From Pirellulales bacterium (lineage in GTDB: Bacteria; Planctomycetota; Planctomycetia; Pirellulales; JAEUIK01), in the NCBI GenBank assembly GCA_019745975.1, contig JAIESQ010000107.1, positions 1 to 56,802 on the forward strand: a stretch of 56,802 nucleotides of DNA, written 5' to 3'. A program made the translations under genes and the position numbers. The notes beneath the pieces were generated by a model. It was given only the letters and a program-made list of their open reading frames with translations. It did no database searches and was not told where the DNA came from. Below, piece after piece: positions 1 to 56,802 of the stretch (positions within the stretch are counted from its first letter, which is position 1; each line of letters opens with the position of its first letter).

Positions 1-200
1 GATCACCCGGACGCAAAATGTGCGATGTTACACTCGCCCCAAGTTGTGCCCTCTATTCGATTTACGGTCCAATATCAAGACACCCGGACGCAAACCGGAC
101 GATCACCCGGACGCAAAATGTGCGATGTTACACTCGCCCCAAGTTGTGCCCTCTATTCGATTTACGGTCCAATATCACCACACCCGGACGCACCCGGACG
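1..200. repeat. Two-copy 100-bp tandem repeat at window edge
   Basis: Bases 1-77 recur identically at 101-177, so the period is exactly 100 bp. The similarity continues with two mismatches at 78-79/178-179 and then resumes to about 91/191. The left copy begins at the window edge, so more copies may lie outside. Within and after the array the short motif GGACGCAAA (usually preceded by CCC) recurs at about 9, 86, 109 and 196. No convincing coding sequence covers it; an open frame runs through, but its predicted residues only reflect the repeat. Confidence 0.9.
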
Positions 201-232
201 CAAAATTACGGACAATTTTATTCTGGGGGACC
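186..232 (+). repeat. Dispersed element, left copy (GGACGCAAAATT...TTATTCTGGG)
   Basis: The segment reads GGACGCAAAATT, a short spacer, then CAATTTTATTCTGGG followed by the palindrome GGGGGACCCCC. A related segment lies in the opposite orientation at 56113-56152 near the other end of the window. The conserved parts are GGACGCAAA, a CGG-containing spacer and TTATTCTGGG. Two copies of similar order and spacing suggest a dispersed intergenic repeat family. Its function is not evident. Confidence 0.6.
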
Positions 233-312
233 CCCGTGACAGGGAGACGAGATCGATGCACGCACCCCTAGCGGCGACTGGCTTCCAACGTCTATTGCAC
301 CCAAGGTGCAGG

Positions 313-1722
313 ATGGCCGAAATGAATCGCACGCTTGCGTTCGTAGCTGCCGCGGCCATCGCGGTGTCGGGTTTCAGGACACTCGTCGCAACCGCGCAAT
401 CGGCCGAAGTCCCGCTGCTGGCCGGCGTCGCTTCGGCCGACATTACGCCGGAACCAGGGCTCATGCTGTGGGGCTACAGCAATCGCACCCACGCGGCGAC
501 TGGCAAACTCGATCCACTGATGGCTGGCGTGCTCGTGCTCAAGCAGGGGGAAACCTCGGCGGCAATCGTGACACTCGATCTGGGCCGCACGCCCGAGGAT
601 CACTTGCTCGACGCCCTGCGCAGCGAGTGCCGCGACCGCCACGGCATTAATCTCCTGTTCATTACCGCCAGCCACACGCACAGCGCCCCGTCGCTGGAAT
701 CGACGGAGGGACCGAACACGTACGGCCCGCAAGTCGTCGCCGCAATATCCAAACTCATTGGCCAAGCCGCCGCGAGTCTATCGCCAGTGGCGTTGCGCAT
801 CGGCGGCGGCGAGGCTGATTTCGCCCACAACCGTCGCCGGCATTTGCCCGATGGACGAGTCGCCATGCAGTGGCGCAATGCCGAGCGTGAGCCTACCGAA
901 CCGGTCGATCGCACGTTCACCGTGCTGCGGTTTGACCGTGCCGATGGCACGCCGCTAGCCGTGCTCTTGCACTACGCTTGCCATCCCGTCGTGCTCGGCC
1001 CCGATAACTATGAGTACAGCGCGGATTATGTCGGACAGATGCGCTCGCTTGTCGAGGAGCGGCTAAAGACGACCTGTCTCTTTCTGCAAGGGGCTTGCGG
1101 CGATCTCAATCCGTATGTCGACAAGACGCCCTTGGCCGATGGTGGTGTGGAGGAAATGCGGCGCATGGGGCGCGGCCTGGCCCACCTGGTCGTCGACGCG
1201 GCGCAGGCGGCTAAGCCCGTGGAGGGTACATCCGCGCTCAAGCTCCAATCACGCCCCGTCCGTGTGCGGTTGCGTTGGAACCTGGCCGACTCGCAGGTGC
1301 GCACGGTGCTCAGCGCGAAATATGGACGCCGCTTCGACAACTACCTCGCCAAACAACTGACCGGCGATTCGATCGCGGCGCCCTTGACGACCATTGTGTT
1401 GGGCGAGAGCGTGGCGCTCGTGGGCATGCCAGGAGAAATCTTCGTTGATTTTCAACTCGATCTCAGGCGCCGATCTCCCGTGCGCGACACGCTCCTGGTG
1501 GGCTATACGAACGGCTACCACGCGTATTTTCCCACCATTCGCGAGGCGGCCGCGGGTGGTTACGGCGGCAAGACAGCTACCTATGTCGCTCCCGGAGCCG
1601 GCGAGCTGCTGACCAACGAAGCGCTCGTTTCGCTCTACACGCTCTTGGGCCGGCTGCACGACGTGCCGCGCGGCGAAGATTTCGACTTGCTCCAGTGGGA
1701 CGACGTCAAGCGCGGCTCGTGA
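313..1722 (+). CDS. Neutral/alkaline ceramidase-like secreted hydrolase
   Basis: The product is about 469 aa. It begins with a signal peptide (MNRTLAFVAAAAIAVSG region, cleaved near the AQSAEV segment). It then matches the N-terminal catalytic domain of neutral/alkaline non-lysosomal ceramidases: the opening AGVASADITP, GYSNR, and the zinc-site motif SHTHSAPS at about residue 120. The family hydrolyses N-acyl amide bonds of ceramides. Many planctomycete paralogues of this single-domain size have unknown substrates, so hydrolase is safer than ceramidase. ATG at 313 has AAGG six bases upstream; ATG at 322 is an equally plausible start. The frame stays open upstream into the tandem repeat, but that part is not protein-like. 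It is convergent with the MMPL gene, 17 bp apart. Confidence 0.85.
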   Translation: MAEMNRTLAFVAAAAIAVSGFRTLVATAQSAEVPLLAGVASADITPEPGLMLWGYSNRTHAATGKLDPLMAGVLVLKQGETSAAIVTLDLGRTPEDHLLDALRSECRDRHGINLLFITASHTHSAPSLESTEGPNTYGPQVVAAISKLIGQAAASLSPVALRIGGGEADFAHNRRRHLPDGRVAMQWRNAEREPTEPVDRTFTVLRFDRADGTPLAVLLHYACHPVVLGPDNYEYSADYVGQMRSLVEERLKTTCLFLQGACGDLNPYVDKTPLADGGVEEMRRMGRGLAHLVVDAAQAAKPVEGTSALKLQSRPVRVRLRWNLADSQVRTVLSAKYGRRFDNYLAKQLTGDSIAAPLTTIVLGESVALVGMPGEIFVDFQLDLRRRSPVRDTLLVGYTNGYHAYFPTIREAAAGGYGGKTATYVAPGAGELLTNEALVSLYTLLGRLHDVPRGEDFDLLQWDDVKRGS

Positions 1723-1739
1723 GTCGCGCCAAGGCGGGG

Positions 1740-4112
1740 TCAAATGCCCACAAGGCTTCGCTCACAACACAGCGCACAAGGGGAGAATTCGGAGTTAGCG
1801 ACGATTGTCGGCCGCTTCGCTTCGGAAGAAGCCCCGCTTTGCAACTTGCCTGTCGCTTTCGTCGTCTTGATGCCTCGAGCCAAGGCACGACCCAAGGGAC
1901 CTGCCAGCAGCGCTGGCAGCAGGAACAAGTTCACAACGAGCCCCACCGACAGCAGTGAGATCATCAACAAGCCGAATCGCCGCGTTGGAGTGAAGTCGCT
2001 CCAGGCGAAGACGCTCAGTCCCAGGCCGATCACGCCCCAACTTTGCAGCATCGCCCGGGCGCAGTTGCCGTAGGCGATGCGGAGGGATTGCTGGCGATCC
2101 AGGCCTTGTGCCAGCCCGCGACGGAACCAAAGGACGAAATGCAGCACGTCATCCACGGTAACGCCCAAGGCTACGCTCGGCGCCAGGACACTACCAATGT
2201 CGAGCACGATCCCCATCCAGCCCATCAGGCCCAGGACGGTTAGTACCGGGACCACGCTGGTTAGTAACAACACCAAACCGACCGACCAGTGTCGTATCAA
2301 CACCACGATTGCGACGACGATTAAAGCCAGGTCGGTCGCGAGCCCGATGATGAGGCCCTCCAGGAGCGACTGTTGAGCCCGTTCGATCAATGGCACCATG
2401 CCCGTCAAGGATGCCGATATGCCGTCGCGGTCACCCTGCGCTTTGAGCACCTGGTCAACGCGTCGCTTAACCGCGTCCATAACGTGGCGCCGATCCACAC
2501 CGCGAAACGAATTCGTCCGCAGACTGATCCGCCACACCTCTGTGTCGTTGGCCGTGGCGAGGAATCCCATGCTCACCAGGCGGTCGCGGTGGTGTTCCAG
2601 CCGGCGATTGAGGACCGAGCGTTTGAGCGACCACTGGCCGTCGCCGGCGGCGGGCAAACGCGGACAAAACGTGACCGCCGAAACGCTCGTCCCCACTCCG
2701 TCGAGCGTCGCGACACTCTGTTGCACGCTTTCGATCAGTTTCAACCGTTCGAGCATGTTAAGCTGGCACTCGGGGGCGATGCGCACGATCAATTCCATCG
2801 GCACGATTCCGCCCATGTGGTCTTCGAGCCAGTGAGCATTTTTGGGGTACGCGGCGTCGTCTGAGAAGAACTCTTCGGCCGTCACCGATGTCCTGACACG
2901 GGACAAGCCCAATCCGCACGAGACCGCTAACGCGAGGACCGTCACAGCAACCCGTCCGGGCCGATCGGTGATGAACCGCCCCCAAGACCACCAGTTTGCC
3001 CGCGTGAAAGTTGAAGGCGCAGTACGTGGCTTCTCGCTTGCCGACAGCGGCAGCCAAAGTGCACAGCCTAAGGGCAGAACGACAAGGAGCCACACCAGCG
3101 ACGCCAAGACTCCGATGGCCGAGTAGAGCCCGAACTGTCGGATCGGCAATAAATCGCTGCCGCACAACGAGAGCAGTCCGAGTGCTGTCGTTCCCGTGGC
3201 GAGCGCCAAAGGAAGACGAGCGTGGGCAACCGTTTTTTCGATCGCCCCAGCCGTTCCGTGGTCGGCGACGGCGTCGCGATAATAGTTCGCCCAGTGGATG
3301 GCGCCCGACATGGTTGAAACGTAAACCAGCGGTGGCATTGTTACGAGGACAGCGTTCATCTCGCCGCCGGAAAACCAGACCGTGGCCAGTGCCGCGGCCG
3401 CCGCGAAGACGCCGACCACAACCACCAAGATCGTTAACCGCAGACTGCGGAAGCAAATCCAGGAGAAAACTACCGCCGTCGCCACGGACAGCAGCCCGAG
3501 AACATTTAGCGACGCGTTCGCGGCTTCGTCTACCGACACCGACGTGACCAGCGGCCCGCCGGTGCGCACGGCGTTCCGCGGGACGCCACATTCCTCGGCG
3601 GTATTGTAAATCGTCTTCAGCAAGCTCTGGGGGTCGTGCTTGCCATGTTCGCTCGGACGCACCACGGCACAAGATTGTCGACCATCAGGCCCAATCGCGA
3701 ACCCGCGCAGGCGGGCGATTGCTTCGTCGCGCGTGAGATTGATCGGCGGCGACATCAGCTCTTTAATGGCTTCCGGAGTCGTGAGCACCCCTTCGACAAG
3801 CGAAGAGCCGCTGTCCCGCTCGGACCCGCCTGCCGACGGCTTGAGGCGCTCCGCCAGGACTTGGAGCCGTGGGTCGTCGACCGTACAGCCTTCCCAACTG
3901 ACGACGACAAATTCCTCAGTCCCAAAGTACCGACCAAAACGGGCGTATTCGATTGTCTCGGGTAACCCTTGCGGCAGCCAGGTGCGCACGTCGTTGGCGT
4001 TCGTCCGCATCGCCTTGGCTGCACCGAGGACCACTAGCGGCGCCAAGCACACAAATACCGCCAGCAGCGGATATCGATATCGTTCGTAGAACCGGGCCTT
4101 CATAGTTTGCAT
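1740..4112 (-). CDS. MMPL/RND-superfamily exporter
   Basis: A 790-aa inner-membrane protein of the COG1033/MMPL type (hopanoid- and lipid-transport RND relatives). It has the twofold RND layout: one N-terminal helix, a large periplasmic loop, then a helix bundle (about residues 205-350), followed by a second helix, loop and bundle (about 385-760). The second half carries VTVDDVLHF, the acidic helix typical of the family. The matching place in the first half reads STMSGAIHWANYY and lacks the acid. ATG at 4112 and ATG at 4103 are both possible. It is last in the run SRPBCC, ketosynthase, ThDP enzyme, MMPL, 82 bp after the ThDP gene, which suggests it exports a hydrophobic product of that operon. 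The cargo is inference. Confidence 0.85.
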   Translation of the reverse strand: MQTMKARFYERYRYPLLAVFVCLAPLVVLGAAKAMRTNANDVRTWLPQGLPETIEYARFGRYFGTEEFVVVSWEGCTVDDPRLQVLAERLKPSAGGSERDSGSSLVEGVLTTPEAIKELMSPPINLTRDEAIARLRGFAIGPDGRQSCAVVRPSEHGKHDPQSLLKTIYNTAEECGVPRNAVRTGGPLVTSVSVDEAANASLNVLGLLSVATAVVFSWICFRSLRLTILVVVVGVFAAAAALATVWFSGGEMNAVLVTMPPLVYVSTMSGAIHWANYYRDAVADHGTAGAIEKTVAHARLPLALATGTTALGLLSLCGSDLLPIRQFGLYSAIGVLASLVWLLVVLPLGCALWLPLSASEKPRTAPSTFTRANWWSWGRFITDRPGRVAVTVLALAVSCGLGLSRVRTSVTAEEFFSDDAAYPKNAHWLEDHMGGIVPMELIVRIAPECQLNMLERLKLIESVQQSVATLDGVGTSVSAVTFCPRLPAAGDGQWSLKRSVLNRRLEHHRDRLVSMGFLATANDTEVWRISLRTNSFRGVDRRHVMDAVKRRVDQVLKAQGDRDGISASLTGMVPLIERAQQSLLEGLIIGLATDLALIVVAIVVLIRHWSVGLVLLLTSVVPVLTVLGLMGWMGIVLDIGSVLAPSVALGVTVDDVLHFVLWFRRGLAQGLDRQQSLRIAYGNCARAMLQSWGVIGLGLSVFAWSDFTPTRRFGLLMISLLSVGLVVNLFLLPALLAGPLGRALARGIKTTKATGKLQSGASSEAKRPTIVANSEFSPCALCCERSLVGI

Positions 4113-4194
4113 CCAATGACAATCGATATGGGCCAGAGCATGCGGTAGGTCATTAAGCCGTCTGCGCCCTTGAATTCGCTCTGAGAGGCGCGGG

Positions 4195-5958
4195 CTACGC
4201 TCCCACGAAGGGGGCGGCGTCGTAGGTTGGAGCGTCGCTCGCTAGGAATGGTGTAAATGGCGGAATCTGCTCGCGCTCCAAACGCAGCTCGAGCACGCCT
4301 GGGCCGTCGGCCATTGCTTGGTAATCTGCTAGGCACCCGGTGAGTTCTTCAGTGGAGCCGGCCGAGCCCACCCAAAGCTGATCGTGGCTACCGAGGCCAC
4401 GCGCGAGTTCGGAGACGGAGATGGCAGGGTACTGTGAGCCTTCGATGCGGCCGCCGAAGTAAAGCTGTTGTCGGGTGACACACATGCCGTGCATGCCGTT
4501 GTTGAAGACGACAAACAAGACGGGCAATCGGTAGTGCACGGCAGTATTGACCTCGGCTCCCGACATCAGGAATGCCCCGTCACCACAAAAGACGATCGTG
4601 CGCGCGCCGCGCGGGGATCCCAATTGAGCGCCTACAGCGGCGGAAATGGCGTATCCCATTCCCCCCATCCCCAAGGCGCAGGTAGCACTGACGGTTCGAG
4701 GGATCCGCAGATAGTGCAGGGCGGCCGCGGCGCAGTTGCCGGCGTCGAACAGGACGTGTCCAGACGTCGGCAGAAATTGCTGCAGGACTTCGAGCGCGTC
4801 GCTTTGCAGCAGTCCGTCGCACCAATCATCTTGACGCGAGCTGAACTCGTCTGGGGAGAAGCGGGGAGCCAACTGGGGCACGAAGCGCGCGAGCCGTGCT
4901 TTGCTCACGACCCGTGGTTCGAGCGCAACCTGATCGCAGATTTGGTTCAGCTTTGCGAACACCGCGCCAGCATCAGCCTCGATGTGCAATGCCGGGGTCA
5001 CCACGCGCAGCACTTCGCCTACGTCGATATTCACGACAGCCAGCCGCTCAGGTCGCAGAGCCTGCTGAATGGGTTGGGTCGTCATCATGTTCAATCCCGT
5101 ACCCACCGCAACGATGAGGTCAGCCTCCTCTTGCAAGTAACGATGGGCCGACGGTTCGCCCGCCATGCCCACCATTCCCAAGTAGAGCGGGTCGTCGTTG
5201 GGGAAGGAGCTTTTGCTGGAAAGCGTCGTGGCCACGCGCATCCCAACGCGCCGGGCAAATTCGACGACCGCCTCCGGATTGCCGCAACGGTCGACGCCGC
5301 TGCCGACGAGCAGGACGGGAGTGTTCGCCGCCTGGATGGCGTCAAACAGTTCGCGGACCTTCTCGTCGCAAACATCACGCGCGATCTTCAGCTCGTCGAG
5401 TTGGTAAGGCAGACTGCCGGGTCGATTGCCGACCTCGCAGTCGAACAAGTCGCGAGGAATCAGCAGCACCGAGGGCCCTGGCCGGCCGCTCAGGGCTTCG
5501 CGCACGGCCGACTCGAGGCAAGGCCAAAACTTGCTGGGCTCATCAATGACCGCCCGATATTTCGAGATCGCCGACCAGAGCTTGTCGGCGTTGACGGTGC
5601 GGCCGATGCCGGAAGAGTCTTGAAACGCTCCCCTGCCCGCGAAACTCGCTGGCGGCTGACCAACAATGGCGAGCATCGGTACCGATTCGGCAAACGCCTC
5701 GGCGACACCCACGGCCAGGTTCATCATCCCGCCGCCAGAAGTGGCACAACAAACGCCTAGTGTGCGATGCACTCGTGCTCGGCAGTCGGCCATGAACGCC
5801 GCGCCGATTTCGGACTTGGCGGCCACGACTCGAAAGCGTCCTTCGCCGAGGCGATGGACGGCGTCGTAGAAATGTTCGATGTTGGCCCCGCCGACGCCAA
5901 AAGCGTACTGCAGGCCCCAGTCACGCAGCGTCGTTACGAGCGAATCGGCTAATGTCAT
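4195..5958 (-). CDS. ThDP-dependent carboligase/decarboxylase, acetolactate-synthase-like
   Basis: A 587-aa thiamine-diphosphate enzyme with all three domains. The pyrimidine domain (about 4-170) has the ThDP-activating Glu in AAKSEIGAAF and a CATSGGG turn. The central domain spans about 195-335. The PP domain (about 380-545) has the cofactor motif starting at GDGAF and ending at NN 27 residues later. Family members decarboxylate 2-oxo acids and often ligate the acyl anion to a second carbonyl. No regulatory subunit gene is near, so it is unlikely to be the housekeeping branched-chain enzyme. The chosen ATG has AGGGA about nine bases upstream; an in-frame TTG at 6015 is weaker. It follows the ketosynthase in the same operon. 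The substrate cannot be read from sequence. Confidence 0.87.
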   Translation of the reverse strand: MTLADSLVTTLRDWGLQYAFGVGGANIEHFYDAVHRLGEGRFRVVAAKSEIGAAFMADCRARVHRTLGVCCATSGGGMMNLAVGVAEAFAESVPMLAIVGQPPASFAGRGAFQDSSGIGRTVNADKLWSAISKYRAVIDEPSKFWPCLESAVREALSGRPGPSVLLIPRDLFDCEVGNRPGSLPYQLDELKIARDVCDEKVRELFDAIQAANTPVLLVGSGVDRCGNPEAVVEFARRVGMRVATTLSSKSSFPNDDPLYLGMVGMAGEPSAHRYLQEEADLIVAVGTGLNMMTTQPIQQALRPERLAVVNIDVGEVLRVVTPALHIEADAGAVFAKLNQICDQVALEPRVVSKARLARFVPQLAPRFSPDEFSSRQDDWCDGLLQSDALEVLQQFLPTSGHVLFDAGNCAAAALHYLRIPRTVSATCALGMGGMGYAISAAVGAQLGSPRGARTIVFCGDGAFLMSGAEVNTAVHYRLPVLFVVFNNGMHGMCVTRQQLYFGGRIEGSQYPAISVSELARGLGSHDQLWVGSAGSTEELTGCLADYQAMADGPGVLELRLEREQIPPFTPFLASDAPTYDAAPFVGA

Positions 5959-6027
5959 GGTGGTGCTTCCCTGACCTGCGAGGTCGAGATTCCTTGAAGA
6001 CGCTTGGGCGTCCAAGAAGCTGACCGT

Positions 6028-7029
6028 CTACTGAGGCCTCCAATGGATCACGGCGGCGGCAGCGAAGTCTCCCGCGTGAGCGAATCCGCCCAGCACCAGG
6101 TGACTGTTCGCCTGCAACTGGCCGCTGTCGATCGCTTCCGCAAGACACAGCGGGAGCGCGGCGCCAAACAAATTGCCATGTCGCTCGAAAGTCGAGACAT
6201 GCCTTGTCGGCGGCAACTGCAGTGCCTCGCGCCAGTTTCGCAGGAAGATACGGTTGGGCTGGTTGGTGATCAGCGTGCCGATCTGGTCGGTTGGCAAATT
6301 CGCTTGGCGGCAAGCCTCACGAATGGCTTCCGGCACGATGTGATTTGCCCGACCCATGATCTGGGCCAGCTTCGCTTCGGTGAAATCGACATAGCTGCAG
6401 GCCGTGCTCGGCTCCCACCACTCGCTGCCATCGTGGCGCACGATCGCCATGTCCCCCGCGTATTCGCAGTAATTTCGCTGGACGATCGACTTGATTGGCG
6501 ATTCGTTCGAAGCGACCAGATATCCCACGCCACATCCGTCGCCAGGGATCAGCGCTTGCTTCAGCTTTCGGGTTTCGTCCTGGGCGAAGAGACGCCCCGC
6601 GGAGTTCTGGACATTACATAGGAGCGCGGTCTTGGCACCGCTGTGACTCATCAGCGCCTGTGCTTGTGCGATCATGGCAATGAACGACACGCAGCCGCCA
6701 TTGTGCAAATCGAGGATCCATTCGGGCCGGCAACCAAGGGCCTTGCCAACGGCGGCCCCGCAGCCCATGAACGGCTGGTCGGGCGCCGTGACGTTGGTCA
6801 TCAGGATGTCGACGTCGTTGTGCAAGTCGAGGTTCAAGCGGTCCGCCAGCTTCTGCGTGGCTTGGACGATCATCGACTGTGCCGTCTCATCACGTGCCAC
6901 ATGGTGCCGCTGTTTCACTCCGCGGAACATGGCGTGTGCCGGCGCTTCATCGGAATGCTGAAAGAAACTGTTATCGACGACACGCGCCGGTAGATAACTT
7001 GCGGCGCTGACCAGGCTGACGGTCTTCAC
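6028..7029 (-). CDS. FabH/KAS III-like condensing enzyme lacking the catalytic His
   Basis: A 333-aa thiolase-fold protein of normal KAS III length. The nucleophile is Cys in LHNGGCVSFIA (near residue 117). The block equivalent to FabH PHQAN reads TNQPN, so the catalytic His is Asn. The second Asn is kept in ERHGNLFGAALP, matching FabH RHGNTSAA. In FabH the His and Asn promote decarboxylative condensation. Losing the His while keeping Cys suggests altered chemistry, such as simple acyl transfer or a non-decarboxylative reaction (inference). The start is GTG, overlapping the upstream SRPBCC stop as GTGA with GGAGG upstream, so the two are translationally coupled. It is the second gene of the SRPBCC-KAS-ThDP-MMPL run. 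Confidence 0.88.
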   Translation of the reverse strand: MKTVSLVSAASYLPARVVDNSFFQHSDEAPAHAMFRGVKQRHHVARDETAQSMIVQATQKLADRLNLDLHNDVDILMTNVTAPDQPFMGCGAAVGKALGCRPEWILDLHNGGCVSFIAMIAQAQALMSHSGAKTALLCNVQNSAGRLFAQDETRKLKQALIPGDGCGVGYLVASNESPIKSIVQRNYCEYAGDMAIVRHDGSEWWEPSTACSYVDFTEAKLAQIMGRANHIVPEAIREACRQANLPTDQIGTLITNQPNRIFLRNWREALQLPPTRHVSTFERHGNLFGAALPLCLAEAIDSGQLQANSHLVLGGFAHAGDFAAAAVIHWRPQ

Positions 7030-7667
7030 TGGGGGCCTCCGATCGTCATCGGCAATCCGTTGGCGTGCCGGTGTTCAAGGATGTACTTGAGGTTGTCCAG
7101 CTCGATCTGATGTCCGGCGTAGAAGAATGGCCACATGTCCCCCACCCAGACCTTGCGTCCTGGTGGGGATTTTTCCGGGAAGGGATTGCGATCGTAGAAC
7201 GGATGCCGGCAATTGGTCCAAAGCACGACACAGCCGGGCCGGTCGAACACGAGCTGGGCTGGTACCACGCGCATCAGGTAAATCATCCACAAGTGTTCGC
7301 CTTGGTCCCAAGCGCAGTGGAAGTCGACGGTCATGGCCTGGCGATTGGCGACGGTGCGCGTGTAGATCTTCGTCGCGCCGCCAATCCGGTCGGTGGCGAC
7401 GACCATGCCGTCGTCAGATGCTGTCGTGAAGTCGCGCAGGCTGTACGTCCATTCCTGCAGCGTGTACACGTCGGACAGGTATTCGAAGGCCTTCTCCGCT
7501 GGACAGTCGACGTATGCCTGAATCGAGCAGTACTGTCCGTAGACTTGATCGTGTGCGTAGACCGCGTGGGTCATTTCCATCGCCAGGCTGGTCATCTCCT
7601 CTTTGCCGCAATTCTCAATGCGATGGACGCCAGGTAGCTGGTCGATGGCCGACAGGTCCGCCTTCAT
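7026..7667 (-). CDS. SRPBCC-family protein (polyketide cyclase/START-like)
   Basis: About 213 aa. After a short N-terminal segment, residues from about 38 read VYGQYCSIQAYVDCPAEKAF, then EYLSDVYTLQEWTYSL. This is the strand-helix opening of the helix-grip (SRPBCC) fold: a hydrophobic pocket that binds lipids or aromatic and polyketide intermediates. Such proteins beside ketosynthases often act as cyclases or aromatases, but others only bind lipids. The ATG at 7667 is chosen because GGAGGG ends nine bases before it; the ATG at 7676 sits directly on that site. It leads the operon, and its last four bases overlap the ketosynthase start. Confidence 0.75.
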   Translation of the reverse strand: MKADLSAIDQLPGVHRIENCGKEEMTSLAMEMTHAVYAHDQVYGQYCSIQAYVDCPAEKAFEYLSDVYTLQEWTYSLRDFTTASDDGMVVATDRIGGATKIYTRTVANRQAMTVDFHCAWDQGEHLWMIYLMRVVPAQLVFDRPGCVVLWTNCRHPFYDRNPFPEKSPPGRKVWVGDMWPFFYAGHQIELDNLKYILEHRHANGLPMTIGGPQ

Positions 7668-7676
7668 TTCGCACAT

Positions 7677-7682
7677 CCCTCC
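7677..7682 (-). promoter_or_regulatory. Shine-Dalgarno site deciding the SRPBCC start
   Basis: GGAGGG on the minus strand abuts one ATG (7674-7676) and stands nine bases before the next (7665-7667). Spacing favours the second ATG as the start of the biosynthetic operon. Confidence 0.55.
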
Positions 7683-7903
7683 GTTGTCTGATGGCCAGCG
7701 AGGCCGTTGTGATCGGGCGGTCAATCCATCGTGTGCGCTCATGCACACATGCTCTTGATGGATGCCCTTCCCAATCCGTAGCGCAAGAGCTTTGGATTTG
7801 TGACGGGGATTTCCGGCAAATCACGCCTGATTCGCCTGAAATGTCCCGCCCACCGGCGGAAACCGAGACACGACGAGGGGCTGCTAGCGCGGTGCCTGGC
7901 ACT

Positions 7904-8036
7904 AGAAGCAGTTTCAAAACCAGCATTGAATCGACGTAGGGTGCCACTGCAAGGAGCGTCTAGCAGTGCCGGGCCCAGCGTTTCACTGCTGGACAAGCCA
8001 GCAGTGGCACCCAAGCCAGGTCTTGAAACTGCTCTT
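7904..8036. repeat. Long imperfect foldback element with nested hairpin
   Basis: GGGTGCCACTGC at 7939-7950 is perfectly inverted at 8001-8012. Inside the right half, CACTGCTGG (7984-7992) and CCAGCAGTG (7998-8006) form a hairpin with loop ACAAG. Outside, AGCAGTTTCAA near 7907 is inverted near 8024-8034. Together they give a nested structure of about 130 bp. It fills the 412-bp gap between the DUF1501 stop (8080) and the biosynthetic operon start (7667). Nothing coding is convincing there. It looks like a REP- or MITE-like intergenic element; a terminator role for an upstream gene is not supported by orientation. Confidence 0.75.
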
Positions 8037-8079
8037 AGCCAGTCGGTGGACTTCGAGAGCGACGTCACCTGGCAGGTAT

Positions 8080-9423
8080 TCAGACGAGCTCAGGTAGAGG
8101 CGGTTGATCGACCAGATACTGTGGTCGGCCCGCGGGGTCCTGGATGGTCGTTGTCGAGGTATCGAGACCCAGATTGTGGTAGAGCGTGGCCACGATTTCT
8201 TGCATGTGAACCGGGCGATTGACGGCATACTCCCCCAGGCGGTTCGTGGAGCCAATCGCCTGGCCCGTCCTCATCCCGCCCCCGGCCAAGAGCGCGCAAC
8301 TGACCTGCGGCCAATGGTCGCGACCCGCATCGCCATTGATACGCGGCGTGCGACCAAATTCACCCCAGGCGATGACGGTCACGTCGTCTAACATGCCACG
8401 GCTGTCGAGGTCTTCGATCAGAGCGCTAAACCCCTGGTCCAACTTCGAACCGTGATCGCGCACCAGGTCGAAATTCGCGCCGTGACTGTCCCAGCGTCCA
8501 TAGGTAAGCGTCACGCATCGCACCCCCGCCTCGACAAGTCGGCGCGCGATCAGCAACTGCTCGTTGCAAGTGGGCGCGCCGTCATACTGGTAGTTGTAGG
8601 GCTTGCCGTCTCCATACCGTTCGCGCAGCTTGGGATCCTCGGTCGCAAGATCAAGCGCCTTCAGCAGCCGACTCGACGTCAAGACGTCGAACGCCCGCTC
8701 CGTATACGAATCGAACGCGCGCGTCTTGCCGGTTGTGTCGACGACTTCGCGATAGGCGTCGAAGCTGGACCGTAGCAGCTTGCGATCGTTGAGCCTCTCG
8801 AGCGAAAGGCCGTTGAGCCTCATGTTCTCCATACCCGGGCCGTCGGGCTGGAATGGCGCAAAGGTTGGCCCAAGAAATCCCGGCTGCCCTGGATCCTTCC
8901 ACACGCCGGCATTGGCCAGACCGACGAACGGCGGAACGGCGCGGTCGGCCGGACCTTGCAGTTTCGCAGCCGCTGCTCCCAAGCAGGGTCGACCACCAAT
9001 CGACGGCAGGCTCTCGCGCGTCCAACCGGTATGGCACTGATAGGGTTCATGCGCATGCGCAGCTCCCACGACCGAGCGAATCACGGCGCACTTGTCCATG
9101 ATCGCAGCGATGCGGGGAAACACCTCGCAGATTTGAATCCCAGGCACTTTGGTGGAGATCGGCTGGAATTCGCCGCGAATCTCTTTGGGCGCCTCGCTCT
9201 TGATTTCCCACATGTCCTGATGGGGAGGGCCGCCGCCGAGGAAAATGTGAATGACCGATTTGTGGCGCGCGCGACCGTCGGCCTGTGTCTCGGCGCGAAG
9301 CAGATCGGTCAACGTGAGCGCTCCGGCTCCCATGCCCAGCGCGCCGATTCTCAGAAAACTGCGCCGCGAAACGCGATCACAGAGCCGATGGCTACGGCCG
9401 AAGATGGTGAGCATGATTTTCAA
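8080..9423 (-). CDS. DUF1501 domain protein, Tat-exported
   Basis: A 447-aa protein of the DUF1501 family, an alkaline-phosphatase/sulfatase-superfamily relative abundant in planctomycetes and without a settled activity. The N-terminus has a twin-arginine signal (SRRSFLRIGALGMG, about residues 20-33). Conserved family blocks are visible: FLGGGPPHQDMWE near 62, GRWDSHG near 317, WGEFGRTPRI near 362, and GRDHWP soon after. Unlike the DUF1501 gene at 30174, it has no DUF1549/DUF1553 partner. It lies 201 bp downstream of the amidohydrolase gene, with nothing recognisable in that gap, so it may be a separate unit. The export inference rests on the RR motif followed by a hydrophobic stretch. Confidence 0.9.
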   Translation of the reverse strand: MKIMLTIFGRSHRLCDRVSRRSFLRIGALGMGAGALTLTDLLRAETQADGRARHKSVIHIFLGGGPPHQDMWEIKSEAPKEIRGEFQPISTKVPGIQICEVFPRIAAIMDKCAVIRSVVGAAHAHEPYQCHTGWTRESLPSIGGRPCLGAAAAKLQGPADRAVPPFVGLANAGVWKDPGQPGFLGPTFAPFQPDGPGMENMRLNGLSLERLNDRKLLRSSFDAYREVVDTTGKTRAFDSYTERAFDVLTSSRLLKALDLATEDPKLRERYGDGKPYNYQYDGAPTCNEQLLIARRLVEAGVRCVTLTYGRWDSHGANFDLVRDHGSKLDQGFSALIEDLDSRGMLDDVTVIAWGEFGRTPRINGDAGRDHWPQVSCALLAGGGMRTGQAIGSTNRLGEYAVNRPVHMQEIVATLYHNLGLDTSTTTIQDPAGRPQYLVDQPPLPELV

Positions 9424-9624
9424 CCACTAGCTCTGCCGTACTGCTTCACATCAACACCTGCTTACGTTATCTGACTTCGTGTCAATTGGCAATGCAAACT
9501 GTCATTCTCACGTGCTCAAAATAATGGACTGTCCGCTCGCGACGCATTCACTCGGTCACGCGCTAAAGCAATCGACGACCTGGCCCGACGTGCAGACTCG
9601 CGCGACTGGAAAGGATTCCGCAGC

Positions 9625-11106
9625 CTACCGCAGTGCGGCGCGGATTGCTTTGCCTGGCGCGACCGTCTTTTCCAATTGGCCATCTTTGACGATGGGAGTT
9701 CCGCCAACCAGTACGAGCCGAAAACCAGCGGAGAATTTCGCCGGCTGTTCGAACGTCGATTGGTCGATGACTGCTTGTGGGTCGAACACGACGAGGTCCG
9801 CGTCGGCGCCGATTTGTAAGCGGCCTTTGTTCTTCATGGCCGGCACCCGGCGTTCCAGTCGCTGCGCCGGCATGATGGTCATCTTTCGAATGGCCTCCAT
9901 CCAGGTGAGTGCCTGTTGTTCGCGGACATAACGTCCAAGTACGCGCGCGTAAGTACCCGAGCCGCGCGGGTGGCCTCGGCCGTTGTCGAGTAGTCCGTCG
10001 CTGGCAATCATCGTCAGCGGGCTGGCCACCGTATCGCGGACCATTGGCTCCGGCATCGAATGTATGATGACGTAGCCGCCAACTTCTCGATAGCGTGCGA
10101 AGCTCTCGGCGGTCAACCGCTCGCCCGTGGCCACCCATTGCAAATCGCCGTAGCTCACTCCCAGGGCATTCTGCCAGCCTTCGTCGAAAATGGCCGATCG
10201 AATTGGACTCATCGAAGCCGTGTACGGGTAGCATTCGGTGGTGACATCCAAACCGCGCGACTGGGCTTCGGCGATCGCTTGCAGCAGTCGCGGTGTGCCG
10301 CGCAATCCCATGCTGGATACGTGAACGATATGCAAAGGCGCGCCGGTAATCGAGGCCGCCGCCACGACCTCCTCCAGCGCAGCCAGCGCGCTTTGCGGTT
10401 CTTTCTCGCCGGCGTGACGAATGTGGACGTGACAGGGCGCCTCGTGCTTGGCAGCCGCGCGAAAAACCTCCAAGATCTCCCAGCGCGAAACACCAGGCGT
10501 GTATTGGATTCCCAAGCCTACGGCCACGGCGCCGCGCTCGAGGCCAGCTTCGACGAGGCGCCTGATCTGATGGATTTGCGAATCGGTGGCCTCGTTCTGC
10601 GCGGCTCCTGGCTCGGGCAGCCACTTGCCCGGTCCTCCCAGCACACGCATGCGCGCGCCGATGTGCCCTGAGCTAACGCCGTAATTGATGAGCGATTTTC
10701 CCTGTCGCTGCACGTACCAGTCGTCGACATCGGGCGTGCCCACCTCCAGTTCGAGGGCCGTCGTGACTCCATCCATCGCCTTATAGCGATAGTTCTCTTC
10801 GTCTTGCCCGTGCGAGTGCAAGTCGATGAAACCAGGCGCCACGATCATGCCACGCGCGTCGAATCTGAGGAGTGCGTCTAGGCGATCCTCACTGATGACG
10901 CGAATGGACCTGCCTTGAACACCCACATTCCGCACGGCGTCCAATCCGCTCGCCGGATCGATAACGCGACCGCCTTCAATGACTAGGTCGTATCGGGCGG
11001 GGAGAGCAGGCTCGGCAGCAATCGCCATGAGGGACGAGGCGAGAACCGCGCAGCATGTGATTGCGCGTGCGAGTATGTGTCGGAAGAATTCCGCGTGGGA
11101 TGTCAA
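9625..11106 (-). CDS. Secreted D-aminoacylase-type amidohydrolase
   Basis: A 493-aa protein with an N-terminal signal segment (ITCCAVLASSLMAIAAE). It then shows the amidohydrolase composite fold: YDLVIEGGRVIDPASG at about 39, the metal-binding DLHSHG near 98, HVHIRHAGE near 228, HIVHVSS near 257, and a closing GADADLVVFDP. This pattern fits the N-acyl-D-amino-acid deacylase/dihydroorotase-like branch. Family enzymes cleave N-acyl or cyclic amides, and the substrate here is unknown. The start is only 6 bp after the stop of the DUF1501 gene at 11113-12609, so the two are almost certainly cotranscribed. A secreted location matches its Tat-exported neighbours. Confidence 0.88.
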   Translation of the reverse strand: MTSHAEFFRHILARAITCCAVLASSLMAIAAEPALPARYDLVIEGGRVIDPASGLDAVRNVGVQGRSIRVISEDRLDALLRFDARGMIVAPGFIDLHSHGQDEENYRYKAMDGVTTALELEVGTPDVDDWYVQRQGKSLINYGVSSGHIGARMRVLGGPGKWLPEPGAAQNEATDSQIHQIRRLVEAGLERGAVAVGLGIQYTPGVSRWEILEVFRAAAKHEAPCHVHIRHAGEKEPQSALAALEEVVAAASITGAPLHIVHVSSMGLRGTPRLLQAIAEAQSRGLDVTTECYPYTASMSPIRSAIFDEGWQNALGVSYGDLQWVATGERLTAESFARYREVGGYVIIHSMPEPMVRDTVASPLTMIASDGLLDNGRGHPRGSGTYARVLGRYVREQQALTWMEAIRKMTIMPAQRLERRVPAMKNKGRLQIGADADLVVFDPQAVIDQSTFEQPAKFSAGFRLVLVGGTPIVKDGQLEKTVAPGKAIRAALR

Positions 11107-11112
11107 TCGAGA

Positions 11113-12609
11113 TCACCCTGTACACAACAGTTCTGGCACGACCGTGCCGCCGTTGAGGACGGGGATCGGTCGACCCGCAAAGTCGTTGAACTCCAGTCCC
11201 GCGGTCGCGACTCCCAAGTGCCGATAGACCGTCGCCAGGAAATCATGCACGCCGATCCGCCGTTCGACGACTTGCTCGCCGCGGCGGTCGGTTGCGCCGA
11301 TCACCTGCCCCGTCGCGATGCCGCCACCGGCAAACAGCATGCTCGTGGCGTTGGGCCAATGGTCGCGACCCGGCTGCATGACACCGCTGGCGCTGTCGGC
11401 CGCATACGAGATGCGCGGCGTGCGGCCGAACTCGCCAGTCACGATCAACAGCACGCGACGGTCCAAGCCGCGGTCGTACAAGTCTTCGACCAACGCGGCG
11501 ATGGCCTGATCGAAGGCCGGCGCGCGCGCTTGCATGGCATTGAACACGTGATGGTTAACGGCATGATCATCCCAGTTTTGCACGCGACCGCAGATGGGGC
11601 CCAGCAGCGACGTGGTCACCAGGTCGACACCGTGTTCGACCAGCCGGCGAGCCAGCAGGCATTGCTGCCCCCAGGTGTTTCGGCCGTAGCGATCGCGCGT
11701 TCGCGGGTCTTCGCGATCGAGGTCGAACGCTTCCTCGGCGGTGGACGAGGTGAGCATGTTTAATGCTAGTCCTTCGTAGCGATCGATCGAACGCATGTTG
11801 CCGGTGCGATCGAGATCACGGCGCAATAGATCCATTTGGCGGCGCAAGCCGAGGCGTCCGCCCAGGCGTTGTTGCTCGGTGTGGGCCGCCAGGTTGGGGA
11901 TGCTGAACTCCGCCGCGTTCGGGTCGCCTGACACGGCAAACGGTTCGTACGCGGCTCCGAGATACGCCGCGCCGAGATAGGGGATTGGCTGCACGCCGAT
12001 GTAGTTGGGCAGCAGGCGCTCTTGCTGTTGCCGGAGGCAGTTGGTGATCGACAGAAACTCTGGGTACTCAGACCGTGGCTTGAATTCACGGACTTCCTGC
12101 CCGGTGAACATCTGCTGCTGGCCGATGCCGTGGCAAAAACCAGAATGCACGAGAGACCGCACGAGTGTGAACTTATCGGCGATCTGAGCATGCCGCGGCA
12201 GCAGCTCGCAGAGATTAAGACCAGGTACGGCGGTGGGGATAGCGGCGAACGGCCCACGGTATTCGGCCGGCGCGTCGGGCTTGGGGTCGTAGGTCTCCAA
12301 GTGGCTGGCGCCGCCATGCAAGAACACGACGATTACTGCCGTGGCGGATCGATCGGCGCTCGGCTTGGGAGCATCCACAGAGTTTTCGGCGGACCGGGCG
12401 CGAAGCGCGAGTAGTTGTGGCAGCGACAGACTGGCGATCCCGGCCAGACCCACGCGCAGGAACTCGCGACGGCGTACGGTGCCCGCCCCGCGAGACGGTG
12501 GAACGCACGCGAGATTCGCGTCGCCATCTAATCGACTTTGTGACGCAAGCATCCGCATCGTCGATCCAGTCGGGCTATTCGCTGGCGCAGTCGCGCCACC
12601 GAGTGTCAT
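11113..12609 (-). CDS. DUF1501 domain protein, Tat-exported (second copy)
   Basis: About 498 aa. The frame stays open to 12849, but the ATG at 12609 overlaps the upstream gene's stop by one base as TGATG, the classic coupled arrangement. From there the protein reads MTLGGATAPANS, then a Tat motif RRREFLRVGLAG near residue 49. Family blocks follow: FLHGGASHLETYDPK, LLARRLVEHG, GEFGRTPRIS and GRDHWPNA. The protein is exported and probably periplasmic. It shares an operon with another DUF1501 gene upstream and the amidohydrolase downstream, and has no DUF1549/1553 partner. Confidence 0.9.
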   Translation of the reverse strand: MTLGGATAPANSPTGSTMRMLASQSRLDGDANLACVPPSRGAGTVRRREFLRVGLAGIASLSLPQLLALRARSAENSVDAPKPSADRSATAVIVVFLHGGASHLETYDPKPDAPAEYRGPFAAIPTAVPGLNLCELLPRHAQIADKFTLVRSLVHSGFCHGIGQQQMFTGQEVREFKPRSEYPEFLSITNCLRQQQERLLPNYIGVQPIPYLGAAYLGAAYEPFAVSGDPNAAEFSIPNLAAHTEQQRLGGRLGLRRQMDLLRRDLDRTGNMRSIDRYEGLALNMLTSSTAEEAFDLDREDPRTRDRYGRNTWGQQCLLARRLVEHGVDLVTTSLLGPICGRVQNWDDHAVNHHVFNAMQARAPAFDQAIAALVEDLYDRGLDRRVLLIVTGEFGRTPRISYAADSASGVMQPGRDHWPNATSMLFAGGGIATGQVIGATDRRGEQVVERRIGVHDFLATVYRHLGVATAGLEFNDFAGRPIPVLNGGTVVPELLCTG

Positions 12610-14000
12610 CAACCGCTCGCAAACAACTTGGCAATCGGCCTTCCTTCGTTCAACCGCAGCGGGCGGCCAAAGGAATCGTGAATCGTGGTCGCCGGGTCGA
12701 CTCCCAGCGCCGCGTAGATCGTGGCTCCCAAATCCGCTGGGCTGAAGGACTCGGTTACGGGGTAAGCGCCAATTGCATCCGACGCACCTATTGCCTGTCC
12801 TCCGACAACTCCCCCGCCGGCAAACACGGCCGAAAAACAACTCGACCAATGTCCGCGACCATCCGGCCAGAATTTGCCGTCTTGGTAGTCGCCGATCTTC
12901 GGAGTACGGCCGAACTCACCGGCTACGACAACCAGGGTTTCGTCCAGCAGCCGACGCTCAACCAGTTCGTCGAGCAGGGCGGCCAACGCCTGATCGAGCT
13001 GCGGCAATAACCGCTTCTTCAACGGGCCCGCGTTGTCGTAGTGTGTGTCCCACTCGGTGGCATGCCCCAGGTTCGCCTGGATGACCGGCACGCCAGCCTC
13101 GACGAGTCGACGCGCGAGCAGCAACGACTGGCCATACAAATGACTGCCGTAGCGATCCTTGGTGTGCGTCGTTTCGTCTTCGAGCGATAACGCCGCTGCC
13201 ACGCGGTTCGAGGCGAGCATCTCCATCGCCCGCACGCGATACACGGCATAGGCAGCCGTCTCATTCGAAGCCTCGGCGGCCGCAGCGAACCGATCAACCA
13301 ATTCTAGCAAATTTCGCCGCGCTTCGAAGCGCCGCCCCAGTTGGTCGGCCCGCAGGCTGAGTCCATCGATGCCAAACTCACCTCGGCCCGGATCATGCTC
13401 GATCTGCAAGGGATCGTGCCGAGCGCCGAGGAAGCCTGCGGTTGTACCCGACACAGGAATGACACCGTTTCTCAGAGTGCTAGGGAGACACACTCCCGAC
13501 GGCACGCCATCGTTGCGAGGCCGAAGATGATCGAGCGCTGCGGCATAACAGGGCCAGTCGCCGCGCGAGGGCACCCCGCGAAAGCCGATCGGAACCGTGT
13601 TGATCCCGCAGGGGACAAAGCAAACTGCGTCGTGATGCGGCAGTGCGTGTGCCATCGAACGCACGATCGCCAGGTGTTGCGTGCGAGCGGCCAGTCGCGG
13701 CAGATGTTCGCATAGCGCGATTCCCGGCACCGCGGTGTCGATCGCACGAAACTGCCCACGGACTTCTGCTGGCGCCTCGGGCTTGGGGTCGAAGCTGTCG
13801 AGGTGGCTGGGCCCACCGGGAAGAAACACGAGCACTACCGTGCGCACGGAGGGCCGGGGCGCTCGGACCGACGGCTTTCCAATTGCGCGTCCGGCCAGCA
13901 GACTGGGAAGCCCGAGCCCCAGCAAAGTCGAACAACCGAGTTGCAACGCTTCGCGGCGTGCCATTCGCGGCCGTTCGATCACCGCACGTTGCACAGTCAT
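12609..14000 (-). CDS. DUF1501 domain protein (first of operon)
   Basis: A 463-aa DUF1501 protein. Its N-terminus carries ARREALQLGCSTLLGLG, a Tat-like signal in which the RR is followed by E rather than the usual F/L pattern. Conserved blocks include FLPGGPSHLDSFDPKPEAP near 60, LLARRLVEAGVPVIQ near 298, AGEFGRTPKIGD near 365, and a GRGHW variant of the usual GRDHW. It heads a tight operon with a second DUF1501 (TGATG overlap) and the amidohydrolase. About 160 bp separate it from the flavoprotein gene upstream, which may hold the promoter. The biochemical role of the family is unsettled. Confidence 0.9.
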   Translation of the reverse strand: MTVQRAVIERPRMARREALQLGCSTLLGLGLPSLLAGRAIGKPSVRAPRPSVRTVVLVFLPGGPSHLDSFDPKPEAPAEVRGQFRAIDTAVPGIALCEHLPRLAARTQHLAIVRSMAHALPHHDAVCFVPCGINTVPIGFRGVPSRGDWPCYAAALDHLRPRNDGVPSGVCLPSTLRNGVIPVSGTTAGFLGARHDPLQIEHDPGRGEFGIDGLSLRADQLGRRFEARRNLLELVDRFAAAAEASNETAAYAVYRVRAMEMLASNRVAAALSLEDETTHTKDRYGSHLYGQSLLLARRLVEAGVPVIQANLGHATEWDTHYDNAGPLKKRLLPQLDQALAALLDELVERRLLDETLVVVAGEFGRTPKIGDYQDGKFWPDGRGHWSSCFSAVFAGGGVVGGQAIGASDAIGAYPVTESFSPADLGATIYAALGVDPATTIHDSFGRPLRLNEGRPIAKLFASG

Positions 14001-14160
14001 GGATCAATGCCCTCGCGCGAAGCGCTAGGTCGCGAATTGCATCCGCTGGCTGGCACTATACCACAAGCATTTATTCAGCGCCCTCGCGACTTCGTGATCT
14101 GGCGGGAAGCTTGCCTGGACTAGCGCTAGCTGGCGCGGTCCAGCATCGATTCCGATTCGC

Positions 14161-15303
14161 TCAAAGCAGCTTGCGCGGCAGCTCCAGGCAGCGGGCAACG
14201 CTGTATGAAAGTGTGGTCAAGCGCGCATGCTTGCCGAGCATGAAATCGGCGATGCGGCGATCCGCAAGATGCCGCAGTGCGGACGTCAGAAACCCACTGC
14301 GCCGCAGGCTCATGATCACTTCCTTGACTCGCACGCCGACACGGAGCACACGTCCGAAGCGCCGCTCCCAGGCATCCTGATATCGCGACAATTGCCTGCG
14401 GCTGGTGTCGCCCGCCAGCATGGCTTCGGCCATGACCGTCCCGGCGAGATTGCCCGATATGAGCGCAAAGCGAATTCCTTCACCAGTCGCCGCGAAGACC
14501 ATGCCGGCGGCATCGCCACAAACGAGCAGCGAATCCGCCGCGGTACAGGCGAGTGGGCCGTCCTGCGGAAAGCGCCCCCCGAAGGTCGTGCGCGGAGTTG
14601 TGGCGATCGCTTGCAACTGTTTGAACTCGGCCAAACGACTACGGAGCGGTTCTGGCCTATAACTGAGTATGCCGAGATTGCAGCCATCGTTGCCCTTGGG
14701 AAATACCCATCCATATCCCTCGCAGCGGTCCATGACGTGCCAGACGAACCGTTCGCGATGCCGGTCAGAAGTGGCATGTAACTCTCCGCAGGCGTATCCG
14801 AGCCGAGGCAGCGACGAAACCAGGCCGAGTTGGCGCTGCAGTTCGTAGTTGCTACCGCAGCAGAGGATCACGGCGCGCGATTGGATCAGACCCTGATTGG
14901 TCTCTAATTCAAAACCGAAGTTGCAGCGAGCGATGCTCCGCACCGTGAGCGAGAGCCGAAGCGCGTCGCTGACTGGTTCGGCGAGCCAGCGCTCGAACTC
15001 GGTGCGATTCAGTTCGTAAAAGGTCAATTGCGGAACATCGAGAAGCGGCCGCACGAAATCGCGAAATACCACGTCGTGCGTGTCAGCGACGTGCTTGATG
15101 AAGGGATATCGAGCACCTTGCCCGAACAGCTCGTCGAATGCCGAGGCCTCGACGGCCTCACCACACTTGAGTGGCACGCCGATCCATCGTTTGCGGTCGA
15201 TGACGAGGAAGTCGTCGATGCCATGGTCGCGCAGCGCACGAGCCGCCATGAGTCCGCTCAGGCTGGCGCCGACGACGACGACCGAAGGACGCGCTACGGA
15301 CAT
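14161..15303 (-). CDS. FAD-dependent geranylgeranyl-reductase-family oxidoreductase A
   Basis: 380 aa. The N-terminal dinucleotide fold VVVVGASLSGLMAARAL shows a GxSxSG variant of the usual GxGxxG, with the acidic end of strand 2 at LVIDRK. The GGR-family signature after the first fold is present (PLKCGEAV, near 47). The second FAD contact is LLVCGDAAGMV near 268. Family members reduce isoprenoid double bonds or hydroxylate and oxidise aromatic or lipid substrates. ATG at 15303 is preferred, since upstream residues lack family similarity. It lies 54 bp downstream of flavoprotein B, in the same direction, so the two probably form an operon. Confidence 0.85.
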   Translation of the reverse strand: MSVARPSVVVVGASLSGLMAARALRDHGIDDFLVIDRKRWIGVPLKCGEAVEASAFDELFGQGARYPFIKHVADTHDVVFRDFVRPLLDVPQLTFYELNRTEFERWLAEPVSDALRLSLTVRSIARCNFGFELETNQGLIQSRAVILCCGSNYELQRQLGLVSSLPRLGYACGELHATSDRHRERFVWHVMDRCEGYGWVFPKGNDGCNLGILSYRPEPLRSRLAEFKQLQAIATTPRTTFGGRFPQDGPLACTAADSLLVCGDAAGMVFAATGEGIRFALISGNLAGTVMAEAMLAGDTSRRQLSRYQDAWERRFGRVLRVGVRVKEVIMSLRRSGFLTSALRHLADRRIADFMLGKHARLTTLSYSVARCLELPRKLL

Positions 15304-15357
15304 CGATGGTCGCCCTTCGACATGACCCGTATCCACGGCAGATTCCGGCCTGGATGG

Positions 15358-16431
15358 CTAGTACGCAAGTTCCGGATGCCGCAAGCGCAGGCCCCGCAGT
15401 GCGATGGGAAAGGCCAACCGATGCCAGAGGGAGTACTCGAATAAGGAACTGCAGAACGCTCTCAATTCACCATGCCGGCGTGCGCGACGCAAAAACCATC
15501 GATAACCGAAATTGCCGAGAATCTCCCACACGAATCGATTGACCACGCCCACGCGCAATCGCGATTCGAAGGCGCGCTGCGCCATTTGTTCGTAGTCGCA
15601 ATCCTCAAGCAAGCAGCGGGCGGCCAGATGTCCCGACTGTAGCGCGAAACGCAAACCAAATCCCCAGAGCAAGTCCTGCAATCCAGCGGCTTCGCCACAG
15701 TGAAGTCGCCCGTCCTGCTGGTACCTAGGGTTATGTTGAAACGTACCGAAGCCGTTGATGGGCGACGTTCGGTCGATGGTTACGCCGCTGAGCCGACTGA
15801 GTCGCTCGACGGCAATGTCGAGTCGCCGTCGGGACTCCTCGAATCGATCGAAGGCCACTACGCATAGGCAGCCGCGCCCACGAGTTATCAGCAAGTACGA
15901 ATAGCCCAAGTAGGACAATTCGTTGTCAAACATCATGTAGGCGCAGTCGGGCGCGTCGGTCGGAAATACGACTCCGCGGACCACGCCAAAACTAGGTTTG
16001 CGGATCGGCCCGGTAGCAACGATGTCGACCGCTTCGGGGTTGCACGTCGCGCCAAACTCGATGCGCACGCCAGCATCCAGTGCTTGCCTCTTCAAGGCTT
16101 GATCGAAGCTTCCCGGAGCGGCGCCGCGATGGACTAGATAGAACAGCGGCGCGGCGGCAAAATGTCGGGTCACCTGCAGCGTCGACGACACGCTATAGAC
16201 CGACGTGAACGGCGTGCAATCAAACCCGACGCCGATGCCGATCGCCTTTAGTTCGTCGAGGATGTCCGTCTTGGTCGACCAGTTCTCCAGCCCTTGCAAA
16301 TCGCCTCCGAATCGGCGACCGCAGTCTTGAGCCTGTTCATAGACGACAACTTGGCGGCCGGCTCGCGCCAAGGTGATTGCCGCCGTGAGCCCTGCCGGTC
16401 CTGCCCCGAGAACTCGAATTTCCTTGTCCAT
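15358..16431 (-). CDS. FAD-dependent oxidoreductase B, GGR-like
   Basis: 357 aa with an intact GxGxxG fold at residues 5-25 (IRVLGAGPAGLTAAITLARAG region, strand 2 ending in VYEQ). A second FAD-binding block, RLHCGEAAGLQDLLWGFGLR, is near residue 243. The GGR-type Cys/Gly signature of gene A is not conserved; the segment reads RRFGGDLQGLENW instead. A and B are therefore related flavoenzymes of different subtype, not recent duplicates. They share an operon (54-bp gap), with B first. The pair faces away from the sigma-kinase operon across a 537-bp gap. Polyprenyl or polyketide reduction is plausible, but the substrate is unknown. Confidence 0.8.
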   Translation of the reverse strand: MDKEIRVLGAGPAGLTAAITLARAGRQVVVYEQAQDCGRRFGGDLQGLENWSTKTDILDELKAIGIGVGFDCTPFTSVYSVSSTLQVTRHFAAAPLFYLVHRGAAPGSFDQALKRQALDAGVRIEFGATCNPEAVDIVATGPIRKPSFGVVRGVVFPTDAPDCAYMMFDNELSYLGYSYLLITRGRGCLCVVAFDRFEESRRRLDIAVERLSRLSGVTIDRTSPINGFGTFQHNPRYQQDGRLHCGEAAGLQDLLWGFGLRFALQSGHLAARCLLEDCDYEQMAQRAFESRLRVGVVNRFVWEILGNFGYRWFLRRARRHGELRAFCSSLFEYSLWHRLAFPIALRGLRLRHPELAY

Positions 16432-16525
16432 TCAAGTCGCCGCGATCCAACGAGGTCAGGCCGGAACCGGTACCTTGCAAGTGGCTCGCGCAATATAGCG
16501 ATCACGATTGCCACAGTCCAACAAG

Positions 16526-16583
16526 CCGGCGCCGCGGGCTGCCCATCCCGACGGCGCCGGACGCTGCCGCGGGAGGCTCCCGC
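16526..16583. repeat. Pair of strong hairpins in a 537-bp intergenic region
   Basis: CCGGCGCCG (16526-16534) is inverted at 16552-16560, with inner CGGG/CCCG pairing and one bulged A, giving a stem of about 13 bp. Directly after it, GCGGGAG (16569) and CTCCCGC form a second palindrome ending at 16583. They lie about 95 bp upstream of flavoprotein B and downstream of a doubtful small frame. No T-run follows on either side, so a rho-independent terminator is not supported. The rest of 16432-16968 shows nothing recognisable beyond that small frame. Confidence 0.65.
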
Positions 16584-16604
16584 AACAGGCAGGCCCAAAC
16601 GAAT

Positions 16605-16799
16605 TCACCCGTCGCCGAGGCAATTGTTTGTCAGAATTAATGGAGTCGCGGAATGCGCGTGGCGACAACCGGGTCGGTCGGCATTGATCGACGGAGATGT
16701 TAACTTGCGGTTGAGGTACCGCTCCGTGTCCGCGATGAATCGTTCGCGCCGATTGGCTTCTGACTTGCGACGCCACGAGAGCAGGGAAATAATGTTCAT
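16605..16799 (-). CDS. Possible 64-aa small protein, unknown
   Basis: The first 33 residues look protein-like and very polar (LLSWRRKSEANRRERF, then IADTERYLNRKL). The second half is compositionally poor. No good ribosome-binding site precedes the ATG. It could be a decayed small gene or chance. The strong hairpins at 16526-16583 come just after its stop. I do not recognise a family with certainty. Confidence 0.22.
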   Translation of the reverse strand: MNIISLLSWRRKSEANRRERFIADTERYLNRKLTSPSINADRPGCRHAHSATPLILTNNCLGDG

Positions 16800-16968
16800 G
16801 CTGCATGCCGATCAAGGGGGATGGAGTCGCGCTGGCAGTAGTAACATCACCAAGTGAGTTTCCGACCGGACAACGATTCCTGATTTACTTCGATAAACCC
16901 GACAAGTTTTTGGTCGCCATCCCTTGCGAGCGTTCGATTGAGCGCGCTGGCGGCGGACAAATTCCGGC

Positions 16969-17628
16969 ATGCAGCCACCCTCTCACGAATCGGTGACCGA
17001 TTGGATTGCCCGCATCAAGCAGGGCGATCAGTCGGCCGCCCAACAGCTCTGGAAGCGCTACATCGAGCAACTGATTGCCCAGGTGCGTTACCGGGTTCCA
17101 GGGGTGGCGGGGCGAATGGCCGACGAGAACGACGCGGTGCAAAGCGCCTTCAGGAGCTTCTTTCGACGGGCCCAGTCGGGACAGTTCGCAGCGCTCAACG
17201 ACCGACGCGATCTCTGGCAACTCCTCGTCGTCATGGCTGCGCGAAAGGCCAAGAACATGTCGCGTCGCGAGCGCGCGAAAAAGCGCGGCGGCGGTCGGAT
17301 TCGCACCGCCCCACGTCTCGCGGACGGTGAATCCGGATCGGGCGATTTACAATGGCTCGCGGCTCCCACGCCCTCGCCGGAATTCGCCGCCATCATCGCG
17401 GAGGAGTTTGAGCGCTTGCTGACGCTGCTGGCGGACGAGCCGCTACGGCGACTGGCTCTGCTCAAGTTCGAAGGTTTTGGCCATGAGGAAATCGCCGAGC
17501 GACTAGGCTGCTCAGTCAGGACCGTGACGCGTCGACTCGACTTGATCCGCAAGTCCTGGGAACAAGGCGCCACCGGTAGCCGGACGAAGCTGCCTGCCTC
17601 GCATCGTCGGGGTAGATCTCCATACTGA
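16969..17628 (+). CDS. ECF-type RNA polymerase sigma factor
   Basis: 219 aa. Sigma region 2 occupies about residues 8-95 (VTDWIARIKQGDQSAAQQLW, then DAVQSAFRSFFRR, DLWQLLVVMAARKA). A basic linker follows (about 95-140), then region 4 at about 145-200 with the helix-turn-helix EEIAERLGCSVRTVTRRL. This is the planctomycete-enriched ECF type that commonly sits beside Ser/Thr kinases instead of an anti-sigma gene. Here the next gene, 111 bp downstream on the same strand, is such a kinase, which may phosphorylate or otherwise control it (inference from family habit). No anti-sigma factor is visible. Confidence 0.92.
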   Translation: MQPPSHESVTDWIARIKQGDQSAAQQLWKRYIEQLIAQVRYRVPGVAGRMADENDAVQSAFRSFFRRAQSGQFAALNDRRDLWQLLVVMAARKAKNMSRRERAKKRGGGRIRTAPRLADGESGSGDLQWLAAPTPSPEFAAIIAEEFERLLTLLADEPLRRLALLKFEGFGHEEIAERLGCSVRTVTRRLDLIRKSWEQGATGSRTKLPASHRRGRSPY

Positions 17629-17739
17629 ATTCAGCCCCGCACTCGTGTCGCCACTAGCCGCATGCTAAGGTGGGAAAGGCGCGCATCGCTCGACCAAAGC
17701 TGAGTTGGGTAGCGAGACTCCGCTGGATTCGATGGGGCC

Positions 17740-20700
17740 ATGATCGATCCATCCATCTCCAACTCCGAATCGCTTTCCGCGGCTTGGGAGCTGGATCAGG
17801 TGATGCAACGTTTCGAGTTGGCGTGGCAGGTTTCGCCGCCCGACTTGAAAGCGTTTCTGACGAATTCCCGCCTTGATCGTCAGGCGCTCCTGCAAGAGCT
17901 GATTCTGGTGGATTTAGAGCATCGGCTGCGCCGCGGACTGTCGGCCAATGTCGAGCAGTATTTTCAACGGTTTCCTGAAGTGGCGGCTACGGCGGACGCG
18001 GCCGTCGCCGTAATCGTCGAGGACTATCGCCAGCGGATCCGCCTCGGCATTCCTGTATCGCGTGCCGAGTATTTCGACCGTTTTCCTCAATGGCATACTG
18101 CCCTCGAGGCGCGCCTGCACACCACAGCGGCTGACGACGTGTCTCGATCAAGAACGTGGTTGGTATGCTCCCACTGTCAGCAGCCGCGAAATAGCCGGGA
18201 ATCGTCGAGCGGAACACTCCAGTGCGCCCATTGTGGCGCGGCATTCGAACTCGCAATGCGATTCGTCGTGATGCGGCGCATTGGCAGCGGTGGCATGGGG
18301 GTCGTGTACGAGGCGCTCGATCGCGAGCGCAACTGCCGCGTCGCACTCAAGGTCCTGCCGCACGTTCATGCCACGGCGCTGTATCGCTTCAAGCAGGAAT
18401 TCCGATCGCTGGCCGACGTGTTGCACCCGAACCTCGTCGTGCTGCACGAACTAATCGCCGATGGACAGCAGTGGTTCATCACCATGGAGCTCGTGGACGG
18501 GGTCGACTTTCTGACGTACGTCCGCGGACTGGAGTCACTAACGACGGGGCAACTTGATACTGCGCGGACACAGCTTACCTTCGCGGCCTGCAACCAGTCG
18601 GCGGACCAGACCACCTCGCTGGCGACTCAAAGTTCCCTCGTACCGACGAGTCAGCAGGTTTTGCAGTATGCCGGCCAATGCGAGTTCGACCGCTTGCGCG
18701 ACGCGCTGAGGCAACTCACCGCGGCTTTGACAGCCATTCATGGCGCCGGAAAGCTGCACCGCGATATCAAGCCCTCGAATGTGCTCATTCGGCCGGATGG
18801 CCGTCTGGCCGTGCTCGACTTCGGATTGGCGACCGAACTGTGCGCGGTCGACGGAGTCGACGCCATGCCCGACGAAGACTCTTGGGCTGTGCAGCATACA
18901 GACGCCGGTCCAGTTGGCACCGTGGCATACATGTCTCCGGAACAGGCGGCAGGCAAGCCGCTGTCACCGGCCAGCGACTGGTATTCGGTCGGCGTCATGC
19001 TGTTTGTCTCGATGACGGGTCGGTTACCTTTCGAGGGTCGTGCGAGCCAGGTGCTGTACAACAAACAGTACTCCCTCGCCCCGGCGCCGCGAGATTTGGC
19101 GCCCGAGATTCCCGCGTATCTCGACGAATTGTGCTGCCGGCTGTTGTCGCGCGATCCCGCACAACGACCGACCGCCACCGATCTGCTCGCGGTCCTGCAA
19201 GACTCGAACGGCGAGGACCCGCGCGTCGATTCGGTGCCACACCCAACCGCACCGCTGCTGGTGGGGCGCTCGGCTGAATTGGGGACACTTCGCGAGGCTT
19301 GCGCACGGGTTCTTGCCGGCAGCACGGTCGTCGTGCATTTGCACGGTCGGTCCGGAATGGGGAAGAGCCTGTTGCTGGCGCGGCTGAAATATGAACTGGA
19401 ACAAGTCGGCGATGCGCTGCTGCTTTCGGGTCGTTGCTATGAGCAAGAGTCGGTTCCCTACAAGACACTCGATAGCGTGGTCGATGCGCTGAGCCACTAT
19501 CTGGCGGCACTTCCCAGGGCCAAGGTCGAGGCGGTGTTGCCTCGCGATGTGGCGGCCCTAGCCCGAGTGTTTCCTGTCTTGCAACGGATCCCGGTGATTG
19601 TCGAAATGGCGACGACTGGTTTGCAAGTCAACGACCTGCAGGAGCTGCGACGGCGCGCATTTCTCGCCCTGCGCGAATTGCTCGGTCGGCTCGGAAGTCG
19701 ACGCACGTTGGTCATCGCGATCGACGATTTGCAATGGGGCGATGCCGAAGGAGCGCGCCGGTTGGTCGAGCTTGTGCAGCCCCCCGACGCGCCGCGCTTG
19801 TTGCTGTTGTTGCTCTACCGGAGCGACACTCCGGAGGAGAACGACTGCCTCGAATTGCTACGCTACATGAGATCGAGCGGAGAGCACTTTCAAGTAGTCG
19901 ACTTGCCGCTCGAACGGCTGCCCGAAGACATGGCGGCCGTGCTTGCCGAAGAGCTGCTCGGAGCGTCGATGACACGGTCGGTCGATCTGACGCATCAGAT
20001 CGCCCGCGCCTCGCAAGGAAACCCATTCTTCATTGCCGAATTGGTTCGCAACGTTGTTGAAGGGGGCTGGGGCCAGCGTGCGAGCACGGCGTCGGTCGAT
20101 CTGGACGACGTGTTGTGGTCTCGCATCACCCAATTGCCAGCCGACGCCCAACAGCTACTTCAAGTTGTTGCAATTGCCGATCAGCCATTGCGGCTGCGAA
20201 ACGCCTACGAAGCGGCACAATTGCGGACCGGCTCACAGGAGTTGATTACGACCCTCCGCGCGGCCGGCTTTGTGCGCAGCAATGGCCTGCGACTCGACGA
20301 TACCTGCGAGACCTATCACGATCGTATTCGGGAATGCGTGCGCGGCCGATTGCCGGCAGCGATACGCCAAGGACACCATTTCCGCCTGGCCGAGTCGCTT
20401 GAGCGTCATCAGGCAGCCGATCCTGAGACAGTCGCGGCACATTTTCGCGCAGCCGGCGAGCTGTCCAAAGCGGTTCATTACTACCACATGGCAGCCGAGG
20501 CAGCCGATCGGTCGTTGGCGTTCGAGCGCGCGGCAAAACTGTATCGACTTTGTTTGCAGCTAGATCCCGCGGAGCCGGCAAACAACTTGCGCATCAAGCT
20601 GGCGGATGCCTTGGCCAATGCAGGGCTGGGCGTGCAGGCAGGGGAGATGTATCGCCGCGCGGCGCGCGACACCAACGGTTCGCTAAGAATTGAGCTGGAA

Positions 20701-22056
20701 CGCCGCGCCGCCCACCAGTTCTTGATCAGTGGCCATCTTGAGCAGGGACGCCAGGTGATGGATGCGGTGATGCGCTCCGTGAACATGCGCATGCCGCGCA
20801 CCGAACGCGGCGCTTGGTTGTCGGTTCTGGCGCAGCAAGTCTGGTTTGTGCTACGCGGTTTGCGGTTTCGCGAGCGACCGGTTGAGAAAATCTCAGTCGC
20901 CGAGTTGAGTCGACTCGACATCTGTTGGTCGACCGCGATTGGAATCGGCCTCGTGGATGTCATTCGGGCCGCCGACTTACACGCGCGAACTCTGCGCTTG
21001 GCGCTGCGGGCCGGCGATCGTCCCCGCGTGCTGCGATCGCTCGCGCTCGAGACGATCTACGTCGCGGCCGGAGGTAGCCGGACCGAAAAGCAGACGAATC
21101 GGTTTCTCAAGGCAGCCGAGGAGCAGGCTCACGATTTTACCGAGCCTTACGGCCCCGCGTTGGTAACCTTGGCTTATGCCGCGTCGGCTTATCTACAGGG
21201 ACAAAACGAGCGAGCCTATTTGCTGTCGCTGCAAGCCGAGCAGGGGTTTCGCAGTCATTGTATTGGCAGCGCCTGGGAAATCGACGTTGCCAATAATTAC
21301 CGCTTCTGGTCGCTGGTGATGCTCGGCAACGTGGCCGAGCTCGATAGAACGGCGCGCGAAGTGCTGGTCCAGGCGCAAGAGCGCGGCGATCTGTTCGGCC
21401 TGACCAATCTCGCCACGTATCCCATTCCTCACGCTGCACTGTGGGCTCACGACGACCCGACCGAGGCCTTGGAGGGAATCAAGGACGCCCTGCGACGCTG
21501 GCCGCAACACGGCTTTTTCGTGCAGCATTTGGCCGCGATGATCGCCGCGGCCGAAGCTCATCTCTACCGCGGCCGTCCCGACGCGGCGCGGCAACTCATC
21601 GCCTCGCAATGGCCCGCCTATCAAAAATCGCTGCTCACGCTGGTTCAACAAGGCTATGTCGAGGCACTGTTCGCCCGCGCCCGCAGCGCGGTAGCGTTAG
21701 CCGCCGAAGCGGGTGACCCCAAGCCCTTGCTCCGCGACGCGGAGCGCGACGCCCGCCGGTTGGTCCGCGAACGAAATCCGCGCGCCGCGGCCTTGGCGAG
21801 CATAGTTCGCTCCAGCATCGCGGCGTGCTCGGGCAAGCGCGACATCGCGCTGGGCGAACTCGAACTAGCGCTGCCACCACTGCTGAGAAGCGACCGCCAC
21901 CTATACGCCGCGATCATCCGCAAGCAGATCGGTCGGCTGCGAGGGGGAACGGCTGGACAAGAACTTTGTCACCAGTCCGAGGCCTGGCTAGCTCAACGTG
22001 GTATTCGCAACCCGGACCGCGTGCGGACCGCCATTCTACCCGGTTTTACTGACTAG
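17740..22056 (+). CDS. Giant Ser/Thr protein kinase with AAA ATPase and TPR-like region
   Basis: 1438 aa. An N-terminal helical region (1-140) precedes a zinc ribbon of two CxxC pairs (VCSHCQ, QCAHCG) near 141-168. The kinase domain follows (about 178-490): IGSGGMGVVYEA, VALKVL lysine, HRDIKPSN near 345, DFGLA, and the activation loop ending GTVAYMSPEQ. All catalytic residues are present, so it should be active. A STAND/AAA-type ATPase comes next (about 510-850): Walker A GRSGMGKS near 540 and Walker B VIAIDDLQW near 660. The rest is helical, TPR-like repeats to the C-terminus. It lies 111 bp after the ECF sigma gene and 15 bp before the ADC-family gene, so it probably links sensing to that operon. 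It shows no transmembrane helix and is likely cytoplasmic. Confidence 0.93.
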   Translation: MIDPSISNSESLSAAWELDQVMQRFELAWQVSPPDLKAFLTNSRLDRQALLQELILVDLEHRLRRGLSANVEQYFQRFPEVAATADAAVAVIVEDYRQRIRLGIPVSRAEYFDRFPQWHTALEARLHTTAADDVSRSRTWLVCSHCQQPRNSRESSSGTLQCAHCGAAFELAMRFVVMRRIGSGGMGVVYEALDRERNCRVALKVLPHVHATALYRFKQEFRSLADVLHPNLVVLHELIADGQQWFITMELVDGVDFLTYVRGLESLTTGQLDTARTQLTFAACNQSADQTTSLATQSSLVPTSQQVLQYAGQCEFDRLRDALRQLTAALTAIHGAGKLHRDIKPSNVLIRPDGRLAVLDFGLATELCAVDGVDAMPDEDSWAVQHTDAGPVGTVAYMSPEQAAGKPLSPASDWYSVGVMLFVSMTGRLPFEGRASQVLYNKQYSLAPAPRDLAPEIPAYLDELCCRLLSRDPAQRPTATDLLAVLQDSNGEDPRVDSVPHPTAPLLVGRSAELGTLREACARVLAGSTVVVHLHGRSGMGKSLLLARLKYELEQVGDALLLSGRCYEQESVPYKTLDSVVDALSHYLAALPRAKVEAVLPRDVAALARVFPVLQRIPVIVEMATTGLQVNDLQELRRRAFLALRELLGRLGSRRTLVIAIDDLQWGDAEGARRLVELVQPPDAPRLLLLLLYRSDTPEENDCLELLRYMRSSGEHFQVVDLPLERLPEDMAAVLAEELLGASMTRSVDLTHQIARASQGNPFFIAELVRNVVEGGWGQRASTASVDLDDVLWSRITQLPADAQQLLQVVAIADQPLRLRNAYEAAQLRTGSQELITTLRAAGFVRSNGLRLDDTCETYHDRIRECVRGRLPAAIRQGHHFRLAESLERHQAADPETVAAHFRAAGELSKAVHYYHMAAEAADRSLAFERAAKLYRLCLQLDPAEPANNLRIKLADALANAGLGVQAGEMYRRAARDTNGSLRIELERRAAHQFLISGHLEQGRQVMDAVMRSVNMRMPRTERGAWLSVLAQQVWFVLRGLRFRERPVEKISVAELSRLDICWSTAIGIGLVDVIRAADLHARTLRLALRAGDRPRVLRSLALETIYVAAGGSRTEKQTNRFLKAAEEQAHDFTEPYGPALVTLAYAASAYLQGQNERAYLLSLQAEQGFRSHCIGSAWEIDVANNYRFWSLVMLGNVAELDRTAREVLVQAQERGDLFGLTNLATYPIPHAALWAHDDPTEALEGIKDALRRWPQHGFFVQHLAAMIAAAEAHLYRGRPDAARQLIASQWPAYQKSLLTLVQQGYVEALFARARSAVALAAEAGDPKPLLRDAERDARRLVRERNPRAAALASIVRSSIAACSGKRDIALGELELALPPLLRSDRHLYAAIIRKQIGRLRGGTAGQELCHQSEAWLAQRGIRNPDRVRTAILPGFTD

Positions 22057-22071
22057 CTTTCACGGTGCAGT

Positions 22072-22914
22072 ATGACTGTCGACGATCGCAGCGCGACGCT
22101 CACGCTAGAAGATCTGCAAGCCGCGGACCCGCGGCTGACGGTGGAGTATGTCGGCCATTACGATGCGTACGTGTTCTTTCTCGATGCACCCCGCGACCAG
22201 GTCGAAGCGCACTTGCCGCCGATCGGAATCACGCTCGCGCCCCAGAATCTGACGCCGCCGGATCGCCACCCACTCGTCTTCATGGCCGGGCGTCAGAGCG
22301 ACGTGCGACCGCGAGCGGTGCGAAAGGATGCCGTGGCTGGCCTGAAACAATATGGCCTGACGATGAACTATCTGGAGCTCATCGTCGCGGTCCCCTTCGT
22401 GCGCCGTGTCGGAAATCCCGCGACTTACACCGAGCTGGTTTGTTCGACCCGACTAGTGCTCGATCACTACGGGCCAACCATGCTGGGCTGGCTTTGTGGA
22501 TTTCCAAAAATCGTCGGTCAGATCTCGTGGAGCGCATCGAACTACACCGCGACGACACTGCAAGGCGATCCGTTGTTCGAGTCGAAACTCCAGGACTACG
22601 GCCCAATCGACCAGCCCAGCCAATTTGCCAACTTTGCGCTCGTGCGGCCGATCTTCGAACAACTCCATATCGGGAGTTTGCTGCAGGTTGCGGTCGTCTG
22701 CACGCAGCTCGACTTTCAAATGTCGTGCGTCGCTAAGATTAACGCCATCCAAGGCAAGGCCCAGATTGACTCCCGTCTTTGCAGTATCGCGGCAGGAAAT
22801 CACACGATAAAAGGCATCGACCAACAACAGCTCGGCGCCTTTCGATTAACAACAACTTGGCTCTTGGCGCCGTATCAACACTGCGACTGTGATCAGTCGG
22901 CTCTCGTGGGCTGA
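22072..22914 (+). CDS. Acetoacetate decarboxylase-family protein
   Basis: 280 aa, normal family length. The Schiff-base block of acetoacetate decarboxylase (Tyr-Pro-Lys-Lys) is recognisable as CGFPKIVGQ near residue 147. The first Lys, the catalytic one in the Clostridium enzyme, is kept. The second Lys, which lowers its pKa, is Ile. An upstream NYLELIVAVPF strand also fits the fold. Family members without the Lys pair often catalyse aldol or dehydration reactions, or are uncharacterised, so decarboxylation is not assured. It starts 15 bp after the giant kinase and is probably cotranscribed with the sigma-kinase pair. It converges on the FAD-enzyme gene with a 9-bp gap. Confidence 0.72.
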   Translation: MTVDDRSATLTLEDLQAADPRLTVEYVGHYDAYVFFLDAPRDQVEAHLPPIGITLAPQNLTPPDRHPLVFMAGRQSDVRPRAVRKDAVAGLKQYGLTMNYLELIVAVPFVRRVGNPATYTELVCSTRLVLDHYGPTMLGWLCGFPKIVGQISWSASNYTATTLQGDPLFESKLQDYGPIDQPSQFANFALVRPIFEQLHIGSLLQVAVVCTQLDFQMSCVAKINAIQGKAQIDSRLCSIAAGNHTIKGIDQQQLGAFRLTTTWLLAPYQHCDCDQSALVG

Positions 22915-22923
22915 CGCGGCCAG

Positions 22924-25083
22924 CTAGCGCATCAGCGGTACGTTCCAGCCGAGCATGCGCGAGAACCAGCGCTGCAGCCGGTAGACGAACCTCGCGCGAA
23001 ATGGCAAGAACTCGTCGGCCCGGTCTGTTTCGCCGGGGACTTCTGCCGGATAGCCGCTGATGGCTCGCGCCGCCTGCAGGCCCGACATCGTTGTGGCCTC
23101 GATGCAGCCGGTGTTCAAGCCGTTGAGCGTCCAGTCACCGGCCAGCACTAGATTCTCAAACCCGGACTCGCCGGCCTTCAGGCGGTACCCCGTACGACCT
23201 GGCGAAGTGAGCGAATAACGATCGGTCGGATTCACGTCCGCCCGATCGTAGCGACCCTCGATCCAGTTTGCGGGAACCCCACCGGCCGCCGCGGGCCACA
23301 AGCCCGCAACGTCGCTGGATAAAAACCGGTCACCCGTTTGTATGGTGCGAGCCAGTTGTCGTCCTGGAAACGTCGGATCACTGAAAGGAGCGGGAATCGT
23401 CGGCGCGTCCTGCAGCGGACCGCAGAAATAGCCAAGGTGCTTCACCTGGCCGGACGACCAATCTTCGCGATCCACAAGGTGCGTCATACCTAGCCACGAA
23501 TCATAGGGGCGCTGGTAGCTGACCGCCACGGGATCGTGCGTGGTGGCCGACCAGCCAAGCTCGGCTTGCGAGCGGTTCAACCAAAGCTGCATGGCTTGAA
23601 TCTGAATCGTGTCGGTGCGCGTCACCAGGTTGCGCCATCGGCTACTGGCAGCCGTGAGTTCAGGGGTAATCCAGCGCAATTCACCCACCGGAATCGCCAG
23701 CACGATCTTGTCGAAATCGTGACCGTGCCGAAGCGTTCGCACGCAGGCGTCGTTCCAGTTCGCCCACGCCGATTCCAGCGTGAGCTGTTGCTGTTCGAGG
23801 ACCGTGAACTGCGTGGCAAAGCTGGGGTCGATCTGGGACAAATCGGGCTGCGTCGGCCAACAAGGGAGCCCTTTGACCATCACCAGTGGATCGTAGCTTG
23901 GGCCGCGCAGGGTGACCTGCCGCCGCATAGTGATTTCGGCAACCGCGCGACGATCGCTCGACAGACTCAGATTGGTCACGCGATGAAAGAACTCAAAACG
24001 TACGCCACGGCGTTTCAGCACCTCGTAAAGTGGCGCGAAAATCACATCTCCCATGCCGGCCTGCATCCGCCACATGAACGCGCCACGATACGTCAAGAAC
24101 ATCCGCAAGATGCCGCGCAGGGCCGCCCCCGCCGCGATGTTGCGGCGATTGACGTCGTCGGGGCGATAGGCAAACACGAGCAGGTAGATGCCGCGGAGCA
24201 CCGTGGAATCGAGCTCGCGATCGCTGGCCCCGTGGCGCCGTAGCCAGTCGCTGAACTCCTCCGCGTCGAGATGATCGAATCCATAACGGATCACACGATC
24301 GCGGATCATGCCGATCGCGGCAACGATCGCCAGCCGCACGGCGGCGATCTTTCGCGCTAGGGACCTCGTTACCTCCGGCCCAATCACGTTCCAATCGCTC
24401 AAGTCCAGAAGCGCGACCAAGAGCCATGTGACAGCGGCGAGCGGACGTCGATCTCGCCCCGCGGCTTGACCGGCCAATTGTGCTGCAAGGGTTTTCGCCG
24501 CCGACCACAGCATCGCTTCCGACGAGTACATTCCGAGCTGAACGCGAAATCTGAGGGGAATGCGCTGATCCTTCAGCTTGCCATGTACCGCCAGCTCTGG
24601 GATCTCTGCGCAGTTCTGCGCAATCCACTCGCAAAGCTGCTGAAGCAAGGTCCACGGATTCCAATCTACAGCCGCGTCGCCAGGTAAGCCGGGCCCCGGC
24701 GGAAAGTGCAAGTTCCACCACGTCCAGCCGGTCTCGTCCTTGTCCATCAAGGTCGCCACGTCTTGCGGACGGAAAGCCGGGTCGTCGCCTTCCAGGCACT
24801 TCGGCAACGGATCGGTTGCGGCCCGACCCAACTCATCGTAGCACCGCCGCATCACCGCAAACGCGTTCTGATAGAACCCCAGAAAGATATGAATGCCGTG
24901 CTCTTCGATGCGGGCGTGTTCATCCAGGTTGCGGCCGCTAGCCCCTTTGCCGCCGAGCCGCCAGCCCGACTGGTAGACCGTGATGTCATAGCGTTGCCGG
25001 AGCTCATCGGAATCCGACAGCATGAACGCGGCACTCAGACCGCCCATCCCCCCGCCCAGAATGGCAATCTTTGTCTTGTTCAT
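22924..25083 (-). CDS. Large FAD-dependent amine-oxidase-fold protein (COG3349/phytoene-desaturase-like)
   Basis: 719 aa. The N-terminal FAD fold reads AILGGGMGGLSAAFML, followed by the extended signature WRLGGKGASGRN near 42 and a HGIHIFLGFY block that matches the phytoene-desaturase-like branch. The closing FAD motif is LVLAGDWTLNGLNTGCIEATTMSG, near 660. A helical insertion of about 200 residues (about 160-330) makes it longer than carotenoid desaturases. Family members oxidise, isomerise or dehydroxylate polyprenyl substrates; the activity here is unknown. No partner lies on the same strand, but the ADC-family gene converges on it and the GGR flavoproteins lie 7 kb away. Confidence 0.85.
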   Translation of the reverse strand: MNKTKIAILGGGMGGLSAAFMLSDSDELRQRYDITVYQSGWRLGGKGASGRNLDEHARIEEHGIHIFLGFYQNAFAVMRRCYDELGRAATDPLPKCLEGDDPAFRPQDVATLMDKDETGWTWWNLHFPPGPGLPGDAAVDWNPWTLLQQLCEWIAQNCAEIPELAVHGKLKDQRIPLRFRVQLGMYSSEAMLWSAAKTLAAQLAGQAAGRDRRPLAAVTWLLVALLDLSDWNVIGPEVTRSLARKIAAVRLAIVAAIGMIRDRVIRYGFDHLDAEEFSDWLRRHGASDRELDSTVLRGIYLLVFAYRPDDVNRRNIAAGAALRGILRMFLTYRGAFMWRMQAGMGDVIFAPLYEVLKRRGVRFEFFHRVTNLSLSSDRRAVAEITMRRQVTLRGPSYDPLVMVKGLPCWPTQPDLSQIDPSFATQFTVLEQQQLTLESAWANWNDACVRTLRHGHDFDKIVLAIPVGELRWITPELTAASSRWRNLVTRTDTIQIQAMQLWLNRSQAELGWSATTHDPVAVSYQRPYDSWLGMTHLVDREDWSSGQVKHLGYFCGPLQDAPTIPAPFSDPTFPGRQLARTIQTGDRFLSSDVAGLWPAAAGGVPANWIEGRYDRADVNPTDRYSLTSPGRTGYRLKAGESGFENLVLAGDWTLNGLNTGCIEATTMSGLQAARAISGYPAEVPGETDRADEFLPFRARFVYRLQRWFSRMLGWNVPLMR

Positions 25084-25254
25084 GCGACGTCATACTGCGG
25101 TAGTGAGAACCAATTCCTGGTCGAGTCGCGCGCACGAATCTTGTCAGGGCACTGATACAAATACTCACCATTGAGGCGCCGCGTCCGCCAGGCGTCCGGC
25201 ACGTTGTTGTTCGCTCGGCGGAAGGTTGCGGGCGCCGGTCTGGGTTCTGCAGGC

Positions 25255-26463
25255 CTACTTGGCAATCTTGTAGAGATGTTCGTCAGTCCGCAAATACATT
25301 GCGCCGTCGGCGAACGCAGGTGTCGCGAACGTGCGGCCAGGCACCTCGTTTCTCCCGTACACCACGAATTGCCGTCCGGGCTCGACCCAAGTCGCCACGC
25401 CGTCTTCGTCCAAGAACAGGATTTTTCCATTGGCGAAGATCGGCGATGCCGAATAGTTGCCCCCCAACCGCTCGCTCCAGTGGCCTTCGCCGGTCTTGGC
25501 GTTCACGCACGAGGCAATTCCCTTGTCCGAAACAAAATACAGGTCGTCGCCGACCACCAACGGTGATGGCGAGCTCGGTGCTCCGCGTTGCAGTCGCCAA
25601 ACTACGTGAGACTCGGTGACGTCGCCGGCGCCGCCAAGCTTGACTGCCAGCAATTCGGGGTGGTCGTAGTCGTGATTGTAGATGACGAGCCCATGGGCAA
25701 TCGCCGGTTGAGGCACCACCGACCAGCCAGCCGCCTGCACGCGCCATAGTTCGGTTCCACTGGCCAGGTCGTAGGCCGCCAGGTGATTGGGGCCGGGCGC
25801 AATTACCTGAGTCTTGCCATTGACTTCGACCAGCGCCGGAGTCGCAAACGAGTGGCTGATTCGTGCTTCGACCGAGCGCGAAGTCTTCCACGCGATTCTG
25901 CCCGACTCGGCGTCGACCGCTGCCACAAACGGCTGCGAACTGCCATCGCAAACGACCACGAGCTTGCCGTCTTGCAGAATCGGCGAGCCACCACTGCCAT
26001 GTACCGGAGCGTAGATCAGCTCATTGCAAAACCACTTGATCGAACCATCCGAGGCTGCGAGCCGTGCCATCCCAAGCGTGCCAAAGTGTACGAACAACGC
26101 GCCGTCGCGATAAATGGACGTAGGGCTGGCGTGGCTGTTCTTCACGTGGATGGCGGGCGCCGTTTCGACGGCCCGTACTTCACGGTCCCAAAGGACCTTG
26201 CCGCTGGTGGTATCCAGCGCCAGCGCGCGCAACGACAATCCCGCTCCACGCGGCACCGCCGTCGTCAAGAAGATCTTGCCATCGGCCACCACAGGCGATG
26301 ACCAGCCCAAGCCGGGCACTGCGACCTTCCAGGCGACGTTCTTCGTATCGGACCATTCGAGTGGCGTCGCGGTCTTCGCCGCATGCCCGTCGGAGTTTGG
26401 ACCGCGGAACTGCGGCCAATCGCCGATAAGCAAGGCACAGAGAGTAACTACAACCGGCAGCAT
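25255..26463 (-). CDS. Secreted PQQ-like beta-propeller protein
   Basis: 402 aa. A short hydrophobic leader (MLPVVVTLCALLIGD) precedes WPQFRGPNSDG, the characteristic opening of planctomycete PQQ-like quinoprotein propellers. Repeated blades follow, with motifs such as SPVVADGKIFL, ALDTTSGKVLWDREV and LAAYDLASGTELWRV. No dehydrogenase active-site block was seen, so it is probably a binding or scaffold propeller and not an enzyme. It is separated by 171 bp from the FAD-enzyme start and by about 100 bp from the aldolase stop on the same strand. Cotranscription is possible but not certain. Confidence 0.87.
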   Translation of the reverse strand: MLPVVVTLCALLIGDWPQFRGPNSDGHAAKTATPLEWSDTKNVAWKVAVPGLGWSSPVVADGKIFLTTAVPRGAGLSLRALALDTTSGKVLWDREVRAVETAPAIHVKNSHASPTSIYRDGALFVHFGTLGMARLAASDGSIKWFCNELIYAPVHGSGGSPILQDGKLVVVCDGSSQPFVAAVDAESGRIAWKTSRSVEARISHSFATPALVEVNGKTQVIAPGPNHLAAYDLASGTELWRVQAAGWSVVPQPAIAHGLVIYNHDYDHPELLAVKLGGAGDVTESHVVWRLQRGAPSSPSPLVVGDDLYFVSDKGIASCVNAKTGEGHWSERLGGNYSASPIFANGKILFLDEDGVATWVEPGRQFVVYGRNEVPGRTFATPAFADGAMYLRTDEHLYKIAK

Positions 26464-26566
26464 GAAAGGACGACCAACTTTCTAGGAATGGCGTGGCGGA
26501 AACTTGCCCGAGCGCCCGACGCGCGGTTGAACGGCAATTCGCCGACCAATCGCCTCGCCCATTCGC

Positions 26567-27385
26567 CTAGCCGCGCCACGGATTGTAATCGGTTTCCACG
26601 CGATCGAGCTCGCGCACGAGCGCCTGCCATTGGAACGGATACCGCCCTGATTGCGTCAGTACGGCACGGCTCTGTCGAACAATCTCGGGCGGGGGTACCT
26701 GCGGGCGAATCGTCGTCGCCAGCACGCGCAAGTTCACCGCACAGGTGCGCTCCATGTCGAGCATGTCGATCAGCGCCTGTTCGACCGTCGCGGCCGCGGT
26801 CAGCAGTCCGTGGTTCGCCAGAATCAGTGCACGGCGATCACCCAGCGCCGCGACAATGGCTTCGGCTTGATTCTCCTCAATCACAATCCCCGTGTATTCG
26901 GAATAAAGCGCATGATCTTCGAAGAACGAACAACCCGTCTGGTCCAACGGTTCGAGTAGCATCCCCAACGCACTATACGCGCTGCCCGCGGGCGGATGCG
27001 TGTGGACCGCACAATTGACCTCGGGCCGCGCCCGATGAATGGCCGAGTGAATGCAAAAGCCTGCCCGGTTGATCACCGGCCAGCCGTCGATGATCTCGCC
27101 GTCGTGATTGACGATCGGCAAATTGTCGGCGCGGACCTCGCTGAACAGCATGCCGAACGGGTTGACCCAGAAATAACCGGGCGCCCCCGGAATGCGCAAA
27201 CTGATGTGGCCCGCAATGCCATCGTCGAGCCCCTTGCGCGCCAGAATGCGATATGCCGCCGCTAGCTTCACGCGCTCGTCGCGGGCCTCGGAACTGTTGG
27301 CCTGCTCGATCACGCGTTGTCGCTCGGGTGAGTCAGTCGCAGCAGTCTGCTGCAGGATGCGAGTGGGATCTAAAGTGGTACTCAT
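26567..27385 (-). CDS. Class II aldolase/adducin-family protein
   Basis: 272 aa. Class II aldolase fold: LAAAYRILARKGLDDGIAGHISLRI near residue 40, the phosphate/substrate loop ending VNPFGMLFSEV, zinc ligands in AVHTHPPAGS near 120, and a third His in LANHGLLTA near 185. The family includes fuculose-phosphate aldolase and decarboxylating or epimerising relatives; the slightly longer N-terminus resembles adducin-type members of unknown substrate. ATG at 27385 is chosen because AGGAG lies about 12 bases upstream; the frame extends further but is not protein-like. Divergent from the heme-c/DUF1549 gene. Confidence 0.87.
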   Translation of the reverse strand: MSTTLDPTRILQQTAATDSPERQRVIEQANSSEARDERVKLAAAYRILARKGLDDGIAGHISLRIPGAPGYFWVNPFGMLFSEVRADNLPIVNHDGEIIDGWPVINRAGFCIHSAIHRARPEVNCAVHTHPPAGSAYSALGMLLEPLDQTGCSFFEDHALYSEYTGIVIEENQAEAIVAALGDRRALILANHGLLTAAATVEQALIDMLDMERTCAVNLRVLATTIRPQVPPPEIVRQSRAVLTQSGRYPFQWQALVRELDRVETDYNPWRG

Positions 27386-27751
27386 TGAACGAATCACTCC
27401 TGACGAGTCGAGCAAATCTCCCGCAAATGAGCCAGCGCCCGATGCACCGATCGAACCGGCTCGACGGCAATCATCGCCAACTTTGTCAAGCTGCGCTCGA
27501 CAAGTCAACTAGTTCGCTGGCATCCGGCGGAACGCACCGGCCTCGAGGGAAACCCCGACAGTGTGCCGGCTGGCCGCCCGCGGTGCCACCGCGGAACGCA
27601 GTTGCGCGGCTTGACAGCCAACGGCAAGCCTCACGACCGGGGATGGGATGGTGCCCACGACTCAGGCAATACTTGGTTCGCTGCGCCGGTAGTCGTAAAA
27701 TCAGGGGACTTCCCTGGGAAGCCTTGGCAAGATGCTCGGAGATGCCGACCC
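27386..27751. other. 366-bp divergent intergenic region with one hairpin
   Basis: It separates the aldolase (minus) from the heme-c protein (plus) and should hold both promoters. CCGCGGT (27578-27584) and ACCGCGG (27588-27594) make a perfect 7-bp hairpin with loop GCC. No promoter boxes can be assigned with confidence, and nothing else is recognisable. Confidence 0.5.
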
Positions 27752-30148
27752 ATGCTCGAGCAGTCGCTTCACCAAACAATGCGGATCGCCTGTCGATCGG
27801 TCCTCGGTGGGCTGATCGGATGGGCGCCGTCATTGGCCCTGGCCGAGGACGACTCTCAGCATTTCGAGAAGCACGTTCGGCCGATTCTCGTCGACCGCTG
27901 CGAGGCGTGTCATTCGGGCGCCAAAGGCAAAACTAGCGGCGGCCTCGCGCTCGACACGCGCGATGGCTGGGTCAAGGGAGGCGATAGCGGTCCGCCAATC
28001 GTGCCGGGCAAGCCCGACGAGAGCTTGCTGATCCAGGCGGTACGCTATCACGACGACGGTCCGCAAATGCCGCCGGACGAAGGAGGCGGCAAGCTCTCCG
28101 AGTCACAGATCGCGGCGCTCGCCGAGTGGGTGGCGCGGGGAGCGATCGACCCCCGTGCGGCCGCAGCCCGAATCGGCGGCATGACGCCGGACGAGGCACG
28201 CCAGTGGTGGGCGTTCCAGCCGCTTCGCAAGGCCGAGCCACCGGCGGTGCGCGACCCGGCCTGGCCTCGATGCGACATCGACAATTTCATTCTTGCAGAA
28301 CTGGAGAAGCAGCAACTTGCTCCGGCAGGCATGGCCGATCGGCGAACGCTGTTGCGGCGGGCGACATTCGACTTGACCGGTCTGCCGCCGACGCCCGCGG
28401 AGGTCGAAGCCTTCGCCAGCGACGCGGACCCTGATGCCTTCGAGCGTGTCGTTAACCGGCTGCTCGATTCGCCGGCCTACGGCGAGCGCTGGGCGCGCCA
28501 CTGGCTCGATGTCGTCCGCTACGCCGACTTCTACGACGCCAACCCCGCCACGCGCACCGCCAGTTGCGAACTAACCGAAGCCTGGCGCTACCGCGATTGG
28601 GTAGTCGAGGCACTCAACAGCGATATACCGTACGATCGCTTCGTCGTGCATCAAATCGCCGGCGACCTACTCCCCAGCCCGACCTGCGAAGAGGTCTATC
28701 CGGCGGGCTTGATCGCGACCACGTTCTTGTCGAACGGCGTGTGGGACCGCGGCGATGCCGACAAAGAGAAGATCATCAGCGATATGGTCGATGACAATAT
28801 CGACGTGATCGGCAAGACCTTTATGGGCCTAACGCTCGGCTGCGCTCGTTGTCACGATCACAAGTTCGACCCGATCACCACCGAGGACTACTACGCCCTG
28901 GCCGGCATCTTCTACAGCTCGCACATCCTCAAGGAACTAGGGGCCAAGGGGGGCGAGTACACGATGAACCGCGTGCCGCTCGTGCCGGCGGCGGTGGTCG
29001 CGCGGCGCGCGGAGTTCGAGCAACAACTGGCCGATCTAAACGCCTGCATCAAGAAGCTCGACGAAGCAAAACCGCCTGAGAATAATGTGGCTGGCGCCGC
29101 GGGAGCGGGCGACGCCGATCGCGCGGCACTCGTTGCCCAGCGCGATCAGCTCGAACGCGAGATGCCGCCGCCGATACCACTGGCGATGGCCGTGCAAGAA
29201 GGTGGCATGCCGGGGGGGCTCTTCCCATCGATTCAAGACGTGCCGATTCACATTCGCGGTAGTTACGCGAAGCTCGGACCCGTGGTGCCTCGCCGTTTGC
29301 CAAAAATGCTGGCCGGCGACGATCAGCCGCCGATGACCAGTGGCAGCGGCCGAAAGCAGTTGGCCGATTGGATCGTCGCGGCCGACAACCCGCTCACGCC
29401 CCGCGTGATTGTCAATCGCGTCTGGCAGTGGCACTTTGGCGCGGGACTGGTCCGCACGCCGAGCAATTTCGGCAAGCTGGGCCAGCGGCCGACACGCCCG
29501 GAACTGCTCGACTATCTGGCGGCGAAGTTCGTTGCCGAGGGCTGGTCCCTCAAGCGACTGCACCGGCGCATCATGCTGTCGGCGACGTATCAGCAAGCCA
29601 GCCTCGCGACGGGCGACGCGAGCGTTCGAGACCCCGAGAACCGCTGGCTAGCCCGATTCTCCGCGCGCCGCCTGGAAGCCGAACCGATCCGCGACGCGAT
29701 GTTGTCAGTCTCTGGTCAACTCGATCAAACTAGAGGCGGCCCCGCCGGCGACGACCTGACGATCCGTCGCCGTTCGCTCTATGTGCAGACCGCCCGCTGG
29801 GATCGCAGCGGCTACGCCATGCTGTTCGACGCGGCCAATCCCGACGCTTCGACCGAGCAACGGACCGTGAGTACCGTGGCGCCGCAAGCGCTACTATTGC
29901 TCAATCACCCATTCGTGCTCGAACAGGCCCGCCAGTTGGCCGCGCGGTTGCTCAAAGAAGTCTCGTCCGATGATGGCGCGCGCCTGAAGTATGCCTATCG
30001 ACTGCTGTTCGGGCGATTGCCCAGCGAAGACGAGGTCGCGGTCGCGCGCGGAATTCTGCAATCGGGCGGCGCAAACGACCCGGTAGCGGCCTGGGCCGAT
30101 CTGGCACACGTGCTGTTGTGCAGTAATGAATTCGTCTATCTCGATTAA
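27752..30148 (+). CDS. Heme-c/DUF1549/DUF1553 planctomycete surface protein
   Basis: About 798 aa, exported by a signal peptide (SVLGGLIGWAPSLALAED). A cytochrome-c-like domain (about 25-120) has the heme motif CEACH and a likely Met ligand in GPQMPPDE. DUF1549 (about 150-370) contains TFDLTGLPPTPAEVEAF and LGCARCHDHKFDP, a second CxxCH. DUF1553 (about 510-790) contains NRVWQWHFGAGLVRTPSNFG and a closing LLCSNEFVYLD. Two CxxCH sites fit a covalently bound heme protein. ATG at 27752 or 27779 are both reasonable. The next gene, a DUF1501 25 bp downstream, is its usual partner; such pairs are linked by comparative genomics to polysaccharide degradation, though the mechanism is unproven. Confidence 0.9.
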   Translation: MLEQSLHQTMRIACRSVLGGLIGWAPSLALAEDDSQHFEKHVRPILVDRCEACHSGAKGKTSGGLALDTRDGWVKGGDSGPPIVPGKPDESLLIQAVRYHDDGPQMPPDEGGGKLSESQIAALAEWVARGAIDPRAAAARIGGMTPDEARQWWAFQPLRKAEPPAVRDPAWPRCDIDNFILAELEKQQLAPAGMADRRTLLRRATFDLTGLPPTPAEVEAFASDADPDAFERVVNRLLDSPAYGERWARHWLDVVRYADFYDANPATRTASCELTEAWRYRDWVVEALNSDIPYDRFVVHQIAGDLLPSPTCEEVYPAGLIATTFLSNGVWDRGDADKEKIISDMVDDNIDVIGKTFMGLTLGCARCHDHKFDPITTEDYYALAGIFYSSHILKELGAKGGEYTMNRVPLVPAAVVARRAEFEQQLADLNACIKKLDEAKPPENNVAGAAGAGDADRAALVAQRDQLEREMPPPIPLAMAVQEGGMPGGLFPSIQDVPIHIRGSYAKLGPVVPRRLPKMLAGDDQPPMTSGSGRKQLADWIVAADNPLTPRVIVNRVWQWHFGAGLVRTPSNFGKLGQRPTRPELLDYLAAKFVAEGWSLKRLHRRIMLSATYQQASLATGDASVRDPENRWLARFSARRLEAEPIRDAMLSVSGQLDQTRGGPAGDDLTIRRRSLYVQTARWDRSGYAMLFDAANPDASTEQRTVSTVAPQALLLLNHPFVLEQARQLAARLLKEVSSDDGARLKYAYRLLFGRLPSEDEVAVARGILQSGGANDPVAAWADLAHVLLCSNEFVYLD

Positions 30149-30173
30149 ATCGAAACAGCCGCTGGAGCGCACA

Positions 30174-31589
30174 ATGAGCAGCGAAGTAACGATCTCGCGT
30201 CGCCAAGCGCTGCAACGAGCCGGTTGTGGTTTCGGGCTGCTGGCGTTGGCCGATTTGTTAGCGGGCGAAGCGCGGGCCGGCACGTCGGTGAGCGATGACC
30301 GCGCCGCGCATCCCTATGCCGTTCGCGCGCCACACTATGCCGCGCGGGCCAAGCGAGTAATTTTTTTGTATATGCCGGGCGGCCCGTCGCACGTCGATTT
30401 ATTCGATCCGAAGCCGCGGCTGGCGGCCGACAATGGCAAGCCACTCCCCTTCGAAAAACCGAAGCTGGAGCGCACCAAGACCGGCAATCTCTTGGCCTCT
30501 CCGTGGAAATTCGCGCGCCACGGCGAGTCGGGCATCGAAATCAGCGAGTTGTTGCCGCACACCGCCCGCTGCGTCAATCAACTGTGCGTGATCCGTTCGC
30601 TGTTGGCCGACAACATCAATCACACCGGCGCGGCATTGCAGATGTGTACTGGCGAGCAGGCGTTTTCGCGGCCGAGCATCGGCTCGTGGCTCACCTACGG
30701 GCTCGGCACCGAAAACCAAAACTTGCCCGGGTTCGTTGTCGTCTGCCCCGCGGCGGTGTTCCAGGGGGCGCAGCTTTGGGCGTCGAGCTTCTTGCCCAGT
30801 GCGTACCAGGGAACGTTGGTCCGCGACCCGAAACAGCCAATTGCCAATCTCGGCGATCCGACAGGCGATCTAGCGCGTCAGCGGGCGAAGCTCGACGCGC
30901 TGCGACAACTGAATGAAATGCACAAGCGCGACCGCGCGATCGAAAGCCAACTCGACGCGCGGATTGCCTCGTTCGAGTTGGCGTTTCGCATGCAGCGCGA
31001 CGCGCCCGAAGCGTTCGACCTGGCGAGCGAAAGCGCGGCGACGCAGCGGTTGTATGGCATCGATAGCCCGGTCACCGACCTGTTCGCGCGGCAGTGCCTG
31101 CTGGCCAGGCGCCTTGTCGAGCGGGGCGTGCGGTTCGTGCAATTATTCGATGCGCCGATGAACAACGCCTGGGACCACCACAACGGCTTGCGCGAGAGTC
31201 TGCCGGCACGGTGCCTGGCGGTCGACCAACCTATCGCCGCGCTACTTACCGACTTGAAAGCCCGCGGGCTGCTCGACGAGACCCTGGTGCTCTGGGGAGG
31301 CGAGTTCGGCCGCACGCCGACTGCCGAGGGAAGCAACGGCCGCGAGCATCATCCGTTTGGCTTCACGATGTGGATGGCTGGCGGCGGCGTGCGCGGCGGC
31401 ATGGTGCATGGGGCGACCGACGAGTTTGGCTGGCACGCGATCGACAACATCGTGCACGTCCACGATCTGCACGCGACGATTCTGCACCTGATGGGCTTCG
31501 ATCACGAGCGGCTGACCTATCGCTACGGCGGACGCGACTACCGCCTGACCGACGTGCATGGACACGTGGTCCGCCAGATTCTGGCCTGA
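30174..31589 (+). CDS. DUF1501 domain protein, partner of heme-c/DUF1549 protein
   Basis: 471 aa. The ATG at 30174 has GGAG seven bases upstream and lies 25 bp after the previous stop. The N-terminus ISRRQALQRAGCGFGLLALADL is a Tat-type signal. Family blocks include YMPGGPSHVDLFDPKP, MCTGEQAF, LLARRLVERGVRFVQLFDAP near 330, WGGEFGRTP near 395, and HHPFGFTMWMAGGG. Compared with the three solo DUF1501 proteins at 8-14 kb, it has the longer spacer typical of paired forms. It is convergent with the methyltransferase gene, 12 bp apart. Confidence 0.92.
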   Translation: MSSEVTISRRQALQRAGCGFGLLALADLLAGEARAGTSVSDDRAAHPYAVRAPHYAARAKRVIFLYMPGGPSHVDLFDPKPRLAADNGKPLPFEKPKLERTKTGNLLASPWKFARHGESGIEISELLPHTARCVNQLCVIRSLLADNINHTGAALQMCTGEQAFSRPSIGSWLTYGLGTENQNLPGFVVVCPAAVFQGAQLWASSFLPSAYQGTLVRDPKQPIANLGDPTGDLARQRAKLDALRQLNEMHKRDRAIESQLDARIASFELAFRMQRDAPEAFDLASESAATQRLYGIDSPVTDLFARQCLLARRLVERGVRFVQLFDAPMNNAWDHHNGLRESLPARCLAVDQPIAALLTDLKARGLLDETLVLWGGEFGRTPTAEGSNGREHHPFGFTMWMAGGGVRGGMVHGATDEFGWHAIDNIVHVHDLHATILHLMGFDHERLTYRYGGRDYRLTDVHGHVVRQILA

Positions 31590-31601
31590 CAACGCGGTCG
31601 G

Positions 31602-32465
31602 TCAGATCGGCAGGCGGCTGAAGCCACGGCGAAGAAGTACGGCGTCAACTCGCGCAGCGCCTTGCAACTGCAGAGGTTGCCAGCGGCGGGAATCGCGGGG
31701 CGAATGCCGGCTCGCTGGTAGCCAGTGTGCTTGTTGCCAGGGAATCGGCCAGCAACATCCGCCGTGCAGCCCCGTCAGCCCGGCTGCTTCTGCCGCGTTG
31801 GTCAGGTCCTGGAACGTGAACGAAGCGGCCTCGCTGGCGATTGCATCTTGCGATAGTCGCGGGTCGGTGCCGGGTTCCAGGACGCGTATGCCGGCCGGAA
31901 AAGAAGCCTGATTGTGCAGCCGTTGAAAATCCATGATCCAGACCGCACAGCTCCACTTGGCGCGTAACGCGGCGATTTGACGAAGCACCGCGTCCAGTGT
32001 TGCATTGTCGGGCAAGTGGTGCAGTGTCCAGATGGTGCTCACCGCATCAAACGGCTCGGCAAGTAAGTTCTCGGGTAATTGTGATATGTCCGCGTGAACC
32101 AGCCGAATGCGATCTGCGAGGCCCTCTTGTTGCAGCAGTTCGCTCGCGAGTGCGAGCATGTTGGGGGCGAGGTCGACGCCGACCGCCGTGATATCAGGCC
32201 GGCGCTGTGCCAGATACGCCAGCGCCCTCCCCGACCCGCAGCCCAAGTCCAGCAATCGGCCTCCCTCAGGCAGGAGACGATCGAGACAACGCGCACTGAG
32301 ATCGTGCACAGCCCGCATGCCGGACGAAGTCGCTCCGCCGGCATGGAACTGAGCGACCGAATCGGGCTCGTCCATGACCATCGGCTCGAGCTGCCGAGTT
32401 CGCCCGGCGGGGGTTAAGCGTTCCCGCATTGCCAGGATCGGCAACTTCCACAGAGCACGTGGCAT
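31602..32465 (-). CDS. Class I SAM-dependent methyltransferase
   Basis: 287 aa. SAM motif I is LLDLGCGSGRALAYLA near residue 71. The acidic end of strand 2 is VGVDLAP, motif II lies at VHADISQLP, and the post-motif is STIWTLHHLPD. This is the generic UbiE-like methyltransferase fold; the acceptor is unknown. It is on the same strand as the FadL-like porin, 101 bp upstream. Cotranscription is possible but not shown. Confidence 0.85.
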   Translation of the reverse strand: MPRALWKLPILAMRERLTPAGRTRQLEPMVMDEPDSVAQFHAGGATSSGMRAVHDLSARCLDRLLPEGGRLLDLGCGSGRALAYLAQRRPDITAVGVDLAPNMLALASELLQQEGLADRIRLVHADISQLPENLLAEPFDAVSTIWTLHHLPDNATLDAVLRQIAALRAKWSCAVWIMDFQRLHNQASFPAGIRVLEPGTDPRLSQDAIASEAASFTFQDLTNAAEAAGLTGLHGGCCWPIPWQQAHWLPASRHSPRDSRRWQPLQLQGAARVDAVLLRRGFSRLPI

Positions 32466-32566
32466 GGCGCACCGCGACTGCGACTACAGTTCAGCCTGGG
32501 TGCAATATAATGTCGTGAGCGCCGCCAGTGCGACTCGAGTAACGACGAGCCGCCAACTGCGCGCCG

Positions 32567-33913
32567 CTAGTACAGCACCTGCACGCCCACGGTGATCTGG
32601 TCGACCGTCGTCTTGCTGGTGACGCTCGTCCCCGGGATCGAGCCGAACGGCGTTTGATACGGGCCGGTGAGTTGCCCTTCGAAGCCGTGCGTCCAGGCCA
32701 CGTTGCCATAGGTCCGCCGGCCGAAGCGGATCGACGCGCCGAGACTCAGGAAGTGCTGCATGATCAGCGGCGTGCCGATATTGAAGAACTCTTGCGAGGA
32801 GGGAATCGGGTTTTCGATGTAGGTATAACCGCCGAGCAGCGCGAGGCGGTCGGTCAGTTGGTATCGCAGGCCGTTCGCCACGCCGAACACGCTCTTCCAG
32901 CCGAGCCCGGCCACGGCCCCAGTGGGCAAGAAGCCCGCGGCGCTGAAGCCGTCGGCCCCGGCGTAGTCGAAGTAGCGCACGTCGATTGCATAGACCAACC
33001 GCTCGAATCCGGTGTAAGCGGCCCCAATCGAAATGATTGACGGCAGGTCAAACTGCAAGCGATTGAAGACCGGGTTGCCGAGCACGTCGTTCGAGTTGTA
33101 ATGCAGCGGCTCGAACCACTGCTTGCTCTTGTAGCTGGCGCCGAACTGCCAGCCGAGGTCGGTCACATAGAACAGGCCGCATTGAAAACCGCCACCCCAC
33201 GTGTAACGCGAGCCGGTTCCCGGCCCGTAGTTGGGTACGCCGCCGACGAAATTTGGCGGCGCGAGGAACAACGGATCGGCCTGCACGTTGGCCAGATCGA
33301 TGTTCGGTGCTAAACCGATCGAGAGCCGATCGGTGAGCGCGTAGGCGACGGTCAGTGCTACTTGGTAGATCTCGGCCTTGGCATAGACGCGGCCCACCCC
33401 GATGCCAAAGGGTGGCTGCGGCGTGAGGATCGGATTCGCCGTCAGGGGGTTGGCCAGCGAGCTGGCCGGATAGTTCGAGCTAAAGCCGCCAACGCCATAG
33501 ACGCCGATACCGAAGGTCCAGGGCGAATTCGGATTGCGACCCACCCACGACATCGTGGGAACCGGCGTGACGCCCGACTCTCCGGGAGTGGATCCCGACA
33601 AGCCAAAGGCTTGCGAGTCGAGCGACATGGTCGGCAGGATCGCGCCCAGGGCGATCTGCATTTCCGAGCGGCGGAGTCCGCTGATCGAGGCGGAGTTCCA
33701 GTTCAGGGCGCCGGCCGAGTCGATCGGCGCCGCGACGGCCGCTCCGCCCATCGCCTGATTGATCGGTCCGGTGCCGGTCAGGAAGATGCCTTGCGCTTGC
33801 GTCTGCCGCGGCGCGAGTGCCGAGACGGCCAGCCAGGCGCCCGCGGCGACCAATACCCAACGAACCATGTTCTCAAATCGACGACTCGACAAAGCTGCCA
33901 GCAAACTGCGCAT
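32567..33913 (-). CDS. FadL/OmpP1-like outer-membrane beta-barrel
   Basis: About 448 aa, exported (VLVAAGAWLAVSAL leader, cleavage near QTQAQG). The mature N-terminus FLTGTGPINQAMGGAAVAAPIDS, then ALNWNSAS, matches the FadL/OmpP1/TodX opening that forms the hatch. The rest alternates aromatic and Gly-rich strands and ends in a hydrophobic beta strand with terminal Tyr (VGVQVLY), the outer-membrane sorting signal. FadL proteins admit long-chain fatty acids or other hydrophobic compounds. ATG at 33913 is preferred; 33868 is an alternative. It sits near several lipid-linked genes but has no fixed partner here. Confidence 0.85.
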   Translation of the reverse strand: MRSLLAALSSRRFENMVRWVLVAAGAWLAVSALAPRQTQAQGIFLTGTGPINQAMGGAAVAAPIDSAGALNWNSASISGLRRSEMQIALGAILPTMSLDSQAFGLSGSTPGESGVTPVPTMSWVGRNPNSPWTFGIGVYGVGGFSSNYPASSLANPLTANPILTPQPPFGIGVGRVYAKAEIYQVALTVAYALTDRLSIGLAPNIDLANVQADPLFLAPPNFVGGVPNYGPGTGSRYTWGGGFQCGLFYVTDLGWQFGASYKSKQWFEPLHYNSNDVLGNPVFNRLQFDLPSIISIGAAYTGFERLVYAIDVRYFDYAGADGFSAAGFLPTGAVAGLGWKSVFGVANGLRYQLTDRLALLGGYTYIENPIPSSQEFFNIGTPLIMQHFLSLGASIRFGRRTYGNVAWTHGFEGQLTGPYQTPFGSIPGTSVTSKTTVDQITVGVQVLY

Positions 33914-34087
33914 CGACCACCCAATCCGCGCGAAATGAAAAGCAGGTGCCAGACAATGCCCCGTGCAAGTCGTATCGGATGGGCTTTGTGTCACGAATCA
34001 ATCCAACGGGGGGCGGTCGCGCACCGCCAAACTGCGGTTCGCCGGTCCTGTCGGTCGGGCAAACTTTGACGACAGCGTGTCGCCAGC

Positions 34088-35161
34088 TTACACGAGTGCT
34101 GGCTGCACGGCGGGCGGCGCGGCAGCTAGCGGCGCGGCCGTCGCTTCTGGCGACGCGTTCAATAAATTGGCTACGCGCGTGAACTCGTCCTCGCGACGAC
34201 GGAACGCCTCGACGACGTCCGGGTCAAAATGGGAGCCGCTACCGTCAAAGATGATCTGCCGCGCCTGGGCGTGCCCCATCTTTGCCTTATAGATCCGCCG
34301 CGAGGTCAGGGCGTCGTAGACGTCGGCCAAGGCCGTCAAGCGGCCGCAAAGTGGAATCTCGCGCTCCCGCAAGCCGAAGGGATAGCCTGATCCATCCCAG
34401 CGTTCGTGGTGCGTGAAAGCGATGTCGCGCGCCATGGAGAGATAGCGGGCCTCGGGATGTGCCATGGTCACGGCCTGCAGCGTCTCGCCACCAATCGTGG
34501 TGTGCTGCTTCATCACCTCGAACTCTTCCGGCGTGAGCGGACCGGGCTTCAGCAGCACGCTATCCGGAATGCCCACCTTGCCGATGTCGTGCAAGGGGGA
34601 GGTTAAATAGAGCAACTGGATATATTCGCCGTCGATTTCGTCGTGATACTCGGGCCACGCGGAGAGCTCCTGCGCGAGAATGCGGCAGTATTCGCGAATG
34701 CGATCCAAGTGCATGCCGGTATCGTTATCGCGCGATTCGGTCAGCTTGGCCATGGCGAACAACAGCACGTCGCGGCTTTCCAGCGAGAGAATTCGCTCGG
34801 CCGTGCGTAGCCGCACGCGCAGTTCTTCTGGATGATAGGGCTTGCTGAGAAAGTCGTCGGCCCCCGCCCGCAACCCTTCGACGACGTGATCGATGCCGTC
34901 GAACAGGGTGACGAGCATGATGTAGACGTAGGCGTTCCACTCGCGGGCGCGAACCTGGCGGCAGAGTTCGTCGCCGTTCATTTCGGGCATTTCCCAATCG
35001 GACACGACGATGCGGTATTGTCCGCTGCGGAGCAATTCCAGCGCTTCTCGGCCGTTGCTGGCCGTGGTCACGGCGTACCCGTAGCACGTCAGCGTGGCGC
35101 TGAGAAACTCGGAGGAGACGCAGTCGTCCTCAACGACAAGCACCCGCATCTGTTCGGACAT
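34088..35161 (-). CDS. Response regulator with HD-GYP phosphodiesterase domain
   Basis: 357 aa. Receiver domain (about 5-120): LVVEDD, phospho-acceptor Asp in VVSDWEMPEMNG, and Lys in FLSKPY. HD-GYP domain (about 140-325): LHDIGKVGIPD, HERWDGSGYP and LTALADVYDALTSRR, all intact, so cyclic-di-GMP hydrolysis is expected. A low-complexity Ala/Pro tail follows. It lies 9 bp after the Hpt gene, which follows the giant hybrid kinase: a full phosphorelay with a c-di-GMP phosphodiesterase as output. Confidence 0.95.
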   Translation of the reverse strand: MSEQMRVLVVEDDCVSSEFLSATLTCYGYAVTTASNGREALELLRSGQYRIVVSDWEMPEMNGDELCRQVRAREWNAYVYIMLVTLFDGIDHVVEGLRAGADDFLSKPYHPEELRVRLRTAERILSLESRDVLLFAMAKLTESRDNDTGMHLDRIREYCRILAQELSAWPEYHDEIDGEYIQLLYLTSPLHDIGKVGIPDSVLLKPGPLTPEEFEVMKQHTTIGGETLQAVTMAHPEARYLSMARDIAFTHHERWDGSGYPFGLREREIPLCGRLTALADVYDALTSRRIYKAKMGHAQARQIIFDGSGSHFDPDVVEAFRRREDEFTRVANLLNASPEATAAPLAAAPPAVQPALV

Positions 35162-35170
35162 AACGCACTG

Positions 35171-35545
35171 CTACGCTTGACGGACAAGTGGTGGCGACGA
35201 CATGGCCTCGGTGAACCGTTGCCATTCCTGGCGAAGTTCGTGCAGACGAGGTCGGGCGGCGTCGAGCGAGCCCTCGCGAAGATCGTTGCGCAGCTCGGTC
35301 GCCCGTCCATGCAAGCGGCCGGCGGCGGCGTTCGCCGAAGCACCGGCGAAACGATGCGAGACCCGCCGCGCCTTCTCGACATCCCCCTGCTCGAAGGCGC
35401 GCTCGAGCTCCGTGAGATCGTCACCGCAGCGATTCTCGAACAGGGTGAGCATCCGCTCAGCAAATTCAAGATTGTTTAAACAGCGCGTCATCAACTCGTT
35501 GAGGTCGATCACGCCTGAAAGGTTTGCCGCATCAATTTTCGCCAT
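35171..35545 (-). CDS. Hpt-domain phosphotransfer protein
   Basis: 124 aa, almost one Hpt domain. The phosphorylatable His is in VSHRFAGASANAAAG near residue 63, matching the HxxKGxSAN pattern although the usual Lys is Phe-Ala. Surrounding helices are highly charged and amphipathic, as expected for the four-helix bundle. It sits between the hybrid kinase and the HD-GYP regulator on the same strand, the ideal place for the relay step from kinase receiver to output regulator. Confidence 0.9.
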   Translation of the reverse strand: MAKIDAANLSGVIDLNELMTRCLNNLEFAERMLTLFENRCGDDLTELERAFEQGDVEKARRVSHRFAGASANAAAGRLHGRATELRNDLREGSLDAARPRLHELRQEWQRFTEAMSSPPLVRQA

Positions 35546-35706
35546 GGTTCCACCGCCTACGTGTCAGGCGAATCCGCCAAAAATCGTTCTTCGGTAACCG
35601 TAACGCCCAATGAACGTTAGTATTACTGGCTAGCTAGTCAAACCACGCGTCACGCTTCGAGCAGCGCCACACGCACATTCGGCACAAACAGCACTTCGCG
35701 TGCCTG

Positions 35707-38700
35707 CTACGTACTGGCAACCATGGTTGTCGCGCCTGCAAGTTGCACGACGCGGTACAGTTCGTCGGGCTGAATCGGCTTGGTGATATACGTGTCCATG
35801 CCGGCTTCAAGGGACTGCTCGCGGAAGCCCACCAACGCGTGCGCCGACAAACCGACGATGTAGATATGGCCACCGCTGGCGTGTTCCAGTTCGCGGATCG
35901 CGCGCGTGGCACCGAGCCCATCGAGTTCCGGCATCTCAATGTCCATGAAGATTAGATCAAATGGCTCTTGCTGATACAGGTCGACCGCCTCGCGCCCGTC
36001 GTTGGCCAGGCGTACGGAGTGCCCCTTGAGCTCGAGCAAGCCGGCCGCTACTTGCTGATTAAAGGGGCTATCGTCGGCCACCAGGATCCGCAGCGGCGTC
36101 GTCGACTCCGCCGGCGCGGCCGCTCCGTCACGGCTGGTGGCACTGTCCTGGTTACCCAGTGCATTCGCAACCAAGGTCGACAGTTCCGCCAGCTTGAACG
36201 GTTTCGCCAGGCAGTGTGACATGCCAAGCTGGCGGCAATGCTCGACCGTATCGACATGGCCCGCTGGCAAGAGCAACGCGAGGCGTGCGTCGAGTTCCGG
36301 CACGGCATTTCGCAGACGTTCGACCGCTGCCAGATCAACGGTCGTGGCGGCCCCGATATCGACCAGTATCAGCGCTGGGCTTTCACGAGGTTCGCGCGGC
36401 TGGTTTTCGAGCCAGCACGACGCTTCTTCAATCGAGGCAACCGTGGCGGTGGCGACTCCCAGCACGCCGAGCATTTCGGAGTAGGTCCGCCGAGCCGTGG
36501 CGTTCTCGGAGACAAGCAAGGCATCATGCCCCGACACTTTAGCATGTGGTTCGACATGTTTGGCGTCGTCCGCCGCCGCTTCCAGCGGAATCGTGAAATG
36601 GAACTCGGTGCCGCATCCCAGTTCGCTTTCGACCCAAATCTTGCCCCCCATCAACTCGACGAATTGCAGCGAGATGTTAAGCCCCAGTCCTGTACCGCCG
36701 AAACGCCGCGTCGTCGAGCTGTCGGTCTGGCGAAACGCTTCGAAGATCGTGGTCAGCTTGTCTTGCGGAATGCCAATGCCCGTGTCGCGCACCACAGCAT
36801 GAAGTCCGCCTCCTTGGGCGGCGGTCGCGCGGCTTAGTTCGACGACGATTTCGCCTTGCGACGTGAACTTAACCGCATTGCCGATCAGATTCACGATGAT
36901 CTGGCGGATGCGGTTCGGGTCGCCCCAGACGTTGGCGGGCAAGTCGGGCGCCACGCGGCAAATGAGTTCGAGCCCCTTCTTGGCGGCGTTGACCGCCAGC
37001 AGCCGTGCGGCCTGCACCACCACGTCCTGCAGACAGAATTCGATCCGCTCGAGCTCCATGCGTCCCGCTTCGATCTTCGAGAGATCGAGAATATCGTTCA
37101 ACAACATCAACAGCGCGTTAGCCGATTCCTTGACGATGCTAACGTAGTTGCGCTGCTGATCGTTGAGCGGTGTGTGCAGCACCAGTTCGGTCATGCCGAG
37201 CACGCCGTTCATCGGCGTGCGAATCTCGTGGCTCATCGTGGCCAAGAAACGGCTCTTGGCCTGGTTGGCCGTCTCCGCGACATGTTTGGCGGCCCGCAAC
37301 TCTTCTTCGGCCTCGCGCAATTCCTGAGCGATGCGCTCCAACTCGCTGTTCGAGGCGGCCAACTCGCGTGCACGACTTTCGGCTGCAGCCGTGCGCTCGG
37401 CGACGCGCACTTCCAGCGACTCGTTAAGTTGTTGCAGCTCGGCGAATCCGGCGGCGTTCTCCAGCGCGGCGCCGGCGATCGTGGCGATGAAGTCGGCCAA
37501 ACGCTCCTCGTCCGTGCGAAACAGCTCGCGGACATGTTCGTGCGTGATGTACAAGCAGGCCACCGTGCGACCGCGGGCCCGAATCGGTACGCAAAGTACT
37601 GAGCGCGCGACGCTATCCGCGGCATTTGTAACAGCTACCTGCAGCTCTTCCTGCGCGCAAGCCACGGCGCGGCGCGCCTGCACCGCTCGCTCCACGATCG
37701 TGGCATCGACCGGCACTTCTTGACGCATCCCATCACCAGTCTCGTTGAAGCTGCCGTCGTCCTGGATCGGCAGCACCAGGCAGTGCTCGCCGCGCAGCAG
37801 CCGCAAGGCGGCCTCCCGGGCCGCCTCGTAGATGGCCGGCGCAGACAGGGCCGAGGCAATGCGCCGCCCGGCATCAAGCACGGTGTCGAATCGATCGGCC
37901 AACGAAAGATTTTGGGTGTCGACGACCGCGTCGCGGACACTGTCGGAGCCGACGGCATCGAGAGCGGCGAGGATGGTTTGTGCGTCGGCCGACCAAGCCT
38001 CGGCGTCCGTCCAGCCGACTTCCTGGCCGACGCGCGCCATGGCCAGCAACGTCTGTGCTTCTTGATAACGCTGCCGTAGCATGCGCGCTTCGCGCAGGCT
38101 CTTGTCCAGAAAGCGGCGTGCACCGCGGACCTGCCCATCGATGGCCAAGATCAATCCGCGTTCGCGCAAAGCCTGAGCCATGTCGTTGCGGCACAGCCAT
38201 GATGCCCGATTGGCGCGCCGTGCCGCGCGCCGGCAATCGCGAATCCGGGCATGCCGACGGGCGGGGGTTAAGTCATGCGTTTGCTCGATCTCAAGCCGTC
38301 GTGCCGTGGCGGCCCACACTACGGCCGGAATCGTGTAGGCATTCTGTACGCCTGCTTTCGCGGCGATTGTGGCACCACGTTCGAGGACCGCCGTGGCCTG
38401 CGCAAAGTCTCCACGAGCGATCTGCCGGAGGCCGTCGGCCAACAGGACTTCGGCGGTGCCTTGAGCGTCGTCGGTCCGCTGGCGGCGCAATTCGACTTCG
38501 AACAAATCATCGGGAATGTTGCCGTGGCTCGCCCGCGCCCAAACGTCGAAAATGATCCCCGATGCCTGCGTATCGCCGACTTCAATTCCCGAACGGTAGT
38601 TGAGCTGCGATTCCTCGATGGCGCCGCTCATATCCCCCAGGTGGTACAGAGCCGCGGCGATCTGGTAGCGTGCCATGTGCACTTGCCAGTAGTCGCCGAG

Positions 38701-41673
38701 CCGTTCGAGAATCCGCACGGCAGCGCGACACTTCTCGACGCATTCGGTGAATCGCGACGCGGCGTAGAGCGTGATGCCGTAAAAAACCAGCGACTGACCT
38801 TGCCCCCACAGGTCGTCGAGCTCTTTGCGCATGGCGAGTGATTTCTCGGAGTATTCGATGCCGCGCTTGAACGCGCGAATCAGCGACATGCCGGGACCAT
38901 GCTCCGAATATGCTTGCGCCAACTCGTGGCTCGGCTGAAAACGCTCGCCAAGATTCATGCCGCGCATGTGGGCCCACAGGGCTAGCAGTTTGCTGCGCGA
39001 GTACCAGCAGCCGTGCGCGAAGTTGCTAAGCATGCGCAAGGCCAGCCGTTCCGACTCGTTGGGTGGGTGCGGGATGCGGTGCACAAACACGCTCGGCACC
39101 GCGGTGTGAAGGAGCTGGACGAGCGACTCCCACAGAAAGCACAGCACGCCGCCCAACGTCGTCCGCGGCACGGAGCGCCCAAGCATTCGCAAGCCGGCGT
39201 CGAAGTAGTCGATCGCGGTCGACATATCGCCCCGCTTAAACGACAGCTCGCCGAGTTTGCCGCGAATCTCCGCCTTGGCGTAGTCTCCTTCAGCGACGGC
39301 CGCGGCTGCCTCGAATAGTTCCCCGGCGGCGGCATAGCGCCCCCGCAACATGAGGATGTCACCGAGACCGCCGACGATGCGAAACCGATCCTCGTCGTTG
39401 CGGGCCCCGCGCAGGGCGATGCGGTATTGTTGCTCGGCGATTTCCAGGGCATGTTGTGCGCGGGCGCGCTCGGCCGCTTGCAGAGCAAAGGGGAGCGCCG
39501 CCACGCTATCGCCCGCCGCGTCGTAATGGTACGCCAGTTCCGAGATGCTCTGTGGCGCATGCTCGAAAAGATAGGCGGCCGCCTGGCGGTGCAGCGCGCG
39601 TCGCCGCACCGCGTCCATTCGTTCGAGGGCTGCCTCGCGAATCCGGTCGTGAACGAACACGCAATGATTGCCATCGGGGCGCATCCAGACGAGCTGGCGT
39701 TGCCGCGCCTCGTCGAGCGCCTCCAGACAGCGCGACTCCGGCAACTCGAGCAGCCGCACCGCCATCTGCAGCTCGAATTCCTTCCCCAGCACGGCACCCG
39801 TCGACAGGAGTTCGATTGTCTCAGCCGGGAGCAGATCGATGCGGCGCGCGAGGAACGAGCCGGCCCGGCTCGACGAGCCGACATCGGCCATGGCAGCAGG
39901 GTCGATCTGCCAGCCGGTGGCATCGGGGAACAACGCCCGACTTTCGACCAACCCGCGCAACACGGCAGCCGCCATGAAAGGGCTGCCTTCGGCCAGTTGC
40001 TGGATTCTGTCGACCGCCAGCTCCGGCAGCGGGCCGGCCATCGACTCGACGAGTTGGCGCGTTTCGGCCGCCGACAAGGGGGGCAGCGTCAGGTGCGCCA
40101 CGCGATCGATGCGCCGCAGCAGATGATCGCTAGCGACCTCCTCCGAGCGAAACGCCGACACGACCATCACGTGCCGGCGTCCCTTCGTCGAGTCATCGTC
40201 GAGCTGCCAGCGGCGCAGCAAGCGATACGTCAACTCGTCGGCCCACTGGCAATCGTCGATCAAGATTAGCGCTGGCCGGGCTGCCGTTCCCAGAGCGTCG
40301 AACAGGCGTACCAAGGCCTGAATCGTGCGCGCTTCGCCCGTTTCCTCGGGAGCCGTCAACGCGGTCGAAGTGTCTCCGAAGATCGCGACCAGCGCGGGGA
40401 GAGCGGCACACAGGGCTTGCTGATCATCGTGCAGACGACTGCGCAAGTGCGCGGCCAGGCGCGGTTGCTGGCGAACTGCCGCCAAGATGCCGTCGACCAC
40501 GCCATCGAGAATGCGAAACGGCCGCTGGGCGACTTCACTGGTCGCCTGACCGCGGAGCACCCAAAAGCCCTGGCAAGCGGCACGCCGCGACGCTTCTTCC
40601 AGCAGTCGCGTTTTGCCGCCGCCCGACTCGCACTCCACCAACACCAGGTGGCCATTGCCGCTCGCGGTCTGGGCGAATTCGGTCTCGAATGTCCGCAACT
40701 GCTCGCCGCGGGCGACGAACGACGGCAGGGTCAAGGTGTGCCGCTTGTCGTGGGCGCCGATGACAGTCGCCGGCTCAGCGACGCCTTGTTGCAGCTCGGC
40801 GGCGATCGTCTCCAAGTCGATCAGGGCCGCTTCGGCCGACTGGTAGCGGTCGCGTGGATCCTTGCATAGCAGCCGTTGCACTAGCGCCTCGAGTGCGCGC
40901 GGTACGGGTCGGTCGTGGCCGCGCACGTCGGGCACCGGCGCCGTCATGTGCTCGAACAGGATCGTGCCGATCGTGTCGCCATCGTACGGCGGGCGCCCCG
41001 TCAGACAGTGGAAGAGCACCGCGCCGGCCGAATACAAGTCGGAGGCGGTGGTCAAATCGTGCTCGATCGAGCCCGCTTGCTCGGGCGAGGCGTAGCGCGC
41101 AACTTCGAGCGTACGCCGGGGCGCAGGATCGTCGGTCGAAATGGGACGAATCGGACCGAAATCGACGAGCACTGCCGACTCAATTGTTCCGGTGCCGATA
41201 GTGATTAGATTCGACGGCCGCACCCCGCGATGCAGCACACCTTGTTCGTGCAAGTCGCGCAGCGCCGAAAGCAGCGCTCGTCCCACAACGAGAGCTTCGT
41301 CGAGGGTCAGCGCGCCGGCCAGCAAGCGCCGACTAAGCGGTTCGCCAGGAATGTGCCGGCTCATCAGCCAGAACGAATCCAACTCGCGACCCGCGAAGAC
41401 AACCGGAGCAAACCACTCGCTGGCGACATGCGCCAAAAGACTAGCTTCGTAACCCAGGCGCATCAGCGCGCCGGTCGTGAGTTCGGTTTCCGGCGTGCGT
41501 TTGGCGACGACCTCGATGCCGGATCGGAGATCGTGGGCGAGGTACGCTCGACCGCTTTGACCGTCGCCTAAGGGAAGCCGCAATTCGAAGCGATTGGCCA
41601 CAACCTGCCGCGCCTCGGCCGCGGTGGCACCGGCCGAAGAAGCAGCGCTGGGATTGTCGCTCGCGAGCGTCAT
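35707..41673 (-). CDS. Giant hybrid histidine kinase with pseudokinase, AAA ATPase, TPR, GAF and two receivers
   Basis: 1988 aa from the ATG at 41673; the longer open frame is not protein-like. Order: a Ser/Thr-kinase-like domain (about 25-290) whose HRD block reads LHRGVRPSN, so the catalytic Asp is Gly while VAK lysine and DFG remain. An AAA/STAND ATPase follows (about 315-620; Walker A ESGGGKT, Walker [11 protein letters not shown]), then a long helical TPR-like region (to about 1240), GAF (about 1280-1430) and a coiled coil. HisKA has its His in [11 protein letters not shown] near 1480, and HATPase has NAVKFT and [11 protein letters not shown]1 (about 1715-1840) is degenerate at the acidic pocket (LLVSEN in place of an ED pair). 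REC2 (about 1862-1988) is canonical, with [12 protein letters not shown]. It probably phosphorylates through REC2 and the Hpt protein downstream. Confidence 0.93.
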
Positions 41674-42123
41674 ATGGGCGCACTTATTGAGCGCGGCATT
41701 CGTGCGATGTATTGCGCGCGAGCCTCGGCCATTCGTTCGCACGTGATGTCGGCGCAAGCTGTGCGCACGTGGCCGCGTCCGGCATACCGCCGGCGCGCGC
41801 TGGGTCGACAACTCTACGTCGAAAGGGCCGCGCCAAGCCGATCGTGCGACGCGCGCTGCACAAACTTTGCGCGATCGATACAACCCGTCGTCCACGCTGG
41901 CAGAACTACACGAATTCGCGCGGAAAATTCTAGCTCGCAGTGGCATGCGAATGCGCCGCTGCTATAACGAACCTTCGCTACAACTCATCTGAGCGGCAGC
42001 CCGTCAAGGAGAATTGTTCCGCTTGCGTCGGTCGCAACGCCCGCGACCACGCTCCAGGGGCAAGCGGACATCGTGCTCTGCTCGTGTCACTTCAAAGGAG
42101 TCGCGGACCCTTGGGAGCGTACC
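41674..42123. other. 450-bp divergent intergenic region
   Basis: It lies between the hybrid-kinase start (minus) and the hotdog-methyltransferase start (plus) and should contain both promoters. Apart from GGGAG seven bases before the plus-strand ATG, no regulatory box, repeat or RNA is recognisable. Confidence 0.5.
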
Positions 42124-43698
42124 ATGAACCCCCTCCGTTTGGACCCAACTGCAGGAATTTCCCCGCCGCTGTTTGAAATCACCTGGGACGAGGACCGTCA
42201 GTTCCGTATGGATCCGGCGGTCGTGACCTCGCTGCTGCGTGAGCAGGTGCCGGTGCTCGACTTCGTCCAGTGGACGGTCACGGCGATCGAGCCGGGCTAT
42301 GCCGCGTCGGTGCTCCCCCTCAATCCGCAGTCGACGAATCAACACTTCACGCATCAGGCGGCACTGGCGGTGCTGACTGCTGACTACACAGGCGGGACGG
42401 CGCTGGCATCGCTGATGCCCGGCTGGCCGGTGATCGGCGTGCATCCGGTCACGTCGCCACAGTCGGTTTCGATGTGGCTGCTTAAGGTGGACATCAAGTA
42501 CCTGCGTCCCAGCGTCACCGATCTCAAAGTATCCGCGTGCATCGATGAGGAGACGCGGCTACGTGTGCAGAAGCGCTTTTTGGCAGGGCAGGCCGTGATC
42601 GAAACGATCGCCATCGAATTCCGCAACGGCGACACCACGATTGCCGAGGCCAATCTCACCTATTTCGCCCGACAATCGGTGAAACTGCGTTCCGAGGGCA
42701 TTTCGACCGAACGCGTCAACTCGCTTTACGAACTGAAGCTCACGTCGTCGGCCGAACTGATCGCGGGCGTGCGTGCGCGCGAAAGCGGGCGCCTCTACGT
42801 CGATCCGTATGCCGCGCCCATGGCCGGTCAGCACGGTGTGGCGCTGGCCACGCGGTTTTGCGAACGATCGCCGCAACTCGGCGGCATGGTCGCCGCGCGC
42901 ACCTGGCACCTTGATCGCGTGCTGACTAACTTTGTCGAGGCCGGGGGCCGCGACATCGCCATCGTCGGCGTCGGCTGGGACATGCGGGCGTTTCGGCTGC
43001 CGATCCCCGCGGGAACGCGCTTTTACGAGCTCGACTTTCCCACCACGCTCCTCGAGCGTGCGCGTCGCTTGGCGCAACTCGAACTGTTCGCTCCCCCCGG
43101 CGTCACTTGCACTCCGGTCCCCATCGATTTGCGGTCGATGTCGTTGGCCGAGACTTTGTCCGCGCAGTTACCGCCCGATGTGCCGGTTCTCCTCGCTTGG
43201 GAGGGGATGAGCATGTACTTTCAGGAGCAGGAGGTCCGCGAGATTCTGGCGGGAATGCTGCCCATTCTGCAGCGATCCGACAGCCTGTTGTGGGTCGACC
43301 TGATGGATCGCCAGGCGGTGGAGCATCCGGAGCGGTATGCACAGACGATTCGCGATTTCATGCGCGGCATGCAGATCCTTGGTGAGCCGTTCACCTTTGG
43401 TACCGCCTCGATTCCGGAGTTCATGGAGAGCGTCGGGCTGCAGTCGCTCGAAGTCGTGCCTTCCGATGTTTGCCTGCGAGGGCGGACAGATCCCGTCTAC
43501 GAGATTTACCGCTTCTGCGTCGCCGCGGCGGCCAGCACTGCGGACTTTCGTAGCCCGGCGACTTTTCAGTCGACGCGCACCGCACGGCCGACACGTATTC
43601 CAACGCGCCCTCACGCGCCCTTGCGTCAGCACCGCACCCTGGGCGAACTGCAGCGGCGCGCGCATCGCAATGGATCGCCGAAAAGTCCACGCGTTTGA
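42124..43698 (+). CDS. Fusion of hotdog thioesterase-like domain and LCM-type methyltransferase
   Basis: 524 aa, ATG with GGGAG seven bases upstream. The N-terminal part (about 20-195) resembles DUF4442/hotdog thioesterase-like proteins: NQHFTHQAALAVLTADYTGG, VDIKYLRPSV and IEFRNGDTTIAEANLTYFA. These normally bind or hydrolyse acyl-thioesters. The C-terminal part (about 205-480) is a SAM methyltransferase of the leucine-carboxyl-methyltransferase/TIGR00027 class: VAARTWHLDRVL, IAIVGVGWDMRAFRLP near 280, FYELDFP, and LLAWEGMSMYF. The last 50 residues are basic and Pro-rich. Coupling thioester recognition with carboxyl methylation could give methyl esters of acyl chains (inference). Divergent from the hybrid kinase; no operon partner. 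Confidence 0.8.
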   Translation: MNPLRLDPTAGISPPLFEITWDEDRQFRMDPAVVTSLLREQVPVLDFVQWTVTAIEPGYAASVLPLNPQSTNQHFTHQAALAVLTADYTGGTALASLMPGWPVIGVHPVTSPQSVSMWLLKVDIKYLRPSVTDLKVSACIDEETRLRVQKRFLAGQAVIETIAIEFRNGDTTIAEANLTYFARQSVKLRSEGISTERVNSLYELKLTSSAELIAGVRARESGRLYVDPYAAPMAGQHGVALATRFCERSPQLGGMVAARTWHLDRVLTNFVEAGGRDIAIVGVGWDMRAFRLPIPAGTRFYELDFPTTLLERARRLAQLELFAPPGVTCTPVPIDLRSMSLAETLSAQLPPDVPVLLAWEGMSMYFQEQEVREILAGMLPILQRSDSLLWVDLMDRQAVEHPERYAQTIRDFMRGMQILGEPFTFGTASIPEFMESVGLQSLEVVPSDVCLRGRTDPVYEIYRFCVAAAASTADFRSPATFQSTRTARPTRIPTRPHAPLRQHRTLGELQRRAHRNGSPKSPRV

Positions 43699-43732
43699 CA
43701 CGGTGCCTGAGGCGCAAAACCGCGTTTGAGTT

Positions 43733-43789
43733 CGCGGAGCATCGTCCCGTCGGCCGACTGGCAGGCTGAGGTCGGGGCGGTGCTCCGCG
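43733..43789. terminator. Inverted repeat between convergent genes, possible terminator
   Basis: CGCGGAGCA (43733-43741) is perfectly inverted at 43781-43789, with a shorter CCGAC/GTCGG pairing inside. It lies in the 107-bp gap between two convergent genes. No T-run is present, so it may be a structural terminator or another dispersed foldback. Confidence 0.4.
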
Positions 43790-43805
43790 GCATTGAGTGC
43801 AGCCG

Positions 43806-45005
43806 TTACCGATGCGCCGCGTCGAATGCTGTTGCCGCGCTGTTGTGGTCGGCGCCGTGGGGCCCGAAGCAGTTGGCAGTCTGAAGTGCTTCTTCGAGCA
43901 CGTCCTGCGGCATCACCGTTTGACTGGCATGAACTGCTCGATCGCGCCCGGCCGCTTTGGCACGGTAGAGTGCCTCGTCCGCCAGTCGAATCAGGTCGAA
44001 CGGAGTCTGTTCGTTGCTAGGAATCATCGTCGCCGTGCCGACGCTGATCGTCACAATCTGGTTCACAACTGCGCGCGGATGCGCGATACCGAGCTGAGCT
44101 ACCTGGGCGCGAATGTTCTCGACCACGAGCGACGCGTGGTGCTCACCAGTATTGGGGAGCACGACGACGAACTCCTCGCCACCGTAGCGGGCCACCATGT
44201 CGTCGCGCCGGCGCACGCCCGTCTGAATTGCCCCGGCGACGCGTCGCAGCACGGCGTCACCTGCGAGATGACCGCGCAGGTCGTTGAACTCCTTGAAGAA
44301 ATCGAGGTCGATGAGCGCCAAGGAGAGCGGCAATTGTTCCCGGCGATGGCGCCGCCATTCGTGGTCGAAGACCTGATCGAAGCCGCGGCGATTCGCAACT
44401 CGCGTCAGGGCGTCGAATGCCGATTCGACCTGTAGCCAGTGGTTCGCTTCGCGCAACGCCTGGCGCGATTGGCGCTCGAAGTGCAGCATCGTGAAGGCCA
44501 GCACATGGCAGCAGAGCACCAGGCCTGCCAGCCCGAGCGAACGGAGGATTGCCAGGTTGTCGGGCGCGATTTCGCTCTCGATCCGAATGCCCAAGTGATC
44601 GAGCGCGCCGAACACACCGATCGAGAACAGCGTCAGGGCCGTCCAGAAGCCTGCCCAACGGGCGCCGCAGACCACTAACGCGAGCACCGGCAACGTCACG
44701 TACCAATCGACCGATGGTCCCCAGCGTCCGCCGCTGCACAAGGCCAGCGACGTGTAGACGTAGTAAGCCGCCGCGCAGAGCGCGTTGCCGCAGATCGGCA
44801 TCGGCACGCCCAAGCGGATCGCGACGAGAATTCCCACCGCCAACAAGCACCCCGATAACAACACCACGGTGCACATTGCCCCACCCATCGCGAAGTGGAT
44901 CGGGGCGAAAACGGCAGCCCAAAACAGCATGACCGCCGTGAAGGCCGTCCCGCGACTCGTCTGTCGCAGATCGTCGGGCACGTGGCCGATCGGGATCAGA
45001 TTCAT
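43806..45005 (-). CDS. Membrane-bound GGDEF diguanylate cyclase
   Basis: 399 aa. The first 180 residues hold about six hydrophobic helices (for example FTAVMLFWAAVFAPIHF and LGLAGLVLCCHVLAFTM), an inner-membrane sensor of unknown type. A GGDEF domain follows (about 205-375): DALTRVANRRGFDQVF, LIDLDFFKEFND, and the active site RYGGEEFVVVLP, so GGEEF is intact. It should make cyclic-di-GMP. No inhibitory RxxD motif was identified with certainty. The HD-GYP phosphodiesterase of the phosphorelay lies about 9 kb away, so synthesis and degradation are both in this window. Confidence 0.92.
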   Translation of the reverse strand: MNLIPIGHVPDDLRQTSRGTAFTAVMLFWAAVFAPIHFAMGGAMCTVVLLSGCLLAVGILVAIRLGVPMPICGNALCAAAYYVYTSLALCSGGRWGPSVDWYVTLPVLALVVCGARWAGFWTALTLFSIGVFGALDHLGIRIESEIAPDNLAILRSLGLAGLVLCCHVLAFTMLHFERQSRQALREANHWLQVESAFDALTRVANRRGFDQVFDHEWRRHRREQLPLSLALIDLDFFKEFNDLRGHLAGDAVLRRVAGAIQTGVRRRDDMVARYGGEEFVVVLPNTGEHHASLVVENIRAQVAQLGIAHPRAVVNQIVTISVGTATMIPSNEQTPFDLIRLADEALYRAKAAGRDRAVHASQTVMPQDVLEEALQTANCFGPHGADHNSAATAFDAAHR

Positions 45006-45273
45006 CGCCCAACTTCCGCCCGACAGATCGCCAGCTTCGGCGCACGACGGGGCTAGCCGGCAACACGGCGAGATGAGACTCGAGAAAAGCGCGAACCACC
45101 CAGACCGGAAGCGGTCCCCGCCAACGAATCAGACGAGGATCTCGATCATGCGCGCTTCCGCTGACATGCAGCGCAAACCTAGCATGAAACTTGCGACTCT
45201 GCGGATTGCGCCGAATGAGAACTCGGGCGGCAAAGCCATGTTGCGTTTTCGCAACGTTTGCTGCGCGCACTTG

Positions 45274-46416
45274 TTAGCCGGTCGCTTGCGCGCTCGTCGA
45301 TAGCAGGGCCGTGTCTGGCGCCGCAATAAAATCCTGGTGCGGACCAATGAGGTTTGCTGCCTCGGGATCGACGATCGTCGACGTCGGCGTTGCCACAGCG
45401 GGCTGCTCGACGATGTGCAGCTCGCCGCGCCACAGCTTGCGCCAAGCATCGCGGTACGACAAACGATGGTACCGCTCGGGAAACCGCTCGCGCAAAATCT
45501 GGCTCACCAGGGGGTAGTAGTCCGAGCTCATGCTTGGAAACAGGTGATGCTCGGTGTGATACGAAAAGTTGCTGTGCAAGCGATCGAACAGCGGCGGCAC
45601 GTCAATCGAAGTCGAACCTAGCAGAGGATCGTGAAATTCGGCCAGCCCATGCAGGTAGTGGTTCGTCCAGATGTACGACATGGCGTATGTCGAAGTGAAC
45701 AACAACGCGATCGGCCCTGCCCACAGCCAACCGCTCAGCGATTGCCCGACAGCGAAGTAAATGGCGACTTGCCAGCCCACGATGCAGGCGACTTCGAATA
45801 GGATCCGCCAGCGGTCGCCCGCACGATAGTCGGGCTTGAAGGTGACGATCGCGGGGCGCGAGGCACCGGGATAGAACACCGTGGCCAGGTGCCGCAGGAT
45901 GTACGTCACGAAATGAAAGCCGACTCCCAGGTTCCAACGCGATGTCAAGCGGTGTGGCATGAAGAACCGCGCGTACCAGCGCCGCCACGCGCCGCCTGGC
46001 GCCTCGAGCTCGGACTGGCGGAAATACCGATCCGGGTCGTTCACCGTGTTGGCGTTGGCGTGGTGATTCTCGTTGTGCAATTTGCGCCACATCGTGGCCG
46101 GGATCATGTTCATTCCCCACAAGAACACTTCCAGCAAGTAGCGCCAACGCGAGCGCCCCATCATCGCGCCGTGCGACAATTCGTGGGCCAAAAACACCAG
46201 GCACGTCAGGCTGTGGCCGATCGTCGCCGACAGCGCGAACCGCGCCAGCAAATAGGTCCACTCGCGAATTCCCCACAGACACAGCGCGATGACGACGAGA
46301 TGCGCCACGCATTGCCAAAGCTTGCGCTTGGACAGCGCGAACGCCTCGGCCGGCAAGAGCGGCTTGACGATTGCGGCATACTGACCGCGCGTGAGCAATT
46401 GAGGGGAAGTGTCCAT
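45274..46416 (-). CDS. Membrane fatty-acid desaturase
   Basis: 380 aa. The three His boxes are complete: HELSHG (HxxxH), HNENHH (HxxHH) and HTEHH (HxxHH), with further His in NHYLHG. Four or more hydrophobic segments fit the desaturase/hydroxylase membrane fold using a di-iron site. The C-terminal 50 residues are variable. Family members introduce double bonds or hydroxyls into acyl chains or sphingoid bases; regiochemistry cannot be read from sequence. It is separated from the GGDEF gene by 268 bp without recognisable content, so it is probably its own transcription unit. Confidence 0.92.
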   Translation of the reverse strand: MDTSPQLLTRGQYAAIVKPLLPAEAFALSKRKLWQCVAHLVVIALCLWGIREWTYLLARFALSATIGHSLTCLVFLAHELSHGAMMGRSRWRYLLEVFLWGMNMIPATMWRKLHNENHHANANTVNDPDRYFRQSELEAPGGAWRRWYARFFMPHRLTSRWNLGVGFHFVTYILRHLATVFYPGASRPAIVTFKPDYRAGDRWRILFEVACIVGWQVAIYFAVGQSLSGWLWAGPIALLFTSTYAMSYIWTNHYLHGLAEFHDPLLGSTSIDVPPLFDRLHSNFSYHTEHHLFPSMSSDYYPLVSQILRERFPERYHRLSYRDAWRKLWRGELHIVEQPAVATPTSTIVDPEAANLIGPHQDFIAAPDTALLSTSAQATG

Positions 46417-47261
46417 GACGGGTCCTCACCAGGGCTGAATGTTCGCGACGCCCTTGCCGTGTGCTGGAATCAGCGTGCGTTGAGATCGGCATGCTCGCGC
46501 GAATGCGCCGCACACGCCCGCCGAAGCGGGCTGCGGCCGCTCGATTCGAGCCGCGCTGCGCCGAAGTGCTTGCGATTGAACTCAGCACAGCGCTAGGTCC
46601 AGTATAGCAATCTGGCACTTCGCACCAAGCAAATTTGGCTGCGCGCGATCGTCAATTGTTCCGCGCGGCGCGAAGCTGTAGCGATCGCGCAACCACAGTG
46701 CCTGCAGCTTGCTCGATCGGTAGTTCTTGTGCTGCCGGCAAGGTCACACGGTGATCGAATCGAGGCTTCGGTGTTGCTGCTCGCTGCTAACACGCATACA
46801 GAACAGCACGCTGTCTAAAGAAACCTGCACGTGCTCGGTTTGCCTCGATAGACATTCGCACGTGTCCGGCGCCGCGACACGGTTCGAAGGCAGATGCCAC
46901 CGGCGCGTCAGTAGAATGGTCCGCGCTGGGGCAACTCCGCTGCGCGCGGCAACGCCACGCGCGCAGCACAACTTCAGCGACTCGACCGGGCCGGCAGCCC
47001 ACCCAAAAGTACGGACTGAGCGCGTGCGCGGGGACGTTTTTCAATACACGCTTCGCAATCGCGAAAAACTGCCGGGCGAATTGCGACGATTTGTATTGTA
47101 GGTGGGCAAACGGCTGCCTAAGATCATTGATTAGGAAGCTAACGACTGTCCCCGAAGCACGAACCAGCCGCAATCTGCTTACTTATCACCGCTAATCAAG
47201 CGATTTGCCCTCGCTTGCCGCCGATCCCGCGCCGCTTTTGACCTCCCTGCTAGAATCCCGC
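46417..47261. other. 845-bp intergenic region with one strong inverted repeat
   Basis: This is the longest non-coding stretch of the window, between the divergent desaturase and RND-adaptor genes. Open frames here are short and compositionally unconvincing. GCTGCGCGCG (46939-46948) and CGCGCGCAGC (46958-46967) form a perfect 10-bp stem with a 9-base loop. The right part (about 47040-47230) is less GC-rich and probably carries the pump operon promoter. No tRNA-like fold was recognised. Confidence 0.5.
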
Positions 47262-48449
47262 ATGAACAAGGCAACTGGCAACCTTATCGGCCTCATCGTT
47301 CTCACGATCGGCGCCGCGGTGATCATGGTCACTACGGCGCTGGGCGTGGGCTGGATCGGCTCGGGCACGACGCGCAAGACGCAAGTTCTGCCGGTGCCCC
47401 CCACGCCGGTGGCCGTGATCCAGGCCGAGCGCCAGCACATCGAAATCACCGATAATTACGCCGGCATGCTGCGCCCCTATGAGCGCTATGCGCTGGGCTT
47501 CGAGATTGCCGGACGTCTCGAAGCGCTAGGCGTCAACGACCAGCGAGAACCGCTCGACGACGGCGACTACGTCAAAGCGGGGCAGGAAATCGCCCGCCTC
47601 GACCAGCGCCTGCTGCAGGTGCAGCGCCGCGAGGCGTTGGCCAGGCTCGAGCAGGCGCAAGGCGACATGAATCGAGCCAAGGATCTGCGCGCGCGGTCCC
47701 CCGGCGCGATGACCGATGCCGAATTCCAGAAGAATGTAACAAACTTGCACTTGGCCGAAGCTGCCGAACAAACGGCCGTCGAGCGCCTTCGCGACTCGGT
47801 GCTGGTCGCTCCCGTCGCGGGCGTCATTTCCAAGCGGTTGGCCAACGTTGGCGAGACCGTTAACGCCAATCAGAAGATCTTCGAGATCATCGAAGTCGAT
47901 CGCATGCTGCTAGTCGTGGGCGTGCCCGAGTCGCGCGTGGGCGAGGTCCGCGTCGGACAGCCGGTGCACATCGAGTTTCTGGCTCGCGACAAGTTCGGCC
48001 AGCGTCCCGCGCCGATGCATGGCTCCGTTTACCTCGTGGCCCAGTCGGCCGACGACCGCACGGGCTTGTTCGAGATCGAAATTGTCGTGCCGAACGATGA
48101 TCGGCAATTGCGACCCGGCTTGGTGGCCACGGGGCGAATCGTGATCGACACGCTCGATGGCTTCCGTCTGCCGAGCGTCACGGCCGTGAATCGCGATGGC
48201 AAGATGCTGCTCTTCTCGGTCGACAAGGACCGCAAAGCGCGGTCGCTGGAGCTCGATCGCTGGGTCACGCAAGGATCCGATTTGATATTGCCCGACCTGC
48301 CGGCCGAGCATCGCACGGTCGTCGTTCGCGGCCAGCATCGCCTGATTGACGGGCGCGAGGTCGTGGTCCGCGAAACGAACCCCCAGGGGACCGAAGTCCT
48401 GCAGGCCGACATCTCGTTGCCGAACGAAAAAGCCGGCGCGCGACCGTAG
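47262..48449 (+). CDS. RND efflux periplasmic adaptor (membrane fusion protein)
   Basis: 395 aa. One N-terminal hydrophobic helix (LIGLIVLTIGAAVIMVTTALGVG) anchors it in the inner membrane. A barrel-sandwich/lipoyl half (GFEIAGRLEAL) is followed by a short helical hairpin (about 110-170), the second lipoyl half (LVAPVAGVISKRLANVGETV) and a beta-barrel (LLVVGVPESRVGEVRVGQPV). This is the HlyD/AcrA family layout. It starts at the ATG at 47262; the frame extends upstream without similarity. The pump gene starts 39 bp after its stop. No TolC-type channel gene is nearby. Confidence 0.92.
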   Translation: MNKATGNLIGLIVLTIGAAVIMVTTALGVGWIGSGTTRKTQVLPVPPTPVAVIQAERQHIEITDNYAGMLRPYERYALGFEIAGRLEALGVNDQREPLDDGDYVKAGQEIARLDQRLLQVQRREALARLEQAQGDMNRAKDLRARSPGAMTDAEFQKNVTNLHLAEAAEQTAVERLRDSVLVAPVAGVISKRLANVGETVNANQKIFEIIEVDRMLLVVGVPESRVGEVRVGQPVHIEFLARDKFGQRPAPMHGSVYLVAQSADDRTGLFEIEIVVPNDDRQLRPGLVATGRIVIDTLDGFRLPSVTAVNRDGKMLLFSVDKDRKARSLELDRWVTQGSDLILPDLPAEHRTVVVRGQHRLIDGREVVVRETNPQGTEVLQADISLPNEKAGARP

Positions 48450-48488
48450 CAACTTGCCTCGGGGCGCATCGCCAGTAGTTAGTTCATC

Positions 48489-51400
48489 ATGAAGAACCTG
48501 ACCGACCAGGCCGTCGATCATCCGCGCGTCGTCATCGTGCTGACGCTCTTGATCATCGCGCTGGCCGGTTTCGCCGGCATGCGCATCCCCGTGCAGCGCA
48601 CTCCGGCGATCCACACGGCGATCGTGATGGTGGCCGTTCCTTATCCCGGCGCGCAACCCACCGAAGTCGAGGAACGCGTCACGCGCAAAATCGAAGAGGC
48701 GCTGCAGCGGCTCAACAATGTCGATTTCATCACTTCGACCAGCATGCGTGGCTCGAGCATCACGCAGGTGATTTTTCTCGACGGCATCGAATCGCACCGC
48801 GCGCGCAACGACGTCGAGCACCTGGTGAACGAAGTGCGCCGCGAACTGCCGATGGGTCGCGAGGTCCAGCCGACCGTCACGGCCATCGACTTCGAAAGCT
48901 CGCCGATCATGCTCGTGACGCTGTCGGGGCCGCCGGGCTTCGACGAGCGCACGCTCAAGCAGATCGCCGAAGACGCCCAGGACAAGCTCGAAACCGTCAA
49001 GGGGGTGGCCAACACGCAGTTGTTCGGCGGCCGCGAACGCGAGATTCACGTCAATGTGAATCCCGATCTGCTCGCCCAATACGGAATATCACTCGACCAG
49101 GTGCGCAACGCCCTGGCGAACTTCCACGCCGAGATGCCCGGCGGCAGCCTCAACTCCCAAGAATTCGACCTGCAGGTTCGCAGCGAAGCCAAGTTTCGCG
49201 GCGTCGACGATATTCGCCAGGCGATCGTCAGCGAACAAGAAGGCCGGCTGGTCCGCATCGATGACGTGGCCGACGTCGAAGACACCTATCGCCGGCTAAT
49301 GAACTTCGCCCAGCTCGACGGCGAAACCAGCGCCACGATCATCGTCAACAAGGAAGCCGACATCAACACGCTCGGCGCCGCCGCCGACGTCAAGGCCCAG
49401 GTCGAGCAGCTCCAAGAGCAATTCCCGCACATCAAGTTCTCCTGCACGCGCGACATTTCGACCGACATCGCCTTCATGTTCCAGACGCTGGGATCCGACG
49501 CCATCTTCGGCGCCATGGTCGTGCTGGTGATCTTGGCTTGGTCGATGGGCATGCGCGTGGGCTTTCTGGTGGTGCTGGCGATTCCGTTCAGTTCGGCGGT
49601 GGCGTTCGTGTTTCTGTATGCCGCCGGCTACGCGGTGTCGAACATGGTGATCTTCGCCTTCATCGTGGCGCTGGGGATGGTGATCGACGGCGCGATCATC
49701 GTCTCCGACAGCATCTATCGGCATCTCGAAGCAGGGCAAGATTCGTTCACCGCCGCCAAGAACGGCACGCACGAAGTCGCCGTCCCGGTCTTCGCCGCCG
49801 ACATGACCACCGTGGCCGCCTTCTTGCCGATGTTGCTGGTGCCAGGCATCATGGGCGACTTTCTCGGCGTGTTGCCGGTGGTCGTCTGCATGGCGCTGTG
49901 TGGCTCGCTGTTGGTCGACCATTTCCTGGTGCCGGTTGTCGCGGCGCGCTGGTTCCGCGACTACGTGCCGACCAGCAAGCGGCTGCAAGCCGGCGCCGGC
50001 AGCCCAAGCACCGATCGCGTCGAACGCCTCTGGGCGCCGTTCTTTGCCGCTTATGCCCGATTGCTGTCGTGGTGCCTCGACCATCGCGGCGTCGTCGCGC
50101 TCACCGGCGGTATGTCGATTCTGTGGGCCGCGCTGATGCTCAAGCTGGGACTGATCGGCTTTACGTTCTTTCCGCCGAGCGATCGCGGCCAGTTCGAAAT
50201 CAGCTTTGAGCTACCGCTGGGCTACAGCATCGAGCAAACAGCCGCCGCCGCGGAGGCGATCACCGCCCCCTTGCGCGATCTGGAAAAAACCGGTGAGCTC
50301 AAACACTTTGTCACGGCGATCGGCTCTTCCGCTGGCCTGGCGCAGCGGCTCGACACCGATCCGGCGACCGGCCCCGAATTTGGCCGCGTGATGGTCGAGC
50401 TGGTGCCGGCCACCAATCGCAATCGCCACGAATCGGTCATCATCAATGAGCTGCGCGGAAAGATTCGACCGCTGCCGGGCATGTCGTACCGCATCGAGCA
50501 GATCGAAGAGGGGCCGCCCGGTGGCGCGGACGTCGCCGTCCGGCTCAGCGGCAAAGATCTCGATCAGCTCGGTCGCCTCTCTCGCCGCCTGGCCGAAATG
50601 ATCGGCGCCGTCCCCGGCACGGTCGAAGCTCGCGCCGACTACCGCCCTGACAGCCCCGAGGTGGTGATCGAGCCCGATCCGGCCGTGGTGGGCCTGTTCG
50701 GCATGAGCGAGATGGATGTCGCCCGCGCCGTGCAGACGGCCGTGCTCGGCGATACCACGATCGAGCTGACACTCGACGACGAAGATGTCACGCTCCGCTT
50801 GCAGGCCACGCCCGAGTACCAACGCTACGAGGGGGACGTCGAGCGAATGATGATCACGGGGCCGAGCGGCCGCCGCGCTACCGTCGGCGAGTTGGCGTCG
50901 GTACGCCGCGAGTCGGGCCTGTACAGTGTCAATCATCGCGATGCCACACGGACCGTCACGGTCGCCTCCGACGTCCGCGCGGACATGGACGTGATCCCCG
51001 ACCACGTGTTTGCCCGACTGCGCGAAAAACTCCTGCCGCAGTTGGGCTTCAAAGCGGTCGCCGGCAGTTCGATTGAGTTCCTCGGCGAACCGGCCTCCGA
51101 CGCCGAAGGCGTGCGCGCGACCTTCACCGGCGAAAATGAAGAACGCGACGAAGGCTTCGCCTCGCTGCTCTGGTCGATGATTGTCGGCATCGTGCTGATC
51201 GTGGCCATCCTGGTCATCGAGTTCAACAGCTTCCGCCAGGCCGGAGTCGTCATGGCCACCGTGCCGCTGTCGTTCGTCGGCGTGGTGTTCGGCATGTGGG
51301 CCTGCAACTTCCCCTTCAGCCTGGCTTCGTTCATCGGCTTGATCAGCCTGACGGGCGTGGTGGTGAACGACGCCATCGTGCTGGTCGATTTTGCCAACCA

Positions 51401-51761
51401 GGCCCGGGCCCGCGGGCTCAACGTCCGCGACTCCTTGATGGTCGCCGGTCAGAAGCGAGCCCGCGCCGTCATGCTCACGATGCTCACCTCGATCGGCGGT
51501 ATGCTCCCCACGTTCTTTAACATCACGGGTGGCGGCGAATTCTGGGTGCCCCTGACCGGGGCGATTATCTTCGGGTTGCTCTTTTCGGCGGTGCTCACCT
51601 TGGTCGTGATCCCAGTGGCCTATAGCTACGTCTACAACCGGCAATTCAAATCGTCGGCGCCATCGACGGTCCCGGTAACGCTCGACGAGATCGAACTGCC
51701 GCTGCCGGCCACCAACGGGCATCACCTGCCGACCAACGGCCACGCCGTGCATCACCTGTAG
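48489..51761 (+). CDS. RND efflux pump, AcrB/ACR_tran family
   Basis: 1090 aa, full length with two 6-helix bundles and two large periplasmic loops. The opening VVIVLTLLIIALAGFAGMRIPVQRTP and FASLLWSMIVGIVLIVAILVIEFN are typical. The helix-4 acidic pair of AcrB (VDDAI) reads VIDGAIIV, so only the first Asp remains. The helix-10 Lys region (KNAILIVEF) reads NDAIVLVDF, with Asn-Asp instead of Lys-Asn. Proton coupling may therefore use a different residue set. A hydrophilic 40-residue C-terminal tail is His-rich. The substrate is unknown; lipid or drug export are both possible. Confidence 0.93.
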   Translation: MKNLTDQAVDHPRVVIVLTLLIIALAGFAGMRIPVQRTPAIHTAIVMVAVPYPGAQPTEVEERVTRKIEEALQRLNNVDFITSTSMRGSSITQVIFLDGIESHRARNDVEHLVNEVRRELPMGREVQPTVTAIDFESSPIMLVTLSGPPGFDERTLKQIAEDAQDKLETVKGVANTQLFGGREREIHVNVNPDLLAQYGISLDQVRNALANFHAEMPGGSLNSQEFDLQVRSEAKFRGVDDIRQAIVSEQEGRLVRIDDVADVEDTYRRLMNFAQLDGETSATIIVNKEADINTLGAAADVKAQVEQLQEQFPHIKFSCTRDISTDIAFMFQTLGSDAIFGAMVVLVILAWSMGMRVGFLVVLAIPFSSAVAFVFLYAAGYAVSNMVIFAFIVALGMVIDGAIIVSDSIYRHLEAGQDSFTAAKNGTHEVAVPVFAADMTTVAAFLPMLLVPGIMGDFLGVLPVVVCMALCGSLLVDHFLVPVVAARWFRDYVPTSKRLQAGAGSPSTDRVERLWAPFFAAYARLLSWCLDHRGVVALTGGMSILWAALMLKLGLIGFTFFPPSDRGQFEISFELPLGYSIEQTAAAAEAITAPLRDLEKTGELKHFVTAIGSSAGLAQRLDTDPATGPEFGRVMVELVPATNRNRHESVIINELRGKIRPLPGMSYRIEQIEEGPPGGADVAVRLSGKDLDQLGRLSRRLAEMIGAVPGTVEARADYRPDSPEVVIEPDPAVVGLFGMSEMDVARAVQTAVLGDTTIELTLDDEDVTLRLQATPEYQRYEGDVERMMITGPSGRRATVGELASVRRESGLYSVNHRDATRTVTVASDVRADMDVIPDHVFARLREKLLPQLGFKAVAGSSIEFLGEPASDAEGVRATFTGENEERDEGFASLLWSMIVGIVLIVAILVIEFNSFRQAGVVMATVPLSFVGVVFGMWACNFPFSLASFIGLISLTGVVVNDAIVLVDFANQARARGLNVRDSLMVAGQKRARAVMLTMLTSIGGMLPTFFNITGGGEFWVPLTGAIIFGLLFSAVLTLVVIPVAYSYVYNRQFKSSAPSTVPVTLDEIELPLPATNGHHLPTNGHAVHHL

Positions 51762-51797
51762 GCAGGTTTGACTACCAGCTATTGTCGGCAACATTCT

Positions 51798-52430
<633 letters not shown>

Positions 52431-52524
52431 TCAGCGCCAAGCGGCAGTCGCCGTTGATGCATAGCGCAGGCATAATGCTATCCGAAGTTTCCGTGATCCC
52501 AAGTCACCTGCGAGTTGACTCTCC

Positions 52525-53775
52525 ATGTCGCGGCTTTTCATCACGCTTACGATTCTCGCCTTCCTCGTTCACGCCATTGCGCCGCTGCCCGCGCGCGGCG
52601 CCGAGGAAGAATTCAACTACGACGAATCGAAGGTCGGCGCCTACACGCTTCCCGATCCGCTAGTGATGCAGGACGGCACGCCGGTGACCACGCCCATGCA
52701 ATGGCACGACAAGCGCCGCCCCGAATTGCTTGCGCTGTTCGAGAACCAGGTTTACGGACATCGGCCTCCCAAGCCCACGGCGCTACGGTTCGATACTGAA
52801 TCCACCGACGACAGCGCGGTCGACGGCCGCGCGACGCGCAAGCAGGTGCGCATTCACGGCCTCGGCGGCGCCGGCGACAACGCCGCGATCGTGCTGACGC
52901 TGTACGCACCCAACGACGCGGACGGGCGCGTACCGGCCTTCGTCGGCATGCACCTGTTCGATGCCTCGGCCGCGATGCCCGTGCCCGGCAAACCGCTCGA
53001 AGTACCAGTCGCCGAAAAGCTCCCTGGCGCCAAGCTGCTCGAGGTGATCCTCGACCGCGGTTACGCGATCGGCACTCTCACCGCCGCCGACTTCTGCCCC
53101 GACGACGCCGCACGGTTTCGCGAGGGCGTGCTCCAGCAACTGTATCCCGATCAAACCGGCCCGCCCGGCCCCGAGCAGCCCGGCGCGATCGCCACCTGGG
53201 CCTGGGCCCTGAGTCGCGCCCTCGACTACCTCGGGACCGACAAAGCGATCGACCCCACGCGCGTCGCCGTGATCGGGCACTCGCGGATGGGCAAGACCGC
53301 GCTCTGGGCTGGCGCCGAAGACCAGCGCTTTGCCCTGGTGATCTCGAACAACTCGGGCTGCGGCGGTGCGGCGCTCAGCCGGCGCAACTTCGGCGAAACC
53401 GTGGCCCGCATCAACCGTGCCTTCCCGCACTGGTTCTGCGGTAACTTCAAACAGTACAACGATCGCGAAAGCGAACTGCCTGTCGATCAGCACGAACTGG
53501 TGGCGCTCTCCGCGCCGCGGCCGGTTTACGTGGCCAGCGCTGTCGACGACGGTTGGGCCGATCCGCGCGGCGAGTTTCTGGCTGCCGCCGGGGCCGACGC
53601 CGTCTACAAGCTGCTCGGCGTGCCGGGGCTCGACGTCACCGACCAGCCTGAGACCGGCAAAGTTGTCGGCCAGCAGATTGGCTACCACCTGCGCGTCGGC
53701 AAGCACGCCCTGACGGATTACGACTGGCTGCGGTACCTCGACTTCGCTGATCGACACCCGAAGCCGGCGAAGTGA
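52525..53775 (+). CDS. CE15-like glucuronoyl esterase, secreted
   Basis: 416 aa with a signal peptide (LFITLTILAFLVHAIAPLPARGAE). Alpha/beta-hydrolase of the bacterial glucuronoyl-esterase (CE15) type: nucleophile Ser in VIGHSRMGKTALW near 252, then NNSGCGGAALSRRNFGE, and the likely catalytic His in GKHALTDYDW close to the C-terminus. These enzymes cleave lignin-carbohydrate esters of methylglucuronic acid and fit a polysaccharide-degrading lifestyle. The final 48 bp are repeated, slightly diverged, at 53984-54031, suggesting a lost second copy downstream. Confidence 0.88.
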   Translation: MSRLFITLTILAFLVHAIAPLPARGAEEEFNYDESKVGAYTLPDPLVMQDGTPVTTPMQWHDKRRPELLALFENQVYGHRPPKPTALRFDTESTDDSAVDGRATRKQVRIHGLGGAGDNAAIVLTLYAPNDADGRVPAFVGMHLFDASAAMPVPGKPLEVPVAEKLPGAKLLEVILDRGYAIGTLTAADFCPDDAARFREGVLQQLYPDQTGPPGPEQPGAIATWAWALSRALDYLGTDKAIDPTRVAVIGHSRMGKTALWAGAEDQRFALVISNNSGCGGAALSRRNFGETVARINRAFPHWFCGNFKQYNDRESELPVDQHELVALSAPRPVYVASAVDDGWADPRGEFLAAAGADAVYKLLGVPGLDVTDQPETGKVVGQQIGYHLRVGKHALTDYDWLRYLDFADRHPKPAK

Positions 53776-53825
53776 ACGCCGACGGAAGGATATTAACTCT
53801 CACGCGCCCACGTGGCTTCGGGTGG

Positions 53826-53979
53826 CCCCGATCCAATCGGGGTGCCGCAGGCACAAGAGGCAATTGCTGACGTGCGGTGCGTTCGAACCGCGTCGCAACA
53901 CGGAGCAACCGTAGGTCAGGCACCCCGTGCCTGACAAGAGTCACACGCCGCGCGGTTGTCATGCACGGGCGTGCATGAC
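53826..53979. repeat. Three perfect hairpins in a row
   Basis: CCCCGAT/ATCGGGG (53826-53842, loop CCA), GTCAGGCAC/GTGCCTGAC (53915-53935, loop CCC) and GTCATGCAC/GTGCATGAC (53958-53979, loop GGGC). They fill the 295-bp gap after the esterase together with the relic of its 3' end. The first may end the esterase transcript, although no T-run follows. The others look like short REP-type palindromes. Confidence 0.7.
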
Positions 53980-53983
53980 CGGA

Positions 53984-54031
53984 CTGCGGTACCTCGACTT
54001 CTCCGATCGGCAGTTCAAACAGGCGAAGTGA
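53984..54031 (+). pseudogene. Relic of the 3' end of a second glucuronoyl-esterase gene
   Basis: The 48 bases encode LRYLDFSDRQFKQAK then stop, against LRYLDFADRHPKPAK then stop at the end of the intact gene (53728-53775). The similarity continues past the stop (CGCCGACGGAA in both). The rest of the second copy is absent and hairpin repeats stand where it would be. A duplication followed by deletion is the simplest reading. Confidence 0.75.
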
Positions 54032-54070
54032 ATCGCCGACGGAACGGTGGCAACTATGAAAAACGCTTAC

Positions 54071-54259
54071 TTAAGCGCAGGGCGGGTTGCGAGTCGCCCC
54101 ACCCTTTTCCTCATCAAACTCGATATGCCCTTCACCGTGACACCGGGGGCATGAGCGGTCGTTGTGGCCGCCCGTCGTGTAGCGACGATGCAGGGACTTA
54201 TCAATGCCGCTCCCTCGGCAGGCAGGACAAAGGCGGGTCGCTTTAGGCTTCTCATCCAT
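54071..54259 (-). CDS. CxxCxGxG zinc-finger mini-protein
   Basis: 62 aa from the ATG (64 from a GTG at 54265). Two copies of the DnaJ-type motif occur: CPACRGSG near residue 10 and CPRCHGEG near 36, with a polar spacer. Together they can bind one zinc, as in the DnaJ central domain or other small CxxCxGxG proteins. No J domain is present. It starts about where a VapC toxin would be expected after the antitoxin gene upstream, and has no clear ribosome-binding site, so it may be translated by coupling. Function unknown. Confidence 0.6.
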   Translation of the reverse strand: MDEKPKATRLCPACRGSGIDKSLHRRYTTGGHNDRSCPRCHGEGHIEFDEEKGGATRNPPCA

Positions 54260-54261
54260 GC

Positions 54262-54279
54262 TCACAGCAGGAAACTCAC
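54262..54279 (-). pseudogene. Five-codon remnant of a vapC toxin start
   Basis: GTG overlaps the antitoxin stop (GTGA) and reads five codons (Val start, Ser, Phe, Leu, Leu), then TGA. VapC toxins often begin with exactly such residues followed by an Asp of the PIN active site. Here the Asp position is a stop. It suggests that the toxin was deleted just after its start; the short length makes this inference, not proof. Confidence 0.4.
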
Positions 54280-54521
54280 GGTTCGATCTCGCGCCGAGGA
54301 ATCTGGCGCTGCTGGCGGTTCAACTTCAAGTACGCGTCGAGCTCCTCTGCGTCTTCCGCCCAAGCGCCGAACGCCCGTCGCAGTCCCTCACCTGGCGCTA
54401 GCGTCTCCGTGGCTTCCGTCTTCGCAACAATGACAGTCACACGCTGGCCATCGGGCAAGCCAGGCGCGTGGTCAAGTTCAATGGTCTTACCGTGTACGGT
54501 GCCTGTTATCTCCACCGTCAT
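54276..54521 (-). CDS. VapB-like antitoxin, apparently without toxin
   Basis: 81 aa. The first 35 residues (VEITGTVHGKTIELDH, then LPDGQRVTVIV) are a small AbrB/DUF104-like barrel. The second half (RRAFGAWAEDAEELDAYLKLNRQQR) is a helix followed by the tail RREIEP. This is the pattern of antitoxins that precede PIN-domain VapC toxins and overlap them. The downstream toxin frame is open for only five codons. It may be an orphan antitoxin or a repressor, or the pair may have been broken by deletion. Confidence 0.7.
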   Translation of the reverse strand: MTVEITGTVHGKTIELDHAPGLPDGQRVTVIVAKTEATETLAPGEGLRRAFGAWAEDAEELDAYLKLNRQQRQIPRREIEP

Positions 54522-54645
54522 GCCGCGCCTCCGGCCCTAAGCGTCTCTGGAAGCCGACCCTGATTCATATGAGTATTCTACACTGCACGACGCTGGCTGG
54601 TGTATCGTGGCCGTGGACGCGAATTGCACATCGAGCTGGCACACC

Positions 54646-55743
54646 TCACGCCAGCTTCTTCAATTTCGATACCCGACCGGTCGCCACCCACTCGGCCACG
54701 AAGATGCTCCCGTCCTGGCCGAAGCAGGCATCGTGCGGGTGGACGAACTTGCCCGCCTGCCACTTGGCACGGTCGCTGCGGACCTGCATTCCCCCTTCGC
54801 CCGTGATCCGCGCCACGTCCTCCCCCAACCTGGCCACGACTTCGTTCTTGTCGTTGAGCAAGGTCACGCGGGCGTGCAGTTCGGGCACCACCAGCAGATT
54901 CTGCCACGTTTCGGCATTGGCCGGCAGCCCGTAGCCGGTGAGCGTCTCCAGGTATTTGCCATCCATGCTGAAGTACTGCAGCGTGTGATTGGCCCGATCG
55001 CAGACGACGATCGCCGGTTCGCGCCCCGCGCGGCGGTCGACCCACACGCCGTGCGGCGTGTTGAATTTGCCTTTTCCTTCGCCCGGCCCGCCAAAGCACG
55101 ACAGCCACTTGCCATCCTTGTCGTAGCGATGGATGTAGAACGCGCCGTAGCCGTCGGCCAACAAGAATCCACCGTCATGCAAGAAGGCAAAATTCGTCGG
55201 CATGAAGCGATCGCGCCCCCACTTGCCGGTTGGCTTGGTGTCCTCTTCTGCCGCGTACACGCCCGACTCCATGGGGGCCCACTTCTGCCAGACCGTCTCG
55301 CCGTTCAAGTCGAGCTTGGCGAACGTCTTCAGGGCTTGATAGGCACACACATACAGAAACTCCTGCCCTCTCTCCTGACGAATCTCGATACCGTGCCCGC
55401 CCCCCTGGAACTGCTGGCCGAACGAGCGGATGTACGAACCTTCGGGATCGAACACAAAAATCGACGGATGATCCTTGAGGTCGGCCTTCCCTTCGTGAAT
55501 CACGTACAGGCAACCCGCACGGTCGACCGCCACGTTGTGCGTCGTTTGCCAGGTGAACTTATCAGGCAGGCGCGGCCAGTCATGCTGCACTTCGAAGCGA
55601 TGCTCCCCCTCGCCAACCACCAGCGGGCTGTCGGTTTTCTTGGCGGTCAGAATGGTCGGAGCACCCACGAGCGCGGCCGTGCCAGCGGCGGTGGTGGCCA
55701 AAAACTGTCGACGCGAAACGCTGCGGGGCGATGTGCGGGCCAT
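54646..55743 (-). CDS. Tat-exported NHL-type beta-propeller protein
   Basis: 365 aa from ATG 55743, which gives a twin-arginine signal SVSRRQFLATTAAGTAAL at the N-terminus. Repeated NHL-like blades follow: THNVAVDRAGCLYVIHEG, FDPEGSYIRSFG, GIEIRQERGQEFLYVC, FNTPHGVWVDRR, ILVCDRANHTLQ-like, and HPHDACFGQDGSIFVAEW at the end. Six blades are likely. Proteins of this kind are secreted binding or lyase-like propellers; no catalytic residues can be named. Single gene; the longer frame upstream has no similarity. Confidence 0.85.
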   Translation of the reverse strand: MARTSPRSVSRRQFLATTAAGTAALVGAPTILTAKKTDSPLVVGEGEHRFEVQHDWPRLPDKFTWQTTHNVAVDRAGCLYVIHEGKADLKDHPSIFVFDPEGSYIRSFGQQFQGGGHGIEIRQERGQEFLYVCAYQALKTFAKLDLNGETVWQKWAPMESGVYAAEEDTKPTGKWGRDRFMPTNFAFLHDGGFLLADGYGAFYIHRYDKDGKWLSCFGGPGEGKGKFNTPHGVWVDRRAGREPAIVVCDRANHTLQYFSMDGKYLETLTGYGLPANAETWQNLLVVPELHARVTLLNDKNEVVARLGEDVARITGEGGMQVRSDRAKWQAGKFVHPHDACFGQDGSIFVAEWVATGRVSKLKKLA

Positions 55744-56314
55744 CGGGCGATTCCTGTCTGCGGATGGATTAGTTCGTCGTTGAAGGGGTCGCCTGCGGCG
55801 ATGTCCGCAGCGCGAGATGACACCTGGCGGTATCATCGCAGCCGTTTGCGAGAACGTCTATTAGGTTTGTCAAAATGGGCCGCTGCGCTGCGATCGCGGC
55901 CTCGGTCGCGCGATTGGCCACCCGCCACGCTCAAGTCGATTCCTGCAACTCAAGTAGCGTGCTGGCGCTGCTTACCTGGCTTCAGCGCTCGTCAATTGGC
56001 ATGCGTAACTTAGTCCTTGGTTTGTCTGATACTGAGATACTGCGCGTCGGCTCGAACGGGGTCGAGCAGAACTTGCCGCGGCCGCGAAACGACGATTCTC
56101 ACGCAGGCGGTCTGGGGGGGCCCAGAATAAGATTGCCCGGGAATTTGCGTCCAAAACGTCCAAAGGGGCCGTTACAAGCAGTCAAGTCCTTTCTTCACAA
56201 CGAGTTATTCTTGGACGCAAATCGTCGGGCGCGTGCGTCCAAGTTGCGTCCAAAGGGAGTTTTGCGTCCAAAGCACTGGCCTCGCGCCAAGGCACAAAGG
56301 ATACATCCAGTCGA
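55744..56314. other. 571-bp intergenic region before the intron
   Basis: It lies between the propeller gene start and the group II intron 3' end. One plus-strand frame crosses it but has no protein character. The right part carries five short GGACGCAAA-type copies (56144-56269, both orientations) and the right copy of the dispersed element. Nothing else is recognisable. Confidence 0.5.
56113..56152 (-). repeat. Dispersed element, right copy (inverted)
   Basis: On the minus strand it reads GGACGCAAATTCCCGGG, then CAATCTTATTCTGGG and a C-rich run. This matches the order of the copy at 186-232 with small changes. Four more GGACGCAAA-type motifs follow up to 56269 in mixed orientation, so the element is part of a short cluster just outside the intron 3' end. 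Confidence 0.6.
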
Positions 56315-56802
56315 GTAGGAGAGGGGCAGCACGTTGCTGCCGCCTCTCCCCTCCTCAAACCGGACGTGCGGAGCTACCGCATCCGGCTTTCCCGAAGACA
56401 CTCATTGCTGGACATGCACGAATGTTGACCGCATCCGCTTGGACCAACAACCAGTGGCGGTCGCGAAAGGACGCGTTGAATTCCGTAGTCGGGTGCAAGA
56501 CCCAAGCGGCACGTCCTTCGTTGACTGCCACGACTCTCCGGCAGGGTTCCTTCGCTCGGCCGGCGTTGCCCGGCTTCGTCGCTACTACGAACCCCTCCGA
56601 CTCCTGCGCCGGCCCGAGGGCGGTTATGCTTTCCCGCCGCCGGTTGCGCGCGACGGAGCGTCGCGGGCTGCCGTCGCAGGTCTCCCAGGTTCCTGGTTGT
56701 TCTGTCGATGCCCGCTGTCCCCTATCACCCCGGAGAGCCCGACCGCTGCACGTGCTCGTTGCTTGGCGGTCGGCGTCAGGCTTCACCGAATCCGGGCGGC
56801 TG
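56315..56802 (-). mobile_element. Group II intron, 3' part, without reverse transcriptase
   Basis: On the minus strand, domain V lies at about 56357-56390: AGCCGGATGCGG, a short loop, then CCGCACGTCCGGTTT, with the catalytic AGC triad. Domain VI follows as GAGAGG-GGCAGCA paired with TGCTGCC-CCTCTC, and the intron ends in CTAC at 56315. Further 5' a 143-residue open frame (56355-56786) contains VVATKPGNAGRAKEP, the translation typical of the region before intron reverse transcriptases. No reverse-transcriptase domain lies between it and domain V, so the coding part is missing. The 5' end is outside the window. Confidence 0.82.

Follow-up and report, generated by a model that had tools for sequence, protein, structure and literature searches.

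The four-gene operon analyzed in this work is probably responsible for the synthesis and export of a carbazole-type indole alkaloid. It is localized in the window (i.e., the whole analyzed stretch of 56,802 nucleotides of a Pirellulales bacterium contig) and encodes an SRPBCC protein, a KASIII-like enzyme, and a ThDP-dependent enzyme, followed by an MMPL transporter (Table 1). In the consulted sections of PMC7466098 and PMC10100901, a KASIII-like enzyme, a carbazole synthase (SRPBCC), and a ThDP enzyme constitute the core of bacterial carbazole biosynthesis, whose genes are described there from Streptomyces; in those of the former paper, the CqsB1/B2/B3 trio builds the carbazole skeleton. The statement of the earlier note on this DNA that no described pathway has this gene set must therefore be corrected as regards the three-enzyme core. 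The gene layout was reproduced. All four minus-strand ORFs are open at the positions given in that note, the stop codon of the cyclase gene overlaps the GTG start codon of the KASIII gene by 4 bases (GTGA), and the ThDP gene is separated by 69 bases from the KASIII gene and by 82 bases from the MMPL gene. An alternative in-frame GTG start of the cyclase gene is possible at position 7748.

Table 1. Features of the putative carbazole operon and codons of selected active-site residues (positions in the window).
Feature	Positions	Strand	Remarks
SRPBCC/Bet v1-fold cyclase, CqsB2 (carbazole synthase) homologue	7026..7667	-	213 aa from ATG at 7667
KASIII-like condensing enzyme, CqsB1/NzsJ kind	6028..7029	-	333 aa, GTG start
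ThDP-dependent carboligase, CqsB3/NzsH kind	4195..5958	-	587 aa from ATG at 5958
MMPL/RND transporter	1740..4112	-	PF03176
Codon of Asp at CqsB2 Glu105 position (cyclase)	7389..7391	-	alignment
Codon of catalytic Cys113 (KASIII)	6691..6693	-	alignment
Codon of Asn256 at catalytic His position (KASIII)	6262..6264	-	alignment; TNQPN vs HQAN
Codon of catalytic Asn286 (KASIII)	6172..6174	-	alignment

Despite the lack of a Pfam match, the SRPBCC family of the putative cyclase is clear, because both its sequence and its structure match CqsB2. The only significant sequence match in PDB was CqsB2 (6ipv; phmmer, E 9.5e-52), and the AlphaFold model of the protein matched 6ipv_A best (Z 18.0, 42% identity over 165 residues), the next listed row having Z 12.9. 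The identity to the Streptomyces cyclases is 41–44%. In the alignment, residues E105, Y144, Y172, H206, and E209 of CqsB2 correspond to D, Y, Y, H, and E, so that of the five active-site residues listed in the consulted part of PMC7466098, four are identical and one is changed from Glu to Asp. According to the same part of that paper, Glu105 is proposed to aid proton abstraction. Since the change is conservative and this role is a proposed one, we treat the Asp as a variant feature, and the homology stands even though Glu105 itself is not retained.

The KASIII-like protein carries an ACP_syn_III_C domain (Pfam), and its model has the thiolase fold (TM 0.85 to Burkholderia FabH). As references for CqsB1 and CqsB3 we used the neighbors of the L081 cyclase, because this cyclase matches CqsB2 at every one of the 209 aa compared and because of the gene order of L081 (KASIII-cyclase-ThDP). 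In the KASIII tree, the window enzyme and the KASIII proteins of the Streptomyces Cqs loci form one clade (22 rows, support 100/100), apart from FabH, the second, CqsB5-type KASIII found in the Streptomyces loci, and two own-genome KASIII proteins; its identity is 27% to the L081 enzyme and 27–28% to the Streptomyces KASIII proteins. By its clade the enzyme belongs to the CqsB1 type, but the catalytic His of the L081-type rows is missing. Its triad is Cys113-Asn256-Asn286 instead of the Cys-His-Asn of classical FabH, and its score with the classical KASIII model NF006829 is 109.6 bits (cut-off 249 bits). The ketosynthase had been called unusual, and the Asn256 in place of the His of the triad bears this out.

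The ThDP enzyme comprises three TPP_enzyme domains (N/M/C; Pfam), a GDG...NN motif, and a KSEIGAA stretch, the Glu of which we take to be catalytic. It is 53% identical to the enzymes of four Streptomyces loci and 29% to the best paralogue of its own genome, and its PDB matches include BbmA and CsmA. One tree placed it with CqsB3-type enzymes (clade of 22 rows, 100/100), apart from ilvI, ilvB, and gcl; another united the Cqs-like rows with support of 99/98 and left the window enzyme outside ilvI, ilvB, and the acetolactate synthase of its own genome. The acetolactate synthase model TIGR00118 gave 260.8 bits (cut-off 538.35 bits), and no acetolactate synthase regulatory subunit adjoins the gene, its neighbors being the KASIII and MMPL genes. 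The earlier note had described a carboligase without a regulatory subunit, which agrees with this neighborhood, and the close grouping with housekeeping acetolactate synthases that it named as a possible objection was not found. An own-genome paralogue (L006) was localized at the base of the Cqs-like group (88/85) on a very long branch, which was flagged as a possible artefact. The trees lean to a mosaic origin of the operon, with a Streptomyces-like source of the ThDP enzyme and a Mycobacteriales-like source of the KASIII enzyme and cyclase; we do not claim it, since the congruent alternatives survived the AU tests (p 0.0909 and 0.375; in the second test 0.126 and 0.087).

Matches to the SRPBCC, KASIII, and ThDP proteins were found within 6 kb and on one strand in 74 of the 81 loci tested, and in a second planctomycete genome (L115) all four genes are colinear and in the same order. 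The linkage of the trio exceeds chance, and the co-occurrence that had been proposed as a check of the gene set was thereby observed. A reading of these genes as unrelated housekeeping neighbors (a FabH, an acetolactate synthase, and a lipid-binding protein), for which only their generic family names speak, is rejected on the basis of the trees and the conserved linkage; moreover, separate KASIII-like and acetolactate synthase-like genes are present elsewhere in the genome. Scytonemin formation involves a ThDP enzyme and a cyclase (ScyA/ScyC), and the window cyclase weakly matched the ScyC model (22.7 bits, E 5.4e-05). However, the curated cut-off of this model is 400 bits, CqsB2 is matched at E 9.5e-52, and a KASIII gene belongs to the trio in the window as well as in the linked loci, which makes an acyloin pathway of the ScyA/ScyC type, with the KASIII enzyme being secondary, highly improbable.

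The majority of the scanned loci (61 of 75) belong to Mycobacterium or Mycolicibacterium, and the trio was also identified in Nocardia, Rhodococcus, and Tsukamurella. These trios consist of the same families, and their full-length cyclases are 49–64% identical to that of the window, whereas their ThDP enzymes are 33–36% identical (long matches) and none of the scanned loci gave a match to the window MMPL protein. The gene order also differs, being ThDP-cyclase-KASIII in 66 of the 74 linked loci, and an ECF sigma/anti-sigma pair lies near the trio in 36 of 81 loci (tblastn recount). In the GC-rich mycobacterial loci greedy ORF calling was often in the wrong frame, and neighbor families other than this pair were not used there. 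Scarcity of the core within Planctomycetota is not claimed: single-sequence searches recovered the own genome only (KASIII at 1e-40, 1 of 392 genomes; cyclase at 1e-8, 1 of 392 and 1 of 146), and a profile search in differently drawn samples gave 2 of 396 genomes at the order level and 3 of 397 at the class level, the own genome included. These samples overlap, and the match G932 lies on the very contig of L011, a third planctomycete locus. In the literature found, the core was without description in mycobacteria, nocardias, and other non-Streptomyces bacteria, and no product was assigned to any member of the trio outside Streptomycetaceae. If the proposed function is true, many mycobacteria, nocardias, and some planctomycetes also possess the carbazole pathway, marked by an active-site signature of their own.

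This signature, an Asn for the KASIII His and an Asp for Glu105, was present in all examined rows outside Streptomycetaceae and is a new difference between clades. Of 73 rows, 65 have the KASIII triad C-N-N, seven have C-H-N (all of them from Streptomyces loci), and one has G-N-N (L066). At the Glu105 position of the cyclase, D occurs in all 69 rows outside Streptomyces and E in all four Streptomyces rows; two further analyses gave the same split. The carquinostatin (cqsB1-B2-B3) and neocarazostatin (nzsJ-I-H) clusters, which share with the window three linked families and a cyclase whose homology extends over most of the protein, differ from it in both residues. With these two changes the reaction may differ, which suggests a departure from carquinostatin in the chemistry of ring A or in the acyl substrate used. 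The Asn/Asp clade includes a trio of a Tsukamurella plasmid, in which a TrpB-like gene is one gene away. Lipocarbazoles carry a lipid tail, and a lipid-tailed product would fit a lipid-type exporter. They come from Tsukamurella (PMC7466098, title of its reference 7), and in the consulted part of that paper the ring-A machinery of mono-oxygenated carbazoles (the lipocarbazole class) is given as not identified, a point on which the operon would bear if the carbazole reading is true. A Tsukamurella species carries an Asn/Asp-clade trio; for the lipocarbazoles of T. pseudospumae, no paper on the genes was found. We tentatively propose, as a possibility only, that the Asn/Asp trios of Planctomycetota, Mycobacteriales, and a betaproteobacterium represent a second type of carbazole synthase, which may make exported mono-oxygenated, lipid-tailed, lipocarbazole-like antioxidants, the two changes switching ring-A aromatization away from the ortho-quinone route and thereby providing the ring-A machinery of that class. 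If the carbazole reading of the operon as such is true, a redox-active exported metabolite is predicted in two bacterial groups, and it could matter for oxidative stress.

Modeled on the Streptomyces pathway, biosynthesis would start with an aminotransferase encoded elsewhere in the genome, converting tryptophan to indole-3-pyruvate, a substrate assumed from homology. After acyloin formation by the ThDP enzyme, the KASIII-like enzyme would receive an ACP- or CoA-borne acyl group on its Cys113 and condense it with the acid of the preceding step, with loss of CO2. The SRPBCC protein would then close and aromatize the unstable KASIII product, giving the third ring. The product, probably an alkylated carbazole, would finally be exported by the MMPL protein. 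Of the route outlined in the earlier note, the Cys-bound acyl group, the carbon-carbon joining by ThDP, the shaping by the SRPBCC protein, and, as probable, the export are retained. The order of steps and the acyloin or diketone end product are not, since the published pathway runs from ThDP acyloin formation through KASIII condensation to SRPBCC cyclization and ends in an aromatic carbazole. The linked ACP, aminotransferase, and second (classical) KASIII genes of the Streptomyces clusters are missing from the window contig (no match to PF00550 or PF00155, and no second KASIII) but present elsewhere in the genome (28 PF00550 and 19 PF00155 matches, and KASIII-like genes). FabD and a PPTase are recruited from primary metabolism in the carbazole pathway, as given in the consulted part of PMC7466098. 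The gene order of the window (cyclase-KASIII-ThDP) and its MMPL transporter further distinguish it from the Streptomyces clusters, and the planctomycete operon is a compact, directly expressible four-gene version.

The same chemistry might act on another keto acid (phenylpyruvate or 4-hydroxyphenylpyruvate) and lead to an aromatic product of the naphthalene or phenol type rather than to a carbazole. The active-site changes and the moderate identity of the cyclase and KASIII enzyme leave room for this, and no tryptophan-specific gene was found by Pfam among the genes adjoining the operon. Nevertheless, the keto acid is chosen by the ThDP enzyme, which is the most Streptomyces-like part of the trio, and a TrpB-like gene lies near the Tsukamurella trio; we regard this alternative as distinctly unlikely.

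The MMPL protein is likely the product exporter, judging from its position and the comparison with other planctomycetes. Its presence alone says little, because the family is common there (76 of 117 planctomycete genomes, own genome included). This frequency, together with the lack of any match to the window protein at 1e-10 in the 75 scanned loci, would also suit an ordinary planctomycete RND transporter serving another purpose and merely lying downstream of a carbazole-forming trio. We consider this rather unlikely, as the protein keeps its place in the L115 operon with 69% identity, compared with 47% to the own-genome paralogue encoded elsewhere, and as the core of L011 is flanked by an exporter of another kind (ABC), in which the gene of an outer-membrane efflux protein precedes the core and those of HlyD, two FtsX proteins, and an ABC ATPase follow. 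A role in hopanoid transport was rejected (HpnN model, 69.6 bits; curated cut-off 751.85). In a fourth planctomycete (L117), with no match to this MMPL protein within 19.9 kb, the core is accompanied by an O-methyltransferase and a cytochrome P450, as would be expected if an aromatic product were methylated and hydroxylated.

The coordinates of the four minus-strand genes, including the overlap and the gaps between them, agree with the layout described in an earlier note on this contig. The G+C content of the operon (0.60-0.62) lies on the low side of the window range (0.60-0.66) and is no outlier. At the extreme end of the contig (window 1-200) there is a 100-base tandem repeat in two copies (96% matches).

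Genes of the probable carbazole-type operon and its immediate neighbors in the window
Gene	Coordinates	Strand	Remarks
SRPBCC	7667-7026	minus	
KASIII-like	7029-6028	minus	4-base overlap with SRPBCC gene
ThDP	5958-4195	minus	69-base gap after KASIII-like gene
MMPL	4112-1740	minus	82-base gap after ThDP gene
Ceramidase-like, neutral/alkaline (PF04734)	25-1722	plus	convergent with MMPL gene
DUF1501	8080-9423		upstream of operon

No Pfam family name was found for the SRPBCC protein of the window. Its sole significant PDB match was CqsB2 of the carquinostatin pathway (E-value 9.5e-52), the other listed match having an E-value of 1.2. Moreover, comparison of its AlphaFold model (mean pLDDT of 79.5, with residues 35-45 and 156-158 poorly predicted) with known structures placed CqsB2 (6ipv_A) at the top (Z 18.0, 165 residues, 42% identity), followed by a row with Z of 12.9. 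Passages of a review (PMC7466098) name Glu105, Tyr144, Tyr172, His206, and Glu209 as residues in the CqsB2 active site, and at these positions the alignment revealed Asp, Tyr, Tyr, His, and Glu in the window cyclase, respectively.

According to passages of the same review, the ThDP enzyme CqsB3 couples indole-3-pyruvate and pyruvate, the KASIII-like CqsB1 condenses the CqsB3 product with 3-hydroxybutyryl-ACP, and CqsB2 performs the ring closure; an excerpt of another paper (PMC10100901) reports a homologous enzyme set in a chlorinated-carbazole cluster. As the reference we used a Streptomyces locus (L081), in which the KASIII gene precedes and the ThDP gene follows the cyclase gene, and whose cyclase is identical to CqsB2 across the 209 aa compared. 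In the tree, the window KASIII formed a clade with the cyclase-linked KASIII of the Streptomyces loci (22 rows, support 100/100); neither E. coli FabH nor the second KASIII that the Streptomyces loci encode fell within it, nor did two KASIII proteins from the window's own genome. The model of the window KASIII (pLDDT 90.7) shows the usual thiolase fold, with a TM of 0.85 against FabH. Similarly, a group of 22 rows comprising the window ThDP enzyme and its relatives was split from ilvI, ilvB, and gcl with support of 100/100, and in a wider tree the Cqs-like rows constituted one group (99/98), the acetolactate synthase-like paralogue of the same genome (L005) joining ilvB and ilvI. The window ThDP enzyme shares 53% identity with its counterparts in the Streptomyces loci and, over long matches, 33-36% with those of mycobacteria. 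It carries the GDG...NN motif and a Glu that we take to be the catalytic residue.

The gene set singled out in the earlier note is real, but its assignment to an undescribed pathway had to be corrected: this is a carbazole-type operon, of a known pathway kind, with an altered active-site signature. Up to and including ring closure, the proposed route would be that of the published Streptomyces pathway, from which it was taken over. On the window contig, no ACP (PF00550), aminotransferase (PF00155), or second KASIII was found; all three kinds are present elsewhere in the genome. Among the matches listed in open-licence PubMed Central, the carbazole core genes in print come from Streptomyces, and no description of the trio (cyclase, KASIII, and ThDP genes) in planctomycetes or mycobacteria was found.

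A genome scan seeded on the cyclase indicated 75 loci, i.e., 61 of Mycobacterium/Mycolicibacterium, six of Nocardia, four of Streptomyces, one of Aquabacterium, and three without a genus (one of them planctomycete). Together with six plasmid loci, this gave a non-random, mycobacteria-heavy set of 81, in 74 of which the trio was linked (all three matches within 6 kb on the same strand; a match reflects homology and does not imply an intact gene, KASIII being fragmentary in L067 and L100). The order ThDP-cyclase-KASIII was found in 66 of the 74, KASIII-cyclase-ThDP in five, cyclase-KASIII-ThDP in two, and cyclase-ThDP-KASIII in one. Amongst the seven unlinked loci, three (L056, L084, and L085) have a match at the edge of the available stretch, three (L020, L052, and L060) are lone cyclases with no KASIII or ThDP match within 6 kb, and in L103 the KASIII gene lies on the opposite strand, approximately 5 kb off.

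In this last locus, from a Nocardia sp. NBC_01327 plasmid, an aminotransferase gene adjoins the distant KASIII gene (L103:22-2120). In L020, a second cyclase, with His where Tyr172 is expected, adjoins a ThDP gene about 8-10 kb onward. In Mycobacterium lepraemurium (L067:8474-11469), the ThDP and KASIII genes were matched in pieces only, as in a decaying cluster. Furthermore, an ECF sigma/anti-sigma pair occurs near the trio in 36 of the 81 loci (e.g., L015, L017, and L019); the sigma gene matched PRK09645 of NCBIfam above the cut-off, and the anti-sigma match was weak and below it. This pair presumably resembles the redox-responsive sigL/rslA.

The KASIII catalytic triad is Cys-Asn-Asn in 65 of 73 rows (window included; six loci with short or stop-containing rows excluded), Gly-Asn-Asn in one (L066), and Cys-His-Asn in seven, all from Streptomyces loci (four cyclase-adjoining and three FabH-type). 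The five cyclase residues read DYYHE in 68 of 73 rows (four loci excluded likewise), EYYHE in the four Streptomyces rows, and DYHHE in the second cyclase of L020. Both Asn and Asp were also found in the planctomycete loci L115 and L117 and in the Tsukamurella, Nocardia farcinica, and Rhodococcus opacus plasmid loci, and His and Glu in that of Embleya (Streptomycetaceae), the plasmid signatures covering four of the six loci (L100 and L103 left out). Since both changes track one clade boundary, we count them as a single inherited difference and not as many. The altered signature makes an open chemical question testable.

The core order is the same in four planctomycete operons; the flanking downstream genes differ. 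An MMPL gene follows the core in the window and in L115 (identities of 82, 82, 76, and 69% to the window), an O-methyltransferase and a cytochrome P450 follow it in L117, where no match to the window MMPL was found, and in L011 it lies between an outer-membrane efflux protein upstream and HlyD, two FtsX permeases, and an ABC ATPase downstream. The betaproteobacterial locus (L014, Aquabacterium MAG) has the core and an adjoining divergent AraC-type regulator. Given these differing genes after the core, the core is the unit, and the exporter and tailoring genes appear to be separate additions. Because MMPL relatives are common (76 of 117 genomes of the group at 1e-100, own genome counted), what ties the MMPL gene to the core is its location together with its identity of 69% to the L115 protein versus 47% to its paralogue in the same genome.

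In passages of the review (PMC7466098), the machinery for mono-oxygenated carbazoles is described as yet to be identified, and lipocarbazoles, whose source according to its reference 7 is Tsukamurella pseudospumae, are counted among the 3-oxygenated carbazoles, which we take to be its mono-oxygenated class. A plasmid of Tsukamurella tyrosinosolvens (L099) carries a trio of the Asn/Asp type with a TrpB-like gene (L099:12021-13319) one gene away; the tie between this trio and the lipocarbazoles is at the genus level and not gene-to-product. At the end of the same stretch there is a gene of the styrene/indole monooxygenase family.
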